Position numbers and translations under genes: made by a program | Origin: Alphaproteobacteria bacterium | Lineage (GTDB): Bacteria > Pseudomonadota > Alphaproteobacteria > ATCC43930 > CGMCC-115725 | Length of the DNA stretch: 64,000 nucleotides | Reading direction: 5' to 3' | Assembly (NCBI GenBank): GCA_028871455.1 | Contig: JAGWNF010000002.1 | Coordinates: forward strand, 124,001-188,000 | In this document: positions 1-64,000 of the stretch, piece by piece | Layout of the letters: every line of letters begins with the position of its first letter | Numbering within the stretch: the first letter of the stretch is position 1 | The notes under the pieces: model-generated | Seen by the model: the letters and a program-made list of their open reading frames with translations, nothing else | The model's database searches: none | Told to the model about the DNA's origin: nothing

Positions 1-1203
1 AACGGTCGCGCTTACGGCGACGCGGCGCTCAATGCCGACGCGACACTCGACCTACGGCATCGCGACCGTTTCGTCGGATTCGACGATGCGACGGGCGTGC
101 TCGAGGCCGAAGCCGGCACGCTGCTGGCCGACATGCTCGACGCGCTCGTGCCGCGCGGCTGGTTTCCGGCAGTCACGCCCGGCACCAAATTCGTGACGCT
201 GGGCGGCATGCTGGCGGCCGACGTCCACGGCAAGAACCATCACAAGGCGGGCGCGATCGGCGATCACGTCGAAAGCCTGCGGCTCGCCGTCGCGGACGGC
301 AGCGTCCGGCGCTGCGCGCGCGACGAGAACCCCGCGCTCTTCGCCGCGACTTTGGGCGGCATGGGGCTCACCGGCGTCATCCTGAGCGCGCGCGTGAAGC
401 TACGGCCGATCGAGACCGCCTATATCCGCCAGGAGACGCTGCGCGCGCGCGATCTCGACGAGATCATGGCGTTGTTCGAGGCCTCGCGCGACTGGACCTA
501 CACGGTCGCCTGGATCGACTGCCTCGCCCGTGGCCGAGATCTCGGCCGCGCGCTGCTCTATCGCGGTGAACACGCTCGGCGCGAGGAGCTTCCCGACGAC
601 CGTCGGGCCGAGCCCCTGCGCGTGCCGCCGCGCCGGCCGCACCGCGTGCCGATCGACTTTCCGGCGCTAACGCTCAACCGCTGGAGCGTCACCGCCTTCA
701 ACCGGCTTTACTATGGTCGCGCGCGGCCAGGCGCGGCGATTGTCGATTACGACCGGTTCTTCTATCCGCTCGACGCGATTCTCGACTGGAACCGCCTCTA
801 CGGCCGGTCCGGCTTCGTCCAATACCAATGCGTCCTGCCCAAATCCGCATCGCGCGCCGGCTTGGCGGCGCTCCTGGAGCGGGTCGCGGCCGCCGGCGCT
901 GGCTCCTTTCTCTCGGTCTTGAAGCTGTTGGGGCCCGGACGTGGCATGCTCTCCTTTCCGATGGAGGGTTATACCCTGGCGCTCGACTTCCCGGCCGACC
1001 CCGCGAATCTCGTCCTGATGACGGAACTGGACGCGATCGTCGCGGCGCATGGCGGCCGGATTTATCTGGCCAAGGACGCACGCGTCGCCGCGGCCGATTT
1101 TCGGCGCGGCTATGACGATCTCGCCGCGTTCGGCGCGGTGCGCGCCGCCGTCGATCCGGGCGGTAAGTTTGCCTCGCTGCAATCGCGGAGGCTCGGCTTG
1201 TGA
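1..1203 (+). CDS. FAD-linked oxidoreductase, DprE1-like (5' end outside window)
   Basis: This is the C-terminal ~400 residues of a flavin oxidoreductase; the reading frame is open to base 1, so the start lies upstream. The first visible residues N-G-R-A-Y-G-D match the FAD-binding signature of the decaprenylphosphoryl-ribose 2'-oxidase (DprE1) family, and G-G-M-L-A-A-D-V-H-G-K-N-H-H follows at the flavin site. DprE1 oxidises the C2' hydroxyl of a polyprenyl-phospho-ribose as the first half of an epimerisation to arabinose. The stop overlaps the next gene, an SDR, by 4 bases (GTGA). That is the DprE1-DprE2 arrangement and supports a two-step epimerase. The substrate in this organism is inferred; other FAD-dependent sugar oxidases remain possible. 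Confidence 0.85.
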   Translation, partial: NGRAYGDAALNADATLDLRHRDRFVGFDDATGVLEAEAGTLLADMLDALVPRGWFPAVTPGTKFVTLGGMLAADVHGKNHHKAGAIGDHVESLRLAVADGSVRRCARDENPALFAATLGGMGLTGVILSARVKLRPIETAYIRQETLRARDLDEIMALFEASRDWTYTVAWIDCLARGRDLGRALLYRGEHARREELPDDRRAEPLRVPPRRPHRVPIDFPALTLNRWSVTAFNRLYYGRARPGAAIVDYDRFFYPLDAILDWNRLYGRSGFVQYQCVLPKSASRAGLAALLERVAAAGAGSFLSVLKLLGPGRGMLSFPMEGYTLALDFPADPANLVLMTELDAIVAAHGGRIYLAKDARVAAADFRRGYDDLAAFGAVRAAVDPGGKFASLQSRRLGL

Positions 1204-1931
1204 GCGCGGTGCTGATCCTGGGGGCGACGTCCGACATCGCGCGCGCCATCGCCCGCGCCTACGCCAAGGCGGGCCGCGACGTGATCCTCGCGGCGCGCCA
1301 CCACGACCGCGTGGCGCCCGACGTCACCGATCTCGAGCTGCGCTACGGCATCACGGCGCGGGCGGTCGAATTCGACGTACTCGACACCGCCGGCCATGCG
1401 CGGTTTTTCGATGCGCTCGGCATGCTGCCCGACACGGTGATCTCGGTGGTCGGTTTCATGGGTGACCAGGCGACGAGCGAGCGCGATCCCCAGGCGGCCG
1501 ATCTCGTCATGCGCAGCAACTATGTCGGTCCGGCGGCGGTGCTGGCCGAGGCGGCCAATCGCATGGCGGCGCGCGGCGCCGGCGTCGTCATCGGCATTTC
1601 GTCGGTCGCGGGCGAGCGCGGCCGCGCCAAGAACTACGTCTATGGCTCGGCCAAGGCGGGCTTCACTGCCTATCTGTCGGGCCTGCGCAACCGGCTCGCC
1701 GGCACCGGCGTGCGCGTCATCACCGTGCTGCCGGGCTACGTCAAGACGCGCATAAGCGAAGGCTTGGCGACGCCCCGGCTACTGACGGCAAAGCCGACGG
1801 AAGTCGCCGACGCCGTCCTCGCTGCCGAAACCGGGGGGCGCGACGTGCTTTATGTCCGGCCGATCTGGCGGCTGGTGATGGCGGTTATCCGGTCGATCCC
1901 CGAGCGCATCTTCAAGAAAATGCGGATTTGA
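1200..1931 (+). CDS. Short-chain dehydrogenase, DprE2-like
   Basis: A 243-residue SDR. The N-terminal Rossmann motif is G-A-T-S-D-I-A near residue 8, and the catalytic Ser134/135, Tyr148 and Lys152 (YGSAK) are present. It starts at a GTG overlapping the stop of the DprE1-like gene, so translation is probably coupled. In the paired system DprE2 reduces the 2'-keto intermediate to the arabinose epimer using a nicotinamide cofactor. The C-terminal ~25 residues are hydrophobic then basic (VRPIWRLVMAVIRSIPERIFKKMRI), as in DprE2 homologues that lie at the membrane. The family call is secure; the polyprenyl-phospho-pentose substrate is inferred from the neighbour. Confidence 0.85.
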   Translation: MSAVLILGATSDIARAIARAYAKAGRDVILAARHHDRVAPDVTDLELRYGITARAVEFDVLDTAGHARFFDALGMLPDTVISVVGFMGDQATSERDPQAADLVMRSNYVGPAAVLAEAANRMAARGAGVVIGISSVAGERGRAKNYVYGSAKAGFTAYLSGLRNRLAGTGVRVITVLPGYVKTRISEGLATPRLLTAKPTEVADAVLAAETGGRDVLYVRPIWRLVMAVIRSIPERIFKKMRI

Positions 1932-2027
1932 TCCTGCCGGACCGCAAGATCTGGCGTGCCGGCGGCTCGTTAGGGTTTATCCGGCATTAGCGTTAATTTT
2001 TTCGAAAGGATCGCGGTTTATTGTCCT

Positions 2028-2043
2028 GTGATCGAACGATCAC
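2028..2043. promoter_or_regulatory. Perfect inverted repeat, possible operator
   Basis: GTGATCG-AA-CGATCAC is a 7+7 palindrome with a 2-base centre, 14 bases before the ATG of the small ORF at 2058 and just ahead of its GGGGGAG ribosome site. The TGTGA/TCAC ends resemble CRP/FNR half-sites, but the spacing is 8 rather than 6. A repressor site or an mRNA hairpin over the ribosome site is equally possible. Confidence 0.35.
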
Positions 2044-2057
2044 GGGGGAGAACCGCC

Positions 2058-2153
2058 ATGCGGCATTCAATCGGCGTACGTTTCATCGAACTCATGGTAG
2101 GCGCGGCTGCGTCGCTCGTGGCGATTGCGTTGCACGGCTGGGTGTGGCGCTAA
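2058..2153 (+). CDS. Putative 31-residue membrane peptide
   Basis: A short ORF with a strong ribosome site (GGGGGAG, 7 bases before the ATG). It reads M-R-H-S-I-G-V-R-F then a hydrophobic helix (about residues 9-29) ending in W-V-W-R. The form is that of small single-span membrane peptides with a positive N-terminus. It sits alone in a 389-base gap between the SDR gene and the sensor kinase pseudogene, with a palindrome just upstream. No family is recognised; coding status rests on the ribosome site and hydrophobicity alone. Confidence 0.35.
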   Translation: MRHSIGVRFIELMVGAAASLVAIALHGWVWR

Positions 2154-2320
2154 ATCGGCGACAAAGTCGCTAAAATTTTCGCGACGCGTCGTCGCAAGAT
2201 CGTGACCCGCGGCCCACATCTGCAACTTTTGTGACCAATTTCCGCAATGTCTTAACTCGTTCCGACACATGCTGGTGGCGCATTCGGCCGTCCGAGTGAG
2301 CTGATACACGGGATCACTCC

Positions 2321-4375
2321 ATGTCGCCGCGCCGCCACCGTTGGGCGACTACGCTTGAAAAGATCCGCGCGATTTCCTTCGCGCGGCGCATCATCCTGCT
2401 TACGATTGTTTTTCTGGTCGCGGTTTATGCCGGCAACGGCCTGATCCTCGTCCATTACTACGGCACCATGGCAGAGCGCGAGCGCGACGCGCGAAACGCC
2501 AAGGCGGCGCTACTCGCTGAGCATGCCGGCCGCGCCCTGGCCGCCATCGATCTGTCGCTTGAGACGATCGCCAATACGTTGCGGCAGCATCTGCCGCTCG
2601 ATAAGCCCATGGTGTTCACCCAACTTCTTCTTGACCAGCATCTCAAGGAGCTACCCCAGGTGCGGACGCTCGGCGTGATCGGACCGAACGGCCGCATCGT
2701 TAATTCGACCAAGGCGTTCCCGCCGCCGTCGGTCCGCCTCGCTGATCAACCCTATTTTTCGGAGCAGAAGAAGTAGCGCGGCGTCGGGCTCTATATCGAT
2801 CGCGTCCAAATCTCGCGCGTCGATCATCGGCCGTTCTTCGGTGTGAGCCGTCCGATCCTGGACAATGACGGCAATTTCGAGGGGATCGTCCTGGCCGTAG
2901 TCGAGCCGCAATATTTCGCGAACTACTACGGTTCCGGAGGCGCCAGCACGGACGACGTGGCGCTGCTGGAACGCGCCGACGGTGCGATTCTCGCGGGCAC
3001 GCACGAATCCGCTGCCGCGCAAAAGTCGAACGTGTCGGTCGCACAGGTCCACGGCTTTCCGGTCAAGATCACCCTCATCGGCAAGCCGCCGATCACCTCC
3101 ACGCAATTCCTGAGCTTCTGCGCGATGGACGCGACCCTGCTGCTGGTGATGACCTTCGTCGCCTGGTGGCTGGCGACCGCCGCGGCTTACGAGGCCACCG
3201 CCGTCGACCGCGAGACGAGTGCCCGGCGCACCGCGGAGGCGCGGCTGCTGAGTGCGATCGAGGGCGCGCCGGCGGCTTTCGCGCTCTATGACAGCGACGA
3301 TCGCCTAGTACTTTCAAACGAGATTTTCCGGTCATTCTTCGCGTCGATCAAGGACGAGATCGCGCCCGGCCGAACGTTCCGCGAGTTGATCGAGACGGCC
3401 GTCGCCAATCACGCCTTCGCGCACACCCATCCCGACGAGCAGGAATTCATCCGTTGGCGGATGGACCAGCACCGACTCGGCATCGGTGAGCCCGTCCTCC
3501 AGCTTCGCGACGGTCGGTGGATCCTGATGCGCGAGCGGCGGACCAAGGAAGGCGATGCCGTCCTCTTCTATTCGGACATCACGCCGCTGAAACAGCACGA
3601 AGAGCAGCTCGCCCTCGCGCGGCAGCAGGCGGAGCAGGCTAACCACGCGAAGACCGCGTTCCTCGCCAACATGAGCCATGAGCTGCGCACGCCGCTCAAC
3701 GCGATCATCGGCTTTTCCGAGATGATCGAGCGCAAGATCCTCGGCCCGATCTCGGAGAACTACCGGCAGTACGGTGAGATCGTCCGCACCAGCGGACAGC
3801 ACCTGCTGTCGATCATCAACGACATCCTGGACGTCGCCAAGCTGAACTCCGGCAAGACCGAGCTGCATCTCGAGCCGGTTGACGTCAATCATACGATCGG
3901 CGAGGCGATCTCCATGATCTCGAGCAAGGCGGCGAGCGCCGGCGTTCGGGTATCGACGACGCTCGCCCCGACGTGTCCCCGGATCGAGGCCGATCCGGTT
4001 CGCCTGCGCCAAGTCCTGCTCAACGTCCTTGCCAATGCCGTCAAATTCACGCCCGCGGGCGGCCATATCGGTGTCTCGTCGTCGGTCGCCGGCTCCGAGC
4101 TACGCATCGTCGTCGCCGACAGCGGCGTCGGCATGGCGCCCGAGGACATTCCCCGGGCGCTTCAGCCCTTCACGCAGGTCGGCTGCGAATACACCGCGGC
4201 GCAGGAAGGAACGGGGCTCGGGCTGCCGATCTCGAAGAGCCTGGTCGAGCTGCACGGCGGCCGCTTCGAGATCTCCAGCGTCCTCAAGCAGGGCACCACT
4301 ATCACGATCACTTTGCCGATCCGGCGGGCGGGTCGGACCCGCACCGACAAGCCCGCGCTTGATATCGCCGTCTGA
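2321..4375 (+). pseudogene. Sensor histidine kinase interrupted by an in-frame TAG
   Basis: One frame holds a full sensor kinase of about 684 codons, cut by TAG at 2774-2776. Before the stop: a first membrane helix (about residues 27-50) and the start of an extracellular Cache/PDC-like sensor. After it: the rest of the sensor with no loss of frame, a second helix near 3105-3180, a PAS-like domain, the H-box S-H-E-L-R-T-P-L-N near 3675, and a HATPase_c domain with G-V-G-M and G-T-G-L-G-L-P motifs. A single C-to-T change (CAG to TAG) would explain the break. A GTG at 2843 could restart translation but would lose the first helix and half the sensor. The alternatives are a sequencing error or readthrough. 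Confidence 0.8.
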
Positions 4376-4398
4376 GCTCTGCGACAGGAATGCACGCC

Positions 4399-5598
4399 AT
4401 GAAATGGACAGTCCTCGGTGCCGTTGTCAGCGCCATCGTTCTTGCCGGCCTACCTGCCGGCGCGGCCGAGCCGATCCGGATCGGCGTCGACGGACCGTTC
4501 ACTGGGGGGTCGGCGCCCATGGGCATCGACATGCTGCATGGCATCGAGCTGGCGGCCAGCGAGATCAACAAGGCCGGCGGCGTGCTGGGCCGCCGGCTGG
4601 TCTTGGTCGAGCGCGACGATCAGGCGAACAACGACCGCGGCGCACGAATCGCCAAGGAGCTTACCGAGCGGCATCTCATCGATGCCGCCGTCGGCTACGT
4701 CAACACCGGCGTCGCGCTGGCGGCGATTCCCTATTACGAGCAGGCGCGCATTCCGGTGGTGCTCAGTGTCACCACGGGCAGCCAGCTCACGCGCCTGTTC
4801 GCGCCGCCGGAATACGCCGAGAATTATATTTTTCGGGTATCATGCAGCACCGCGCTCGAAGTCCAGAAGATCGTGGAAATCGTCAAGGCGCGCGGCTACC
4901 GCAAGATCTCGATCTTCACCGACACCACCGCCTACGGCCAGGTCGGCCGCCACGATCTGATCAAGGCGCTGGCCGCGCAGGGTCTCGCGCCGATTTCGAA
5001 CGAAAAATTCAACATCGGCGATACCGACATGACGCCGCAGCTGAAGCGCGCACACGCCGCCGGCGCCGACGTCATTCTGACCTACGGCATCGGCCCCGAG
5101 CTGGCCGGCATCGCCAACAGCCGCGCCAAGATCGGCTGGATGGTGCCGATGATCGGCAGCTGGACACTGTCGATGTCGAATTTCATCGATCGCGCCGGCG
5201 CGAACGGCGAGGGCACGATCATGCCGCAAACCTTCATCGGACAGGGCAACACGCCCAAGCGGGCGGCCTTCATTGAAGCCTTCCACGCGGCGTACAAGGT
5301 CACGCGTATGGCGTCGCCACCGTCAGCTGCGCAGGGTTATGACTCGCTTTACCTCCTTGCCGCGGCGATACAGCAAGCTGGCTCGGTTAACGGTCCCAAG
5401 GTCCGTGCCGCGCTCGACGACCTTCATCACAAGGTCGAGGGCGTGGTGAAGGTCTACGACCATCCCTTCAGCCCCGCCAATCACGAAGCGATATCCGCGG
5501 CGGACGTGGTCTACGGCGTGATCAGGAACGGGCGGGTGGTCCGCCTGACGACGGACGTGCCAGCGATGCCCGAGACCCAGGCGGCGGTCGCGAAGTAG
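4399..5598 (+). CDS. Branched-chain-amino-acid-type ABC substrate-binding protein
   Basis: A LivK-type periplasmic binding protein of about 399 residues. A Sec signal peptide (M-K-W-T-V-L-G-A-V-V...A-G-A-A) is followed by I-R-I-G-V-D-G-P-F-T-G, the usual entry to Peripla_BP_6, and by E-I-N-K-A-G-G-V-L-G-R. ATG 4399 is preferred over ATG 4390 because AGGA at 4386-4389 is correctly spaced only for 4399. It follows the broken sensor kinase by 23 bases and precedes an amidase. No permease or ATPase genes are nearby, so it may feed a distant transporter or may once have worked with the kinase as a sensor. The ligand is unknown. Confidence 0.88.
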   Translation: MKWTVLGAVVSAIVLAGLPAGAAEPIRIGVDGPFTGGSAPMGIDMLHGIELAASEINKAGGVLGRRLVLVERDDQANNDRGARIAKELTERHLIDAAVGYVNTGVALAAIPYYEQARIPVVLSVTTGSQLTRLFAPPEYAENYIFRVSCSTALEVQKIVEIVKARGYRKISIFTDTTAYGQVGRHDLIKALAAQGLAPISNEKFNIGDTDMTPQLKRAHAAGADVILTYGIGPELAGIANSRAKIGWMVPMIGSWTLSMSNFIDRAGANGEGTIMPQTFIGQGNTPKRAAFIEAFHAAYKVTRMASPPSAAQGYDSLYLLAAAIQQAGSVNGPKVRAALDDLHHKVEGVVKVYDHPFSPANHEAISAADVVYGVIRNGRVVRLTTDVPAMPETQAAVAK

Positions 5599-5679
5599 CC
5601 GGCTGCACGCGCGACCCCGCTTGCGTTGAAGCCTGCTGGACGGGAATACTCCGGCAGCACAACCTTCCCGGCGGCTCCC

Positions 5680-6945
5680 ATGCTCGGTGTCCGTGACATC
5701 CTGAAGCGCGTGGCCGTGGGCACGGCGACCGCCGAATCCGAAACTCGCGCCTGTCTCGATCGTATCGCCAAGCGCGACGGCGCGATCGGCGCCTGGGCCT
5801 ATCTCGATGCCGAGCGCGCGCTCGCCGAGGCGCGCGCGCGCGACGCGGCGCGCAGCAAGGGTCCACTGCACGGCGTCGCCGTCGGCATCAAGGACATTTT
5901 TGACACCGCCGACATGCCGACGGCCTACGGCTCGCCGATCTATGCCGGCCATCAGCCGGCCGCGGACGCGGCCTGCGTCGCGCTGCTGCGCGCCGCCGGC
6001 GCCGTCGCGCTCGGCAAGACCGTCACCACCGAATTCGCCATGTCGCATCCTGGCAAGACGCGCAATCCGCGCAATCCCGCGCACACGCCCGGCGGCTCGT
6101 CGTCGGGCTCGGCGGCGGCGGTGTCGGCGGGCATGGTGCCGGCGGCACTCGGCACCCAGACCCTTGGCTCAGTGATTCGGCCGGCGGCCTATTGCGGCAT
6201 CGTCGGCTTCAAGCCGAGCTATGGCGCGATCAACCGCGCCGGCCTCAAATACGTCTCGGAATCGGCGGATACGATCGGCATATTCGTCCGCGCCGTCGCC
6301 GATATCCCGCCGGTGCTGGCGGCGTTCACCGGCGCGTCGATGGAGTCCTACGATAAGGTGCTCGATCATGCGCCGCGCATCGGTTTGTTCCGCGGCGTCG
6401 AATGGGACAAGGCGTCGTCGGCGATGCGTGAGGCCTTCGAAGATGCCGCTCGGCGTCTTGCCAAAGCCGGCGCCACCGTGCGCGACGTTGCGATCGACCC
6501 GGCGCTCAGAACGGCACATGAGCGCTCGACTCTCGTCACCGGCTACGAGCTGGCGCGTGCCTATGCCTTCGAGTGGTTCAACCGACGCGACCAGCTCAGC
6601 GCTGCCTTCGCGCGCAACGTCGCCAACGGCATGGCGATCGCCTTTGCCGATTACAACGCCGCGCGCGGCGCGCTCGAAACCGCGCGGCGGACCTTCGCCG
6701 GCGGCTTCGGCGAGGATGATTTCTGGCTGACGCCGTCGGCGACCGGCGAGGCGCCGGCCGGCCTCGAATCAACCGGCGATCCGGTGTTCAACCGCTTGTG
6801 GACGCTGCTGCACGTGCCGTGCCTGAGCGTGCCGTGCGGTACGGGGCCCGCTGGTCTGCCTCTCGGCATGCAGCTCATCGGTCCGCCGCGTGGCGCGGCA
6901 CGGCTGCTCGCCGCCGGTCGCTGGGTCGAGTCGGCGCTGGGTTAG
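5680..6945 (+). CDS. Amidase (amidase signature family)
   Basis: A 421-residue amidase-signature enzyme hydrolysing an unknown carboxamide. The Ser-cisSer-Lys triad is visible: Lys71 in V-G-I-K-D, cis-Ser140 in G-G-S-S-S-G-S, and nucleophile Ser164 in T-L-G-S-V-I-R-P. The 24-residue gap between the two serines is the family spacing. The frame extends upstream to a TTG at 5626, but ATG 5680 begins the usual first helix. The flexible D-T-G-G-S-I-R motif has become Q-T-L-G-S-V-I-R, an unusual variant around the nucleophile. It may be co-transcribed with the binding protein before it. It is not GatA, since no gatB or gatC is nearby. Confidence 0.85.
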   Translation: MLGVRDILKRVAVGTATAESETRACLDRIAKRDGAIGAWAYLDAERALAEARARDAARSKGPLHGVAVGIKDIFDTADMPTAYGSPIYAGHQPAADAACVALLRAAGAVALGKTVTTEFAMSHPGKTRNPRNPAHTPGGSSSGSAAAVSAGMVPAALGTQTLGSVIRPAAYCGIVGFKPSYGAINRAGLKYVSESADTIGIFVRAVADIPPVLAAFTGASMESYDKVLDHAPRIGLFRGVEWDKASSAMREAFEDAARRLAKAGATVRDVAIDPALRTAHERSTLVTGYELARAYAFEWFNRRDQLSAAFARNVANGMAIAFADYNAARGALETARRTFAGGFGEDDFWLTPSATGEAPAGLESTGDPVFNRLWTLLHVPCLSVPCGTGPAGLPLGMQLIGPPRGAARLLAAGRWVESALG

Positions 6946-6963
6946 CGGCGCGCGCCGAGGCCG

Positions 6964-7272
6964 CGCACCGCAGGTGACACTTTTGCGGTGCTCGGCCCCT
7001 GGCTGATGACGGCGGACGAAGTCGGCGATCCCGCGAAGCTCGCGTTCTCGCTCAAGGTGAACGGCGAGCCGCGCCGGGCATCGAACACCAGCCTGATGGT
7101 GATGAGCATGCCGCGTCAGATCGCCTGGGCGTCGAGTTTCTACACGCTGCTGCCCGGCGATATCATCATGACCGGTACCTGCGAGGGCGTGGCGCGTGTC
7201 GTGTCCGGCGACACCATGACGGTCGAATTCGAGCGCATCGGCCGGATGGAGGTTCCGGTTCGCGCCGCGTGA
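6964..7272 (+). pseudogene. Fumarylacetoacetate hydrolase family, C-terminal stub
   Basis: The frame holds only the C-terminal ~100 residues of an FAH-family protein: D-T-F-A-V-L-G-P-W-L-M-T-A-D-E-V, then L-K-V-N-G-E-P-R-R and L-L-P-G-D-I-I-M-T-G-T. These are the substrate-side loop and the closing strand of the fold. The N-terminal part with the metal-binding E-x-E is absent. The frame is closed upstream by the amidase stop, and the only start is GTG 6988 inside the conserved segment. This is a 5'-deleted remnant and unlikely to be active. Confidence 0.75.
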
Positions 7273-7273
7273 G

Positions 7274-7876
7274 TCAGTTGCGCGGCGTGATGCGGCCGCG
7301 TGCCGGATCGACGTCGACGTCGACCGACCGTCCGTCTTGTCGCATCGTCGCGACGAAATCGCGACCCGTCGGCTGGATTGCGCTGACATCGAGATAGCCG
7401 TGCGCCGCGAGAAGATTGAGCGCCTGCGTCTCGCGATCGGCGGCGGCGCTGGCGGGCGTGATGCGACCGGTGTCGGGATCGATCGTCACGGTATAGTTGC
7501 CCGCCGGGTCGTCAACCGTCGCCTGATAATCGCGGCCGCTGCGGCGCAGATCGTGGAATCCACCGTAGCCGGCAGCGGCGAGCCAGTTGAGCGCCCGAGT
7601 CTCGCGTCGCTGATCGCCGCCGGTTGCGACGTGCGCCTGGTGCGGTCGCCGCGCTCGCGTGACGGCTTTCTTGTGCGGCGCCACCGGGCCCGCCGTCGGA
7701 TTGATCTGTGACAGCGACCGGGCGTCGGGCACGGTCGGCGACAGGTCGCGTGGCGCTCCGTTCGGCGCCGGCGGGACCGGCGCCGGGGGGATGGGCGCGC
7801 TCACGCTCGATGTTCCTGCGGCAGCGCCGGTGGCGATCAACACTGTCGCGATGCCGATGATCAGACCGTGTTTCAT
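7274..7876 (-). CDS. Secreted protein with two PepSY-like repeats
   Basis: A 200-residue exported protein. The signal peptide starts M-K-H-G-L-I-I-G-I-A-T-V; a Pro/Ala-rich stretch follows, then a basic segment (H-K-K-A-V-T-R-A-R-R). Two copies of a ~48-residue unit end the protein: A-L-N-W-L-A-A-A-G-Y...T-I-D-P-D-T-G-R-I-T-P and A-L-N-L-L-A-A-H-G-Y...D-V-D-P-A-R-G-R-I-T-P. The D-P-x-x-G-R-I strand is typical of PepSY-like domains, which often inhibit or sense periplasmic enzymes. The ORF extends upstream of ATG 7876, but the signal peptide fixes this start. No partner gene is adjacent, so the target is unknown. Confidence 0.75.
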   Translation of the reverse strand: MKHGLIIGIATVLIATGAAAGTSSVSAPIPPAPVPPAPNGAPRDLSPTVPDARSLSQINPTAGPVAPHKKAVTRARRPHQAHVATGGDQRRETRALNWLAAAGYGGFHDLRRSGRDYQATVDDPAGNYTVTIDPDTGRITPASAAADRETQALNLLAAHGYLDVSAIQPTGRDFVATMRQDGRSVDVDVDPARGRITPRN

Positions 7877-8079
7877 TGCGCGCTCCCCGGCATCACGCCG
7901 TGGCCATTCGAGTTGGTGCAATTGTAGGTTTTGCCGTCGACTCGGACAAGTCGTGGTGTACCACGGCGTCCGGCGGCGCATAGGCTGGGGCGCGCATCTG
8001 CGCTATAATTATATCCATCCAGGGGAGCGGCTCAGCGCCGCGCCGGCGCCGACCGCTCCAGCTCAATGTGGAGGGTCCG

Positions 8080-8514
8080 ATGAACGTCGAATCGATTCTC
8101 AAGGCCAAGGGTCACCAGGTCGTGACCATCGCACCCGTTGCCGCCGTCGCCGAAGCTGCGGCGCTGCTGCGCCGCATGGGGATTGGCGCCCTCGTCGTCA
8201 GCGTGGATGGCCGACGGCTCGACGGCATCGTATCGGAGCGCGATATCGTCCACGCGCTCGCCGATCGCGGCGCCGCCGCGCTCGACTTGCGCGTCGCCGA
8301 TCTGATGACGCGGCGGGTCGTCACCTGCGCGCCGGGCGAGACGGTCGCCGAGCTCATGGCCGAGATGACGCGCCGCCGCATTCGCCATCTGCCCGTCGTC
8401 GAACACGGCCGGCTCGTCGGTCTGGTGAGTATCGGCGACGTCGTCAAGAACCGGCTCGAGGAAATGGAGGAGGAGACGACATCGCTGCGCCAGTTCATCG
8501 CCGGCGCCGCCTAG
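8080..8514 (+). CDS. CBS-domain pair protein
   Basis: A 144-residue protein made of two CBS domains. The first spans about residues 8-60 (I-V-S-E-R-D-I-V-H-A) and the second about 75-130 (H-L-P-V-V-E-H-G-R-L-V-G-L-V-S-I-G-D-V-V). A short acidic tail E-E-M-E-E-E follows. CBS pairs bind adenosine nucleotides and usually regulate a partner. ATG 8080 has GGAGGG just upstream; a GTG at 8068 lies before that site and is less likely. Its stop overlaps the stop of convergent otsB by 4 bases. No fused effector domain is present, so its target is not visible. Confidence 0.88.
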   Translation: MNVESILKAKGHQVVTIAPVAAVAEAAALLRRMGIGALVVSVDGRRLDGIVSERDIVHALADRGAAALDLRVADLMTRRVVTCAPGETVAELMAEMTRRRIRHLPVVEHGRLVGLVSIGDVVKNRLEEMEEETTSLRQFIAGAA

Positions 8515-9269
8515 CTCTCCAAAAATCTCCTGAGCCAGCCGATCACCGCGGCGACGTCGTCGAGGCGATAGCGTGCGGCGCTGCCGTCAGCGGCGCCGAC
8601 CCGGATGGACACGCCGCCGAGCTCGTTGACCGCCGCGAAGCCGTCCTCGTCGGTACGGTCGTCGCCGACGAAAACCGGTCGCCGGCCGCGGAACATCGGC
8701 TCGGCGAGGAAGGCCCGGATCGCACGGCCCTTGTCGGTCGTCCGCGGCTGCAGCTCGACCACCATCTTGCCGTGCAGCAGCGTGAGCCCGTCCTGCGACA
8801 GCGTGATGGCTTGCTCGGCCAGACGGCGGCACGCCTCGGCCAATTCCGGCCGGCCGCGATAATGGATGGCGATCGCCAAGCCCTTATCCTCGATCAGCAC
8901 GCCCGGGGTGATGGCCGCGAATTGTCGCACCAGTGGCCAGACCAGGTCGAGCGCCGGATCGGCGTCGGCGCGTTCCACGACGCCGTCGGCGCTGCGTCGC
9001 TCGAGGCCGTGGATGCCTGCCGCCGCTCCGCTGTAGCCGGCGAGCAGCCGGCCGAGATCCGCCAACGGTCGGCCGCTGATCACGGCGAGTGCGCCGTCGA
9101 GCCGGGCGGCTACCCGCTGCAGCAGTTCGGGCAGGCCGTCGGCGACCTCGACGCGGTCCGGGGTCGCCGCGATCTCCACCAGCGTGCCGTCGAAGTCGAC
9201 GAACAGCGCGTCTCCGCGCGACGGCAGCGGTGGCGGCGGGACGACAACGTCGGCGGCGGTGATCCCCAT
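8511..9269 (-). CDS. otsB: Trehalose-6-phosphate phosphatase
   Basis: A 252-residue HAD-family enzyme that removes the phosphate of trehalose 6-phosphate, the last step of OtsAB trehalose synthesis. The nucleophile motif is D25-F-D27-G-T-L; the later motif G-D-D-R-T-D-E-D-G-F is the Mg-binding end of the fold. I-S-G-R-P and L-L-H-G-K-M-V-V-E-L-Q-P match the OtsB family. The partner synthase otsA is not in the window. It converges on the CBS gene with a 4-base overlap, which leaves no room for a separate terminator. Confidence 0.9.
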   Translation of the reverse strand: MGITAADVVVPPPPLPSRGDALFVDFDGTLVEIAATPDRVEVADGLPELLQRVAARLDGALAVISGRPLADLGRLLAGYSGAAAGIHGLERRSADGVVERADADPALDLVWPLVRQFAAITPGVLIEDKGLAIAIHYRGRPELAEACRRLAEQAITLSQDGLTLLHGKMVVELQPRTTDKGRAIRAFLAEPMFRGRRPVFVGDDRTDEDGFAAVNELGGVSIRVGAADGSAARYRLDDVAAVIGWLRRFLES

Positions 9270-9692
9270 TCCGCAACTCTCCCATCATCTCGCGCCGAAC
9301 CACGCGATCCGCGCGCGCGATTCGTCGATTATGGCGGATTTCAGTTACACGGCAACGCGCCCGAAGCGGGATTTCGTGATGCATGGGGTCGCCGCCGCCT
9401 GCGATGACAGAATCGCCGGGTCGTTATGGCTATTTCGTGGCACGCCGCCGCGGGCCCGCGCTGGCGCTGTGCCCCTGCGTCAAATTTGCGCCCCATTTCA
9501 GGGGTCTGATTTCCTCCGATGGTTACCGTCGCCGGCCGCGCGCCGGAAGGGTCCGTCGCTGGAACGTCCGTCCGACGTTCCCGATCGAAAGGTGAGGTGG
9601 GGATACCGCGGTCAATCTCGCTCTGCTGTCCCAAACGTCGCTGCCGAGGAAGACGCGTGTTTCGGGCTCCAATGTGTGTGAGGTGAACAGCG
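9270..9692. other. Intergenic region, 423 bases, nothing recognised
   Basis: Divergent promoter space between otsB (minus) and the response regulator (plus). Both strands hold only low-quality reading frames rich in Arg and Pro with no family resemblance. A GAGGTGA ribosome site precedes the regulator start. Confidence 0.5.
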
Positions 9693-10526
9693 ATGACGAT
9701 GCTTCAGAAGGACGGTGCTGCGATCTGGTCGGGCTCGAATCTCGTGCTCGCGCCAAGCGCGTCGGGCCAAGCCGAGCCATTGGAGTCACCGGCAGCGGCC
9801 CGCGTGCGACTGGTGCTGGTCGATGACGATGCCGATTATCGCGAGGCGGCGTCGGCGGAGCTGACCGAGCTCGCATTCGACGTCGTGGCGTTCGCCAGCG
9901 GCGACGAAATGCTCGAATACTTCGCGCAGAACAACGACGCCGACATCATCGTGCTCGACTGGAAGCTGCCGGCGGGCCTCGGCATCGATCTGCTGCCGAA
10001 GCTACACGACCGCGGCATTCGGCTGCCGGTGGTATTTCTCACCGGCATGCCGGCAACCGCCTACGAGAGCGCGGCGCTCGACCGCGGTGCGCTCGACTTC
10101 GTCGACAAAGCGCGTGGCGTGCCGATCCTCGCCAAACGCATCCGGCTGATTCTCAATTCGCACCGCCGCGCGCGCGAAACGCCAGCGAAGGCGGCACTGA
10201 GCTGCGGCAAGCTGATGCTGCGGCCCGACGTCAGCCGCGCCTTTTGGAACGGCCGCGACGTCAATCTCACCGTCACGGAATTCAACATCGTGCACCTGAT
10301 GGTGTCGCATGCGGGCGAGCACGTGACCTATCGCTCGATCTATGATTGCGTCCATCATGCGGGATTCGTCGCCGGCAACGGCGACGAGGGCTATCGCACC
10401 AATGTCCGGTCGTCGATCAAGCGGATCCGCAACAAGTTCCGATCGTTCGACAGCGAGTTCTCGGAAATTGAGAACTTCCCGGCGTTCGGCTATCGGTGGC
10501 GGGCGGCGCCGACCCAAGCCGCCTGA
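9693..10526 (+). CDS. OmpR-type response regulator
   Basis: A 277-residue two-component regulator. A ~36-residue unstructured N-terminus precedes a receiver domain with the acidic pocket V-D-D-D, phospho-acceptor Asp89 (I-V-L-D-W-K-L-P), Thr116 region (F-L-T-G-M-P) and Lys139 (F-V-D-K-A). A winged-helix DNA-binding domain follows (L-T-V-T-E-F-N-I-V...V-R-S-S-I-K-R-I-R-N-K-F) and ends F-G-Y-R-W. A GAGGTGA ribosome site supports the start. The next gene, 13 bases on, is an 87-residue DHp-like protein, so this may be one signalling unit although no full kinase is adjacent. The DNA targets are unknown. Confidence 0.88.
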   Translation: MTMLQKDGAAIWSGSNLVLAPSASGQAEPLESPAAARVRLVLVDDDADYREAASAELTELAFDVVAFASGDEMLEYFAQNNDADIIVLDWKLPAGLGIDLLPKLHDRGIRLPVVFLTGMPATAYESAALDRGALDFVDKARGVPILAKRIRLILNSHRRARETPAKAALSCGKLMLRPDVSRAFWNGRDVNLTVTEFNIVHLMVSHAGEHVTYRSIYDCVHHAGFVAGNGDEGYRTNVRSSIKRIRNKFRSFDSEFSEIENFPAFGYRWRAAPTQAA

Positions 10527-10539
10527 GAGCGGATCGGCG

Positions 10540-10803
10540 ATGAGCGCGAGGACCGACATGGCGCGCGAGATACGCGCGGCGGCGGACGAAACGGCTCATG
10601 CGCTGAAGGGCTCGCTGGCGACCATCCAGTCGTCGATCGAGCCGTTGCGGCGCGCCGTGCCGCCGGACAATCAGCGCGCCCGGCGCGCGATCGAATTGAT
10701 CGAGGCGGCGCTCGGCCGACTCAACGACCTGGTCGAGGCGGCGCACCGGCGCGACTGCGCCGTCGCCGCCGCGCTCGAAAACACTACGACCGCGAGGCGC
10801 TAA
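10540..10803 (+). CDS. Small stand-alone DHp/histidine-kinase-like protein
   Basis: An 87-residue, almost wholly helical protein. Its core D-E-T-A-H20-A-L-K-G-S-L-A-T-I-Q-S-S-I-E-P-L-R-R resembles the H-box helix of alphaproteobacterial sensor kinases. The second half, R-A-I-E-L-I-E-A-A-L-G-R-L-N-D-L-V-E-A-A, looks like the second DHp helix. No catalytic ATPase domain follows: the frame stops at TAA 10801-10803 and convergent coding begins 35 bases later. It sits 13 bases after the response regulator. It could be a phosphotransfer/phosphatase module for that regulator or the remnant of a deleted kinase. His20 as the phosphosite is inferred from the motif. Confidence 0.6.
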   Translation: MSARTDMAREIRAAADETAHALKGSLATIQSSIEPLRRAVPPDNQRARRAIELIEAALGRLNDLVEAAHRRDCAVAAALENTTTARR

Positions 10804-10838
10804 AACCGAGCAACTCCCGACCGACGGCGGCCCGCCGG

Positions 10839-13094
10839 TCAGTGATGCGCGACGTGGCCCGCGTTCTGAATAGCGTTCTGGACGTAGACGTGCACCGCTT
10901 GGCCGCCCGTGGTGGTGGCGGCGTATTCGGTATAGCCGACCATCTGGCTCGCGCTGCCGCCGGCCTGACCGGTCTGCGTGACCAGGTCGCTAATCTTCGT
11001 CCAGGTCGTGCCGGTGCCGGCGAGATCGACCGAGTCGTTAGTGCCATTGCCGTTGATCCACAGCGCCACCGCGCCGCCGGCGTTCTGCACCGCGGTCGGC
11101 TCGTTGTGGGCGAGGTTGAACACGTCGTCGGCGGTGAGGGTGACCGAGTTCGCCGTGCTGGAATGCGCGCCGTCGGTCAGGTCGAAGACCTCGACGTTCT
11201 TGATATTGCTCGTGCTGCTCAGCGTCGAGGTGAAGTCGAGAGTCTGCCCCGTCGAGCTTTCAAGCTGAAGAACGTTGAGGCCCTTGCCGCTGCCGCCGTC
11301 GATATGTGTGTTGCCGTCGATCGAGGCGATGCTGCTCCAGTCGAAGACGTTGGTGCTGTCGGCGGTCGACGAGCCGGTGAGCGTCGCGGCGTCGGAGCTG
11401 TAGGCGTACTCGATCGCATTGGCCTTGCCAACCGAGGACGAGGCGTCGGCGGTTGTACTCGTGCTATCGAAGAGATAGCCGAAATGACCGTTGAAATTGC
11501 TTCCGCCCGTGAGGGGATTGTAGGGATCGTTGAAAGAGCCGGGCGCGGTGTAACCAATGTTGTCCTGTGAGGCGACGGTGGTGCTGGCGCTGCCGGTGTC
11601 GCCGAGGCCGTCGAGCTTCGGATTGATCATGCCGGCATAGGCCTGATGCGTGGTGCCATCGATCGTCGCGTTGATGTTGAGGGTCTCGCCTTCGATGTTG
11701 ACCGACGAGACCGTGGCGCCCGAACCCGAAAGGTATTGCAGGGTCACCAGCGCCGGATCGTTCGGCTGGACGATAGTATCCACGCCGAGGTAGCTGCCTG
11801 ATTCCGGCGTCGCTACAATGGTGCCGTTGGCGTTGACATCCACGAGCTGCTGGAAGGTGTGCGCTGGATCGACGGCGTCGGTGTAGGTGAGCAGCAGCTC
11901 GGTGGTGCCGGCGTGCGCGCTGACGTCAACGGAACCCGCCGCCGACGACACGTTGGCCGCGTAGAAGTCGAACTGGATCTGCTTGATGTCGGCGGGCGTG
12001 GTCCCGTGGCTCTCGAAGCCGTTGCTGGTGGCGACGTCGAACACGTCTTGAAAGCCGGCCTGATAGGTGTGGTACGGCTGGTTGACCGATTGCGACATCA
12101 GGTCAGAGCCGAGCTGCGACAGGGTGTGCTCGCTCGCGGTCGACAGCTGGTAGTCGTAGTTGCCGGCCGCATTGATGGTGAAAGTGCCGAACTGGCCGTT
12201 GAGCGAACCCCCCGGATTGGCGTGCGTACCGAAGGCCGGCGGCGGCGAACCCGGCGTCCAGAAATCCGTGATGAACGCCGCTGGCGACGACGACACCACC
12301 TCGGTGATGTAGTTGCCGATCAGGTCGACCGCACCGCCGCCGAGGGGCGGAATCGGATGGGTGCTGCCGAGGAAATACTGGTGCGTATCGAGATCCGGAA
12401 CGCTGAGATGCTCGCCCGGCGGCGGGGGCGTGGGCGGACCCGGCGGTCCCGGCGGCGAGGGTGGACTGCCGCCGACGCCTTTCACGAACTCGTTGGTGTA
12501 GCCGAAGCCGGTCGGCGGCAGCGGATTGTCCGGAATCAGGCCCGGTCCGAGGCCGCCGATGTGGAAGGGCTGCGTCTCGAAGCCGGTGTTGCCGACGATG
12601 ATCGGCGTCGGGCCGGCGGTCGGATTGATCTCGTTCAGCGCCGGGCCGCCGCACGGGCCCAGCAGCGAAAGATGGAACGCCTCGAGCAGCTGGCTCGAGG
12701 TGATCACCGTGCCGTCGGGCAGCTCGAGCGGCACGGGCTGCGGACCGTAGTAGCCGATGATGTCGTGCAGCGTGATCTGCGCGCCGTCGGGGAAGGTCAG
12801 CGTGATGTCCTGGCCGTGCTCGGTCGCCTTGAGGTCGAGCGGATTGAAATCGAAGGTCAGCGGCTGGTTCGGCACCACCGGAACGACGATGTGCTGGCCG
12901 GGCGCCGGCTCGTGCACAGCGATCGGCGGGCCGACCGGCGGGCCGGCATGCGGCACCGTGGAGCGCGGCGGACAGGCGGTCGGCGGCGGACCGGCCTGCG
13001 GGTTGACGTGCTGGAGTTGCTCGACGCCGCCGGTATGCTTGATCAGGGGCGAATGGGTATGCGCCGCCTGAATCAGATGGTCCATCTCAGCCAC
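10839..13094 (-). CDS. Large secreted Bap-like surface protein
   Basis: A 751-residue protein of low complexity, rich in Gly, Ser, Thr, Asn and Asp and nearly free of Cys. Residues ~75-125 (L-T-F-D-F-N-P-L-D, then D-I-T-L-T-F-P-D-G-A-Q-I-T-L) resemble the prefix domain of type-I-secreted biofilm adhesins. A Pro-rich hinge follows near residue 215-235. The last ~200 residues carry Bap/T1SS-type strands (N-V-E-V-F-D-L-T-D-G, then S-V-T-L-T-A-D-D-V-F-N-L). There is no Sec signal and no PEP-CTERM tail, so type I secretion is the best guess; no transporter genes are adjacent. The GTG at 13094 has GGGAGA upstream. The PEP-CTERM gene lies just behind it on the same strand. Confidence 0.7.
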   Translation of the reverse strand: MAEMDHLIQAAHTHSPLIKHTGGVEQLQHVNPQAGPPPTACPPRSTVPHAGPPVGPPIAVHEPAPGQHIVVPVVPNQPLTFDFNPLDLKATEHGQDITLTFPDGAQITLHDIIGYYGPQPVPLELPDGTVITSSQLLEAFHLSLLGPCGGPALNEINPTAGPTPIIVGNTGFETQPFHIGGLGPGLIPDNPLPPTGFGYTNEFVKGVGGSPPSPPGPPGPPTPPPPGEHLSVPDLDTHQYFLGSTHPIPPLGGGAVDLIGNYITEVVSSSPAAFITDFWTPGSPPPAFGTHANPGGSLNGQFGTFTINAAGNYDYQLSTASEHTLSQLGSDLMSQSVNQPYHTYQAGFQDVFDVATSNGFESHGTTPADIKQIQFDFYAANVSSAAGSVDVSAHAGTTELLLTYTDAVDPAHTFQQLVDVNANGTIVATPESGSYLGVDTIVQPNDPALVTLQYLSGSGATVSSVNIEGETLNINATIDGTTHQAYAGMINPKLDGLGDTGSASTTVASQDNIGYTAPGSFNDPYNPLTGGSNFNGHFGYLFDSTSTTADASSSVGKANAIEYAYSSDAATLTGSSTADSTNVFDWSSIASIDGNTHIDGGSGKGLNVLQLESSTGQTLDFTSTLSSTSNIKNVEVFDLTDGAHSSTANSVTLTADDVFNLAHNEPTAVQNAGGAVALWINGNGTNDSVDLAGTGTTWTKISDLVTQTGQAGGSASQMVGYTEYAATTTGGQAVHVYVQNAIQNAGHVAHH

Positions 13095-13117
13095 GGCCGG
13101 TCTCCCGCAAGACGATC

Positions 13118-13125
13118 ATGGTTAA
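13118..13125 (-). promoter_or_regulatory. TTAACCAT octamer (CtrA half-site-like) before the Bap-like gene
   Basis: The plus strand reads ATGGTTAA, so the minus strand has TTAACCAT 24 bases before the GTG of the Bap-like protein. The same octamer occurs twice upstream of the neighbouring PEP-CTERM gene. TTAACCAT is the known half-site of the alphaproteobacterial regulator CtrA; its function here is inferred. Confidence 0.4.
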
Positions 13126-13205
13126 AACCTCAGAAAAAGCTCTCATGCCGGTCGCGATCACTCAAAGGAATTCCCCGCCAAAGCGATACATCCCAGTGTG
13201 ATTCT

Positions 13206-13964
13206 TCACTCCCACCGGATCCAGCGGCCGCGCGACCGCGGCGCCATCCAGCGCCGGCGCGTGGCGATGAGCGCGATCAGGCCGCTGCCGAAGAGGAACA
13301 GCGTGGCGGGCTCGTTCACCGAGGGAATGCACTGGCCCGCGCTGTTGGTGACGCAGACCGATTGCGCCAGGTTGGTGAGCGCGAATTCGGCGGTGAATCC
13401 GGCGGGCAGGCCACCGTCGAAGACGATGTCGCCCAAATTGTTGGTTGTCGAGTTGCCGGAGCCGATGCTGGTGAAATAGACCAGGTTGCCGGGGCCGATG
13501 ATTTTGCCTTCGTTGCCGGTGATCGTATAGGTCACCAGGTTGTGCGGCGCCGTCGCCGTGCTGCCGATGCTGCAATTGCCCGGCGCCAGGTTGGTGAAGC
13601 ACAGGGTCTCGCTGGGCACGATGTTGAAGATCGGCATGCCGGTATAGCCGATCAGCATGAGGTCCTGGATGGCGACGCTGGTGTTGTTGACGACGCCGAT
13701 CAGGACGCCGTTGTTGTTGAAGCCGTTGTTGGTGAGCGTCGAGCCGTTGGTCGGATAGCTGACGCTGACGTTGAAGTTGCCGCCGCTCTGCGTGATCGTC
13801 AGGATCTCGCTGCAGTCGCTGATCGTGCTGCTGACGCCGCTGCCGCTGGTGATCGCGTTGCAGGTCGCGGCCGCGGCCGGATGCGCCACCAGAATGCCGA
13901 CGGCCGGACTCAGCGCGGCGCAGGCGACGAGCGCGAGCACCAAACGGCGGAAAAACGCGGGCAT
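13206..13964 (-). CDS. PEP-CTERM-sorted secreted protein
   Basis: A 252-residue exported protein. It has an N-terminal signal peptide (R-R-L-V-L-A-L-V-A-C-A-A, cleavage near A-A-A-A-T) and a Thr/Asn/Ser-rich beta-type body with a few Cys. The end is a tripartite sorting signal: V-N-E-P-A-T-L, a hydrophobic helix F-L-F-G-S-G-L-I-A-L-I-A, then T-R-R-R. This is the architecture recognised by exosortases, and xrtA is 20 kb away. The motif has Asn in place of the first Pro of P-E-P, and a 14-residue basic tail follows RRR, longer than usual. ATG 13964 has AAGGAGAC upstream and is chosen over the ORF's upstream start. The body function is unknown. Confidence 0.82.
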   Translation of the reverse strand: MPAFFRRLVLALVACAALSPAVGILVAHPAAAATCNAITSGSGVSSTISDCSEILTITQSGGNFNVSVSYPTNGSTLTNNGFNNNGVLIGVVNNTSVAIQDLMLIGYTGMPIFNIVPSETLCFTNLAPGNCSIGSTATAPHNLVTYTITGNEGKIIGPGNLVYFTSIGSGNSTTNNLGDIVFDGGLPAGFTAEFALTNLAQSVCVTNSAGQCIPSVNEPATLFLFGSGLIALIATRRRWMAPRSRGRWIRWE

Positions 13965-14000
13965 GAATGTCTCCTTCGGACCCAGGAGCATTCTGCTCGC

Positions 14001-14029
14001 TTAACCATGTTCGATTTCGGATTAACCAT
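14001..14029 (+). promoter_or_regulatory. Two TTAACCAT sites 21 bases apart upstream of the PEP-CTERM gene
   Basis: TTAACCAT occurs at 14001-14008 and again at 14022-14029, a spacing of two helical turns, 37-65 bases before the PEP-CTERM start. The surrounding ~120 bases are AT-rich, and more TTAA words lie at 14096-14115. TTAACCAT is the CtrA half-site in alphaproteobacteria. This looks like a regulated promoter for the sorted protein. Confidence 0.5.
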
Positions 14030-14131
14030 ATATCACTCCATTTGCGAGAATGCAAATAGAGAAAAAGACTTCGCCAAGAAGACTCTTAATAATAGTTAAA
14101 GTTAATCTTGGTTAATATTTGGCGGATACGC

Positions 14132-14536
14132 TCAGCGCCGCGCGATATCCAGCAGGTAACCGGCAAAATCCGCCGGCTTGAGCTTGATCGCCACGCGCTC
14201 CGCCTCGCCGGCGAGCGCCCGCGCCACCAGGATATGATTCTCGACATGCGCCGGATCGACCTTGAACAGGCCGGCGGTGTCGCGGATGCGCGGGTAGTAG
14301 CGCGGCTCGATCAGCTTCTCGCGGCGGGCGATGCGCTCGATCGCCCGAACCTCGTCGAGGCCGTCGGCGGGCACCGCTTTCACCAGCTGCCAGTCGTCCT
14401 CGCCAGCCCAGCCTTGCGCGACCAGCGCCTTGGCGTCGTCGTCGGTACAGCCGATCTTGTAGACGTGCTTGCTCAGCCCGACATCGGACGCCCATTTGCC
14501 GAGTTTCGCGCTGCGCGCCACGTAGATCGCGCCCAT
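14132..14536 (-). CDS. Conserved hypothetical protein, possible GIY-YIG/T5orf172-like
   Basis: A 134-residue soluble protein starting M-G-A-I-Y-V-A-R-S and continuing V-Y-K-I-G-C-T-D-D-D. The I-Y-V...Y-K-I-G-x-T pattern resembles the start of GIY-YIG or T5orf172-type nuclease folds, and R-A-I-E-R-I-A-R-R-E-K-L-I-E-P-R-Y-Y-P-R could hold the later conserved Arg and Glu. This is a weak resemblance, so no function is assigned. It lies between the PEP-CTERM gene and malate synthase, on their strand, with GGGAGA near the start. Confidence 0.6.
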   Translation of the reverse strand: MGAIYVARSAKLGKWASDVGLSKHVYKIGCTDDDAKALVAQGWAGEDDWQLVKAVPADGLDEVRAIERIARREKLIEPRYYPRIRDTAGLFKVDPAHVENHILVARALAGEAERVAIKLKPADFAGYLLDIARR

Positions 14537-14657
14537 CGGGTTTCTCCCGCCTCGTTCTGGCGCCGAGCTAACGCCGCGGTCGCCGGCAGGTCAATCGGTT
14601 CCGCTTGCCGGCGCCCGGGTTCTTGCGCCTAAAGCAAGTCACGCACGGCGGATTTAT

Positions 14658-16283
14658 TCAGGCGCCTTCGCGAACGAGCTGCTCGTAAGCGGGAAGGGTG
14701 AGCCACTCGGGAAAGCGCGGCGCCTCGATGAGTTCGACGAAGATGCGCGCCGCGTCGCGGTAGCGGCCGCCGTCGTAGGCGGCGTCGCCCACCATGGCCT
14801 TGAACTTGGCGAGTTCCTCGTCGAGGAGCTTGCGGCAGAGCGCCCGGTCGATGACGCGGCCGTCGGCGAGCTTCGCCTTGTGCCGAATCCACTGCCAGAC
14901 CTGGGCGCGGCTGATCTCGGCGGTCGCCGAGTCCTCCATCAAATGGTAGAGCGGCACGCAGCCGGTGCCCCGGAGCCATGCCTCGAGATAGCCGATGCCG
15001 ACGTTGAGATTCTGGCGCAGGCCGGCCTCGGTGATGGTGCCGGTCGGTACGGCGAGCAGGTCGGACGCTTCGACGTGCACGTCCTGGCGTTTGCGCGCGA
15101 TCTGGTTCGCTTCCGGCATCTGCTGATCGAAGATCTCCTTGGCGATGCCGACCAGGCCCGGATGGGCGACCCAGGTGCCATCGTGACCGTCGCTCGCCTC
15201 GCGCAGCTTGTCGGTGCGCACCTTCTCCATCGCCGCAGCGTTGGCGGCGGCGTCGTTGCGGATCGGGATCTGCGCCGCCATGCCGCCCATGGCGTGAACG
15301 TTGCGGCGGTGGCAGATCTGAATCAGCAATTGGCTGTACGCCCGCAGGAAATGCGTCGCCATCGTCACCTGCGCGCGGTCCGGCATGACCGCCTTGGGGT
15401 CCTCGGCGAATTTCTTGATGAAGCTGTAGATGTAGTCCCAGCGGCCGCAATTGAGACCGGACGAATGCTCCTTGAGCTCGTGGAGAATCTCGTCCATTTC
15501 GAACGCGGCGAGGATAGTTTCGATCAGCACGGTCGCCTTGATCGTGCCTTGCGGAATCCCGAGCGCCTGCTGGCTGTAAACGAAGACGTCGTTCCACAGC
15601 TTGGCCTCGAATCGGTTCTCGATCTTGGGCAGGTAGAAATAGGGACCGCTGCCGCGCGCCAGCAGCTCCTTGGCGTTGTGGAAGACGTAGAGGCCGAAAT
15701 CGAAGAAGGCGCCGGCCATCGGCGCGCCGTCGACCAGCACATGCGCCTCGGGCAGATGCCAGCCGCGCGGCCGGACCAGCAGCACTGCGGTCTGCGGGTT
15801 GAGCGCGTAGTGCTTCTTGGTCCGCGGATCGTCGTAGACGATGGTGCGCCGGACCGCGGCGGCAAGGTTGATCTGGCCCTCGACCAGGTTGTTCCAGCTC
15901 GGCGTGTTGGCGTCCTCGAAATCCGCCAGGAAGACGTTGGCACCGGAGTTGAGCGCGTTGATCATCATCTTGCGGTCGGTCGGGCCGGTGATTTCGACCC
16001 GCCGGTCGAGCAGGTCCTTGGGCAGCTTCGCGACGGTCCAGTCAGCGGCGCGGATGGCGCGCGTCTCGGCCGGGAAATCGGGTCGCCAGCCGGCGTCGAG
16101 TTTCGTCTGAATCTCGGCGCGCAGTTGCAGTAGTCGCCGGCGCTCCGCGCCGAAGCGGCGCTCGAGCGAGGCGACGAACGCCAACGCCTCGGGGGTCAGG
16201 ATTTTCTCGTGGTCGGGTTTGAGCTTGGCGCGAATCTCGATTCTTTCGGGCGGCGCGCCGGCAAACATGGTTCGGGTGTCCAT
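14658..16283 (-). CDS. aceB: Malate synthase A
   Basis: A 541-residue enzyme condensing glyoxylate with acetyl-CoA to malate. The length and motifs are those of malate synthase A rather than the larger G isoform: G-P-T-D-R-K-M-M-I-N-A-L-N-S-G-A, F-L-A-D-F-E-D-A-N-T-P-S-W, K-A-T-V-L-I-E-T-I-L-A-A-F-E-M, and near the C-terminus Y-L-E-A-W-L-R-G-T-G-C-V-P. The catalytic Asp is expected in L-M-E-D-S-A-T-A-E-I-S-R. A tandem glycine riboswitch precedes it, so it is probably induced when glycine is high and glyoxylate arises from glycine. No isocitrate lyase gene is nearby, which favours a glycine/glyoxylate role here. Confidence 0.95.
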   Translation of the reverse strand: MDTRTMFAGAPPERIEIRAKLKPDHEKILTPEALAFVASLERRFGAERRRLLQLRAEIQTKLDAGWRPDFPAETRAIRAADWTVAKLPKDLLDRRVEITGPTDRKMMINALNSGANVFLADFEDANTPSWNNLVEGQINLAAAVRRTIVYDDPRTKKHYALNPQTAVLLVRPRGWHLPEAHVLVDGAPMAGAFFDFGLYVFHNAKELLARGSGPYFYLPKIENRFEAKLWNDVFVYSQQALGIPQGTIKATVLIETILAAFEMDEILHELKEHSSGLNCGRWDYIYSFIKKFAEDPKAVMPDRAQVTMATHFLRAYSQLLIQICHRRNVHAMGGMAAQIPIRNDAAANAAAMEKVRTDKLREASDGHDGTWVAHPGLVGIAKEIFDQQMPEANQIARKRQDVHVEASDLLAVPTGTITEAGLRQNLNVGIGYLEAWLRGTGCVPLYHLMEDSATAEISRAQVWQWIRHKAKLADGRVIDRALCRKLLDEELAKFKAMVGDAAYDGGRYRDAARIFVELIEAPRFPEWLTLPAYEQLVREGA

Positions 16284-16334
16284 AGTCGCTCCGCGTGCAA
16301 CAGGGTCCAGCCGACGGCCGTCACGGCCGCGGCG

Positions 16335-16535
16335 CCCCCTCTGTCGGATGACCTGAAAGATTGGTCGGCGCGCCCGATTATGTCTGCGCCGTTTACTTCA
16401 TCGGTGAGGCGCGAAGCCCGCCGGCCACGCGCCCGCTTTCCAGAGTGCCGCTCCCCGCCAGTCCTTTTGCCTGAGAGTTTCCGGGGCGGTTGCTCCTTCG
16501 GCGCCGGGGGGAAACCCGGTCTCTCCTGGCAGGGC
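16335..16535 (-). ncRNA. Tandem glycine riboswitch upstream of malate synthase
   Basis: On the minus strand the first aptamer (about 16530 down to 16458) shows GGAGAGACC, CCGAAGGAGCAACCGCCC, then GGAAACTCTCAGGCAAAAGGAC (given here in two parts: GGAAACTCTCAG and GCAAAAGGAC), the classic glycine aptamer core. The second (about 16455 to 16337) shows CTCTGGAAAGC, ACCGATGAAGTAAACG, ATCTTTCAGGTCAT and CGACAGAGGGG, the usual type-2 partner. About 52 bases separate the last stem from the ATG at 16283, and a GGCCGTGACGGCC hairpin there may be the expression platform. Glycine-dependent control of malate synthase fits known riboswitch regulons. Confidence 0.92.
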
Positions 16536-16676
16536 GTCAAGTCTTTAGAATCTAGCAGAGAAACGGCCTGAAGGCCAGCTGGCGGCCGGTTGTCGGGCTG
16601 CAGCGCGCGGGCTAGAGTCGGCCACCAGGGATGGCCGTAGCGGTCGCAAAGAACAACTGAATTTCGGGGAGAAACG

Positions 16677-16799
16677 ATGAACCATCGGCACATCACGTGG
16701 ACGATTGCAGCGACGGCGCTGGCCGGCAAAGAAAAACCCGCCGGCGTGGGAAGCCGGCGGGTTCCGCAGAGGTTTGATCAGACTAGAAGTAGAACTTGA
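16677..16799 (+). pseudogene. Possible N-terminal stub of a secreted protein
   Basis: GGGGAGA precedes an ATG that reads M-N-H-R-H-I-T-W-T-I-A-A-T-A-L-A-G, a plausible signal-peptide start. After 17 codons the frame runs straight into the porin's terminator hairpin and ends at TGA after 40 residues with no family likeness. It looks like a gene start whose body was deleted. It could be chance. Confidence 0.3.
16731..16763 (-). terminator. Rho-independent terminator of the porin gene
   Basis: An 11-base-pair stem, 16735-16745 with 16753-16763, around a 7-base loop. On the minus strand it is followed by a T-run (the plus strand reads GAAAAA at 16731). It ends the minus-strand porin transcript 20 bases after its stop. 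Confidence 0.85.
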
Positions 16800-18168
16800 A
16801 TTGGCTCGCGATGGCGTTGACGGTGCCCTTGGCGCCCGACTGCATCTTCCGGTAGCCATGCTCCCACCCGAAAATGAAGTCGGTCTGCGGCACCGGGGAG
16901 AAAATCACGTTCACTTCGGTGCTGTAGATCTTCTTCACCAGGCTCGCCTGCGGGCACGTTGTTGCGGCCGAGGTTCCGCATGCCACAGTGAACGGATTGC
17001 CACTGACGGTCATCCACCCGCCGTTGACATTCGCACGCCACTGGCCATTGAAGAAGTGCTCGTAGTTGGCATAGAACGAGATCGCCTTCTGGATCTTCAC
17101 TGTGCCTGTCGTGGTGTTCTCAACCCAGCTGCCTTGGCTGATCCACGAGTTGAGGTCGGCAGCGCCATAGTTGTAGGTCACGCCGCCGCGTAGCGCGTCC
17201 TTGCCCCAAGTATTGATATGGCCGCTGAGAGTTGCCGCCCAATCGCCAACCTGGCGGCTGGGACCGGTATTGGTCGTGGTGTTAGCTTCGCGGATATCCG
17301 TCACGCCGGCGCCGACCGCCAGCTTGACGTGACCCCACGGCTGATCCCATTCCGGCGCGATGATGAAGCGCGGCCAATTGTAGTAGACGGTTGAACTATA
17401 GGTAATCCCCGTCACTGTGACCCCTTGGGTATTTGCGGCGACAGTCGCGCCGACGTTGTTTGGATACGTCGGCATTTCCGCCGAGGCCGCGACCGACAGG
17501 CCATTGCCCGCGAGCCAAGTGTAGCGGATCTGCGGCCGCCGGACGTTGGCGGGCACCATTTCGCCGACATTCTGGTTGGTGTTGAGGCCGTCTTCGTAGG
17601 CCGCCGGGTCGGCGAAAAGGCTCAAGGTTTGTCCCAAGAGCCAGGGCCCCAACGTGCCGTAGGCCTGACGCAAGCGAACGACATCGTTGTTGCCGGCTAG
17701 CTGAGCGGTGCTGGTTTGGTTGAAATCGAACTCGGTATAGGTTTTCAACAGGCCATAGGCGGTCGGCGTGTGCGTCTCGATGTTGGGGCGTGTATTATTG
17801 AGGTAGATCGACGTGCCGCCATTCAAGGAATTTGTCGTGGACACGCCTGGCCCCGCGACCGGTGCCGCTTCGTTGAACTGATATTCATGCGTGCCCAAGT
17901 AGTGCACGATATCGCCCTCGATGAAGCCATGAACGGCGAACGATGTGTTGGTGCCCGGCACCAGGAACGAACCCGGGAACGAGCCGCCGCCCGGTGATGC
18001 TGCCGTCGGCATGACGCAGTCGTTGTGGCCCGGAGACATCTGCGTCGTCGGGCACACCATCGGCGCACCCATCGTGTCGGGTCTGCCTTGTGCAAACGCC
18101 GGGCCCGCGAGCAGGCCGACCGCAGCGGTCGTCGCCAGCGCAGCGGTGACGTTGAACTTCCGTTTCAT
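16783..18168 (-). CDS. Outer-membrane porin-like beta-barrel
   Basis: A 461-residue precursor with a clear signal peptide (M-K-R-K-F-N-V-T-A-A-L...A-G-P-A-F-A-Q). The mature part has alternating beta-strands rich in Tyr, Trp, Asn and Gly and ends in an aromatic residue (S-Q-F-K-F-Y-F), the signal for outer-membrane insertion. Segments such as Y-T-E-F-D-F-N, R-L-R-Q-A-Y-G-T-L-G-P-W-L-L-G-Q-T and P-Q-I-R-Y-T-W resemble DcaP/trimeric porin-type channels. ATG 18168 is fixed by the signal peptide and a GGGGG ribosome site. It is monocistronic with its own terminator. The solute is unknown. Confidence 0.85.
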   Translation of the reverse strand: MKRKFNVTAALATTAAVGLLAGPAFAQGRPDTMGAPMVCPTTQMSPGHNDCVMPTAASPGGGSFPGSFLVPGTNTSFAVHGFIEGDIVHYLGTHEYQFNEAAPVAGPGVSTTNSLNGGTSIYLNNTRPNIETHTPTAYGLLKTYTEFDFNQTSTAQLAGNNDVVRLRQAYGTLGPWLLGQTLSLFADPAAYEDGLNTNQNVGEMVPANVRRPQIRYTWLAGNGLSVAASAEMPTYPNNVGATVAANTQGVTVTGITYSSTVYYNWPRFIIAPEWDQPWGHVKLAVGAGVTDIREANTTTNTGPSRQVGDWAATLSGHINTWGKDALRGGVTYNYGAADLNSWISQGSWVENTTTGTVKIQKAISFYANYEHFFNGQWRANVNGGWMTVSGNPFTVACGTSAATTCPQASLVKKIYSTEVNVIFSPVPQTDFIFGWEHGYRKMQSGAKGTVNAIASQFKFYF

Positions 18169-18483
18169 TATACCCCCACATGAAAAGGTCCGCGGTGCGG
18201 GGGAGTTACCCCCACGGCGGGAGGCGTTCACCCCTCGCTGCATCTACTGTTGGACTTTGCCCGCTTTAGTGGCAAGCATGGGCGGAACGTTGGTCACCGG
18301 ATTACGGCGGCGTGTGTCCGAAGTGCAACATGTAAACTGGCCGGAATCCCGCGAAATCCGCGCAATTCCGGCGAATGTTTGGTGTACCAGCGCCGCGCCG
18401 TGTTCGCTGGATGTTCCGGTCGGATTCGACTCGGGCTTAGCGCTATCAAGCGATCAATTCCGGCTACGATCGGTGCTTTCGCC
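18169..18483. other. Intergenic region, 315 bases
   Basis: Upstream of the porin. It holds GGGGGAG/CCCCCAC runs close to the porin start (18199-18222), which can pair with each other, and no gene I recognise. Confidence 0.4.
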
Positions 18484-18855
18484 GATTGGCGGAGCGGCCG
18501 GAAAGACCGGGTCGACTGGGTCTGGGACGACGAGCCGGCGGAGATCAAGACCGCGCACGGTCCGCTGGTCACGCTGCCCTACACCGTCGAGCCCAACGAC
18601 ATCCCGATGATGGTCGCGCAGCATCATCACGCCGACGTGTTCCTCAAGCGCGCGATCGACCAGTTCGACCGGCTCTACGCCGAAAGCGCGGCGCGCGCCA
18701 AGATCCTGTGCTTCGCCATCCACCCCTATATCAGCGGCGTGCCGCACCGGATCAAATATCTCGAAGCGTTCCTCGACTACGCCGCACGCCACGCCGGCGT
18801 CGCCTTCTGGCACGGCGCGCACATCCTCGACTGGTACCGCGGCGCCAAGCGGTAG
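18484..18855 (+). pseudogene. Polysaccharide deacetylase (PuuE/allantoinase-like), C-terminal stub
   Basis: The frame reads D-W-V-W-D-D-E-P-A-E-I-K-T, L-V-T-L-P-Y-T-V-E-P-N-D-I-P, then I-H-P-Y-I-S-G-V-P-H-R and G-A-H-I-L-D-W-Y, all from the C-terminal half of NodB-like deacetylases of the PuuE/allantoinase group. The N-terminal catalytic half with the Asp and metal-binding His is missing. The sequence before about 18500 in the same frame is unrelated and low quality. A 5'-deleted remnant. Confidence 0.75.
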
Positions 18856-18893
18856 CCCGCGGTGATCGTCCGGCCGCTTGACCATGCCCCGCT

Positions 18894-18923
18894 TGTACGC
18901 TAGATATACGTATATAGCGTACA
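18894..18923. promoter_or_regulatory. 30-base inverted repeat, operator-like
   Basis: TGTACGCTA and TAGCGTACA flank a 12-base AT-rich centre that holds the palindrome TATACGTATA. The site lies just before GAAGGGA and a possible start at 18933. Long operators of this kind are typical of small autoregulators. Confidence 0.45.
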
Positions 18924-18932
18924 GAAGGGATT

Positions 18933-19076
18933 GTGACGCGCGCAGCCATGCCAAAAATTAAAATCCGCAAAACAAAGCCAATTCACGGCGCCCGAGGTGG
19001 CAATCGGATAGCCACTCGGATCCCGCTGATGGCCGCGGCGGTCAGGGATGCGTACGGCCAAAGTTTACGAACATGA
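18933..19076 (+). CDS. Putative small basic protein after the inverted repeat
   Basis: A GTG start at 18933 (alternative ATG 18948) gives 47 (or 42) residues: M-T-R-A-A-M-P-K-I-K-I-R-K-T-K then a neutral tail, ending at TGA 19074-19076. The base composition of the first part is more AT-rich than its surroundings. A GAAGGGA site is close to the GTG. The basic N-terminus and the operator-like repeat upstream fit a small DNA-binding regulator or a decayed antitoxin, but no family is recognised and coding is uncertain. Confidence 0.25.
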   Translation: MTRAAMPKIKIRKTKPIHGARGGNRIATRIPLMAAAVRDAYGQSLRT

Positions 19077-19096
19077 AGGTGATCGGCCGCGCCCGC

Positions 19097-21013
19097 CTAC
19101 TTGAACAGGTTCTGCAGCTGGTTCGGCACGATCTGCTGCAGCGTTTTGCCCGGCTGCTTCAGGAGCGTGCCCGGCTGCTTCAGCATCGCGCCGATATCGG
19201 GCCGGTACGACAGATGGTCCCACGGTCCGGTGATCAGCACCGGCACGGCGAGCGCGCCGGCGACCTTGGGCGTCAGCCGATAGTTGACCTGCCGCTGCGG
19301 CAGATCGACGGTACCGGCGCCGATCATCGGCAGCTCCGACGACACCAGCTGCAGATCGCTGTTCTTCAGGATGCCGTTGGTGATCGTGAAGGTCCCCGAC
19401 AGCGTCGAGAAGTCGGTGTTGTTGCCGCCGCCGACGAGGCCCATGGTCAGCGCGTTGGCGGCGTTCTTCATCATGCCGATGATGTTGACGCCCTCGAGCT
19501 TGCCGCGGTCGAGATGCAGCGAGCCGCGGCCGGCGAGCGACGCGATGATGTCGCGCTGGCTGCGGCCGTGACCGTCGACGGTCATGTCGAGGCTGCCGCT
19601 GCCCGCCAGCAGATTGACATCGGCGGCGTCGTGCAGGAACGGCTGCATGTCGACGCCCTTGAGCGCGAAACTCTCCTGGATCGCGGGTACGGCGCCGCTA
19701 CCGTCGACCGTCACCTTGCCCTGGCCAGCACCCTTGTAGAGCGAGAGCTGGGTGAGGTCGGCGGTGAGCCGCGCGTCCTTCAGATGAAGGATGAGCGCGG
19801 TCTTGCCGACCTTGATGTTGTGATACTCGAGGGTGTTGGCGCCGAGGAAGAAGTCGGCATTGGCGACCTTGAGCGGACTGATGTCGATCGGTGCCGTGCT
19901 CCAGCCCTGCTCGGCGGGGGCGGACGCGCCGCCACCGCCACTCGACGGCGCCGATGCCGCGCCCGCGCCCGACGATGTGCCGAGATAGGGGTTGAGATCG
20001 AGGTCGTCGAGCTGAAGGCTGCCTTTGACGTAGGGCTTGGCGCCGCCGTCGTCGAAGGCGATGCCGCCGTTGCCCTTGATCGCGTCGAAGGCCAAGCTCG
20101 CGTCGCTGAACACGTATTTGCTGCCGGCGATCGCGACCTTGCCCTTGATGGTGAGCGGACCAAAGCCGTGGCCGGCCGGCATCGGCTGGCCGGCCCAGGC
20201 GGCGAGACTGCGCACCGACGGAATGTCGAGATCGGCAGCGCCGTCGAGCTTCATCACCGGGGCGCCGACGCCGGTGCCGGCGAAGCTGAAGTTGATCGGT
20301 GTCGACGCAATCTTGAGCTTGATCGGTGTCGGCCGGCCGCCTTCGAAAGCCGCCGGGCGGTCGATGCCGAGATCGAGATTGATCGTCTGGCCGTTCCAGG
20401 CCACCGAGCCCGACGCCGCCAGCGGACTGTCAAGCCCCGGCAACGCGAAACTCATGTTGATGGCACTGGCCTGCCAGCGCTTGCCGGTGCGCGCATCGAA
20501 ATAGCTGATGGTGCCATTCTCGATCTTGAGCCGCGCGATCCGCAGCCGCGCGAGCTCGGTCATGGCGCCGGCGCCCGCACCTTCAGGCGCATGCGCCGCC
20601 GGCGCGGGCGCCGGTGCGGCGCCCGCGGCGGAGAATTGCCAGTTCGGATGGCCGTTCTTCTCGACTTCGAGCGCGATCACAGGATCGACCAGGACGAAGC
20701 TGTCGACGGCCACGGTGCCGCTCAATAGCGGCAGCAGCTGCAGCCGCACTTCGAGCGACTTCAGCTGCGCCATGTTCTTAGCGACGCCCCCGGGCGCGTT
20801 ACTGAAAGAGACCTGATCGGCCGACAGCTCAAGCGCTGGCAGGATGTGAAAGTTTACCGGTCCATCGATGCGCAGGTCGCGGCCGGTCGACTGCTTCACT
20901 GCGGCGATCAGCTTCGCCTTGTAGGTGTCGACCGGAATCACGAACGGCGCGACGATTGCCGCGATAATGACCAGAATGACGATGACGGCGATTCCGATGA
21001 GCAGCTTCTTCAT
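19097..21013 (-). CDS. AsmA family protein
   Basis: A 638-residue protein anchored by one N-terminal helix (K-K-L-L-I-G-I-A-V-I-V-I-L-V-I-I-A-A-I-V-A) and continuing in the periplasm. The AsmA entry is plain: D-T-Y-K-A-K-L-I-A-A-V-K-Q-S-T-G-R-D-L-R-I-D-G, and the C-terminal AsmA_2 part has G-S-G-S-L-D-M-T-V-D-G-H-G and N-Y-R-L-T-P-K-V. A Gly/Ser/Ala-rich linker splits the protein near residue 350. AsmA-like proteins are beta-groove bridges thought to carry phospholipid towards the outer membrane. It is divergent from the porin at 21341. The role here is inferred from the family. Confidence 0.9.
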   Translation of the reverse strand: MKKLLIGIAVIVILVIIAAIVAPFVIPVDTYKAKLIAAVKQSTGRDLRIDGPVNFHILPALELSADQVSFSNAPGGVAKNMAQLKSLEVRLQLLPLLSGTVAVDSFVLVDPVIALEVEKNGHPNWQFSAAGAAPAPAPAAHAPEGAGAGAMTELARLRIARLKIENGTISYFDARTGKRWQASAINMSFALPGLDSPLAASGSVAWNGQTINLDLGIDRPAAFEGGRPTPIKLKIASTPINFSFAGTGVGAPVMKLDGAADLDIPSVRSLAAWAGQPMPAGHGFGPLTIKGKVAIAGSKYVFSDASLAFDAIKGNGGIAFDDGGAKPYVKGSLQLDDLDLNPYLGTSSGAGAASAPSSGGGGASAPAEQGWSTAPIDISPLKVANADFFLGANTLEYHNIKVGKTALILHLKDARLTADLTQLSLYKGAGQGKVTVDGSGAVPAIQESFALKGVDMQPFLHDAADVNLLAGSGSLDMTVDGHGRSQRDIIASLAGRGSLHLDRGKLEGVNIIGMMKNAANALTMGLVGGGNNTDFSTLSGTFTITNGILKNSDLQLVSSELPMIGAGTVDLPQRQVNYRLTPKVAGALAVPVLITGPWDHLSYRPDIGAMLKQPGTLLKQPGKTLQQIVPNQLQNLFK

Positions 21014-21196
21014 GCGGTGGTCTCCCTGTCGACGGCTGCGGGATAGTGGTGCCCGTCAACGATGCATATTGGTTGAGCACGACAACGAAAGCTAGCAGAC
21101 CGCCGCCCGCCGATCACGGGCGTTGCTTGACGATGCGCCGTGGTCACGGCGTGCCGTCTGGCGCGCAGGCGCGATCCATTCCGATCGCGCCGAACA

Positions 21197-21212
21197 TGGC
21201 AGAAAAATTGCA
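21197..21212 (+). promoter_or_regulatory. Sigma-54 (-24/-12) promoter
   Basis: TGGCAGAAAAATTGCA has GG and GC exactly 10 bases apart, the invariant spacing of sigma-54 promoters, and matches TGGCAC-N5-TTGC at all but one core base. It lies about 130 bases before the ATG of the porin at 21341, in a 327-base divergent gap with no other gene. The only sigma-54 activator in the window is PrsR. Confidence 0.65.
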
Positions 21213-21340
21213 CGGAAGTTGCGGGCGCGATGCCAAGAAGCCTCTCAAGGGGCCGCTGTGGGTCGCGCTTAGGCAGGACGCCCAGAAAGAAGGCACCGGA
21301 TCCGCCGGCGCCAGACGGTCGAATTTGGGGGCTTTCAGCT

Positions 21341-22672
21341 ATGTCTCTTCGCACAATCGCCGCATGGGCCGCTACGGGCTGCGTCGTGAGCGCCTTGGCT
21401 TCGCCGGCGCAGGCGCAGCAGGCGCCCGCGCCCGCGGCGCCGGCCGCGCCCGCGGCGCCAGCGCATCCGACCTGGACCGATCCGGTCTTCGGCGGCATCC
21501 AATTCTCCGGTCACGTCGAAGCCAGCGCAAACGTCTCGTCGGCAGACCCGGCCAACAACATCAACTTCGGTCAGGGCTTCAACGACCGCGCGAACACCGT
21601 CCGGATGAATCAGGCGATGATCAACATCGAGCACGATCTCGATTCATCGAAGAACATCTTCCAGTACGGCTTCAAGTTCACCGGCATGTACGGCACCGAC
21701 GCGCGCTATACGCATTTCTTCAACGAATTCGACCGCGTGACCCACAGCCCGTATCAATGGGATATCGTCGAGCTCGACGCGCAACTCCATGCGCCGACGC
21801 CGTTCACCGGCGGCGGCACCGACATCAAGATCGGCCAGTATCCGACGCCGATCGGCTACGAGGTGATCGACGCCACCGGCAACCCGTTCTATACACACAG
21901 CTATCAGTTCCTCTACAGCCTGCCGTTCAAGCACACTGGCGTGCTGACCACGACGCATCTCAACGACACCGTGGATTTGTGGCTCGGCTGGGACACCGGC
22001 GTGAACGACTCGCTCGGCGTGAACGGTATCAACAACGCCTCGCTCGGCAAGTTCATCGTCGGCTTCGGCCTCAACAACCTGCTCAACGGCAAGCTCACGA
22101 TTCTCGCCCTGATGCATTACGGTGCGGAGAATCCGTATACGCAGGGCGCCACGACCACGGTGCCCGATCCAAACCGCCACGCTCGCCAGTTCTACGACAC
22201 GGTGATCACGTACAAGATCAGCGACGATTTAACGTCGGTGACCGAGCTCAATTACGTCAAGGATGACCAGTCCCATTCCGACGCCGAAAGCGCCACGACC
22301 TATCTCGAGTACAAATACAGCGACCAGTGGAGCTTCAACGGCCGCGCTGAAATCTATCGCGACAATCAGGGCTTTTTCGTCACGACGCCGACCTCGTCGC
22401 TCGACGTCATCAACGCCGAGCGCGGCTTTCCGGTGACGGGCGCGAACTACAATTTTGGCAAGGCCACTTACGATGAGTTCACAGTCAACGCAGTGTGGAC
22501 GCCGCCGGTCGCGCTGCCAGGAACACTCGGCCTGACCGTCCGGCCGGAAGCTCGTCTCGACACGGCCTATGGCGGCAACGGTGGGACGAAAGTCTACAAT
22601 GTCGGGCCGAGCGGCACCGGCCGGGACAACACCGTCGGCACGTTCTCGGTCGACGCGACTCTGTCCTTCTAG
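21341..22672 (+). CDS. Outer-membrane beta-barrel (porin-like, BBP2 type)
   Basis: A 443-residue precursor. A signal peptide (M-S-L-R-T-I-A-A-W-A-A...A-Q-A-Q-Q) and an Ala/Pro-rich linker (residues ~28-42) lead to a barrel starting F-G-G-I-Q-F-S-G-H-V-E-A-S-A. It has many amphipathic strands (Y-L-E-Y-K-Y-S-D-Q-W-S-F-N-G-R-A-E) and ends S-V-D-A-T-L-S-F, with terminal Phe for BAM recognition. The arrangement matches the putative beta-barrel porin-2 group. The open frame extends upstream, but ATG 21341 is set by the signal peptide. The sigma-54 site upstream suggests activator-dependent expression. The substrate is unknown. Confidence 0.85.
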   Translation: MSLRTIAAWAATGCVVSALASPAQAQQAPAPAAPAAPAAPAHPTWTDPVFGGIQFSGHVEASANVSSADPANNINFGQGFNDRANTVRMNQAMINIEHDLDSSKNIFQYGFKFTGMYGTDARYTHFFNEFDRVTHSPYQWDIVELDAQLHAPTPFTGGGTDIKIGQYPTPIGYEVIDATGNPFYTHSYQFLYSLPFKHTGVLTTTHLNDTVDLWLGWDTGVNDSLGVNGINNASLGKFIVGFGLNNLLNGKLTILALMHYGAENPYTQGATTTVPDPNRHARQFYDTVITYKISDDLTSVTELNYVKDDQSHSDAESATTYLEYKYSDQWSFNGRAEIYRDNQGFFVTTPTSSLDVINAERGFPVTGANYNFGKATYDEFTVNAVWTPPVALPGTLGLTVRPEARLDTAYGGNGGTKVYNVGPSGTGRDNTVGTFSVDATLSF

Positions 22673-22805
22673 CGTATCGCGGACACGAGTGAGGGCACGC
22701 GGCGCCGTCGGGATACCGGCGCCGCGGCTGCCTGGCGCGCATGAGATTCACATCGGCATCTTCCGCGACCCGCCGACGCCCCTTACCAACCAGGTGGTCA
22801 CCGCC

Positions 22806-22980
22806 TAGATTGACGACGGTTCCGACCTACGCACGGCGCCTCTACGAGACGCCCGGCATCGCCGCGACCTACGACTTCGACGAATACAAGCTGCACTATT
22901 ACGCCAGCCACCGGACCATCAATCCGACCGGCATTGTGCCGGCGGGGCCGCTGGTCGACTTCCGGACGGTTCAGGCGTAA
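22806..22980 (+). pseudogene. Glutathionyl-hydroquinone reductase, C-terminal stub
   Basis: About 57 codons read Y-A-R-R-L-Y-E-T-P-G-I-A-A-T-Y-D-F-D, then K-L-H-Y-Y-A-S-H and T-I-N-P-T-G-I-V-P-A-G-P, the unmistakable C-terminal signature of the ECM4/YqjG family. The whole thioredoxin-like domain with the active-site Cys is missing. The stop overlaps the end of the convergent epimerase gene by 10 bases. Confidence 0.8.
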
Positions 22981-23924
22981 CGCAGCCGCGTGGCGAGGCG
23001 GGTCTTCTGGCTGGTCAAGGTCAGCGTCAGGCCGTCCTTGAGGGGCATTTCCGCGTGGATGCCGAACTGCTTCTCGGCGCGCGCGGAATCGCCGACCGAC
23101 AGGCGGACGTCACCCGGACGCGGCGCGCGGAAAATCAGATCCGGGGTCACGCCGCACAAACCGGCAATCGTCTTGGCCAAATCGACGATGGTGGTGCCCG
23201 TGCCGGTGCAGATGTTGAAGACCTCGCCTTCCGCCGGCACCGCCATCGCGCGCATCAGGTAGCGCACGACGTCGCTGACATAGATGAAGTCGCGGACCTG
23301 ACGTCCGTCGCCGTGAATCGTGATCGGATTTCTCGCCGCGAGGCGATCGCAGAAGATCGAGATCACGCCGGAATAGGGCGAATCCGGATTCTGCCGCGGT
23401 CCGTAGACGTTGAAGAACCGCAGGCCCGTGGTCGGCACGCCATAGAGCGTCGTCGCGACGTAACCGTGCAATTCGCAGCCGAGCTTGTCGGCACCGTAGG
23501 CCGTCATTGGCTGCGCCTCGGCGTCTTCGGTCAGCGGCACCGCCTCGTTGAGGCCGTAGATGGCCGCCGAAGACGCGTAGACCACCGGAATCGGTCCGGC
23601 GTCGCGCGCGCGGCGCGCCGCGTCGAACACCGTGATGCAGCCGGTCAGATTGGAGATGTGCGTGCCGACCCAATCGTCGATGCTGCGCTCGATCGAAGCG
23701 ATCGCGGCGAGATGAAAGACGCCGTCGGTGCCGGCGATTGCGTGGCGCACGGCAACCCGGTCGGCGACATCGCCGATCATCAGTTCGGCCGCTTCCGGCG
23801 CATTGTCGCGATGACCGGTGGAAAGGTTGTCGAGGATACGGACCTCGTGACCCTCGGCGAGCAGTGCATCCGCAAGATGCGAGCCGATGAAGCCGCACCC
23901 GCCGGTAACCAGATATCGCGCCAT
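22971..23924 (-). CDS. NAD-dependent epimerase/dehydratase, GalE-like
   Basis: A 317-residue extended SDR acting on a nucleotide sugar. The NAD motif is G-G-C-G-F-I-G-S-H (residues 8-16), the catalytic pair Y143-G-A-D-K147, with Ser118/119 in Y-A-S-S-A. R-F-F-N-V-Y-G-P-R-Q and R-D-F-I-Y-V-S-D-V are typical of UDP-sugar 4-epimerases. ATG 23924 begins the fold; the upstream extension has no family likeness. It opens the EPS side of the window and probably supplies an epimerised UDP-sugar to the glycosyltransferases further right. The exact sugar cannot be told from sequence. Confidence 0.88.
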   Translation of the reverse strand: MARYLVTGGCGFIGSHLADALLAEGHEVRILDNLSTGHRDNAPEAAELMIGDVADRVAVRHAIAGTDGVFHLAAIASIERSIDDWVGTHISNLTGCITVFDAARRARDAGPIPVVYASSAAIYGLNEAVPLTEDAEAQPMTAYGADKLGCELHGYVATTLYGVPTTGLRFFNVYGPRQNPDSPYSGVISIFCDRLAARNPITIHGDGRQVRDFIYVSDVVRYLMRAMAVPAEGEVFNICTGTGTTIVDLAKTIAGLCGVTPDLIFRAPRPGDVRLSVGDSARAEKQFGIHAEMPLKDGLTLTLTSQKTRLATRLRYA

Positions 23925-24019
23925 GAAAATCCCGTTGAGTGTGTTGCGGCGACGGTGGCGCCGCTTGACCACCACTCTAGGCAGCGAGGATTTAGGGAAT
24001 TCTTAAAGGGCGGCCGCAG

Positions 24020-24787
24020 TTAACCAAATTGCCAGCGGTAGTAGATCAGGCCGAGAATTTCGTGCAGGGCGTAGAAACTGTCGGCCAGTGCCGTCGACTG
24101 GGGCAACAGCATGGCGGCGTCGATCGGCGTTTTGAGGTAAGTGCGCGCGGTCGGAGCGGGGATGGCCTCGATGCCGACATGCGCGAACGACCACAGCGCG
24201 CGCGGCATGTGCCACGGCTGGGTTACCAACAGAACCGTGTGGATATGCTGCGCGCGCAGAATTTTTGCCGAGTCCGCGGCATTCTCGTATGTCGTCTGCG
24301 ACTGCTCCTCGCGCCAGGCGACGGGCACGCCGAAATCGTCGGTCAGGGTGCGGGCCATCAGCGCCGCGAGGCTTTCGCGGCTGTCGCCGACCGGACCGCC
24401 GGACATCAGGATCGGCAGCGGGTGACGGCGGTAGAGTTCCGCCGCGCGATCGAGCCGCTCGAGCGTCAGGCGGCCGACCGTATCGGGCACCGCGCCGCCG
24501 TCGCCGTGATGGATGTCGCCCGACAGGACGACGATCGCCTGCGCCGCGGCGTCCGCATGGGGCGGCGTCGCCGGAACCTCGCGCTCGACCGCGCGCAGCA
24601 ATATCGTCGACATCAGCGGCGTCGCGAAGACGTAAAGTGCGACGAGGCTGGCCAGCGCCAACGTCAAGCCCCAGCGGCGGGTGCCGGCGAAGCCGGCGAG
24701 GACGATCCCGGCCAGCGCGACGACGATGAACACCGTCGGCGGCATCAGGAACGAATAGGCGAGGGCCGAAACGATCGATGGTTCCAA
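24020..24787 (-). CDS. YdcF-family (DUF218) membrane protein
   Basis: About 255 residues. Two N-terminal helices (P-P-T-V-F-I-V-V-A-L-A-G-I-V-L-A and L-T-L-A-L-A-S-L-V-A-L-Y-V-F-A) precede a DUF218 domain: A-I-V-V-L-S-G-D...R-L-D-R-A-A-E-L-Y-R-R...I-L-M-S-G-G, then T-Y-E-N-A and L-L-V-T-Q-P-W-H-M-P-R-A. This family includes ElyC-like proteins linked to envelope polysaccharide carriers. The start is uncertain: TTG 24787 keeps the family's usual first helix and follows the upstream gene by 7 bases; ATG 24745 is the alternative. It is likely co-transcribed with the nucleotidyltransferase-like gene. Confidence 0.8.
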   Translation of the reverse strand: MEPSIVSALAYSFLMPPTVFIVVALAGIVLAGFAGTRRWGLTLALASLVALYVFATPLMSTILLRAVEREVPATPPHADAAAQAIVVLSGDIHHGDGGAVPDTVGRLTLERLDRAAELYRRHPLPILMSGGPVGDSRESLAALMARTLTDDFGVPVAWREEQSQTTYENAADSAKILRAQHIHTVLLVTQPWHMPRALWSFAHVGIEAIPAPTARTYLKTPIDAAMLLPQSTALADSFYALHEILGLIYYRWQFG

Positions 24788-24794
24788 GCGGGAG

Positions 24795-25895
24795 TCACGC
24801 CTCGACTGGTTTGAGGCGCTTGACCACGGCTTTGCGCAGGAGATGCGGCAGCAGGAGCCGCAGCGGCATGCGCAGATAGTGGGCGCGGATGTAGAGGAAG
24901 AACAGCGCGACGCCGGTGCCGCGACGCGCGCAATCAGGATGCGCCGGTTGCAGGGCGCGGACGAAGACCCAATCCATCCAGCGCCGGACCCAGGCGGTCG
25001 GTGGCCGCAACGCCGGTGTAGCGAGCAGCGCGGGCGGTACCGGTGTGGCGAGCAGCGCCGCGGCATAACGCAGGGCGTAGAAAAGCGGCCGTTCGAGCCG
25101 CAGCTGTTGCGCCCGCGCCGCCAGTCGCGGCCAGAAATCGGGCCGCGCCGCGAAATGGCGCAGCAACCGGTTGATATCGTCGAGATCGCGCAGGCCGTTG
25201 CTCCATTCGCCGTCGTCGAACAGATGCACGGCCGCGTGCAGAATCATGTCGGCCGGCGACAGCACGAGGAAGCCGGGCGCCGCCGGCACCGGCACCGCCC
25301 CATCGATCATTCGGCGCCCGTCGACGGCATGCCGACCCGTCGGCGGCACGATCGTGTGATGAACGTCGATCGTGGTGCGTCGCGCGCGGTGCTGAAGCGG
25401 CGGTATCTCGTGCATCCAGCGGCGGTAATAACGCTGGTCGTAGTCGTCGCCTTTGACGCCGTGCCAGCCGTTCGCCACCAGCGCGGCTTCGGCCTGAACG
25501 ATCGAAGCCCGTGGCACCATCACGTCGATATCGCCGAAGAGCCGGCCGACGGCCGCGGGCACGCCGGCGGCGGCGTAGGACGCGCCCTTGAGCAGCACGA
25601 CCGGGCCGGGCACGCCACGGAGCGCCGCGGCGATGTACCGGAGTTCGCGCGCGACGTCTTCGCCGTGCTTGCGGGCGAGGACGCAGGCCGCCTCGAGATG
25701 AGGGCGGGCGCGCAACGGGACCGCGGTGTCGAGTCCGCGCTCGGCGATCAGGTGGGCGAGCCGCGCGAGCAGCCCGGCGCGGCGCGCCTCGCGCACGGCC
25801 TGATCCCAATCGTGCTCGGTCCAGGCGGCGATCGCCGCGACGTCGCGCAGCGCGGAAGTCACGCGATCAAGAGCCGGCGACTTGTTTTCGGCCAT
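24795..25895 (-). CDS. Nucleotidyltransferase-family protein (NTP_transf_5-like)
   Basis: A 366-residue protein. The central V-V-L-L-K-G-A-S-Y...G-R-L-F-G-D-I-D-V-M-V-P-R carries the K-G and D-x-D pattern of nucleotidyltransferase-fold proteins often found in polysaccharide and PEP-CTERM clusters. I-D-V-H-H-T-I and L-S-P-A-D-M-I-L-H-A-A-V-H-L follow. The C-terminus is basic (L-R-K-A-V-V-K-R-L-K). It starts back-to-back with the export lipoprotein gene across a 230-base divergent gap. The reaction is unknown for most members. Confidence 0.8.
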   Translation of the reverse strand: MAENKSPALDRVTSALRDVAAIAAWTEHDWDQAVREARRAGLLARLAHLIAERGLDTAVPLRARPHLEAACVLARKHGEDVARELRYIAAALRGVPGPVVLLKGASYAAAGVPAAVGRLFGDIDVMVPRASIVQAEAALVANGWHGVKGDDYDQRYYRRWMHEIPPLQHRARRTTIDVHHTIVPPTGRHAVDGRRMIDGAVPVPAAPGFLVLSPADMILHAAVHLFDDGEWSNGLRDLDDINRLLRHFAARPDFWPRLAARAQQLRLERPLFYALRYAAALLATPVPPALLATPALRPPTAWVRRWMDWVFVRALQPAHPDCARRGTGVALFFLYIRAHYLRMPLRLLLPHLLRKAVVKRLKPVEA

Positions 25896-26125
25896 GACAT
25901 GACCGTCGCAGGCTTGTCTTTAGATTTTATTTACGCAAACTGCGGAACAGTCAAAAGTAATACTTAAATCAGGTCAACCTTTCAGTAAGCTTTTCCCGGT
26001 ACCGTCGTCCCCAGACGTAAGTGGCTTGCGGCCGCGAACTTGGCGGAACAGCCGCGAACGCCACGGCCCGTGCCCGGCGTCCCAGAGCCAGGCGGGCAGG
26101 TCTCACCAGTGGGGGAGTGATTACG
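25896..26125. promoter_or_regulatory. Divergent control region of the XrtA operon
   Basis: This 230-base gap separates the minus-strand nucleotidyltransferase gene from the plus-strand EPS/exosortase operon. About 25918-25985 is AT-rich (TTTAGATTTTATTTACG, then AATACTTAAATC) and is the likeliest promoter zone. A GG-N10-GC pair (TGGCGGAACAGCCGC) occurs near 26040 but lacks the TT before GC, so I do not call it sigma-54. Confidence 0.45.
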
Positions 26126-27010
26126 GTGCTGCGCCAGGTTTCCCGCTCCGGCTTCGTGCTTGCGCTCGTGTTGCTCGCGGGTTGCAGCACGCTTACCGAC
26201 ATGACGGACCGCTTGGTCGGCAACTCGGATCCTGAGCCGCAGGCGTATTCGAGTTCGAGCCAAGAGGCGCTGACCGTGCCGCCGGATATGGGCGCACGGC
26301 CACTGCCGGCGCCGAACCACGCCGAGGGGATGAATTCGGCCCCCGACTTGGCGCGGCCGATGACGGCGCAGATGGCGGCTGCTCAGGCGGCCGGCACCGT
26401 GCCGGCGCAACCGCCCGCCGCTGCCGTGCCGATGGCCGCCTCGCCCAACTATCAGACCGCCGCGATCAATCCGGGAGCTCCGACCGGCACGATCGATCCG
26501 AACTCCGATACCTATCTGATCGGTCCCGGCGACAATCTCGACATCTTCGTTTGGCAAAATCCGCAACTCTCGGTGAAGGTTCCCGTCCGCCCCGACGGCA
26601 AGATTTCGATTCCCTTGGTTCAGGACGTCGTCGCCGTCGGCCGCACGCCGGCGGCACTCGCGCACGAAATCACCGAAAAGCTCAAGGCCTTCGTCAAGGA
26701 CCCGAACGTCACCGTCATCGTCTCGAGCTTCGTCGGTCCGTTTTCGCAGCAGATTCGGGTGATCGGCGAAGCCGCCAAGCCGCAGGCGCTGCCCTACCGC
26801 GCGAACATGACGATCCTCGACGTGATGATCGAGGTCGGCGGCCTCACGCGATTTGCCGCCGGCAATCGCTCGGTCGTCATCCGCACCGTCGATGGACGCC
26901 GCTACACGATCCACGCGCGGCTCGACAGCCTGATCAATGACGGTGACGTCAAGGACAACGTTGCGATGCGTCCGGGCGACATCGTGATCATTCCGCAACG
27001 GTACTTCTAG
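26126..27010 (+). CDS. XrtA-system polysaccharide export lipoprotein (Wza-like)
   Basis: A 294-residue outer-membrane export lipoprotein. The lipobox L-L-A-G-C20 follows a short signal peptide. After a Pro/Ala-rich linker comes the Poly_export domain (Y-L-I-G-P-G-D-N-L-D-I-F-V-W, then V-P-V-R-P-D-G-K-I-S-I-P-L-V) and an SLBB-type domain (I-R-V-I-G-E-A-A-K-P...L-D-V-M-I-E-V-G-G). This is the TIGR03027 type of exosortase-A loci. GTG 26126 is chosen because GGGGGAG lies 8 bases upstream and the lipobox is then at the right distance; the frame is open further upstream. It heads the EPS operon. Confidence 0.88.
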   Translation: MLRQVSRSGFVLALVLLAGCSTLTDMTDRLVGNSDPEPQAYSSSSQEALTVPPDMGARPLPAPNHAEGMNSAPDLARPMTAQMAAAQAAGTVPAQPPAAAVPMAASPNYQTAAINPGAPTGTIDPNSDTYLIGPGDNLDIFVWQNPQLSVKVPVRPDGKISIPLVQDVVAVGRTPAALAHEITEKLKAFVKDPNVTVIVSSFVGPFSQQIRVIGEAAKPQALPYRANMTILDVMIEVGGLTRFAAGNRSVVIRTVDGRRYTIHARLDSLINDGDVKDNVAMRPGDIVIIPQRYF

Positions 27011-27048
27011 AACCCGAACGGCCCAGAAGGCGCACAAAGGCGATCATC

Positions 27049-28599
27049 ATGGAATCCCTGTCCGGCCTGATTTTTCAATATCTGCACGCGATCTGGCGGC
27101 GCAAATGGATTACCGCGCTGACCGCCTGGGCCGTGTGCGTGATCGGCTGGTCGGTCATCGCCATGCTGCCGAACAAATACGAAAGCTACACGCGCATCTA
27201 TGTCGACGCGGATCAGTTGCTGACGCCGCTCCTGCGCGGCATCGCCGTCGACGTCGATCCGGCGCAGCAGCTCGACGTTCTGCAGCGGACACTGCTGTCC
27301 CGGCCGAACGTCGAAGAGCTGATCCACATGGCGGATCTCGATCGCAGCGTCCGGACCCAGGCTGACAAGGACGCCCTGATCCGGCGCTTGATGCAGCAGA
27401 TCACGATCCAGCCGCAGACCCGCAATCTGTTCACGATTTCCTACACCGATTCGAATCCGACGACGGCACGCAACGTCGTGCAGAGCCTATTGACGATTTT
27501 CGCCGAGAGCACGACCGGCACGCAGCGGACCGAGCTCGACAACGCGCAGCGCTTCCTCAACGACCAGATCGCGCTCTATGAAAAGCAGCTGCGCGCCACC
27601 GAGCAGCGCCGCGCCGAATTCCGTGCCCAGCATCTCGACGTGCTGAACGGCGCCGCTTCGGCGAGCGCCATCGACACGCTGCGCAATCAGATCCAGCAGA
27701 CGCATGACAACCTTCAGGATGCGGTGGCGCGGCGCGACGAGTTGCAGCGCGAGCTCGAGAGCCTGACGCCGAGCGTCGGCGCCGACGTAACAACCACCAC
27801 GTCACCGGGTGCCGCCGAGCAGCAGCTCGCCCAACTCGAGCGCCAGCTCGCCGAGCTGCGCACGCGCTATACCGACGAGTACCCCGACGTGATCACGGTG
27901 AAACAGCAGATCGCCGCGCTGAGCAGCCGTCTCGAGAAGCAGGGCACGACGACCGTCGGCGGCCGACACGCCCCTGGCGCGCGCACCAAGGTTTCGCCGG
28001 TGGTGTATGACCAGGTTCGCATCCAGCTGCTCGACGCCCAGGCCAAGGTGGCGTCGCTGCAGCGGCGGCTCGACCAGGCGCAAACCGACCTCAGCCACGC
28101 CGAAGCGACCGCCAAGGCGTCGCCCGGCGTCGAGGCGCAGTATCAGGATCTCGATCGCGACTACTCGATCCTCAAGCGCAACTACGACGAGTTGTTGGCG
28201 CGCCGCGAGGCGACGAACCTGTCGCAGGCGGCTGACACCCAGGCCGACAAGATCCAGTTCCGCGTCATCGACGCGCCGCAGGCGCCGACGACGCCGATTG
28301 CGCCCAACCGACCGGTGCTGTTCTCGGCCGTTCTGCTTGCCGGCGTTCTCGGCGGCCTCGGCATTCCCATCCTGCTGACGCAGATCGACCGTTCGTTCGC
28401 GACCTTGAATCGGCTCCGCAGCCTCGGCCTCCCTGTGTTGGGCGGCGTGTCGTACGTCGCGCTCTTCAAGTCGAAGAGCCAGTCCGTCATGGAGATGGCC
28501 GGATTCAGCGCCTCCGCGGTGGCGCTGGTGATGATTTACGGCGTGCTGATCCTCATGACGTTCAATGTGCACCGCGCCCTGCCCGGAGGATTGGGCTGA
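27049..28599 (+). CDS. XrtA-system polysaccharide chain-length determinant protein
   Basis: A 516-residue inner-membrane polysaccharide co-polymerase. An N-terminal Wzz entry (L-H-A-I-W-R-R-K-W-I-T-A-L-T-A-W) and first helix precede a long periplasmic coiled-coil region (about residues 155-390, rich in Glu, Arg, Gln, Leu). The last part has the Pro-rich P-Q-A-P-T-T-P-I-A-P-N-R-P motif, a helix, and a final helix near the C-terminus. It matches the TIGR03007 family. The stop overlaps the kinase start by one base (TGATG). With the autokinase it forms the split BY-kinase pair that sets polymer length. Confidence 0.9.
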   Translation: MESLSGLIFQYLHAIWRRKWITALTAWAVCVIGWSVIAMLPNKYESYTRIYVDADQLLTPLLRGIAVDVDPAQQLDVLQRTLLSRPNVEELIHMADLDRSVRTQADKDALIRRLMQQITIQPQTRNLFTISYTDSNPTTARNVVQSLLTIFAESTTGTQRTELDNAQRFLNDQIALYEKQLRATEQRRAEFRAQHLDVLNGAASASAIDTLRNQIQQTHDNLQDAVARRDELQRELESLTPSVGADVTTTTSPGAAEQQLAQLERQLAELRTRYTDEYPDVITVKQQIAALSSRLEKQGTTTVGGRHAPGARTKVSPVVYDQVRIQLLDAQAKVASLQRRLDQAQTDLSHAEATAKASPGVEAQYQDLDRDYSILKRNYDELLARREATNLSQAADTQADKIQFRVIDAPQAPTTPIAPNRPVLFSAVLLAGVLGGLGIPILLTQIDRSFATLNRLRSLGLPVLGGVSYVALFKSKSQSVMEMAGFSASAVALVMIYGVLILMTFNVHRALPGGLG

Positions 28600-29810
28600 T
28601 GATTGACGAAACCTCGCGCAAACTGATCGAACGTGCCGCGGCTCATCTGAAGTCGCGGGCTCCCGCTGCGGCCGCCGCGATGGCTGTACCGCAACCGTCG
28701 GCGGCCTACGCGCCGTCGGCCTATCCGGAGACCGGTTATCCGCAGTCGGCATACCCGGCGACCGCGCCGGCGCCGACCGCCTTTCCGCAGTCGCCGGCGC
28801 CGCAACCGACTTATCAGGCGCGGCCCGCGCCGCAGCCGATGTATCAGCCGCAAGCGGCACCGCAGCCGCAGGCCTACGCGCCGCACTATGCGCAGGCGGC
28901 TTACCAGCAGCCGGCACCTGCCGCCGCCGTCAACGGCGCGCCGGCTTACGCCTATGGCGAACCGGCCTACGAGCCGGCCTATCGCGGCGGTCATGCCGCG
29001 TCGGGCTACCCGCAGGCGGCCGCGATGAACGGCTACGAGCGCGAAGTCGAAGGCCCTTCGATGGCGCCGCCGGCGTCGGGCTACAGCCGCCAAGTTTCGA
29101 TCGACCGCGGCGCACTCGCGCGCTGCGGCATCACGGTGCCGTCCGCCCACCGGTCGCGCGTCGTCGAGGAGTTCCGCATCGTCAAGCGCCAGATCGTCTC
29201 CAAGTACATGGACGAGCCGGACGACGAGGCGGCCAACCGCAACCGGGTGATCATGGTCACCTCAACGCGGCCGCGCGAGGGCAAGACCTTCACCGCCATC
29301 AACCTCGCGCTGTCGATCGCCACCGAGCAGGACCTCAAGGTGCTGCTGATCGATCTCGACACCAAGCACCACGCGATGCAGGAGATGATGGGGATTCCCG
29401 CGAGCTATGGTCTGACCGACCTGCTCGCTAATCCCGACATCGACTTTTCCGAAGTGGTGCTGCGTACCAACATGCCGAATCTCACGGTGATCCCCGCGGG
29501 CACGCCCAACATCCGTTCGCCCGAACTGCTGTCGAGCCGCCGCACCCGCGCGATCTTCAGCGAGATGGCGCAGCGCTACAACGATCGCTTCATCGTATTC
29601 GACGCGCCGGCGGTGCTCGCCTCCAGCGATCCGGCAATCCTCGCCAGCCTCGTCGGCCAGATCGTGCTGGTGGTCGAAGCCGACCACACGCAGCAGGAGG
29701 AGCTGGAGACCGCAATCGGCCTGCTGAGCGCATGTCCCAACATCAGTCTGCTGCTCAACAAGGTTCGCACCTCTACGGCCGATCAGTTTGGCGCCTATTC
29801 CGACTACTGA
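28599..29810 (+). CDS. XrtA-associated tyrosine autokinase (CpsD/CapB type)
   Basis: A 403-residue cytosolic BY-kinase. The Walker A motif is T-S-T-R-P-R-E-G-K229-T, Walker A' is L-L-I-D-L-D-T-K, and a Walker B-like F-I-V-F-D-A-P follows. It matches TIGR03018. Residues 31-165 are an unusual low-complexity stretch of Pro, Ala, Gln and Tyr with about 16 tyrosines, many in Y-P or A-Y-x-x contexts; the usual tyrosine cluster at the C-terminus is short (G-A-Y-S-D-Y). It acts with the upstream chain-length protein, cycling phosphorylation to tune polymerisation. That the linker tyrosines are phosphosites is my inference. Confidence 0.9.
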   Translation: MIDETSRKLIERAAAHLKSRAPAAAAAMAVPQPSAAYAPSAYPETGYPQSAYPATAPAPTAFPQSPAPQPTYQARPAPQPMYQPQAAPQPQAYAPHYAQAAYQQPAPAAAVNGAPAYAYGEPAYEPAYRGGHAASGYPQAAAMNGYEREVEGPSMAPPASGYSRQVSIDRGALARCGITVPSAHRSRVVEEFRIVKRQIVSKYMDEPDDEAANRNRVIMVTSTRPREGKTFTAINLALSIATEQDLKVLLIDLDTKHHAMQEMMGIPASYGLTDLLANPDIDFSEVVLRTNMPNLTVIPAGTPNIRSPELLSSRRTRAIFSEMAQRYNDRFIVFDAPAVLASSDPAILASLVGQIVLVVEADHTQQEELETAIGLLSACPNISLLLNKVRTSTADQFGAYSDY

Positions 29811-29844
29811 TCCGCCCCATGCAGTTCCTCCTCTCGAGAGCAGA

Positions 29845-31473
29845 ATGCGTATCATTCGGTTGCCGGTCGTCGTTGCGGGGTTCGTCGCAGTCGCGGCGTT
29901 TGCTTCCCCGGCGGCGGCCCAGCTCTCGCTAGGTCCGGTCGACGATCAGGGCCAAGGTCCGGTCCCGCCGATCTATGCCCAAGGCCTGAGGCAGAATCTC
30001 GGACGCCCGACGGCGCCCAACGAGAACGACCAGCCCTATACGCTGCCGCCGAAAGGCCCGCCGCTTTGGCAGATCACGCCGCGCATCGACCTGCGCGAAG
30101 AAGCCACCGACAACGTCCGCGACGCGCATACCAACCGCACGGCAGATCTCATCACCACGCTGACGCCGGGCATCTACATCGCCGCCGATGCGCCGCGGCT
30201 CGTCGCGAATCTCGATTACTCGGCAAGCCTCAATACGTACGCGGTCGCCAGCGACCAGGATAACATCGATCAGAATCTGTTCGGCAGCGCGATCGCGACC
30301 ATCGTGCCCGACGCCGCGTCGGTCGAGCTGCGCGGCACGATCTTCGACACCGCCCACACCGGCGCCTTCGGCTCGATCCCGACGAGCCAGCTCTCCTCGT
30401 CGAACCGCACCACCACCTACGCCATCGAAGCCAGCCCCGTGCTGCGCCATTCGTTCGCCACCTTGGGCAACGGCGAGTTGCGCTACATCTTCGGCCAGAC
30501 ATGGTTCACCGGCCAGACCGCGGCGACCGGCCAGACGTCGCAGGGCCTCAGCGGTGTCGGCACGCTGGCGCCGATTACCGCCGCCACGCACAACGAACTC
30601 CGCGGCACGCTCGCCACCGGCGACATCGGCAAGTATCTGAGCAACGCCGTTACGCTCGACGGTCAGCGCACCGACGTCAACGGCGGGACCGGCTCGAACA
30701 AGGAAGGCCTCGCGACCGACGAGGTGCAAGTCCATGTCACCAAGTCGATCGCGCTCGTCGGTGCCGGCGGCTGGCAGACGCTCGAGTTCGCCCAGGTTCC
30801 GTCGCAGAATCTTTCGGAGCCGACCTGGTACGCCGGTGCCATCTATCAGCCCAATGACGGCATGCGGGCCGAGCTCACCTACGGCCATCGCGACGGCGCC
30901 GATTCCTTCCAGGGCGATCTACGCTATGCGTTGACGCCAATCACCACGGCCTATGCCAACTACTCCGAGGTGACGACGACGCCGCAGCAGGCGATCCTCC
31001 AGAACCTCAACGGGGCAGTGCTCGGCCCGAACGGCACGGTGCTCGACGCCCAGACCGGCTTGCCGATCTCGCTGAACAACAACGAGTTCAGCCTGCAGAA
31101 CGACGTCGAGCGCTTGCGCACTTTCCAGACCAGCCTCGTCACTACCCTCGACACCAACCGGTTCACGGTGACCGGCATCCATCAGGAGCTGCAGTCGCTG
31201 ACCGGCCTGGTGCCCAACAATTCGATGAACGGCCTGACCGCGACCTGGAACCGTCAGATGACGCCGCTCACCACGATGAATCTGAGCGGCGGCTATTTCC
31301 TCCAGGACTCGCAGCACACGCACACGCTCAGCACGAACCTCGAATTCACGCATGCGTTCTCGCCGTCGCTGTTCGGCTCGATCGGTTACAACTTCGCCTA
31401 CGTGGACTCGGTTCCGGGCGGTCCGAACTTCTACCGCAACTCGCTGATCCTCACCCTGCGCAAGGTGTTCTGA
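29845..31473 (+). CDS. XrtA-system outer-membrane beta-barrel (TIGR03016-like)
   Basis: A 542-residue precursor with a signal peptide (M-R-I-I-R-L-P-V-V-V...A-A-A-Q). The mature protein opens with W-Q-I-T-P-R-I-D-L-R-E-E-A-T-D-N-V-R, typical of TIGR03016 (outer-membrane protein of PEP-CTERM/XrtA loci), runs as repeated amphipathic strands, and ends F-Y-R-N-S-L-I-L-T-L-R-K-V-F with a terminal Phe. It sits at its canonical place between the autokinase and the deacetylase. It may form the outer-membrane pore or anchor for EPS. ATG 29845 is set by the signal peptide. Confidence 0.88.
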   Translation: MRIIRLPVVVAGFVAVAAFASPAAAQLSLGPVDDQGQGPVPPIYAQGLRQNLGRPTAPNENDQPYTLPPKGPPLWQITPRIDLREEATDNVRDAHTNRTADLITTLTPGIYIAADAPRLVANLDYSASLNTYAVASDQDNIDQNLFGSAIATIVPDAASVELRGTIFDTAHTGAFGSIPTSQLSSSNRTTTYAIEASPVLRHSFATLGNGELRYIFGQTWFTGQTAATGQTSQGLSGVGTLAPITAATHNELRGTLATGDIGKYLSNAVTLDGQRTDVNGGTGSNKEGLATDEVQVHVTKSIALVGAGGWQTLEFAQVPSQNLSEPTWYAGAIYQPNDGMRAELTYGHRDGADSFQGDLRYALTPITTAYANYSEVTTTPQQAILQNLNGAVLGPNGTVLDAQTGLPISLNNNEFSLQNDVERLRTFQTSLVTTLDTNRFTVTGIHQELQSLTGLVPNNSMNGLTATWNRQMTPLTTMNLSGGYFLQDSQHTHTLSTNLEFTHAFSPSLFGSIGYNFAYVDSVPGGPNFYRNSLILTLRKVF

Positions 31474-31483
31474 GGACGACGCG

Positions 31484-32368
31484 ATGGAAGGGCTCGCCAC
31501 TCTCGGCCGCGATGCGTTGCGACGCGAGGGTCGCATCGTCAATGCGCTGACCGTGGACGTCGAGGATTACTTTCAGGTCGAAGCTCTCGCGCGCGCAGTG
31601 CCACGCGACCGGTGGGACGGAATGCCGTCGCGGGTCGAAGCCAACGTCGACCGGCTGTTGGCACTGTTCGAGGCGTATGGTGTCAAGGCGACGTTCTTCA
31701 CGCTCGGCTGGATCGCGGAACGACACCCGGCGATGGTGCGCCGGATCGTCGGCTTCGGTCACGAGCTGGCGAGCCACGGCTCGAGCCATGTCCGAGCCGA
31801 TCGGCAGAGTCGCGACGAATTCCGAGCCGACATCCGGCGCAGCAAGGCCCTGCTCGAAGATGTCGGCCAGGTGCCGGTGCGGGGGTATCGCGCCGCCACC
31901 TTCTCGATCGGCGCCGCCAATTTGTGGACGCTCGACGAACTCGCCGCGGCTGGCTTCGCCTACAGCTCCAGCATCTATCCCGTCGCGCACGATCTCTACG
32001 GCATGCCCGATGCGCCGCGCTGGCCGTTCCGCGCCAACCCCTGCGCGGTGCTCGAACTGCCGCTCAGCACCGTTCGTCTCGGCGGCCGGAACTTTCCGGC
32101 GTCGGGCGGCGGCTATTTCCGGCTGTTGCCTTATGTCGTGTCGCGCGCGGCGTTCCGCCGCGTCAACGATGTCGAGAGTCAGCCAGCGATCTTCTACATG
32201 CACCCCTGGGAGATCGATGCGGCGCAGCCGCGGGTTGCCGGCCTCTCGGCGAAGTCGCGTTTCCGCCACTATCTCAATCTCGGGCGCATGTACGGACGCC
32301 TGGAGCGGCTGCTCGCGGATTTCGCCTGGGACCGCATGGACGCCGTCTTCCTCGGCCGCGAGCGATGA
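31484..32368 (+). CDS. XrtA-system polysaccharide deacetylase (DUF3473)
   Basis: A 294-residue NodB-fold deacetylase acting on the nascent or exported polysaccharide. The catalytic T-V-D25-V-E-D28-Y-F and metal-binding S-H98-G-S-S-H102 are intact, and R-G-Y-R-A-A-T-F-S-I is the third conserved block. The C-terminal DUF3473 part (F-P-A-S-G-G-G-Y-F-R, then F-Y-M-H-P-W-E-I-D) marks the XrtA-linked TIGR03006 family. It follows the barrel gene by 10 bases. No signal peptide is seen, so action in the cytoplasm or through a lipid-linked substrate is possible. Confidence 0.9.
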   Translation: MEGLATLGRDALRREGRIVNALTVDVEDYFQVEALARAVPRDRWDGMPSRVEANVDRLLALFEAYGVKATFFTLGWIAERHPAMVRRIVGFGHELASHGSSHVRADRQSRDEFRADIRRSKALLEDVGQVPVRGYRAATFSIGAANLWTLDELAAAGFAYSSSIYPVAHDLYGMPDAPRWPFRANPCAVLELPLSTVRLGGRNFPASGGGYFRLLPYVVSRAAFRRVNDVESQPAIFYMHPWEIDAAQPRVAGLSAKSRFRHYLNLGRMYGRLERLLADFAWDRMDAVFLGRER

Positions 32369-32455
32369 AAAATCGCCTTGTTTACCAAGGTTTTGGGCCG
32401 ATCCTTAGCGAAACCTTGAAGGTTTCCTGCGATCACGGACGGCGGGGGTAGCGCC

Positions 32456-33690
<1,235 letters not shown>

Positions 33691-33694
<4 letters not shown>

Positions 33695-35232
33695 GCGTGT
33701 CGACGGTCGAAAGCCGGAGCGGCGTGACGCCGTGGCGTATCCTCGGCGCCGCGCTGTTGGTCGCGGCGATCGCGCTCGGCGGCTTGTTCTGGCGCGAAGT
33801 CGTCGGCGCATGGCGCGTGTGGGTCGCCTCGCCGACCTACAACCACTGTTTCCTCGTCGTGCCGGTCGCGTTTTATCTGATCTGGGACCGGCGCGCGACG
33901 CTCGACGTCGCGCCACGCCCCGACTGGCGCGTTCTCGCGGTCGTGCCGTTGCTGTCGCTGGCCTGGCTCGGCGCCGCGGTGCTCGGGGTGCTCGAACTGC
34001 AGCAGCTCGTCGTCATGACCGTCGTCCAGGCGATCCTGCTCGCGGCCTTCGGCTGGCCGCTCTACAAGCGGCTCCTTGGGCCGCTGCTTTATCTCTACTT
34101 GCTGGTGCCGAGCGGCGAAGTGCTGGTGCCGAGGCTGCAGGATTTCACTGCGCATTTCGCGGTGTGGCTGCTGCAACTGTGCCACGTGCCGGTGTTCTCC
34201 GACGGCATCATGATCTCGATTCCCGAAGGCGATTTCATCGTCGCCGAAGCCTGTGCGGGCCTGCGGTTCCTCATCGCCTCGATTGCCTTCGGCGCGTTCT
34301 TCGCGCTGCTCGTCTACCGGTCGTGGTGGAAACGCGCGGCTTTCATGGCGGCGTCGCTGATCGTGCCGGTCTTCGCCAACGGCGTGCGCGCCTTCGGCAT
34401 CATCTATCTCGCGCATCTCACCGATAACGTCACCGCCGTCGAGGCCGATCACATCATCTACGGCTGGGGCTTCTTCACGCTCATCCTCGTGCTGCTGATC
34501 GTCATCGGCATGCGCTTTGCCGACCGCGGCCGGCCGGTATCCCGCGCCGCGCCGCCGCCGAGCTTCGCGGTGCGCACGCCGCTCATCGTCATTGCCGCCG
34601 CGGTCGCACTAAGCGCGATCGGGCCGGCGTATTTGACCGTCCTCGATCATGCGCGTCCGCTGGACTTGTCGCGCGTCGCACCGCCGCCGGTGCTCGCGCC
34701 ATGGGCGCCCCGGGCCGACGACAAGGACAGCTGGAGCCCGGTGATCGTCACTCCCGATCGCGCCTTCCGTGACGGCTTCGAGACCGCCGGTCGGGATGTC
34801 GAGCGCTATGTCGCCCTCTACGCGCCGTATGGCCGCCACAACACACTGGTGCGCAGCGAGAATCGCGTCGCGGACGAAAATACCTGGCCGCGTTCGACGC
34901 TGGGCTCGACACGCATCGAGTTGAATGGCCGGCCGGTCACGGTGTCGACGGCCGAGATCCACAACGGCGCGCAGGCGCGTCTCGTCTGGTCGTTCTACGT
35001 CGTCAACGGCATCGTCACGGCCAGCCCGGCCGACGCCAAGCTCATACAGGCGCGCGCGATCGTCGAGGGTCGCGATTCGGTCTCGGCCTTCGTCGCGATT
35101 ACCACGCCGCTCGATGGCAGCGCAGCGGCCGCGCGGCAGGCGCTGACGAGCTTCCTCAACGCCATGGGCTCACTGCCGGCTTATCTCGATCGCGTCCGCT
35201 CCGACGCGCACGCCGCCGCCGCACGTTCGTGA
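33691..35232 (+). CDS. xrtA: Exosortase A fused to an EpsI-type domain
   Basis: A 513-residue membrane transpeptidase that removes PEP-CTERM tails and is thought to join the protein to an envelope acceptor. The N-terminal ~285 residues form about eight helices with the catalytic Cys188 (A-E-A-C-A-G-L-R-F), Arg233 (A-N-G-V-R-A-F-G) and His254 (A-D-H-I-I-Y-G-W) all present. The C-terminal ~200 residues after a helix at about 293-310 are periplasmic and match the EpsI/DUF3485 domain (W-S-P-V-I-V...V-A-L-Y-A-P-Y-G). The fusion is common in the XrtA subfamily. Its visible substrate is the VNEP protein at 13206-13964. Confidence 0.93.
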
Positions 35233-35239
35233 GGTCGCG

Positions 35240-36763
35240 GTGAGCGACACGCTCGCCCGCCGCGTTGCCAAAGGTGCGCTTTGGCTGATCGCCGCGCGGT
35301 GGGGCGTGCGGCTCATCGGCATCGCCAGCACCATCCTGCTGGCACGGCTGCTGCGGCCGACCGATTACGGTCTGGTCGGGATGGCGACGCTCCTCTATGC
35401 GCTGGTCCAGTCAGCCGGCGATTTCAGCCTCGACATGGATCTGATCCGGTCGGGATCGCGCGAGCGCGAACGTTACGACACGGTATGGACGCTCGAGATC
35501 GTGCGCGGCCTGCTGACCGCCGCGCTCGTCGTACTGCTTGCGATTCCTGCCGCGGCAATCCTGCACCAGCCGCATCTCATCGGTATCTCCGCCGTCATCG
35601 CCGCGATTGCCGCGATCTCGGGCTTCGCCAATGTGGGCGTGGTCGAATTCCGGAGCGAATTCGCTTTCGCGCGCGAGTGCGTCTACACCCTGGCCGTCAA
35701 GCTCGCCTCGTTCGTCGTCGCCGTACCGCTCGCCTTCGCCTGGCGCGATTATCGGGCGCTGGTCGCCGGCCTGGTCGCATCCGCCGTCGCGCGCGTCGTC
35801 CTTAGCTTCGCGCTTCATCCGTACCGGCCGCGATTGTCGCTCGCGCGCTTCCGCGAAGTCTTCGGCTTTTCCAAGTGGCTGTGGTTCTCGAGCCAACTCT
35901 TCTTCGTGCGCACGCGCAGCGACGAGTTGTTCGTCAGCAAATTCGTCGGGATTGCGGCGCTGGGCTTCTATCGTATCGCGCGCACCGTCGCCGAATTGCC
36001 GACTACCGAGTTGATCACGCCCGTGCTGGCGGCGATCTTTCCCGGCTTCTCGAAGCTTTCCGGCGCGGGCAAGACCCTCCGACGCGGCTATCTGGCGGTG
36101 CTGACGGGCGGGCTTTGCCTGATGGCGCCGCTGGCGTTCGGCCTGATGGTCACGGCCGACCTCGTGCTCGATCTGGGTTTCGGCCGACAGTGGTCGGCCG
36201 CCGTTCCGCTGCTGCGGCTACTCGCGTTTACCGGTCCGCTGGAGCTGCTCGTCGGCAACGCCTACGCGGTGTTTGTCGCGATGGGCCGGCCGCGGCTGTT
36301 CACCTACACGAGCTTGGTGAACGCTGCGGCATTTCTTGTGCTGCTCGCGCTGTTGGTGCCGACGCGCGGCGCCATCGGCGCCGCGATGGCACTGGTCGGC
36401 GCCAGCCTGGTCGGCGGCGGCCTCAACTTGATATTGGCGCAGCGGCTCGTCGAATTGCCGGCTCGCGATGTCGCCGAAGCGCTCTGGCGGCCGGTTACCG
36501 CCGCCGCGTCCATGGCGGCCTTCCTTGGCGCCTTCCGACAAGTCGTGAGTTTCGCACCCGGCGCCAGTGGCGAAGCGCTCATGCTCGCCGCGTGCGTCGC
36601 CCTCGGCGCGGCGATCTACACCGTCGTGCTGTTCGCGCTCTGGGCGGCCGGGGGGTATGCCAAAGGCGCCGAGGCGACCATCATCGAATTTGTCGGCACA
36701 CGCGTCCGGCCGAGATTCCCGGCACTGATGCGACTCGCCGCCGGCCGCCGCGGCGGCCGCTAG
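35240..36763 (+). CDS. Polysaccharide flippase (Wzx/MATE-like), first copy
   Basis: A 507-residue polytopic protein with about 12-14 helices. The start L-A-R-R-V-A-K-G-A-L-W-L-I-A-A-R-W, then L-A-R-L-L-R-P-T-D-Y-G-L-V-G-M-A, is typical of the oligosaccharide flippase (Polysacc_synt_3) family. It is expected to move lipid-linked repeat units across the inner membrane. GTG 35240 lies 7 bases after the xrtA stop with GAGGTCG upstream. A second, similar flippase is at 38350-39897. Confidence 0.9.
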   Translation: MSDTLARRVAKGALWLIAARWGVRLIGIASTILLARLLRPTDYGLVGMATLLYALVQSAGDFSLDMDLIRSGSRERERYDTVWTLEIVRGLLTAALVVLLAIPAAAILHQPHLIGISAVIAAIAAISGFANVGVVEFRSEFAFARECVYTLAVKLASFVVAVPLAFAWRDYRALVAGLVASAVARVVLSFALHPYRPRLSLARFREVFGFSKWLWFSSQLFFVRTRSDELFVSKFVGIAALGFYRIARTVAELPTTELITPVLAAIFPGFSKLSGAGKTLRRGYLAVLTGGLCLMAPLAFGLMVTADLVLDLGFGRQWSAAVPLLRLLAFTGPLELLVGNAYAVFVAMGRPRLFTYTSLVNAAAFLVLLALLVPTRGAIGAAMALVGASLVGGGLNLILAQRLVELPARDVAEALWRPVTAAASMAAFLGAFRQVVSFAPGASGEALMLAACVALGAAIYTVVLFALWAAGGYAKGAEATIIEFVGTRVRPRFPALMRLAAGRRGGR

Positions 36764-36767
36764 GGCG

Positions 36768-36986
36768 CTACCCGCGCCGCTGGCGTACCGCCGGCTGCGC
36801 TGCCCCGCTGCCGCGCTGTTTGGCGGCCACGCCCGCCGGCAGCGGCGTCTCGCCCGGCTCCTCGGGCTCGCGCATGGCGAAAAATCCGGTCGTCACGCCG
36901 TTGTTGCCGGCGCGATCGTTCACCACCGACCAATGGATCACCATGATGATGCCGATGAGCGCGAAGACGAAAAAGCCTGCTTCCAT
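36768..36986 (-). CDS. Small membrane protein beside the O-antigen-ligase-like gene
   Basis: A 72-residue protein: one N-terminal helix (F-F-V-F-A-L-I-G-I-I-M-V-I-H-W), then a soluble tail V-V-N-D-R-A-G-N-N-G-V-T-T-G-F-F-A-M-R-E-P with a basic, Pro/Ala-rich end. It lies 21 bases after the exosortase-linked ligase on the same strand, so it is probably co-transcribed. No family name comes to mind. The balanced composition and the membrane helix argue that it is real. Confidence 0.6.
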   Translation of the reverse strand: MEAGFFVFALIGIIMVIHWSVVNDRAGNNGVTTGFFAMREPEEPGETPLPAGVAAKQRGSGAAQPAVRQRRG

Positions 36987-37007
36987 GGTTCACCTATCCG
37001 GGTTGTC

Positions 37008-38339
37008 TCAATCGCCGACGCCCAATGCCGGCCGGGCCGCAGCCAGCCGGACCTTGGCCGCCTGGCGCGCCGCCTCGGGCGAGAACAGCAGCCGCTTGGG
37101 CTCGGGCGCGAGCTCCGCCACCACGATCCGGCGCGTCGCCGACAGCATCACGAGCAGCGTGAAATAGAAGTCCCAATACGACAGCGACAGGAACGAACCG
37201 CCGACGTAGTAGCCGACGAGGCCGACCATCGACATGTGGGCGAGGTCGTTTGCCCATTTAAGCTTGGGCACGTTCTTCGTTCGTCGAATGATGTAGCGGC
37301 AATTCTGGATGGCGACGACCGCCAGCGCGATCCAGAAGAACAGCGCCGGAAAGCCGTTCTCGCCCAGCACCTCGAACCAGATGCTGTGCACGGCGCGCGC
37401 GGTGGTGCCCGGCGAATACTGGTCCATCACCGACTGGATATACGGTCCCTTGAAACCGACGCCGACTAGCGGTCGCGCCAGCGCCATCTTGGTCGCCGCC
37501 GCCCACATCTCGATGCGGCCTTCGGCCGAGGCGTCCTGCTGATAGGTCTGAATCGTCTGAATACGCTCCACCCACTGCGCCGGCATGAAGCTGATCGAGA
37601 ACGCCAGCACGACGACGATAACGACGCCCGAGATCAGCTTCCGCTTGGAGTGCTGGAGCAGGAAGGGGAGCATGGCGACGAGCGCCAAGAACGAGCCGCG
37701 CGAATACGACGCGAGCACCGACAGCAAGCAGAGGCCCATGGCCACGCGCGAACCGATCCGGAGCAAATCGCTCTTCGACTGGCGGCCGAGGTAGTTGATC
37801 AGCGGCAGCAGCACGACCAGCGCGGCGGCGATCTGGTTGTTGTCGCCGATCACCGTCTGCGGCGGGCCCCAGATGCGGTAGTTGCCGCCGGTGACCAGAG
37901 CGAAGAGACCGCCCTTGATGCCGTAGAACGCGACCGCGATCACCATCACCCACATCAGCGCGTGGATGCGGACGCGATTGGTGAGCAGCGCCGCGGTGAC
38001 GAAGACGTAGATCATCGCCTTGGTGGTCAGCCACCATTTCGGCCAGGCCTCGGCGGGCACGATCGCAAAAGCCGTCGCGATGGTGTAGGCGACGATGAAA
38101 CCCACGAGCAGCCAGGTCGTGCGGTCGTTGGGAATCTTGCGCCGCTCGACCACCAGCCAGCCGAGAATGCCGGTCAAGCCGACGACCAGCGCGAACGGGA
38201 TGGCGTCGCTGATGCCCCAGGTCAGACGCTGCGGGCTGCCGAACGAGATGTAGGACCACAGCAGCACGGCCACGAACGGCGAAAAGAACGCCGCTGGCAG
38301 CATGGCGAAAATCGCGGTGGTGAAGATCAATGAGCGCAT
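37008..38339 (-). CDS. Exosortase A-associated O-glycosylation ligase / O-antigen ligase-like
   Basis: A 443-residue polytopic membrane protein with about 10-12 helices. It matches the Wzy/WaaL (O-antigen ligase) superfamily and the TIGR03097 type confined to exosortase A loci. Markers are W-S-Y-I-S-F-G-S-P-Q-R-L-T-W-G near the start, A-S-Y-S-R-G-S-F-L-A-L, and the long loop G-R-I-E-M-W...G-V-G-F-K-G-P...H-S-I-W-F-E-V-L-G-E-N-G. The loop His is a likely catalytic residue. It may polymerise the EPS or transfer glycan to PEP-CTERM proteins; which of the two is unproven for the family. Confidence 0.88.
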   Translation of the reverse strand: MRSLIFTTAIFAMLPAAFFSPFVAVLLWSYISFGSPQRLTWGISDAIPFALVVGLTGILGWLVVERRKIPNDRTTWLLVGFIVAYTIATAFAIVPAEAWPKWWLTTKAMIYVFVTAALLTNRVRIHALMWVMVIAVAFYGIKGGLFALVTGGNYRIWGPPQTVIGDNNQIAAALVVLLPLINYLGRQSKSDLLRIGSRVAMGLCLLSVLASYSRGSFLALVAMLPFLLQHSKRKLISGVVIVVVLAFSISFMPAQWVERIQTIQTYQQDASAEGRIEMWAAATKMALARPLVGVGFKGPYIQSVMDQYSPGTTARAVHSIWFEVLGENGFPALFFWIALAVVAIQNCRYIIRRTKNVPKLKWANDLAHMSMVGLVGYYVGGSFLSLSYWDFYFTLLVMLSATRRIVVAELAPEPKRLLFSPEAARQAAKVRLAAARPALGVGD

Positions 38340-38349
38340 GAGCGGGTCC

Positions 38350-39897
38350 TCAAGTCCGGGCGTGCAGCCAGCCGCGGGGCAGGAAGCGAGCGGCTGCCGC
38401 GGCGGCGGTCGTGATCAGGTGGCGTTCGGCGCCGGCGGGGTTGCCGGAAAGGCGCCATGCGGCATATTGCGTCGCGATGTGCGTCAGACCGCCGGCAACG
38501 CAAAGCGCGGCGAAGCGGATCAGGCCGGTGGCGAAGTCGCGCGGCTCGGGCCAAATCCCGGACAGCCAGAGCACGACCGCCGTCATCACCAGCGCCGCGA
38601 GCGCCGTGCGCCAGACTCCGGCCAATACGGCGCGGAACGGAATGCCGGCGAGGGGCAGGATATTGGCCGACCACAGCATCATGTTGAACACCGCGGTGAC
38701 CATCATCGCGAAGGCCGCGCCGTTGATGCCGGCGAACCAGGCGCCGGCGATGATCGCCGGAATCCGCACCGCGAGCGCGACCGCGAACACGCCGACGAAT
38801 CGCCGCTGGCGATGCGTCACGAGGTAGAGATTGTGCGTGTAGTGACCGATCGAGTCGAAGAGCGCCGCGAGGGCGCAGAACCGCACCAGGGGAATGGCGG
38901 CGACCCATTTCCAGCCGAAGAACAGATCGACAATCGGCTGCGCCAGCAGCGCGATGCCGATCGCCATCGGCGTCACGACGGCAACACTCAAGAACAGTCC
39001 GTCGAGCGTCTGGCGGCGGAGCTGCGGCATGTCGTGCACGGACCGCGACATGCCGGCATACATCGGGCCGCGCACCGGCGCGGCGACCTCACTCGCCGGC
39101 AAGGACGCAACCCGATTGGCGACCTGATAGAGGCCGATCGCCGCCGGTCCCGCGACGCGACCGGTGAGGAACGTCATGGCATAGGAGTCGACCACCCATT
39201 CGAGGTTGGCGACCAGCAGCCACTTCGAGAAGTCGAACAGGTCGCGCCAGCCGGCCAGGCTCAGCCGCGGCCGGTACGAGCTCATGGCGTAGCTCAGCGC
39301 CGTCATCGACAGGCGCGTCGCGGCGATACCGGCCATCAACGCCCAGTAGTTGCGCAGTGCGAAGGCGAGCGGCAGCGCGACGCCGACGCCGACCAGCTTG
39401 CCGAAGATCTGGAAGCGGAAGAAGCGGTCGAATTCGAGCCGGCGCTGGAAATCGACGACGCCGATGTTCTCCAGACCCTGAAGCAGCGTGATGACGGCGA
39501 GCGCATCGGCGAGTTGCACGACGCGCGGATCGGCGACGAAGTCGGCGAGCCAGGGACCGGCCATTACAATGCCCAGCGCCATGACCGCGTTGCGCATCAG
39601 GCCGAGCGTCCACGCCGTGTCGTAGTGCTCGCGTTGCGGCGCCGTCATCCGGACCAAGCCGGCTTCGAACGACAACTCGCCGAGAATTTCGAGAATGGCG
39701 AGGGCGGCAGTGACCAGGCCGACGACGCCGAAATCCGACGGCGCCAGGAGCCGCAGCAGGATCAGCGAGCTGACCATGCCGATGAGCCGGAACACGCCGC
39801 GCAGCGCCACCATGAACACGACGCTGCGCGCGATCTTGCGGCCGAGCGAGGCTTCGAGCACGGCCGGAACGGCGATGTTCGCCGGCGCGTCGGTCAT
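38350..39897 (-). CDS. Polysaccharide flippase (Wzx/MATE-like), second copy
   Basis: A 515-residue multi-helix protein, similar in plan to the flippase at 35240 (L-L-R-L-L-A-P-S-D-F-G-V-V-G-L-V against L-A-R-L-L-R-P-T-D-Y-G-L-V-G-M-A, and Y-R-P-R-L-S-L-A in both). ATG 39897 is chosen because the upstream extension of the frame has no membrane or family character. It is followed by the ligase-like gene after 10 bases. Two flippases suggest two lipid-linked products or an old duplication. Confidence 0.88.
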   Translation of the reverse strand: MTDAPANIAVPAVLEASLGRKIARSVVFMVALRGVFRLIGMVSSLILLRLLAPSDFGVVGLVTAALAILEILGELSFEAGLVRMTAPQREHYDTAWTLGLMRNAVMALGIVMAGPWLADFVADPRVVQLADALAVITLLQGLENIGVVDFQRRLEFDRFFRFQIFGKLVGVGVALPLAFALRNYWALMAGIAATRLSMTALSYAMSSYRPRLSLAGWRDLFDFSKWLLVANLEWVVDSYAMTFLTGRVAGPAAIGLYQVANRVASLPASEVAAPVRGPMYAGMSRSVHDMPQLRRQTLDGLFLSVAVVTPMAIGIALLAQPIVDLFFGWKWVAAIPLVRFCALAALFDSIGHYTHNLYLVTHRQRRFVGVFAVALAVRIPAIIAGAWFAGINGAAFAMMVTAVFNMMLWSANILPLAGIPFRAVLAGVWRTALAALVMTAVVLWLSGIWPEPRDFATGLIRFAALCVAGGLTHIATQYAAWRLSGNPAGAERHLITTAAAAAARFLPRGWLHART

Positions 39898-40141
39898 CGC
39901 CGGCCCGCGCCGGAACACGCTTGCGCGGCGCCCTTCGCCCTCGTCGAAATCATCGAAACCCCTGGCAAATCCTCGGCTTTTATACCGCCAAAGGCCTAAA
40001 TTTCCGGTTACTGCCAGAGGGTTAACGCCGGCTCGGGTGAACGCTCTGTTAACTGGAAATTCGTCGCTGGCGGCGACAATCGCGATGGCGCGGAGACCGT
40101 CTTTCGCGCCCGTTTTCGCTTGCGCCAGAGACCGTTCGCCG
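39898..40141. promoter_or_regulatory. Divergent promoter gap, second flippase / GT2 operon
   Basis: A 244-base gap with two GTTAAC words, near 40020 and 40047, and an AT-richer core (CTTTTATACCG and CCTAAATTTCC, about 39975-40005). It should hold promoters for the minus-strand flippase and the plus-strand tailoring operon. No gene is seen. Confidence 0.4.
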
Positions 40142-41101
40142 ATGCCCGATTCCCGTTCCGCGCTCGCCGTTCGTCGTCGCGCTTCGCCGGCGCCAGTTGC
40201 GCGGCCGCTCGTCTCGGTCGTCATGCCCATGTTTAATGCGGCATTAACCATCGAGCGGGCGATCAACTCGGTCCGGGCGCAGACCTACGCCGACTGGGAG
40301 ATGATCTGCGTCGACGACGCCAGCGCCGACGATACCGTCGAGCGCGTCGCCGCCATCGACGATCCGCGCATCCGCGTCATCCGTCTCGACGGCAACGGCG
40401 GTCCGGCGCGCGCGCGCAACCTCGCCATCGCCGCCGCCAAAGGCGAGCTCGTCGCCTTTCTGGACGCCGACGACGAGTGGCTGCCGGACAAGCTCGCGCG
40501 CCAGGTCGCGCTGCTCGACGCCGACGCCGGTCTCGCGCTGGTCGTGACCGACATGCGCGTCACGACGGTGGACGGCGGCGAGGGCAGCTCGGTCTATGCG
40601 CGGCAGCCGCCGGTGTCCGGCATCGACGCCTGGAAGACTCTGCTCGCATCGTCGTTCATCGCCACGTCGGCGGTGATGACGCGCCGTGCCTTGCTGGACC
40701 GGGTCGGCGGATTCAACCCCGAACTGGTGACCGGCGAGGATCAAGACCTGTTCATCCGCCTCGCGATGATTGGACGCGTGCACGCCATCTCCGACAGCCT
40801 CGCCGTGTACCACTGGATGCCGCGGAGCTACTCCACCGGCCATGCGGCGCGCCAGGCCCGCGACGTGATCGCGATGGTGCGGCAGCACTTGCGGCAACTA
40901 GGCGATCGCTTGTCGCGCGCCGAGCGGCGGACGATTCTCGGCCGCCGGTATGAGCGCCTCGGCGCCAATCTGATGGATTCCGGCGCCCGGTTGCGCGGTG
41001 CATGGCTGATGCTGCGAGCGGCCGCGCTCGGCCGCGCGCCGTTCCGCAATCTGATCGCCGTTCCCCGCCGGTTGCTGCGCGGCGCCGGATCCACGCGATG
41101 A
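40142..41101 (+). CDS. Family 2 glycosyltransferase
   Basis: About 319 residues, GT-A fold: V-S-V-V-M-P-M-F-N-A-A near the start, the D-D-A-S pair, G-P-A-R-A-R-N, then D-A-D-D-E-W as the metal/sugar-nucleotide D-x-D and G-E-D-Q-D-L-F for the acceptor side. It adds one sugar to a lipid-linked oligosaccharide, donor unknown. ATG 40142 is the nearest start to the domain; ATG 40085 is in frame but adds only a basic stretch. Codons 31-36 include a TTA leucine inside a TTAA-N7-TTAAC word. The stop overlaps the next gene by 4 bases (ATGA). Confidence 0.88.
   Translation: MPDSRSALAVRRRASPAPVARPLVSVVMPMFNAALTIERAINSVRAQTYADWEMICVDDASADDTVERVAAIDDPRIRVIRLDGNGGPARARNLAIAAAKGELVAFLDADDEWLPDKLARQVALLDADAGLALVVTDMRVTTVDGGEGSSVYARQPPVSGIDAWKTLLASSFIATSAVMTRRALLDRVGGFNPELVTGEDQDLFIRLAMIGRVHAISDSLAVYHWMPRSYSTGHAARQARDVIAMVRQHLRQLGDRLSRAERRTILGRRYERLGANLMDSGARLRGAWLMLRAAALGRAPFRNLIAVPRRLLRGAGSTR
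40233..40248 (+). promoter_or_regulatory. CtrA-like full site inside the GT2 gene
   Basis: TTAATGCGGCATTAAC fits TTAA-N7-TTAAC exactly, the full CtrA recognition pattern, and continues as TTAACCAT. It falls ~90 bases into the coding region and uses the rare codon TTA. It may be chance or an intragenic site. Confidence 0.35.
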
Positions 41102-42105
41102 CCACGCAATTCGCGGCCGAATTGTCGCCGGACGACGTGCTGCGGATCCTCGCCGGCCGCCGCATCGGTGAGGTCCCGCTGGAAGACTGTCGCGTGGTCG
41201 GCCCGGTTCGCGTCGGCCCGGCGTCGCGTCTGTTCCGCTGCACGAGCACGGAATTTCCCGACGGCATCGCGCTCAAGTTCTGTCTCACCAGCGATGGGCG
41301 CCGCGATTTCGAGACTGCGGAGCGGCAGGCCGCCGCCCTCGAGCGTATCGCCGGCCTCGCATCGCGCAGCGCCGCGCCCGTCCGCGTGGTGCGTGCCCTC
41401 GGCCTGATCGAGGAGCAGGCGTGCCTGATGATGGAATGGGTCGATGGCCGCTCGGTCGCGTCGGTGCTGGGCGGCGCCATGACCGGCGAGGCGGAGGTCA
41501 AGGCGTGGGCGAATGAGGCAGGACGCTGGCTGCACGGATTCCATGCGATGCACCGGCTCGCCGACCGGCCGATGAGCTGCGCCGTCATGCTCGCCAATCT
41601 TGCCCTGCACGGGCCGGCCGCGCCGGCGCTGCAATCGAACCGCAGCTTCGCGCAGGCCCATGCGGCGCTCGAACGTACGGCGGCCCGGATCGCCGCCATC
41701 GCCGTTCCGTTCGCGCATCATCACGGCGATTTCAAAGCCGAAAACCTGATGGTGACGAAGGACGGCCTGGTCGGGCTCGACATCGCGGCGTATTGGGACG
41801 ATGCCGTGACGCTCGATTTGGCCAAATTCATCCGCGATCTGATCTTTCATTCCTGGCGGCCGACTGCGTGGCTGCTCGGCCGTCGCCACGACGCCGTCGC
41901 CGCGGCCTTCCTCGACGGTTACGGGTTCGCCGGCGCGCCGCTTTGGCGCGGTCCGCTGCAATGGGCCGAGTTGCACGGCTTGCTGCGCTTCTGGATCGAA
42001 CATGTCTCGGCGCCGCCAAATCCGATCCGCGATTCCTACGAGCGCTATCGTTTCGAACAATGTGTCGCGGCGGCGACCGAAGCGCTGACCGCGGCGACCG
42101 GGTGA
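41098..42105 (+). CDS. Aminoglycoside-phosphotransferase-fold kinase
   Basis: A 335-residue protein of the APH/choline-kinase fold. The catalytic loop H-H-H-G-D211-F-K-A-E-N216 and the D228 of G-L-D-I-A are intact, and M-M-E-W-V-D-G marks the hinge. Its place inside a glycosyltransferase operon, coupled by ATGA to the GT2 gene and by GTGA to the methyltransferase, points to phosphorylation of a sugar, a lipid carrier or another EPS intermediate rather than drug resistance. The substrate is not visible from sequence. Confidence 0.82.
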   Translation: MTTQFAAELSPDDVLRILAGRRIGEVPLEDCRVVGPVRVGPASRLFRCTSTEFPDGIALKFCLTSDGRRDFETAERQAAALERIAGLASRSAAPVRVVRALGLIEEQACLMMEWVDGRSVASVLGGAMTGEAEVKAWANEAGRWLHGFHAMHRLADRPMSCAVMLANLALHGPAAPALQSNRSFAQAHAALERTAARIAAIAVPFAHHHGDFKAENLMVTKDGLVGLDIAAYWDDAVTLDLAKFIRDLIFHSWRPTAWLLGRRHDAVAAAFLDGYGFAGAPLWRGPLQWAELHGLLRFWIEHVSAPPNPIRDSYERYRFEQCVAAATEALTAATG

Positions 42106-42110
42106 GCGCG

Positions 42111-42794
42111 ATGGACGACTTGCACTACGGCAAGGCCTGGGATCCGACGCGGCATTATCAGAACGCCGCGATCGCCGCCGATTACGACCGCGCGCGCTTC
42201 TCGGGCCCGGCCGGCCGGCTGTTCAATTTCCTCGATCGTCGCGCGGTGCATCGCGCGCTGGTCGATTTGCCCCGGACCTTCACGTTCGCCGATACGCCGT
42301 GCGGCACCGGCCGGCTTGCCGAAATCGCGCTGGCGCGCGGCTTCGCCGTGCACGGGATCGACATCGCGCCCGAGATGCTCGCGGTGGCGCATCGGCGCCT
42401 CGCCGCGTTCGGCGACCGCTTTACGTCCGCCATCGCCGACATCCGCAAGCTCGACGGCGCGCGCAGCTTCGACGTTGTCCTGTCGGCACGTTTCCTGATG
42501 CATTTTCCGCTCGACGAACAGGTGATGCTGATCGGCACGCTGGCGCGGCTCGCGCGCCGCCGTCTGATCCTCACGCACGGCCTCGACACCCGGTTCCACC
42601 GCTGGCGGCGCGCGCTGAAGCGCGCCACGGGTCTCTTCCAGAATCCGGCGGCCTTTCCCGTCACCGAGGCGCGGCTCGCGGACATGCTGGCTGCCGTCGG
42701 CTTCCGCGAGATTCGTCGCCATCGCATTCTGCCGTTGCTGAGCGAAGCTGTCGTGATTGTTGCCGAACCAATCGCAGAGGCGATAACGCCATGA
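42111..42794 (+). CDS. Class I SAM-dependent methyltransferase
   Basis: A 227-residue methyltransferase. Motif I is A-D-T-P-C-G-T-G-R-L-A, post-I is V-H-G-I-D-I-A-P-E-M-L, and motif IV lies at F-D-V-V-L-S-A-R-F-L. It is expected to cap or decorate a sugar. ATG 42111 is annotated; a GTG at 42102 overlapping the previous stop (GTGA) is an equal candidate and would fit the coupling pattern of this operon. Its stop overlaps the following glycosyltransferase by 4 bases. Confidence 0.85.
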   Translation: MDDLHYGKAWDPTRHYQNAAIAADYDRARFSGPAGRLFNFLDRRAVHRALVDLPRTFTFADTPCGTGRLAEIALARGFAVHGIDIAPEMLAVAHRRLAAFGDRFTSAIADIRKLDGARSFDVVLSARFLMHFPLDEQVMLIGTLARLARRRLILTHGLDTRFHRWRRALKRATGLFQNPAAFPVTEARLADMLAAVGFREIRRHRILPLLSEAVVIVAEPIAEAITP

Positions 42795-44020
42795 GCCGCA
42801 TCTATCGTGCTCCGGACGCGGGCGGCGGGGGCACGGCGCCGAAGATCCGGATTCTGACTTTCACCACGCTCTATCCGAACGCGGCGCAACCGAGCCACGG
42901 CGTGTTCGTCGAGAACCGCCTGCGCCACCTGGTCGCGAGCGGACGCGCCACGGCCTGCGTCCTCGCGCCGGTGCCTTGGTTCCCGTCGGCGCGTCCGGCT
43001 TTCGGTCGTTACGCGCGTTTCGCTCAGGTGCCGGCGGAAGAGACGCGCCATGACCTGGCCGTCCATCACCCGCGTTATCCGGTCTTGCCCAAGGTCGGGA
43101 TGACCGTCGCGCCGGCGCTGCTCTTCGCGGCCGCGCTGCCGGCGGCACGACGCCTCGTCGCGACCCAGGACTTCGATCTGATCGACGCCCATTACGCCTA
43201 TCCCGACGGCGTGGCCGCGGCGATGCTGGGCCGCGCGCTGGGCAAGCCGGTGGTCATCACGGCGCGCGGTACCGACGTCAACCTGATTCCACGCCACATC
43301 TTGCCGCGTCGCATGATCCGCTGGGCGGCGTCGCACGCCGCCGCCGTGATCACCGTGGCGGACGCGCTCCAGGCGCCGCTCGTCAAGCTCGGCGTGCCGG
43401 CGTCGCACCTCATCACGTTGCGCAACGGCGTCGATTTGTCGTTGTTCCGACCGCGGAACCGCGCCGCGGCCCGGCAGACGTTCGGCTTCGAGGGCAATAC
43501 CCTGCTGTCGGTCGGTCATCTGATCGAGCGCAAAGGTCACCATCACACTATCGGCGCGCTACCGCGCCTGCCGGCGTTCACGTTGGCGATCGCCGGCGAA
43601 GGTCCGCAACACGGTGCCCTGATCGGCCTGGCGCAGCGGCTTGGCGTCGCGTCCCGCGTGCGCTTCCTCGGCGCCTTGCCGCACGACGAACTGCCGGCGC
43701 TCTATTCGGCGGCCGACGCGCTGGTGCTGGCGTCGTCGCGCGAAGGCTGGCCGAACGTGCTGCTCGAGGCGATGGCCTGCGGCACGCCGGTCGTCGCGTC
43801 GGATACTTGGGGCAATCCGGAGATCGTCGCCGATCCGGCCGCCGGCGTCCTGATCAGTGAAACCGGTCCCGATGGCGTCGCCGAGGCGGTTTGCCGGCTG
43901 TTTGCCGCGCCGCCGCCGCGGGTCGCGACGCGCCGCTACGCCGAGCGCTTCTCCTGGGATGCGATCACCGAAGGCCAATTGCGCCTGTTCGGCGACATCC
44001 TCGCCGGAGCCGAACGGTGA
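42791..44020 (+). CDS. Family 4 glycosyltransferase
   Basis: A 409-residue GT-B enzyme. The N-terminal domain opens F-T-T-L-Y-P-N-A-A-Q-P-S-H-G-V-F-V-E-N-R, and the C-terminal domain has S-V-G-H-L-I-E-R-K-G-H and S-S-R-E-G-W-P-N-V-L-L-E-A-M-A-C-G-T-P-V-V, the E-x7-E donor site of GT4. It belongs to the coupled chain GT2-kinase-methyltransferase-GT4-deacetylase. The order suggests joint assembly and trimming of one repeat unit. Confidence 0.9.
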   Translation: MSRIYRAPDAGGGGTAPKIRILTFTTLYPNAAQPSHGVFVENRLRHLVASGRATACVLAPVPWFPSARPAFGRYARFAQVPAEETRHDLAVHHPRYPVLPKVGMTVAPALLFAAALPAARRLVATQDFDLIDAHYAYPDGVAAAMLGRALGKPVVITARGTDVNLIPRHILPRRMIRWAASHAAAVITVADALQAPLVKLGVPASHLITLRNGVDLSLFRPRNRAAARQTFGFEGNTLLSVGHLIERKGHHHTIGALPRLPAFTLAIAGEGPQHGALIGLAQRLGVASRVRFLGALPHDELPALYSAADALVLASSREGWPNVLLEAMACGTPVVASDTWGNPEIVADPAAGVLISETGPDGVAEAVCRLFAAPPPRVATRRYAERFSWDAITEGQLRLFGDILAGAER

Positions 44021-45099
44021 GCCTCGTCGAGCCGCTTGCCGATGGCGCCGCGGCGGAGCCGCCGCGCCGCATCGCGCCCTTCCGGTTCTTCGGCGAGGCG
44101 ATCGTGCCCGTCGCGGTTTCGGCGGACGAGCCGCCGATGCTGCAGGTCATCGTCGACACCGAGGAGGAATTCGATTGGTCGCGGCCCTTCAGCCGCAAGA
44201 CCACCGGCGTCCGCAATATCGCGCACCAGCTCAAGGCGCAGCCGATCTTCGACCGCTACCGCATCAGGCCGACCTATGTCGTCGATCATCCGGTTGCGAG
44301 CCAGAGCATCGGCTACGGGCCGCTACGCGAGCTCCTCGTCGACGGCCGCTGCGATATCGGCGCGCATCTCCAGCCCTGGGTCAATCCGCCGTTCGTCGAG
44401 GACGTCAATCATCTGTCGTCCTATCCCGGCAACCTGCCGCCCGAGATCGAGCGCGAGAAGCTTGCGGTGCTCACCGACACGATCGAGCGCAATTTCGGGG
44501 TGCGACCGCTCGTCTACCGCGCCGGCCGCTATGGCCTCGGTCCGCGGAGTTTCGACTTGCTCGATCGGCTGGGTTACGAAATCGATGCCAGCGTGCTGCC
44601 GGGCGTTGATCTGACCCGCCGCTTCGGTCCCGATTTCTCGGACTTCGGGCCGCAACCCTTCCGCTTCGGCCGCGACGGGCGGCGGCTCGGCATTCCGCTC
44701 ACCGTTGCCCATGTCGGCGCCCTCGCGGCGCGCGCCCGTGCGCTCTATCCCTGGCTCGACACGCGGCCGGCGGATCACCTGATGCTGAAGGCGGCGGCCT
44801 CGCGGCTGCGCCTCATGGAGCGCATCCAGCTGACGCCGGAGGGCTTCACGCTGGCCGAGCAGCGGCGGCTGGTGCGCGCGTTACTGGCGCGCGGACAGCG
44901 CGTGTTCAATTTGAGCTATCACAGTCCGTCGCTCATGCCCGGCGGCGCGCCCTATGTCCGCGACGCGGAGGACCTGGCGCGGTTCTTCGACCGGCTCGAG
45001 GGCCTGCTGGACTTCTTCGTCAACGACGTGAAGGGCCGCTTCATGACGCCGCTCGAGGTCAAGCGACGCCTGACTGGCGTCGCGCCGCCGGTTAATTGA
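44017..45099 (+). CDS. Polysaccharide deacetylase-family protein (WalW-like)
   Basis: About 360 residues of a NodB-like fold. Q-V-I-V-D-T-E-E-E-F-D-W supplies the catalytic acid pair, R-P-T-Y-V-V-D-H-P-V and G-A-H-L-Q-P-W-V-N-P-P the metal-site His, and V-Y-R-A-G-R-Y-G-L-G the third block. It resembles the WalW-type deacetylases of LPS and EPS loci. It starts at GTG 44017 overlapping the previous stop and converges on prsT with an 8-base overlap. It is the second deacetylase of the locus after the DUF3473 enzyme. Confidence 0.82.
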   Translation: MSLVEPLADGAAAEPPRRIAPFRFFGEAIVPVAVSADEPPMLQVIVDTEEEFDWSRPFSRKTTGVRNIAHQLKAQPIFDRYRIRPTYVVDHPVASQSIGYGPLRELLVDGRCDIGAHLQPWVNPPFVEDVNHLSSYPGNLPPEIEREKLAVLTDTIERNFGVRPLVYRAGRYGLGPRSFDLLDRLGYEIDASVLPGVDLTRRFGPDFSDFGPQPFRFGRDGRRLGIPLTVAHVGALAARARALYPWLDTRPADHLMLKAAASRLRLMERIQLTPEGFTLAEQRRLVRALLARGQRVFNLSYHSPSLMPGGAPYVRDAEDLARFFDRLEGLLDFFVNDVKGRFMTPLEVKRRLTGVAPPVN

Positions 45100-47884
45100 C
45101 GCTGCTGCCGAGGTTTTTCAGCAGGGCACTCGCCTGCTGCTTGCCGTCGAACGGACCGTTGTAACCGACCACGCGCCGGAGCAGGGCGCGCGCTTCGGCG
45201 GTCTTGCCGGCCCGGCTCAGCGCCACGGCGAAGTGATATTGGACGGACGGATCGTCCGGCATGCCGTAGCTCGCCATGCGCAGATACGCCAACGCGTGGG
45301 CGACGTTACCCTCCGACAGCAGGATCCAGCCGTACGTATCGGCGACGGCGGGCGACAGCGGCGACAGCGCGTAGGCGCGGGCCGCGGTCTGGCGCGCGCG
45401 TGGGTCGCCGCGATGCGCGTAGATCCACGCCAGGTTGTTGAGGACGACCACGTCGTCCGGGCTGCGCGCCACGATATGTTCGAGCACGGTCTGGGCGGCG
45501 GGATAGTTCGTCATCGCCATGTAAACGTCGGCAAGCGCGTGCATCGCCCCAAGATCGCTCGGATGGCGTCCGATCCAAGTGCGCAGCAGTTCGATGCCCT
45601 GCGCCGATTGGCCGGCTTTTTGGAGCACCGCCGCGTGCTGGATCACCAGACCCTCCGACGGCGCGATATGCTCGGCTTGCGCCAGCAACGCGAGACCGTC
45701 GTTGATCTTGCCATCCTTGACCAGCACCGAGGCCATCCACTGCGTCGCCAGCGTCGGGTTTTCCGACGTCGGCGCGAGTTTTTTGGCCAGCGCGTAAGCC
45801 GAGTTGCGTCCCGCGACCCGGTACTCGGCGTAAACCAGCTCCTCGCGATAAAGCGCCGATTTCGGCTCGAGCTTGACCGCCACCTGCAGCTGCTTGCGGG
45901 CGCTCGTCCAATCGCCGATGCCGGCAAGCGCGTTCGCATAACGGTCGAAGGCGACGGGGTCGTTGGACTTCGCTTCGGTGGCGCGCCGATAGGTGGCGAC
46001 GGCTCCCTTGCCGTTGCCCATCGCGGTCTGGATGCGACCCATCATGTCGAGCACGGCGAAGTTGTTAGGGAACTGCTGCATCATCGGCCGCATCGTGTCG
46101 ACCGCCTGGTTCCACTGCGACTGCGACGCGTAGAGATTGGCGATCTTGAGATTGGCCGCCGGGTTGGACGGATCGAGCGCATTGGCGCGCTGCAGTTCAC
46201 TGATCGCACCAGCGTAGTCCTTCATCGCGGTCAGCACGTCGGCCAAGGCGAGGTGCGACGTGAGATTGTCGCTGTCGCGGGCGAGCATCGCACGGTAGAC
46301 CGCTACCGCAGCCTCAGGCCGCCCTTCGCCCATATAGACCTGGGCCAGATTGCGGCCGGCGACGGTGAACTCGGGATGCTTGCGGTAGAGTATCGAGAAG
46401 ATCTGCTCGGCGTTCGTCAGGTTGCCCTGGGCGATCCGCACCAGGCCAAGAAGGTTGGCGGCCACGAGATCGTTGGGCCGCGCCTTGATCAGTGCCTCGG
46501 CGTGGCGTTCGGCCTCGGCGATGTGATGCTCGCGCAGATCGGAGAGGACGAGCGCCGGGCCGGCGATCGCGGCACCGCCGCTGTGGTTGAAGATCGATTG
46601 CAGCTGGTCGACGCCGAGATTGGTTTGGCCGGCGGCGATGCGGCCGACGGCCACCTGTGTGCCGAGCCGCGGATTGTCGCCGGCGGTTGCCGAGGCGCGG
46701 TCGAGTGCCTGCGATGCCTTGGTGTTGTCACCAACGGCGAGGTACGCGTCGGCCAACACCGCCCAGGCGGCGCCGTCGTCCGGATGGACGCGGGTGATCG
46801 GCTCAAGCAGCGAGATGGCCTGGTGCGGCTCGTTCTGGCGCAGTGCGATATCGGCCAGCAGCCGGTTGGCGAGCGGATTGTCCGGCACGCGCGCGGTGAA
46901 ATTCTGCAGGTAGCTGGCGGCCTGGGCGTATTGGCCGAGCGAGAACTCCACCGCGCCCGTGAGCAATTGGGCGACCGGCAGGTTCGAAAGCTGCAGGTTC
47001 GCCTTCTGCAGGTTGTCGTTCGCCTGCTTGATGTTGCCGCGGCCGACGTCGATCAGCGCCTGAAGATAAATACCCTCCGGGCTGTTGGGGAATTCCGTAT
47101 GGACCTGCCGGACATCGGCCTCGGCAGCATCGAGTTGGTTCAGCATAATTTCGAGATTGGCGCGACCGAGCAGCGCCACCGCGTTCTGCGGCTCATGCTT
47201 GACCACCTCGTTGTAGCGCGCGAGCGCGCCCGCGTAGTCGCCGCGGAGACGCAGCAGATCGCCTTTGAGCATCAGCGCGCGGCTGTTCGCCGGGTCGATG
47301 GCGAGCGCCGCGTCGACCTCGTGCTCGGCCTCGGCTTCCTTGTTCTCGAACATCAGCAGCCGGGCGGAGCCGAGCTTCGGCCCGACAGCCCCGGGGTCGA
47401 GCCGCTCCGCTTCGGCGAGCAGCGGCGCGGATTGATCGGGCTGATGCAGCCCGAGATAGGCGAGACCACGCGCCAACCGGACCTCGCTTTCGCTTGTCGG
47501 CGGACGATGGCCGGCGGGAATCTCGCGCAGCACCGCATTGAACTTGCCGCCGCGCAGCAGGCTCTCCGCGAGCAGCGGGGCGACCTTGGCCTCGTCGGCG
47601 CCGCGCGCCAGCGCCAGCCGCGCCTCGGCTTCGGCCGCCGGGATGTTGCCGATCTGGAGATAGATTCGAGACAGGCGCAGGTGGACGTCGGCGTTCTGCG
47701 GTTGGTTACGGGCCGCGTTGCGCAGCTCGATCGCCGCGCCGCGCAGGTCGCCGCGCTCGATCATCTGCTGCGCCTGGTCGGTGTATCCGGTCGACGCCAA
47801 AGTGATCCCCGGCGATCCCGCGAGCATGCCGATCGCGAGTGCGAAGGGCAGGGCACGGCCGATGAGGTTCGAACGCTTGTTCAT
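45092..47884 (-). CDS. prsT: PEP-CTERM system TPR-repeat protein PrsT
   Basis: A 930-residue exported protein. The signal peptide (M-N-K-R-S-N-L-I-G-R-A-L-P-F-A-L-A-I-G) is followed by a long array of about 20 tetratricopeptide repeats, each ending in a pattern like A-x-x-L-x-P-x-N/D. It matches TIGR02917, the PrsT TPR protein encoded with PrsK and PrsR. A Cys lipobox is not evident here (G-I-T-L-A-S-T-G), unlike many family members that are lipoproteins. Its likely role is a periplasmic scaffold for EPS or sorted proteins. It lies 28 bases after prsR in the prsR-prsT direction. The frame continues upstream but ATG 47884 is set by the signal peptide. Confidence 0.9.
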   Translation of the reverse strand: MNKRSNLIGRALPFALAIGMLAGSPGITLASTGYTDQAQQMIERGDLRGAAIELRNAARNQPQNADVHLRLSRIYLQIGNIPAAEAEARLALARGADEAKVAPLLAESLLRGGKFNAVLREIPAGHRPPTSESEVRLARGLAYLGLHQPDQSAPLLAEAERLDPGAVGPKLGSARLLMFENKEAEAEHEVDAALAIDPANSRALMLKGDLLRLRGDYAGALARYNEVVKHEPQNAVALLGRANLEIMLNQLDAAEADVRQVHTEFPNSPEGIYLQALIDVGRGNIKQANDNLQKANLQLSNLPVAQLLTGAVEFSLGQYAQAASYLQNFTARVPDNPLANRLLADIALRQNEPHQAISLLEPITRVHPDDGAAWAVLADAYLAVGDNTKASQALDRASATAGDNPRLGTQVAVGRIAAGQTNLGVDQLQSIFNHSGGAAIAGPALVLSDLREHHIAEAERHAEALIKARPNDLVAANLLGLVRIAQGNLTNAEQIFSILYRKHPEFTVAGRNLAQVYMGEGRPEAAVAVYRAMLARDSDNLTSHLALADVLTAMKDYAGAISELQRANALDPSNPAANLKIANLYASQSQWNQAVDTMRPMMQQFPNNFAVLDMMGRIQTAMGNGKGAVATYRRATEAKSNDPVAFDRYANALAGIGDWTSARKQLQVAVKLEPKSALYREELVYAEYRVAGRNSAYALAKKLAPTSENPTLATQWMASVLVKDGKINDGLALLAQAEHIAPSEGLVIQHAAVLQKAGQSAQGIELLRTWIGRHPSDLGAMHALADVYMAMTNYPAAQTVLEHIVARSPDDVVVLNNLAWIYAHRGDPRARQTAARAYALSPLSPAVADTYGWILLSEGNVAHALAYLRMASYGMPDDPSVQYHFAVALSRAGKTAEARALLRRVVGYNGPFDGKQQASALLKNLGSSVN

Positions 47885-47912
47885 GTCACTCTCCACGCGA
47901 TCCAAAGCGCAC

Positions 47913-49274
<1,362 letters not shown>

Positions 49275-49278
49275 GACA

Positions 49279-51300
49279 TTACGCCGCCGAGGGGACGGCT
49301 CCTTCTCGCGCTAGGGGAAGAACGATGCGCATGGTCGTGCCAGCGCCGGGTTGGCTGATGACGTCAAGTTCGCCGCCGGCCGCGCGCACCAGCTCGCGCG
49401 TTTGATAGGCGCCGATGCCGCTGCCGCCCGTTTTGGTCGTTCGGAACGGACGGAACAGCTCGTTGCGGACGAATTCGGGATCCATGCCGGGGCCGTGGTC
49501 GGCGACCTCGATCGCCAGCCGGTCGTCGGCGACCGTGCCGGCGACGCTCACCGCCGCGCCAGGCGGCGACGCCTCGACGGCGTTGCTGACGACGTGGGTC
49601 AAGGCCGAGCGAAGATTCTCGGCCGGCATGGCAACCCGGGCGGCGATTGGCGGCATGCGCGTCTCAATGACGACGGCCGCGCCGGCAAGTGCGCCGGCGA
49701 CCTCGGCGACGATGCGTGCGGCATCCACCGAAGCAGCGCGCTGCGGCTCGGCGGCGGCCGTGGTCCGCGCATGGAGCTGGAGCAACAGCGCATTCATGCG
49801 CGCCGATGCCGTCTCGACGGTGCGAAAGGCGTCGGCGCGGAAGCCCGGATCGTCGCCGTGGCGTTGTGCATTGACCGCGATCAGGCGCAGCTGGCTCGCC
49901 AGTGTTTTCAGATCGTGGCCGAGAAACGCGAATCGCTTGCCGTAATCCTCGAGCCGACGGGCATCGGCGAGCTGCCGCGCCGCGGTTTCCTCGCAGATGT
50001 AGCTTGCCGCCTGGTGACCGACGGCGCGCAGCAGCTCGAAGCTCTCCCAGTTGAGGTCGAGCGGCGCGCGCGGATGGGCGAGCGCGATAAAGCCGATCAT
50101 ATGGCCGCTGTGCACGAGGGGCACGGCAAGCCAAAACTGACCATCGGCGCGCCATGGCGCCGGGTCGACTTCGCCGTCGAAGACCTGGATCCAATGGCCG
50201 CCGCGAAAGCCGGCGACGAACGCACCGCTCAGCGGCTCGATCAACTCAGCCGGCAGTCGCAGATTGAAGAATGCGGCAGGCCGGAAGCCGACATCCTCGT
50301 CGATCAGCCACAGGGCGCCGCGCGGACTATCGACGATATTGGCGACGGCGTGGATGACGCGCTGACGGAGCTCGGCCCCGTCGCCCGGTGCCGACAGGAT
50401 GTCGATGAAGTTCATCCACTCGACGCGGTAATCGTAGCGCAGCGAGAACAGATTACGCGATACCAGGTAGTTGATCCGCGCTTTGATGCCGCCCGACGAC
50501 AGGACCAGCGTCAGGACGAGGGCGCTGCCGAAGAGCGTTACGACCTGGGCCGCCGGGCCCCAGCCGCCGTGCTGTTGCAGAACCGCGCCCAAGCTTGCGA
50601 CGACGAGCAGAAATACGCCGCTCACCACCAGCGTGAAGGCGTGGAAGACGAGGCTGCGCGAGATATGGTGGTCGATACGCCAGTTGCGGTTGCGCGCCAG
50701 CGTCAGCGCCAGGAACGGCGCCGACAGGCAGGTTGCCGCCGATCGTGCGTCGGCGAAGACCGGATTCACGTGGCCCGTGAGCAGCGCGGTCGAATAGAGG
50801 AACAGGCCATAGGCGAAGAAGCCGCCGATGCCGATGCAGAACGGCACGACGTTCCACAGCCGCTTGGGCTCGATGTTGCGGTAAAGATTCTCGACCAGCA
50901 GCAGGCCCGCGATCGCCAGGCCGGCGCGCGTCACGATTTGCGACCAGACGAGCGCGCCATTGTCGAGATGGACGAGATCGTTGGCCAGCGCCGTGACACC
51001 GGCGAGAACGCCGCCGATCACCGCCAGCCGGCGCATGCCGTGCTTGAGGCTGTCCTCCGCCTGCGGTCGCAGCAGGAATTCGAGCAGCGCCAGCCAGATG
51101 AGCGTTTGGGCCGTCTCGAGCGGCTGAAGCCGGCCGGGCGCCATGCCGAAGGCCGAGCCGAAAGCCCAGAGCGCGGTCGCGGCGGATGCGGCCAGGACGA
51201 AACGGCCCTCGCGCGAAGGCGTGCCGCGCACCAGCGTGAAGAGGAATAGCGCGGCAAAGGCAAGCCCGCAGAGCGCGGCGGTGACGGCGGCGAACGACAT
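49279..51300 (-). CDS. prsK: PEP-CTERM system sensor histidine kinase PrsK
   Basis: A 673-residue membrane kinase. About eight N-terminal helices (residues 1-270) sit before a GAF-like domain (~295-435), then a DHp helix with His462 in F-L-G-H-D-L-K-T-L-A-S-Q and a HATPase_c domain (V-S-N-A-V-E-A-S, D-H-G-P-G-M-D, G-G-S-G-I-G-A-Y). This layout is TIGR02916. ATG 51300 is chosen; the frame also begins at GTG 51315 overlapping the gene before it. It is partnered with PrsR immediately downstream. The stimulus is unknown, probably envelope state or cell attachment. Confidence 0.92.
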   Translation of the reverse strand: MSFAAVTAALCGLAFAALFLFTLVRGTPSREGRFVLAASAATALWAFGSAFGMAPGRLQPLETAQTLIWLALLEFLLRPQAEDSLKHGMRRLAVIGGVLAGVTALANDLVHLDNGALVWSQIVTRAGLAIAGLLLVENLYRNIEPKRLWNVVPFCIGIGGFFAYGLFLYSTALLTGHVNPVFADARSAATCLSAPFLALTLARNRNWRIDHHISRSLVFHAFTLVVSGVFLLVVASLGAVLQQHGGWGPAAQVVTLFGSALVLTLVLSSGGIKARINYLVSRNLFSLRYDYRVEWMNFIDILSAPGDGAELRQRVIHAVANIVDSPRGALWLIDEDVGFRPAAFFNLRLPAELIEPLSGAFVAGFRGGHWIQVFDGEVDPAPWRADGQFWLAVPLVHSGHMIGFIALAHPRAPLDLNWESFELLRAVGHQAASYICEETAARQLADARRLEDYGKRFAFLGHDLKTLASQLRLIAVNAQRHGDDPGFRADAFRTVETASARMNALLLQLHARTTAAAEPQRAASVDAARIVAEVAGALAGAAVVIETRMPPIAARVAMPAENLRSALTHVVSNAVEASPPGAAVSVAGTVADDRLAIEVADHGPGMDPEFVRNELFRPFRTTKTGGSGIGAYQTRELVRAAGGELDVISQPGAGTTMRIVLPLAREGAVPSAA

Positions 51301-51304
51301 GGGA

Positions 51305-52720
51305 CTACCGCGCACCCTCGCGGAACAGGATGACGCGCACGGTCTGGATCAGGATCACGATGTCGAGGAAGAGCGTGCGATTCTTCACGTAATAAAGGTC
51401 GTAGGCGAGCTTCTGCCGCGCGTCCTCGAGCGACGCGCCGTAGGAGTAGTTGACCTGGGCCCAGCCGGTGATGCCGGGCTTCACCGAGTGCCGCTCGTTG
51501 TAGAACGGGATCGAATCGGCAAGCTGGTCGACGAAGAACGGTCGCTCCGGACGCGGGCCAACGAAGCTCATATTGCCTTTGAAGACGTTCCAGAGCTGCG
51601 GCAGCTCGTCGATCCGGAAACGGCGGATGATCGCGCCGGTGCGGGTGATGCGTGGATCGCCATTGGCGGCCCAGCGCGGAGCGCCATCGCGCTCGGCGTC
51701 GGCGCGCATCGAGCGGAATTTGTAGAGCATGAAGGTGCGATTGTGATAGCCGACCCGCTCCTGGCGATAGATCACCGGACCGGGGCTTTCGAGCTTGATG
51801 GCCAGCGCCGTCAGGCCGATCACCGGCAGCGTCGCGACCAGCAATAGGAAACTGACGACCAGATCGAAAGCGCGCTTCGTCAGATTAACGATGCGGCCCT
51901 GGCGAAAGCCGTCGGAATAGATCAGCCAGCTCGGCTGCAGCGCCTCGATGTCGATGCGACCGTTCTCGCGCTCCCAGAACGTGAGATAATCGACAACATT
52001 GACGCCCTCGATCTTGCAATGGAGCAGCTGTTCGATCGGCATGCCGCGACGCTCGTCGGTCGCGACCACGACTTCGCGCACGCCGAGCCCGCGTGCGAAC
52101 TTGGCGAGTGCGCGATGATCCTTGACGGCGCTGAGATCGAGGTCCTCGGCGGGGACCAGATGCGGATCGGCGCCGATATGGACGTAGGCGCGCGGCTCGA
52201 AATAATGATTCGCATGCCGGCGGGCGAGGTCCGCAATGCGCTCGGCGCGCGCGCCGGTGCCCAGCACGACGACGCCACGCCGGAACATCTGGATGTCGGA
52301 GAAACGCATCAGCGCCACGCGCGTGACGACAACGCATCCCATCCATGCCGCGGCGCTCTTGAACATCAGCGCGTGCCATGAACCGGCGAGGTCGCCGAGC
52401 ATGTCGCGGCTGAGGAACAGGCCGCCGATTGCGGCAGCCGGTACCACCATGGCGAGGGCGAGCAGGCCCTTGGTGATCATCAGCCGCGAATCGAGAAAGA
52501 CGTCGTAATTGTAGAGGCCGACCGCGCCCATGGCGCCGGTGGCGATCGCCGACATGCCGAGCGAGAATTGGATCGACGAGGCGGTGAAATGGAACTCGCC
52601 GGCCAGCGCGGTCGTCGTCGGCGCGGTCGCGAGGTAGATCGCGGCGGCCGTCATCATGATTTCGCAAAAGCCGATGACGACGGCCGGGATCGGCACGAAG
52701 TGGCCGAAGATGCGCAACAT
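51305..52720 (-). CDS. XrtA-system priming glycosyltransferase (TIGR03013-like)
   Basis: A 471-residue undecaprenyl-phosphate sugar phosphotransferase that starts the EPS repeat unit. Four N-terminal helices and a cytosolic Rossmann-like domain ([10 protein letters not shown]) precede the bacterial sugar transferase domain: [33 protein letters not shown] and G-P-R-P-E-R-P. It matches TIGR03013 of XrtA loci. ATG 52720 has GGAGCGGG upstream; the longer frame adds a non-conserved basic stretch. It is 4 bases ahead of prsK, so priming and sensing share a transcript. Confidence 0.92.
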
Positions 52721-53254
52721 GTCCGAACCCGCTCCGGATACTCTAGCGAGCGGGACGCGCCGTTCTCGTTGCGCCCGAGCTGTCAAAGCCGCCGACTTCT
52801 CGGCGGCGTTTCTGTCAAGCTTGTAGCCTACTGGCAAAGAGTTTTCAATATATAAATGAGTATTTTCGACAAAAAATCCGATATTCCGTAATATAGATGG
52901 TCATCGTAGTAAATAATATGGAAAATATCTTTGGTTTATTACTAATAAATGGTTGACGCCGGCCGCCGGCGAAGACGATCACGGTTAACCGCGCCCGAAT
53001 ACCGCTGGCGTTAACCGGCTTTGTCGGGTCTCGATCGCGTCGGCCGCGGCGTTGGCGCGGCCGAGACTTGGCCCGCGGCGGTCCGACAACTTGCGCCGCC
53101 GGTGCGCAGTGCCGGCACGGGGTCGCGCCGGCCGCCGGAGTCGCCCGGTCGGGCGCCATCGCGCCGCCGCCGGTGTAAGAAATGCCGAACGGCCCTACTC
53201 GGCGGCCGGCATCAGGTTGCGGTACATGAGGCGCAAGGCGCGCTTGAGCGCCGC
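52721..53254. other. Intergenic region with an AT-rich island upstream of the prs operon
   Basis: A 534-base gap between the priming glycosyltransferase and the LLM stub. About 52840-52955 is markedly AT-rich (ATATATAAATGAG, AAAAAATCC, TTATTACTAATAAATGG) in a window otherwise near two-thirds GC, and is the probable promoter of the TIGR03013-prsK-prsR-prsT operon. TTAACC words lie at about 52985 and 53012. No gene is seen. Confidence 0.5.
52788..52807 (-). promoter_or_regulatory. Strong hairpin in the leader of the priming glycosyltransferase
   Basis: GCCGCCGA-CTTC-TCGGCGGC forms an 8-base-pair stem with a 4-base loop, flanked by AAA and TTT, 68-87 bases before the ATG at 52720. The U-tract on either strand is only three bases, so it is a weak terminator at best; an attenuator or RNA-stabilising element is possible. 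Confidence 0.4.
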
Positions 53255-53575
53255 TTAATTACCGCGAATGCGTCATTCCGGCGCTGCCCGGCGATCCGAA
53301 GACGGCGCCGCCGAGCTATCGCTATTTCGTCGACATGGTGGACCGGCTCGGTAAGGTGCGCCCCGAGGACCTGACCGAGAATTCGGTGCTGCTGGGCACC
53401 GCGCAGCAGATCACCGACACGCTGAAGAAGGTCGAGGCCGCCGGATTCAGCGAGGTGATCCTCTATTTCAACGTCGGCCTGAAGCCGCACCAGCAGGTGA
53501 AGGACGAGGGTGAAGGACGAGATGGCGCGCTTCGCCGAACAGGTCGCGCCGGCGTTCCACCGCAAGGCGGCTTAG
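53255..53575 (+). pseudogene. LLM-class flavin-dependent oxidoreductase, C-terminal stub with frameshift
   Basis: The plus strand reads Y-R-E-C-V-I-P-A-L-P-G-D-P, then S-Y-R-Y-F-V-D-M-V-D-R-L-G-K and E-A-A-G-F-S-E-V-I-L-Y-F-N-V-G-L-K-P-H, the C-terminus of luciferase-like monooxygenases. The first ~250 residues are missing. Close to the end a 13-base tandem duplication shifts the frame; the true tail (M-A-R-F-A-E-Q-V-A-P-A-F) resumes in another frame and stops at TAG 53573-53575, overlapping the leuB stop. It is thus broken twice. Confidence 0.8.
53496..53521 (+). repeat. 13-base tandem duplication causing a frameshift
   Basis: GGTGAAGGACGAG occurs at 53496-53508 and again directly at 53509-53521. 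Removing one copy restores the oxidoreductase frame (Q-V-K-D-E-M-A-R-F). Confidence 0.85.
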
Positions 53576-54681
53576 CTCAGCCGCTTCAGCTCGCCCAGTA
53601 CGCGGTCGCCCATCTCGCTCGTCGAGATACGGGGCGCGCTGCCCTGCGCGATGTCGCCGGTGCGCGCGCCGCCGGCGAGCGACTTGGCCACTGCCTGCTC
53701 GACCAGCTTCGCTTCCGCGTCCATGTCGAACGAGTAGCGCAGCATCATCGCCAGCGACAGGATCGCCGCGAGTGGATTGGCCAGGTTCTTGCCAGCGATG
53801 TCGGGCGCGCTGCCGTGCACCGGCTCGTAGAGAGCCTTGCGCCGGCCGCTCTTGTCGGGGGCGCCGAGCGACGCCGAGGGCAGCATGCCGAGCGAACCGG
53901 TCAGCATCGCTGCGCAGTCCGACAGGATGTCGCCGAACAAATTGTCAGTGACGATGATGTCGAACTGTTTCGGATTGCGCACCAGCTGCATCGCGCAGTT
54001 GTCGGCATACATGTGCGAGAGCTGCACGTCGGAATATTCGGCGGCGTGCAGCTTGGTGACTTCCTCGCGCCACAGTATGCCTGATTCCATGACGTTGGAC
54101 TTCTCGACCGAGCAGACGTGCCGGCCGCGCTTGCGCGCGAGATCGAACGCGACGCGCGCGACGCGCACGATCTCGTCGGTGGTATAGACCTGTGTGTTGA
54201 TGCCCTTGCGGCCGCCGCCGGGAAGATTGGTGATGCCGCGGGGCTCGCCGAAATAGACGCCGCCGGTCAGTTCGCGGACGATGATCATGTCGAGGCCGTC
54301 GACGACCTCGCGCTTCAGCGTCGAGGCATCGGCCAGCGCCGGAAAGACGAAGGCCGGTCGCAGATTAGCGAACAGCTCCATGTCCTTGCGCAGGCGCAGC
54401 AGGCCGCGCTCGGGCTTCTGGGCGAAGGGCAGCTTGTCCCACTGCGGGCCGCCGACCGCGCCGAGCAGGATCGCATCCGCCTCGAGCGCCGCCTTCATCG
54501 CCGCTTCGGACAGCGGCGTGCCGTGCTTGTCGATGGCGGCGCCGCCGACGAGGTCTTCCTTGACCTCGAAGCTGGCGATGCGCCGCTGGTCGAAATATTC
54601 GAGCACGCGCGCCGCCTGGCGCGTCACATCGGGGCCGATGCCGTCGCCCGGCAGCAGCAGAATCTTCCGATTGGATGTCAT
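53572..54681 (-). CDS. leuB: 3-isopropylmalate dehydrogenase
   Basis: A 369-residue NAD-dependent decarboxylating dehydrogenase, third step of leucine synthesis. It starts [23 protein letters not shown], the catalytic Tyr/Lys region, N-L-F-G-D-I-L-S-D and the NAD loop [12 protein letters not shown] are all intact. It is last in the minus-strand leu group, 25 bases after leuD. Its stop overlaps the stop of the convergent LLM stub. Confidence 0.95.
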
Positions 54682-54706
54682 GAAACCTCGCGTGAACGGC
54701 CGGCCG

Positions 54707-55312
54707 TCAGAGCCAGGGCTGGATCTGCTTGCGCCGATTCTCGAACTTGGCGATCGCCGGCTCTTTCTTCAGGGTCAGACCGATGTCATCGAGCCCGTCG
54801 AGCAAGCACTGCTTGCGGAACTGGTCGATCTCGAAGCGCACGGTCTGGCCGTCGGGACGGGTGATGGTCTGGCTCGCCAGATCGATGGTCAGCCGCGCGT
54901 TCGCGCCCTTGCGCGCATCGTCCATCAGCTGAGCCACGGTCTCGGCCGGCAGCGTGATCGGCAGAATGCCGTTCTTGAAGCAGTTGTTATAGAAGATATC
55001 GGCGAAGCTCGGTGCGATCACCGCGCGGATGCCGAAGTCGAGCAACGCCCAAGGCGCATGCTCGCGCGACGAGCCGCAGCCGAAATTCTCGCCCGCGACC
55101 AGGATCTCGGCCTTGCGGTAGGCCGACCGGTTGAGCACGAAGTCCGGCTTCTCGGAACCGTCGGCGTTGAAACGCAGTTCGTCGAACAGCGCCTTGCCGA
55201 GGCCCGTTCGCTCGATGGTCTTGAGGTACTGCTTCGGGATGATCTTGTCGGTATCGACGTTGATCATCGGCAACGGCGCCGCGACCCCGGTCAGCGTGGT
55301 GAATCTCTGCAT
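54707..55312 (-). CDS. leuD: 3-isopropylmalate dehydratase small subunit
   Basis: A 201-residue LeuD subunit that pairs with LeuC to isomerise 2- to 3-isopropylmalate. [14 protein letters not shown] and [16 protein letters not shown] are the family signatures. ATG 55312 begins the usual [11 protein letters not shown]; the frame upstream has no family likeness. It is separated from leuC by pstS, an odd break of the usual leuCD pair. Confidence 0.94.
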
Positions 55313-55396
55313 GGCCCGTCCGCTGGGAAATATGCCGGCCGGGTTTAGCGGAGACGGGCGCCCAAGGCAAGGCTGCATTGGTCGCGGCGGCCGCGG

Positions 55397-55428
55397 CCAA
55401 AAAAGAGGCCGGGTCTTGCGACCCGGCC
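55397..55428 (-). terminator. Rho-independent terminator after pstS
   Basis: A 9-base-pair perfect stem (55407-55415 with 55420-55428) and a 4-base loop, followed on the minus strand by TCTTTTTT. It lies 27 bases beyond the pstS stop and would separate pstS from leuD. Confidence 0.88.
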
Positions 55429-55454
55429 CCGGTCTTTGGATCAGATGCGGCCGA

Positions 55455-56507
55455 TCAGTGGTTCATCGCCGTCCAGACCGGCTTGCCGTCGGCGCCCTTG
55501 AAATCGCGGCTCCATGACGCCTCGATCTGCGCCACGACCGAGTCCGGTAGCGGCACGTAGTCGAGGGCGCGAGCCTGCGCCTGGCCGTGCCGCAAGCACC
55601 AGTCGAGGAACTTGAGCACGGCTTCGTTGCGCTCGCCCGCGTAGTCCTTGCGCATCAGCATGTAGGTCGCGGCTGTGATCGGCCAGCTTTTGTCGCCGGG
55701 CTGGTCGGTCAGGATCAGGTAGAAGTCTTTGACCTTGGTGAAATCGGCGTTACCCGCCGCGGCCTGGAACGCGCCCATCGTCGGCTCGAGCGTCTTGCCC
55801 GCCTTGTTGACCATCCGGGTATAGGTCAGATGGTTCTCCATGACGTAAGCATACTCGACGTAGCCGATCGCGCCCTTGACTTGCTGGACGCTCGAGGCCA
55901 CGCCGGCATTGCCCTTGCCGCCGATGCCGACCGGCCAGTCAACCGAGACATCGGAGCCGACCTTGTCGGCCCATTCCGGGCTGACTTTGGCGAGATAGTT
56001 GGTGAAGTTGAAGGTCGTGCCCGAGCCGTCCGAGCGATGGACGACCGAGATGCCCATATGCGGCAGCTTGACGTGCGGGTTGAGCTTCTTGATCGCCGGG
56101 CTGTCCCACATGGTGATCTTGCCGAGGTAGATGTCGGCGAGGACCGGACCGCTGATCGTCAATTCGCCCGGCTTGATGCCCGGCAGATTGACCACCGGCG
56201 TGATCGAGATGATTACAGCCGGGAATTGCGCGACGTCGATCTTGGCGAGCGCGTCGGGCTTGAGCGGCTTGTCGCTGTTGGCAAAATCGACGGTCTTCTC
56301 GGTGATCTGCTTGATGCCGCCGCCCGAACCGATCGCCTGGTAGTTCACGGCGATGCCGGTTTCCTTCTTGTAGGCGTCGGCCCATTTGGCGAGGACGGGA
56401 TAGATCGCGGTGCCGCCGGCGCCATTCAGTTCCTTGGCTTGTACCGGAGCGGCGAGCATGGCGACGGCCAGCGCGCCCGCCACGCCGCAAAGAATTCGGT
56501 GTTTCAT
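55455..56507 (-). CDS. pstS: Phosphate ABC transporter substrate-binding protein PstS
   Basis: A 350-residue periplasmic phosphate-binding protein. Signal peptide [11 protein letters not shown]...A-P-V-Q-A; then [14 protein letters not shown] and [11 protein letters not shown]. The phosphate-binding loop [12 protein letters not shown] and F-A-N-S-D are intact. ATG 56507 is set by the signal peptide. The other pst genes and phoU are not here, and the gene has its own terminator, so it is a lone unit dropped between leuC and leuD. A possible Pho box lies ~85 bases upstream. Confidence 0.93.
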
Positions 56508-56591
56508 CACTTGCCCCTCAGTTGTGGATGATCGGTCGTGGACGACCCGCCGCGCCACGCACGCGACCACCGGACTCTAGGAGCGGTGGAA

Positions 56592-56635
56592 GTCACAACT
56601 GTTACAGTTGAGTGAACCTTTTGTGAAAAGTCACC
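56592..56635 (-). promoter_or_regulatory. Possible Pho box upstream of pstS
   Basis: On the minus strand CTGTAACAGTTGTGAC (56607-56592) is close to the PhoB repeat CTGTNAC-N4-CTGTNAC. TTTTCACAAAAGGTTCAC lies just upstream of it. The position suits PhoB control of pstS. The matches are imperfect. Confidence 0.4.
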
Positions 56636-56641
56636 GGTTTC

Positions 56642-58060
56642 TTAACGCCGGCCGGACGTCAGCGTGCGGACATCCGCCAATTTTCCAACGATTGCGGCGG
56701 CCGCGGCCATGGCCGGACTCATCAGGTGCGTCCGTCCGCCGCGGCCCTGGCGACCCTCGAAATTCCGGTTTGAGGTGGAAGCACATCTTTCGCCCGGCTC
56801 GAGCCGGTCGGCGTTCATCGCCAGGCACATCGAGCAGCCGGCCTCGCGCCACTCGAACCCCGCCTCGACGAAAACGTGATCGAGTCCTTCCTCTTCCGCC
56901 TGGTGCTTGACGAGGCCCGAACCGGGCACGACCAGCGCATTGACGCCGGCGGCGACCTTGCGACCCTTGGCGATCTGCGCCGCCGCGCGCAAATCCTCGA
57001 TGCGCGCGTTGGTGCACGAGCCGATGAACACCTTCTGCACCGGCACGTCGACGAGCCGCGTGCCCGGCTGCAACCCCATGTACTGGAGCGCGCGCTCCAT
57101 CGCGGCGCGCTTGTTGGCGTCGGCAATGGCCGCCGGATCGGGCACGCTGCCGGTGATCGGCAGCACGTCTTCGGGGCTGGTGCCCCAGGTCACCTGCGGC
57201 GCGATCTGGCGGGCATCGAGTCGTACCACGGTGTCGTAGCGCGCGCTCCGATCGGAAGGTAGCGTCTTCCAGAACGCCAGCGCCTGCTCCCACGCACCGC
57301 CTTTCGGCGCGTGCGGCCGGCCCTTGAGATAGGCGAAAGTCGTCTCGTCGGGCGCGATCAGGCCGGCGCGGGCGCCGGCTTCGATCGACATGTTGCACAC
57401 GGTCATGCGGCCTTCCATCGACAGACCGCGGATCGCGCTGCCGCCGTATTCGACGACGTGGCCGGTGCCGCCGGCGGTGCCGATCTTGCCGATGACCGCG
57501 AGGATCAGATCCTTCGCCGTCACGCCCAAGGGCAATTCGCCGTCGATCTCGATCAGCATGTTCTTGGCGCGACGCTGGATCAGCGTCTGCGTCGCCAACA
57601 CGTGCTCGACCTCCGACGTGCCGATGCCGAAGGCGAGGGCGCCGAAGGCGCCGTGCGTCGCGGTGTGACTGTCGCCGCAGACAATGGTCATGCCCGGCTG
57701 CGTCATGCCCTGCTCGGGGCCGATGATGTGGACGATGCCCTGGCGGATGTCGGTGAGGCCGAAATACTCGATGCCGAATTCCTTGACGTTGCGCTCGAGC
57801 GTCTCGACCTGCTTGCGCGATTCCGGCTCCTCGATGCCGCGCGAACGGTCGGTGGTCGGCACGTTGTGGTCGGCGACGGCGATGGTCGCGTCGGGCCGGC
57901 GCACGCGGCGGCCCGAGGTGCGCAGGCCTTCGAAGGCCTGTGGGCTCGTGACCTCGTGCACCAAATGCCGGTCGATGTAGAGCAGGCTCGTCCCGTCGGG
58001 CTGACTGTCGACGAGATGGCTTTCCCAGATCTTGTCGTAGAGCGTACGCGCCGCGGCCAT
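56642..58060 (-). CDS. leuC: 3-isopropylmalate dehydratase large subunit
   Basis: A 472-residue aconitase-family [4Fe-4S] enzyme. It starts [26 protein letters not shown] supplies the first catalytic block. The cluster cysteines are in G-S-C-T-N-A-R and C-S-M-C-L-A-M-N near the C-terminus. It follows rplS by 15 bases on the same strand, a common alphaproteobacterial order. Downstream the expected leuD is displaced by pstS. Confidence 0.95.
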
Positions 58061-58075
58061 GGTGTCGTCAGGTTC

Positions 58076-58585
58076 CTATTTCTTCTTCTTGTTGGGCGCC
58101 TCGTCGCGGGCGGGCTTGGCGCGTTTCGCCGGCTTCTCCGCCGCGGCGGCCGGAGTCTCCGGCGCTGCAGCCGTGACCTCGGCCGGCGCCGGCTCGGTGG
58201 CGTCTGTCGCCGTCTGCTCGACTGCAGCGCGCTCGGCCTCGCTGATGCGCGCCGCCTTGCCGGCCAGGCCGCGCAGGTAATAGAGCTTGGCGCGGCGCAC
58301 CGCGCCGCGGCGCACGACCTCGATCTCCGCAATGCGCGGCGAGTAGAGCGGGAAGACGCGCTCGACGCCCTCGCCGTAGGAGATCTTGCGCAGCGTGAAG
58401 TTGGAGTTCACGCCGGCGTTCTTGCGCGCGATGCACACGCCTTCGAACGCCTGGATGCGCTCGCGCTCGCCCTCGATCACCTTGATGCTGACCTTGAGCG
58501 TGTCGCCCGGCCGGAAGTCCGGAACGGCTCGGGCCTTGGCCAGCGCCGCCACTCCTTCTTTGTCGAGCATCTGCATGACGTCCAT
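58076..58585 (-). CDS. rplS: 50S ribosomal protein L19
   Basis: A 169-residue L19. The core (~residues 1-112) has [30 protein letters not shown] and [15 protein letters not shown] ~50-residue Ala/Pro/Glu-rich tail ending [13 protein letters not shown] follows, as in other alphaproteobacteria. ATG 58585 begins the universal start; the frame reads further upstream within the trmD region. It is 14 bases after trmD. Confidence 0.95.
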
Positions 58586-58599
58586 GGATCTTCTCCGAC

Positions 58600-59310
58600 C
58601 TAGAGGCTGTCCCGCCGTCGGGCGAGATAGCGTTGCCACAAATCCGGGCGCCGCGCCTGCGTCGCCGCTTCCGCCTGGGCCTGACGCCACCGGCGGACCT
58701 TGTCGTGATGGCCGGAGACCAGGACCTCCGGCACCGCCCGGCCGCGCCATTCCTGCGGCCGGGTGTAATGGGGATACTCGAGCAGGCTCCCCGTGAAACT
58801 CTCCTCCGTCACCGCCGCGGCGTCGCCGATGACGCCGGGCAGCAGCCGGATACACGCGTCGAGCAGCGCGATCGCCGCCGGCTCGCCGCCCGACAGCACG
58901 AAATCGCCGAGGCTCAGCTCCTCGATCGCGTTCGCCTCGATCGCGCGCTCGTCGATGCCCTCGAACCGGCCGCATAGCAGCCGTACGCCGGGTCCTTCGC
59001 TCAGCTGCCGGACCCGTTCCTGGTCGAGCCGATGGCCGCGCGGCGAGAGATAGAGCAGCGGCCCCGGACGACCGGCAATGCTGGCGATCGCGGCGTCGAC
59101 GACGTCCGGCCGCAGCACCATGCCGGGCCCGCCGCCGAACGGCGCGTCGTCGACGGAGCGGTGTTTATCGCTTGCGAAATCGCGGATGTCCACCGTTTCC
59201 AGCCGCCACAGGTCGCGCTCGAGCGCCTTGCCGGCGAGCGAAAATCCCAGCGGTCCGGGGAACATCTCGGGGAAGAGCGTCAGCACGGTCGCGGTCCAGG
59301 GCGCGGTCAT
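58600..59310 (-). CDS. trmD: tRNA (guanine-37-N1)-methyltransferase
   Basis: A 236-residue SPOUT-class enzyme that makes m1G37 and prevents +1 frameshifts. The trefoil-knot SAM site is seen in [11 protein letters not shown] and [23 protein letters not shown] and [12 protein letters not shown] are also typical. It overlaps rimM by 4 bases (ATGA). Confidence 0.95.
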
Positions 59311-59852
59311 CGCGATCCGCCTTTCCGGCGCGGCGCCGCGTCGAGCAGGCCGTCCGGCGGCACTACGACGACGCGGCCGCCGGCGATGTCGACCACCGGC
59401 ACGATTGCGGCGGTGAACGGCACCATCACGCTCGCGCCCGACGGCGGCGCGATCTCGAGGCTGGGTCCGGCGCCGAAATCGTGGATGGCGACGATGCGGC
59501 CGAGCGACGTGCCGTCCGCGCGCTCGGCCGCGAGGCCGATCAGATCGGCGTGATAGAACTCGCCCAACGCGGTCGGCGGCAGGCGGTCGCGCGCGACATA
59601 GAGCTTCTCGCCCCTGAGCCGCTCGGCGGCGTTGCGATCCTCGATGCCCTTGATGCGCGCGATCAGCATGCCGCGCGACGCGCCGACTAGCGCGAGCTCG
59701 AAGCGGCGCGCGCCGCCCGCGTCCTGAAGCGGACCGTAGGCGGCGATGTCCTCGGCGCGGGCGGTGAAGCTCTTGAGCCGCACCAGGCCCTTGACGCCGT
59801 GCGCGCCGGCGATCGCGCCGAGACAGACCAGCGATGTGGCGGATGTCGCCAC
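59307..59852 (-). CDS. rimM: Ribosome maturation factor RimM
   Basis: A 181-residue 30S maturation factor. The N-terminal beta-barrel opens [18 protein letters not shown] and the PRC-barrel domain has [10 protein letters not shown], then [14 protein letters not shown]. It lies between rpsP and trmD, the conserved operon order. Confidence 0.94.
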
Positions 59853-59862
59853 GTGTTTCTCC

Positions 59863-60294
59863 TCAGGCGCCGGCCGCCGGCGCGGCTTCCGGCGTCTTCT
59901 CGGCCTTGGCTTCCGCCTTGGCCTCGGCGGGCTGGCCCGCCGGCGCGGCGCCGGCAGGCGCGGCCTCGCCCTTCGCCGCTTCGAGCTTCTTGCGCTCGGC
60001 GCGCGGCATCGAGCGCTGCGGCGTCTCGCGGATCTCGGGCCGCTGCATCATGCCGGCGTCGGCGAGGAACAGCGTCACCCGCTCGGATGGCAGCGCGCCC
60101 ATCTTGATCCAATGCTGGATGCGCTCGCTGTTCAGCACCACGCGGTCCTTGTGCCCCTTGTCGAGCATCGGATTGTAGGTGCCGAGCTTCTCGATGAAGC
60201 GGCCGTCGCGCGGGCTGCGCGATTCCGCCACCACGATCGAATAGAACGGGCGCTTCTTGGCGCCGCCGCGAGCGAGACGAATCTTGAGTGACAT
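59863..60294 (-). CDS. rpsP: 30S ribosomal protein S16
   Basis: A 143-residue S16. The universal core ([18 protein letters not shown]) covers the first ~80 residues. The last ~60 residues are an Ala/Glu/Lys/Pro-rich tail, longer than the E. coli protein and common in alphaproteobacteria. It is 28 bases after ffh and 10 before rimM on the same strand. Confidence 0.95.
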
Positions 60295-60322
60295 GGAGTT
60301 CCTTTCGGGTTGCCTCTCGGTT

Positions 60323-61696
60323 TCAGTGACGCGTGGGATTGCCGGGCATGAGCGCCGAGATGCCGTGCCGGGCGAGGCCCTTCTGGCCGAGCTTGCCCAT
60401 GCGCTTCATCATCTGGCTCATGTCCTGGTACTGCTTGATGAGACGATTGATCTCCGGAACCGTCGTGCCCGAGCCGGCGGCGATGCGCTGCCGGCGCGAG
60501 GCGTTCAGCAGCTTGGGGTTCCGGCGCTCGGCCTTGGTCATCGACGACAGGATCGCCTCCTGCCGCTTGAGGACGCTCTCGTCGATATTGGCCTGATCGA
60601 GCTGCTTCTTGACCTTGGCGACGCCCGGCAGGTGGCCGAGGATGCCGCTCATGCCGCCCATCTTCCGAAGCTGCCTGAGCTGCGCCGCGAGATCGTCGAG
60701 GTCGAAGCCGCCTTTCTCGATCTTGCGCGCGAGCTTCTCGGCCTCTTCGCGGTCGGCGGTCTCGGCCGCCTTCTCGACCAGGCTGACGATGTCGCCCATG
60801 CCGAGGATGCGGCTGGCGATGCGCTCGGCATGGAAGGGCTCGAGCGCGTCGAGCTTCTCGCCCGTGCCCAGGAACTTGATCGGCTTGCCGGTGACGGCGC
60901 GCATCGACAACGCGGCGCCGCCGCGGGCGTCGCCGTCGATCCGCGTCAGCACGATGCCGGTGAGCGCGATGCGTTCGGCGAAAGCCTTGCCGACATTGAC
61001 CGCGTCCTGGCCCGTCAGCGAGTCGACGACAAGGAGCGTCTCGGTCGGCTGGGTCGCCGCGTGCACGGCGGCGACTTCCTGCATCAGCGGCTCGTCGATA
61101 TGGAGCCGGCCGGCGGTGTCGAGGATGACGACGTCGTAGCCTTCGCGCCGACCGGTCTCCATCGCGCGCTGGGCGATGGCGATGGGTCGTTCTCCCGCAA
61201 CGATGGGCAGCGAGGCGCCGTCGATCTGCTTCGCCAGCGTCGCCAGCTGCTCCTGCGCCGCCGGCCGCGCGACGTCGAGCGCGGCGAGCAGCACTTTCTT
61301 CTTCTCCCGCGCCTGTAGCAGCCGCGCGAGCTTGGCCGCGGTCGTGGTCTTGCCCGAGCCCTGGAGACCGACCATCAGCACCACCACCGGCGGCACCGCG
61401 TTGAAATCGAGCGTGCTGTCGCCGCCGAGCGTCGCGATCAGATGGTCGTGGACCAGCTTGACCACCATCTGGCCCGGCGTCACCGAGCGCAGCATCTCCT
61501 GGCCGACGGCCTGGTCGCGCACGGCGTTGACGAAATCCTTCACCACCGGCAGGGCGACGTCGGCCTCGATCAGCGCGATGCGGATCTCGCGCAGCGCGGC
61601 GCTGACGTCGTCCGCCGACAGCGCGCCTTTGCGCTTCAGCCGGTCGAAGATGTCGGCCAGACGGCCGCTCAGGCTCTCGAACAAACTCGTCTCCAA
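60323..61696 (-). CDS. ffh: Signal recognition particle protein Ffh
   Basis: A 457-residue SRP54 GTPase that binds signal sequences and 4.5S RNA for co-translational membrane targeting. N domain, then G domain with [10 protein letters not shown] (~107-116), [18 protein letters not shown] and G-T-G-E-K; a Met-rich M domain ends the protein ([11 protein letters not shown]). It heads the rpsP-rimM-trmD-rplS string. The SRP receptor ftsY begins at the right end of the window on the other strand. Confidence 0.96.
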
Positions 61697-61905
61697 ACGC
61701 GTTTCGGGCCAGTGCGCGCGACGCGCGGACTGGCCGTCCCCCGCAGGGGGTAACAGGGCTAGGGCTCCCTGGAAGCGGGCTGGAACCTAGGCTTGCGGGC
61801 GGACCCTGTCAATTGCCCAGCCGCGGCGCCGGAAGCGGCGGCTGGCCGGGCGGTCCGGGCCGCCCTTGCTTTATTTGGCGGGCGGATTCGCCTATATCCC
61901 TCGCC

Positions 61906-62742
61906 ATGCGCGGCACGCCTTTCATCAAGATGCACGGCCTCGGCAACGACTTCGTCGTGCTCGATGCGCGCGCCAGGCCGATCTCGGTCGACGACAAGGC
62001 GGCCGAGGCGATCGCCGCGCGCCATACCGGCATCGGTTGCGATCAGCTCATCGTCATCGAGAAGCCGAACCGTCCAGGCGTCGCCGCCTTCATGCGCATC
62101 CGTAACGCCGATGGCGGCGAGGTCGAGGCCTGCGGCAACGCCGCGCGCTGCGTCGCCGACCTGATCATGCGCGAGGCCGGCGCCGACAGCGTCACCCTCG
62201 AAACCGCCGCCGGCCTCATCACCGCGCGCGCCGCCGGCAAGGATCGCGTCGCCGTCGACATGGGCGAGCCGCGCTGGGGCTGGCGCGACATTCCGCTGGC
62301 GCGCGACTGCGATACTGATCACCTGCCGCTGGCACTCGGACCTTTGTCGGACGGCATGGCAACGAGCATGGGCAATCCGCATGCGACGTTCTTCGTCGCC
62401 GATGTCGGCGCGGTCGACATCGCCGCGCTCGGCCCCAGGCTCGAGCACGACGCGCTGTTTTCGCAGCACGCCAATATCGGCGTGGCGCAGATGCTGGGCC
62501 GCGACCGGATCCGTTTGCGCGTGTGGGAGCGCGGCGCCGGCCTGACGCCGGCCTGCGGCACCGGCGCCTGCGCGGCGCTGGTGGCGGCGAGCCGCCGCGG
62601 CCTCGCCGGCCGCAGCGCCGAGATCGTCGCCGACGGGGGCCAGTTGACCATCGACTGGCGCGCCGACAATCACGTGATCATGACCGGACCGGTCGCCGTC
62701 AGCTTCACCGGCGTGATCGATCCGTCGCTGCTGCCGGTGTGA
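61906..62742 (+). CDS. dapF: Diaminopimelate epimerase
   Basis: A 278-residue cofactor-free racemase converting LL- to meso-diaminopimelate for lysine and peptidoglycan. The two catalytic cysteines are Cys76 (E-A-C-G-N-A-A-R) and Cys217 (P-A-C-G-T-G-A-C). [11 protein letters not shown] near the start and M-G-N-P-H-A-T-F-F complete the signatures. ATG 61906 is chosen over upstream frame extension because it begins the domain. It precedes mtaB by 2 bases. Confidence 0.95.
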
Positions 62743-62744
62743 CC

Positions 62745-63980
62745 ATGGCCGCGGAGATTCTCACCTTCGGTTGCCGCCTGAACGCCTTCGAGTCCGAGGT
62801 GATGCGGCGCCATGCGGCGGCGGCCGGCCTCGACGACGCGGTGATCATCAATACCTGCGCCGTGACCGCGGAGGCCGAGCGCCAGGCGCGCCAGGCGATC
62901 CGCCGCGCCCGCCGTGAGCGGCCGAATGCGCGCATCATCGTCACCGGCTGCGCGGCGCAGATCGATCCGGCGAAGTATGCGGCGATGCCCGAGATCGACC
63001 GCGTGCTCGGCAACGCCGAGAAGCTCAAGGCCGAAAGCTGGACCGGCACGGGACGCGTCGATGTGAGCGACATCGCGACGGTGCGCGCGACCGCGTCGCA
63101 CCGGGTCGACGGCTTCGAGGGCCGGGCGCGCGCCTTTCTGGAGGTGCAGCAGGGCTGCGACCATCGCTGCACGTTCTGCGTCATTCCGCTCGGCCGCGGG
63201 CCAAGCCGCTCGGTGCCGCCGGGCGCGGTCGTCGACCAGGCGCGCGCGCTGACGGCGGCGGGTTACCGCGAGCTGGTGCTGACCGGCGTCGATCTCACCG
63301 CCTATGGCGCCGATCTGCCCGGCCGGCCGACCTTGGGCGCGCTGGCGCGGCTGCTGCTGGCGCTGGTGCCCGAGCTCGATCGGCTGCGCCTGTCGTCGGT
63401 CGATCCGGCGGAGATCGACGAGACGCTGTGGCGGCTCGTTGCTGAAGAGACACGGCTGATGCCGCATCTGCATCTGTCGCTGCAGGCGGGCGACGACCTG
63501 GTCCTCAAGCGCATGAAGCGGCGGCACACGCGCGCCCAGGCGCTGGAGGTGGCGCGCCGCGCGCGCGATCTCCGGCTGGGCATCGCGCTCGGCGCCGATC
63601 TGATCGCCGGCTTTCCGACCGAGGACGCGGCGATGTTCGGCCGCACGCTGGCGTTCATCGACGAGGCCGGCCTCGATTATCTCCATGTCTTTCCGTTCAG
63701 TGCCCGCGCCGGCACGCCGGCCGAGCGCATGCCGCAGGTCCCGAAGCCGCTGGTGCGCGAGCGCGCGGCGCGGCTCAGAGCGGCGGGCGCGGCGGCATTC
63801 GCCCGCGCGCTGGCGGCGCGCGTCGGCAGCGAGGCGCAGGTGCTGATCGAGCAGCCGGGCTTCGGCCGCAGCGAGCACTATGCGCCGGTGGCGGTCGCGG
63901 GCGATTTCGTTCCGGGTGATGTCGTGCGCGTGACGCTCAACGGCGCAACGGCCGATCGGCTCACCGGCGTGGCGGCATGA
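62745..63980 (+). CDS. mtaB: tRNA t6A37 methylthiotransferase (MtaB-like)
   Basis: A 411-residue radical-SAM enzyme with two iron-sulfur clusters. UPF0004 cysteines are Cys10 (F-G-C-R-L-N), Cys38 (N-T-C-A-V-T) and Cys69 (T-G-C-A-A-Q); the radical-SAM cluster is Cys138, Cys142, Cys145 (G-C-D-H-R-C-T-F-C). A TRAM-like domain ends the protein. R-L-N after the first Cys and G-R-G-P-S-R favour MtaB over MiaB or RimO. It makes ms2t6A at tRNA position 37. The stop overlaps the next start by 4 bases. Confidence 0.92.
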   Translation: MAAEILTFGCRLNAFESEVMRRHAAAAGLDDAVIINTCAVTAEAERQARQAIRRARRERPNARIIVTGCAAQIDPAKYAAMPEIDRVLGNAEKLKAESWTGTGRVDVSDIATVRATASHRVDGFEGRARAFLEVQQGCDHRCTFCVIPLGRGPSRSVPPGAVVDQARALTAAGYRELVLTGVDLTAYGADLPGRPTLGALARLLLALVPELDRLRLSSVDPAEIDETLWRLVAEETRLMPHLHLSLQAGDDLVLKRMKRRHTRAQALEVARRARDLRLGIALGADLIAGFPTEDAAMFGRTLAFIDEAGLDYLHVFPFSARAGTPAERMPQVPKPLVRERAARLRAAGAAAFARALAARVGSEAQVLIEQPGFGRSEHYAPVAVAGDFVPGDVVRVTLNGATADRLTGVAA

Positions 63981-64000
63981 CCAACGGCTTCTTCGCGCGG
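63977..64000 (+). CDS. ftsY: Start of ftsY (SRP receptor), truncated by window end
   Basis: Only eight codons are visible: M-T-N-G-F-F-A-R. The start overlaps mtaB by ATGA. dapF-mtaB-ftsY is a conserved alphaproteobacterial order and FtsY often opens with a G-F-F-x-R/K motif, so the call is from context and these residues. Confidence 0.6.

Follow-up and report, generated by a model that had tools for sequence, protein, structure and literature searches.

Conserved putative CtrA half-sites upstream of a PEP-CTERM gene and its downstream neighbour in an alphaproteobacterial genome

The exopolysaccharide layer is the presumed destination to which proteins of the PEP-CTERM/exosortase class are sorted, and little is known of how the timing of their production is controlled beyond the sigma-54/PrsR system. 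The locus described here, part of a window of 64,000 nucleotides from an alphaproteobacterial genome (G000; an assembly of 3.015 Mb in 51 contigs, 96.2% complete), raises the question of whether the response regulator CtrA could exert such control over a PEP-CTERM gene and the gene that follows it. In the open-access papers searched we found no link between CtrA and PEP-CTERM proteins or exosortases, the PEP-CTERM matches being off-topic as judged by title and the beginning of the abstract. The first-pass annotation of this DNA had drawn attention to three exact copies of the octamer TTAACCAT upstream of the two genes, two of them 21 bases apart, and all three are present as it described (Table 1). 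In the orientation of the PEP-CTERM gene, octamers 1 and 2 each read ATGGTTAA; they are spaced by 21 bp and precede the likely start codon (13964) by 36 and 57 nt, while octamer 3 precedes the GTG of the 751-aa gene (13094) by 23 nt. The window as a whole contains four copies, compared with 0.25 expected (sd 0.46), and none of 100 dinucleotide shuffles produced four or more; the fourth copy, at 40244-40251 (+) and not mentioned by the annotation, falls within a glycosyltransferase reading frame and was set aside. The three octamers at the locus are real, and not the product of chance.

Table 1. Coordinates of genes, octamers and predicted elements at the locus (positions in the window; G003 and G001 are of the same genus as G000, G010 and G019 of its sister genus)
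Feature	Position	Strand	Basis or remark
751-aa protein gene	10839..13094	-	weak VCBS-repeat match
Octamer 3, TTAACCAT	13118..13125	-	same strand as downstream gene
PEP-CTERM protein gene	13206..13964	-	PF07589, 22.1 bits (cut-off 20.7), run on the longer frame 13206-13991
Predicted leader hairpin	13957..14000	-	folding; pairs ribosome-binding site and start codon
Octamer 1, TTAACCAT, putative CtrA half-site	14001..14008	+	exact match; unchanged in G003 and G001, modified in G010 and G019
Octamer 2, TTAACCAT, putative CtrA half-site	14022..14029	+	exact in G003, G001 and G010, not in G019
Candidate -10 element, TATATG	14027..14032	-	4/6 consensus bases
Candidate -35 element, TTGCAT	14050..14055	-	read at a fixed 17-bp distance; weak
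TTAA cluster, two TTAA-N6-TTAA pairs	14086..14115 (14086-14099, 14102-14115)		pattern match
134-aa conserved protein gene, directly upstream of promoter	14132..14536	-	no Pfam or NCBIfam match at E 0.001

The product of the gene behind the octamer pair has the PEP-CTERM C-terminal segment, in which the motif reads NEP. Its start is most likely at 13964, judging from the sequences compared; an ATG at 13991 is an unlikely start, since in G010 and G019 it lies in another frame. The 751-aa neighbour had been labelled Bap-like, a description that the sequence barely supports: no Pfam family was matched, and the NCBIfam search returned only TIGR01965 (VCBS repeat) at 19.6 bits (E 7.6e-4), with no stretch passing singly. 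Relatives of the 134-aa protein encoded on the other side of the promoter were recovered at 42 loci in a wide scan, Azospirillum included, from records mostly labelled Alphaproteobacteria or Rhodospirillales; at 4 of these 42 (L059, L061, L065 and L067), all in genomes already in our comparison, the next called gene is a PEP-CTERM homologue. Further along, a glycine riboswitch (16449-16538, minus strand; 71.1 bits, gathering threshold 32) precedes the gene for malate synthase A (14658-16283).

The footprint of the locus was drawn from five genomes, namely G000, G003 and G001 of one genus and G010 and G019 of the sister genus. The two other genomes of the genus possessing these genes, G003 and G001, share the 21-bp octamer pair without change, and octamer 3 keeps the same distance from its gene in both. 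In the sister genus G010 retains one exact octamer and G019 none, octamer 3 is absent from both, and both preserve TTAA cores 22 bp apart. Conservation upstream of orthologues, by which the annotation had proposed that its reading be judged, is accordingly found within the genus and only partly in the sister genus. A fourth genome of the genus, G002, lacks any match to the PEP-CTERM protein, and its corresponding 465-bp gap is free of TTAA. Where its congeners carry both genes, G002 has a 44-residue match, 75% identical, to the 751-aa protein (L036, G002:C161); gene loss may have left this fragment behind.

Genome-wide, the octamer is distinguished by its position between genes rather than by its copy number. 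In number it shows only a mild excess in G000 (36 copies, compared with 23 of the reversed word), and a raw count above that of the reversed control was obtained for 23 of the 41 genomes; within the family this holds for 15 of 25 genomes, and within the genus for all 4. By position, 29 of the 36 copies in G000 are intergenic, as are 34 of 42 in G003 and 20 of 22 in G001, and a gene start lies within 300 nt of 28, 32 and 17 of these copies, respectively; genes were called with a simple codon-usage caller, two versions of which placed 30 and 29 of the 36 copies between genes. As a control, all words of equal base composition were located in a 464 kb sample comprising 475 called genes and 10.7% intergenic DNA, where 295 of 1209 proved intergenic and 236 had a gene start no more than 300 nt downstream. 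With the window excluded, 26 of 32 octamers in G000 are intergenic, which exceeds both this control (binomial p ~2e-11) and the reversed word, at 10 of 23 (Fisher p 0.004); in G003, where 8 of 14 reversed words are intergenic, the corresponding contrast reaches p = 0.08 only. Octamers occur on both strands relative to the genes, a point against the scheme proposed below. The enrichment in promoters that a genome-wide count of the word and its positions had been expected to reveal is therefore present, and the proposal was not refuted by it.

Conservation of the word extends beyond the locus. Among the 29 intergenic octamers of G000, 17 recur in register before the orthologue in G003 and 14 before that in G001, making 19 with a counterpart in at least one of the two; these counts include the three sites of the window and, for G003, stand at 17 with 480 nt of upstream sequence and at 16 with 400 nt. 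They represent lower bounds, a missing orthologue having been scored as a miss, and the orthologues were located by means of the motif itself. Other 8-base windows in the same G003 alignments, with the window's locus excluded, showed full conservation in 349 of 2206 cases, and AT-rich ones in 97 of 281; the octamers, at 16 of 29 (three of the 16 being the window's own sites), exceed all windows at p = 1e-6 and AT-rich windows at p = 0.018. The excess over AT-rich promoter windows is thus modest. Judged by distance, an orthologous partner exists for 2 or 3 of the 10 intergenic copies of the reversed word.

In published work TTAACCAT is given as the CtrA half-site and TTAA-N7-TTAAC as the full site, with half-sites forming a described class (PMC3692519). 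A second TTAA was no part of the search pattern that yielded our octamer sites. Across 83 intergenic sites from three related genomes, T, T, A and A/G are nevertheless favoured at positions -11 to -8, and TTAA (with at most one mismatch) stands 11 bp upstream of 7 of the 29 intergenic octamers of G000, the highest value at any upstream offset tested (5 each at 12 and 21, 4 at 17, 0-2 at the rest). Its recurrence at -11 is the CtrA geometry TTAA-N7-TTAA. Intergenic TTAA pairs are sparse in the sample, where 3 have a spacing within 45 bp. Full TTAA-N7-TTAA sites are found upstream of ctrA (TTAATTGCCAGTTAA on the strand of the gene), of cckA in G000, G003 and G001, where the octamer lies inside the site, and of a Flp pilin gene in G000 and G003. 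Two such sites 39 bp apart also precede an enoyl-CoA hydratase-like gene (L053:1502-1555 in G000; L123:1033-1086 in its likely G003 orthologue), which is a strong predicted CtrA target.

The genome also encodes the regulator itself and homologues of its pathway. The CtrA orthologue scores 419.8 bits against NF045991 (cut-off 350) and is 70% identical to Caulobacter CtrA, and SciP scores 118 bits against NF051866 (cut-off 100); homologues of CckA (726.8 bits) and ChpT (131.4 bits) fall below their NCBIfam cut-offs of 1000 and 240, respectively. Homologues of chpT, ctrA, an SRP54-type GTPase gene, sciP and cckA are clustered at about 65.5-73.4 kb of one contig (C20; L001, L172 and L170). A GcrA-family protein and two RAMA-domain matches are also encoded in G000, the RAMA domain having been matched in Caulobacter only among the control genomes. 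Given the placement of the word in promoters, its conservation, the presence of CtrA, SciP and homologues of their pathway, the re-emerging TTAA, and the full sites before ctrA, cckA and the Flp pilin gene, the word is best assigned to CtrA, and the octamers are probably half-sites for this response regulator. The annotation's identification of the word gains support in particular from the orthologue above the NCBIfam cut-off and from the re-emerging geometry. The three octamers of the locus are half-sites only, with no canonical full site: no TTAA-N7-TTAA was found at any of them, the partner at -11 being mismatched at 2-3 of its 4 bases in each case.

How such half-sites could act depends on the promoter, whose assignment here is weak. 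The candidate hexamers fit the consensus at just 3 to 5 of 6 positions, with a 17-bp spacing set by the analyst, and a strict sigma-70 scan of the promoter region reported no promoter, nor was a terminator found. The -10 position adjoining octamer 2 reads TATATG in 4 of 5 genomes and TATATT in the remaining one; at the -35 position, TTGCAT (3/6 of TTGACA) is present in G000, G003 and G001, and TTTACT (4/6) in G010 and G019. Octamer 2 overlaps the candidate -10 by three bases, and octamer 1 would lie at about +12 to +20 if the candidate promoter holds. An octamer pair over a core promoter may represent the layout of CtrA-repressed promoters, in which repressing half-sites have been reported to overlap the -10 (PMC6180460). 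Promoter P1 of ctrA is repressed through a single TTAA half-site at the -10 (PMC11264516), and mutation of a TTAA 52 nt from the start codon of dgcB leads to derepression (PMC7003649). The present locus resembles ctrA P1 of Caulobacter and dgcB of Agrobacterium in having TTAA half-sites over the candidate -10 region or near the start codon, in a genome with a CtrA orthologue; it differs from them in having two octamers exactly 21 bp apart, a PEP-CTERM target, and a -10 that is a candidate only. A comparison with the CtrA-activated genes pilA and fliQ of Caulobacter gives a divided picture, in that full TTAA-N7-TTAA sites precede ctrA, cckA and the Flp pilin gene here, whereas the three octamers have no second TTAA at N7 spacing.

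From these features we infer a scheme in which binding, promoter, repression, timing and co-regulation of the second gene are all read from sequence. CtrA would bind the 21-bp half-site pair that covers the presumed PEP-CTERM core promoter, with one octamer over the candidate -10 and the other just downstream. Phosphorylated CtrA would then most likely block this promoter, a step to which we assign about an even chance if CtrA binds, its likelihood being lowered by the weak promoter assignment. The PEP-CTERM protein, and perhaps also the downstream 751-aa protein, would be produced when phosphorylated CtrA is low, for instance after a swimming cell settles. Taken as a whole, repression through the half-site pair with production at low phosphorylated CtrA is advanced as a tentative reading, one that the annotation had not envisaged.

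Other PEP-CTERM genes of the genome bear on this question. PF07589 identified five places above cut-off in G000, of which four are credible; the one on C19 is doubtful as a PEP-CTERM gene, being antisense to a called gene. Three of the four (those of the window, C43 and C12) have an octamer in the upstream intergenic region, 101 nt upstream in C43 and 303-312 nt upstream of the long C12 gene, in a region shared with a divergent L,D-transpeptidase gene; the C12 gene was joined from two loci by frame arithmetic and open-frame length, its middle lying outside the fetched sequence. A TTAA-N17-TTAA pair likewise lies upstream of three of the four (window, C10 and C12) and at no further intergenic place in the 464 kb sample, an association noticed post hoc and among few genes. 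The C12 pair is also present in G003 and G001; both it and the C10 pair are flanked by divergent genes. Outside PEP-CTERM genes, the 21-bp pair appears once among the octamer loci of G000, before a 99-aa gene (L030) not known as PEP-CTERM, and there also in G003 (L145) and G001 (L154).

The established control of such genes was also sought at the locus. Of 167 proteobacterial PEP-CTERM genes, 99 were reported to have a sigma-54 motif upstream (Haft 2006, PMC1569441), so that genes lacking it are unexceptional, and the PEP-CTERM gene pepA of Aquincola is under sigma-54 with PrsK/PrsR control (PMC9850573). Like these systems, the gene described here is preceded by an upstream region of its own, and PrsK, PrsR and PrsT (XrtA/PEP-CTERM) are encoded in the same genome, all above NCBIfam cut-offs, at 45092-51300 on the minus strand beside polysaccharide genes. 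Unlike them, it has CtrA-type half-sites in place of a -24/-12 element in the intergenic DNA: GG-N10-GC is absent from the 167-bp intergenic region and from the sequence before the downstream gene, and two looser matches both lie inside the coding region of the upstream neighbour. The looser pattern is absent before the C10 gene as well.

Several other explanations of the octamers must be weighed. That they mark nothing, the AT-rich promoter DNA of a GC-rich genome simply yielding and retaining such words, is improbable: words of the same composition frequently fall between genes (295 of 1209 in a sample of which 10.7% is intergenic) and AT-rich windows are often conserved, but the placement of the octamer outside the window far exceeds that of its control, TTAA reappears at the CtrA spacing, and six TTAA lie within 115 bp at this locus as against only 62 intergenic ones elsewhere in the 464 kb sample. 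A regulator other than CtrA that reads TTAAC words 21 bp apart at the PEP-CTERM promoters of this lineage is an unlikely reading, to which the occurrence of TTAA-N17-TTAA before three of the four credible PEP-CTERM genes, and nowhere else between genes in the sample, lends some weight, as do the N7 rather than N17 spacing of CtrA full sites, a PEP-CTERM promoter (L220) that has the 21-bp pair without an exact octamer, and the presence of PrsR and PrsK genes in the window itself. It is at odds with the octamer inside the full CtrA site before cckA and with the 21-bp pair before the 99-aa gene and its counterparts; as for PrsR, it acts with sigma-54, and neither gene of the locus has an intergenic GG-N10-GC.

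Were CtrA to bind the half-sites, it might instead activate, with the two TTAA-N6-TTAA pairs (14086-14115) acting, for instance, near a -35 element, which would place the genes in a motile or predivisional programme together with pili. Because the spacing of these two upstream pairs matches the N6 reported for the activated ctrA P2 promoter (PMC11264516), activation merits consideration, and the Flp pilin gene is preceded by a full CtrA site, pilA being CtrA-activated in Caulobacter (PMC11264516). The best-conserved elements of the locus, however, overlap the candidate -10 and not a -35, and the N6 pairs are not intact throughout, two being retained in G003, one each in G001 and G010, and none in G019. 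We regard activation as somewhat unlikely, and repression through the half-site pair as the somewhat likelier of the two.

With regard to timing, the notion that either gene follows a cell-cycle stage or cell type is not supported so far. Loss of CtrA is harmless to growth and viability in two species of Rhodospirillales, and motility has been proposed as its oldest role (PMC8116508); on these grounds a switch between motile and sessile states is, by analogy, at least as likely, and 'CtrA-dependent cell state' is preferable to 'cell-cycle stage'. The conserved CtrA words before both genes suggest that a master developmental regulator, and not the usual switch for surface proteins, may time their expression. 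If true, such a connection would tie the extracellular matrix to a motile/sessile or cell-cycle switch.

A further feature of the PEP-CTERM leader, separate from the octamer finding, is a predicted hairpin that may serve as a translational lock. For a transcript from about 14000, its z values are -3.5, -4.3, -3.7, -1.9 and -2.0 in the five genomes, and 88.8% of hairpin cells are paired, as against 35-46% when the structure is slid. Its 5' arm, GAGCAGAATGCTC (13986-13998), comprises 13 bases that are invariant in all five genomes and could form a small hairpin of its own; owing to this invariance, covariation analysis of 18 pairs detected none in which both partners had changed, and the result was no higher than in shuffles. 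The arm was also considered as a shared PEP-CTERM operator and rejected, as it occurs once in G000 and its other matches are not before a recognised PEP-CTERM gene: six lie outside the orthologous locus (in G007, G015, G021, G029, G049 and G051), three in called genes, one at the start of another gene, and two between genes. A broader proposal would hold that the PEP-CTERM genes of this lineage moved as a group from sigma-54/PrsR to CtrA by way of the 21-bp TTAA(C) pair, its half-sites standing on the core promoter at a spacing of two helical turns, with the hairpin of the present gene as a second lock; we consider this quite unlikely. The same promoter contains one copy of another word, ATTTGCAT (14050-14057, minus strand), 6 of whose 7 copies in the 464 kb sample are intergenic.
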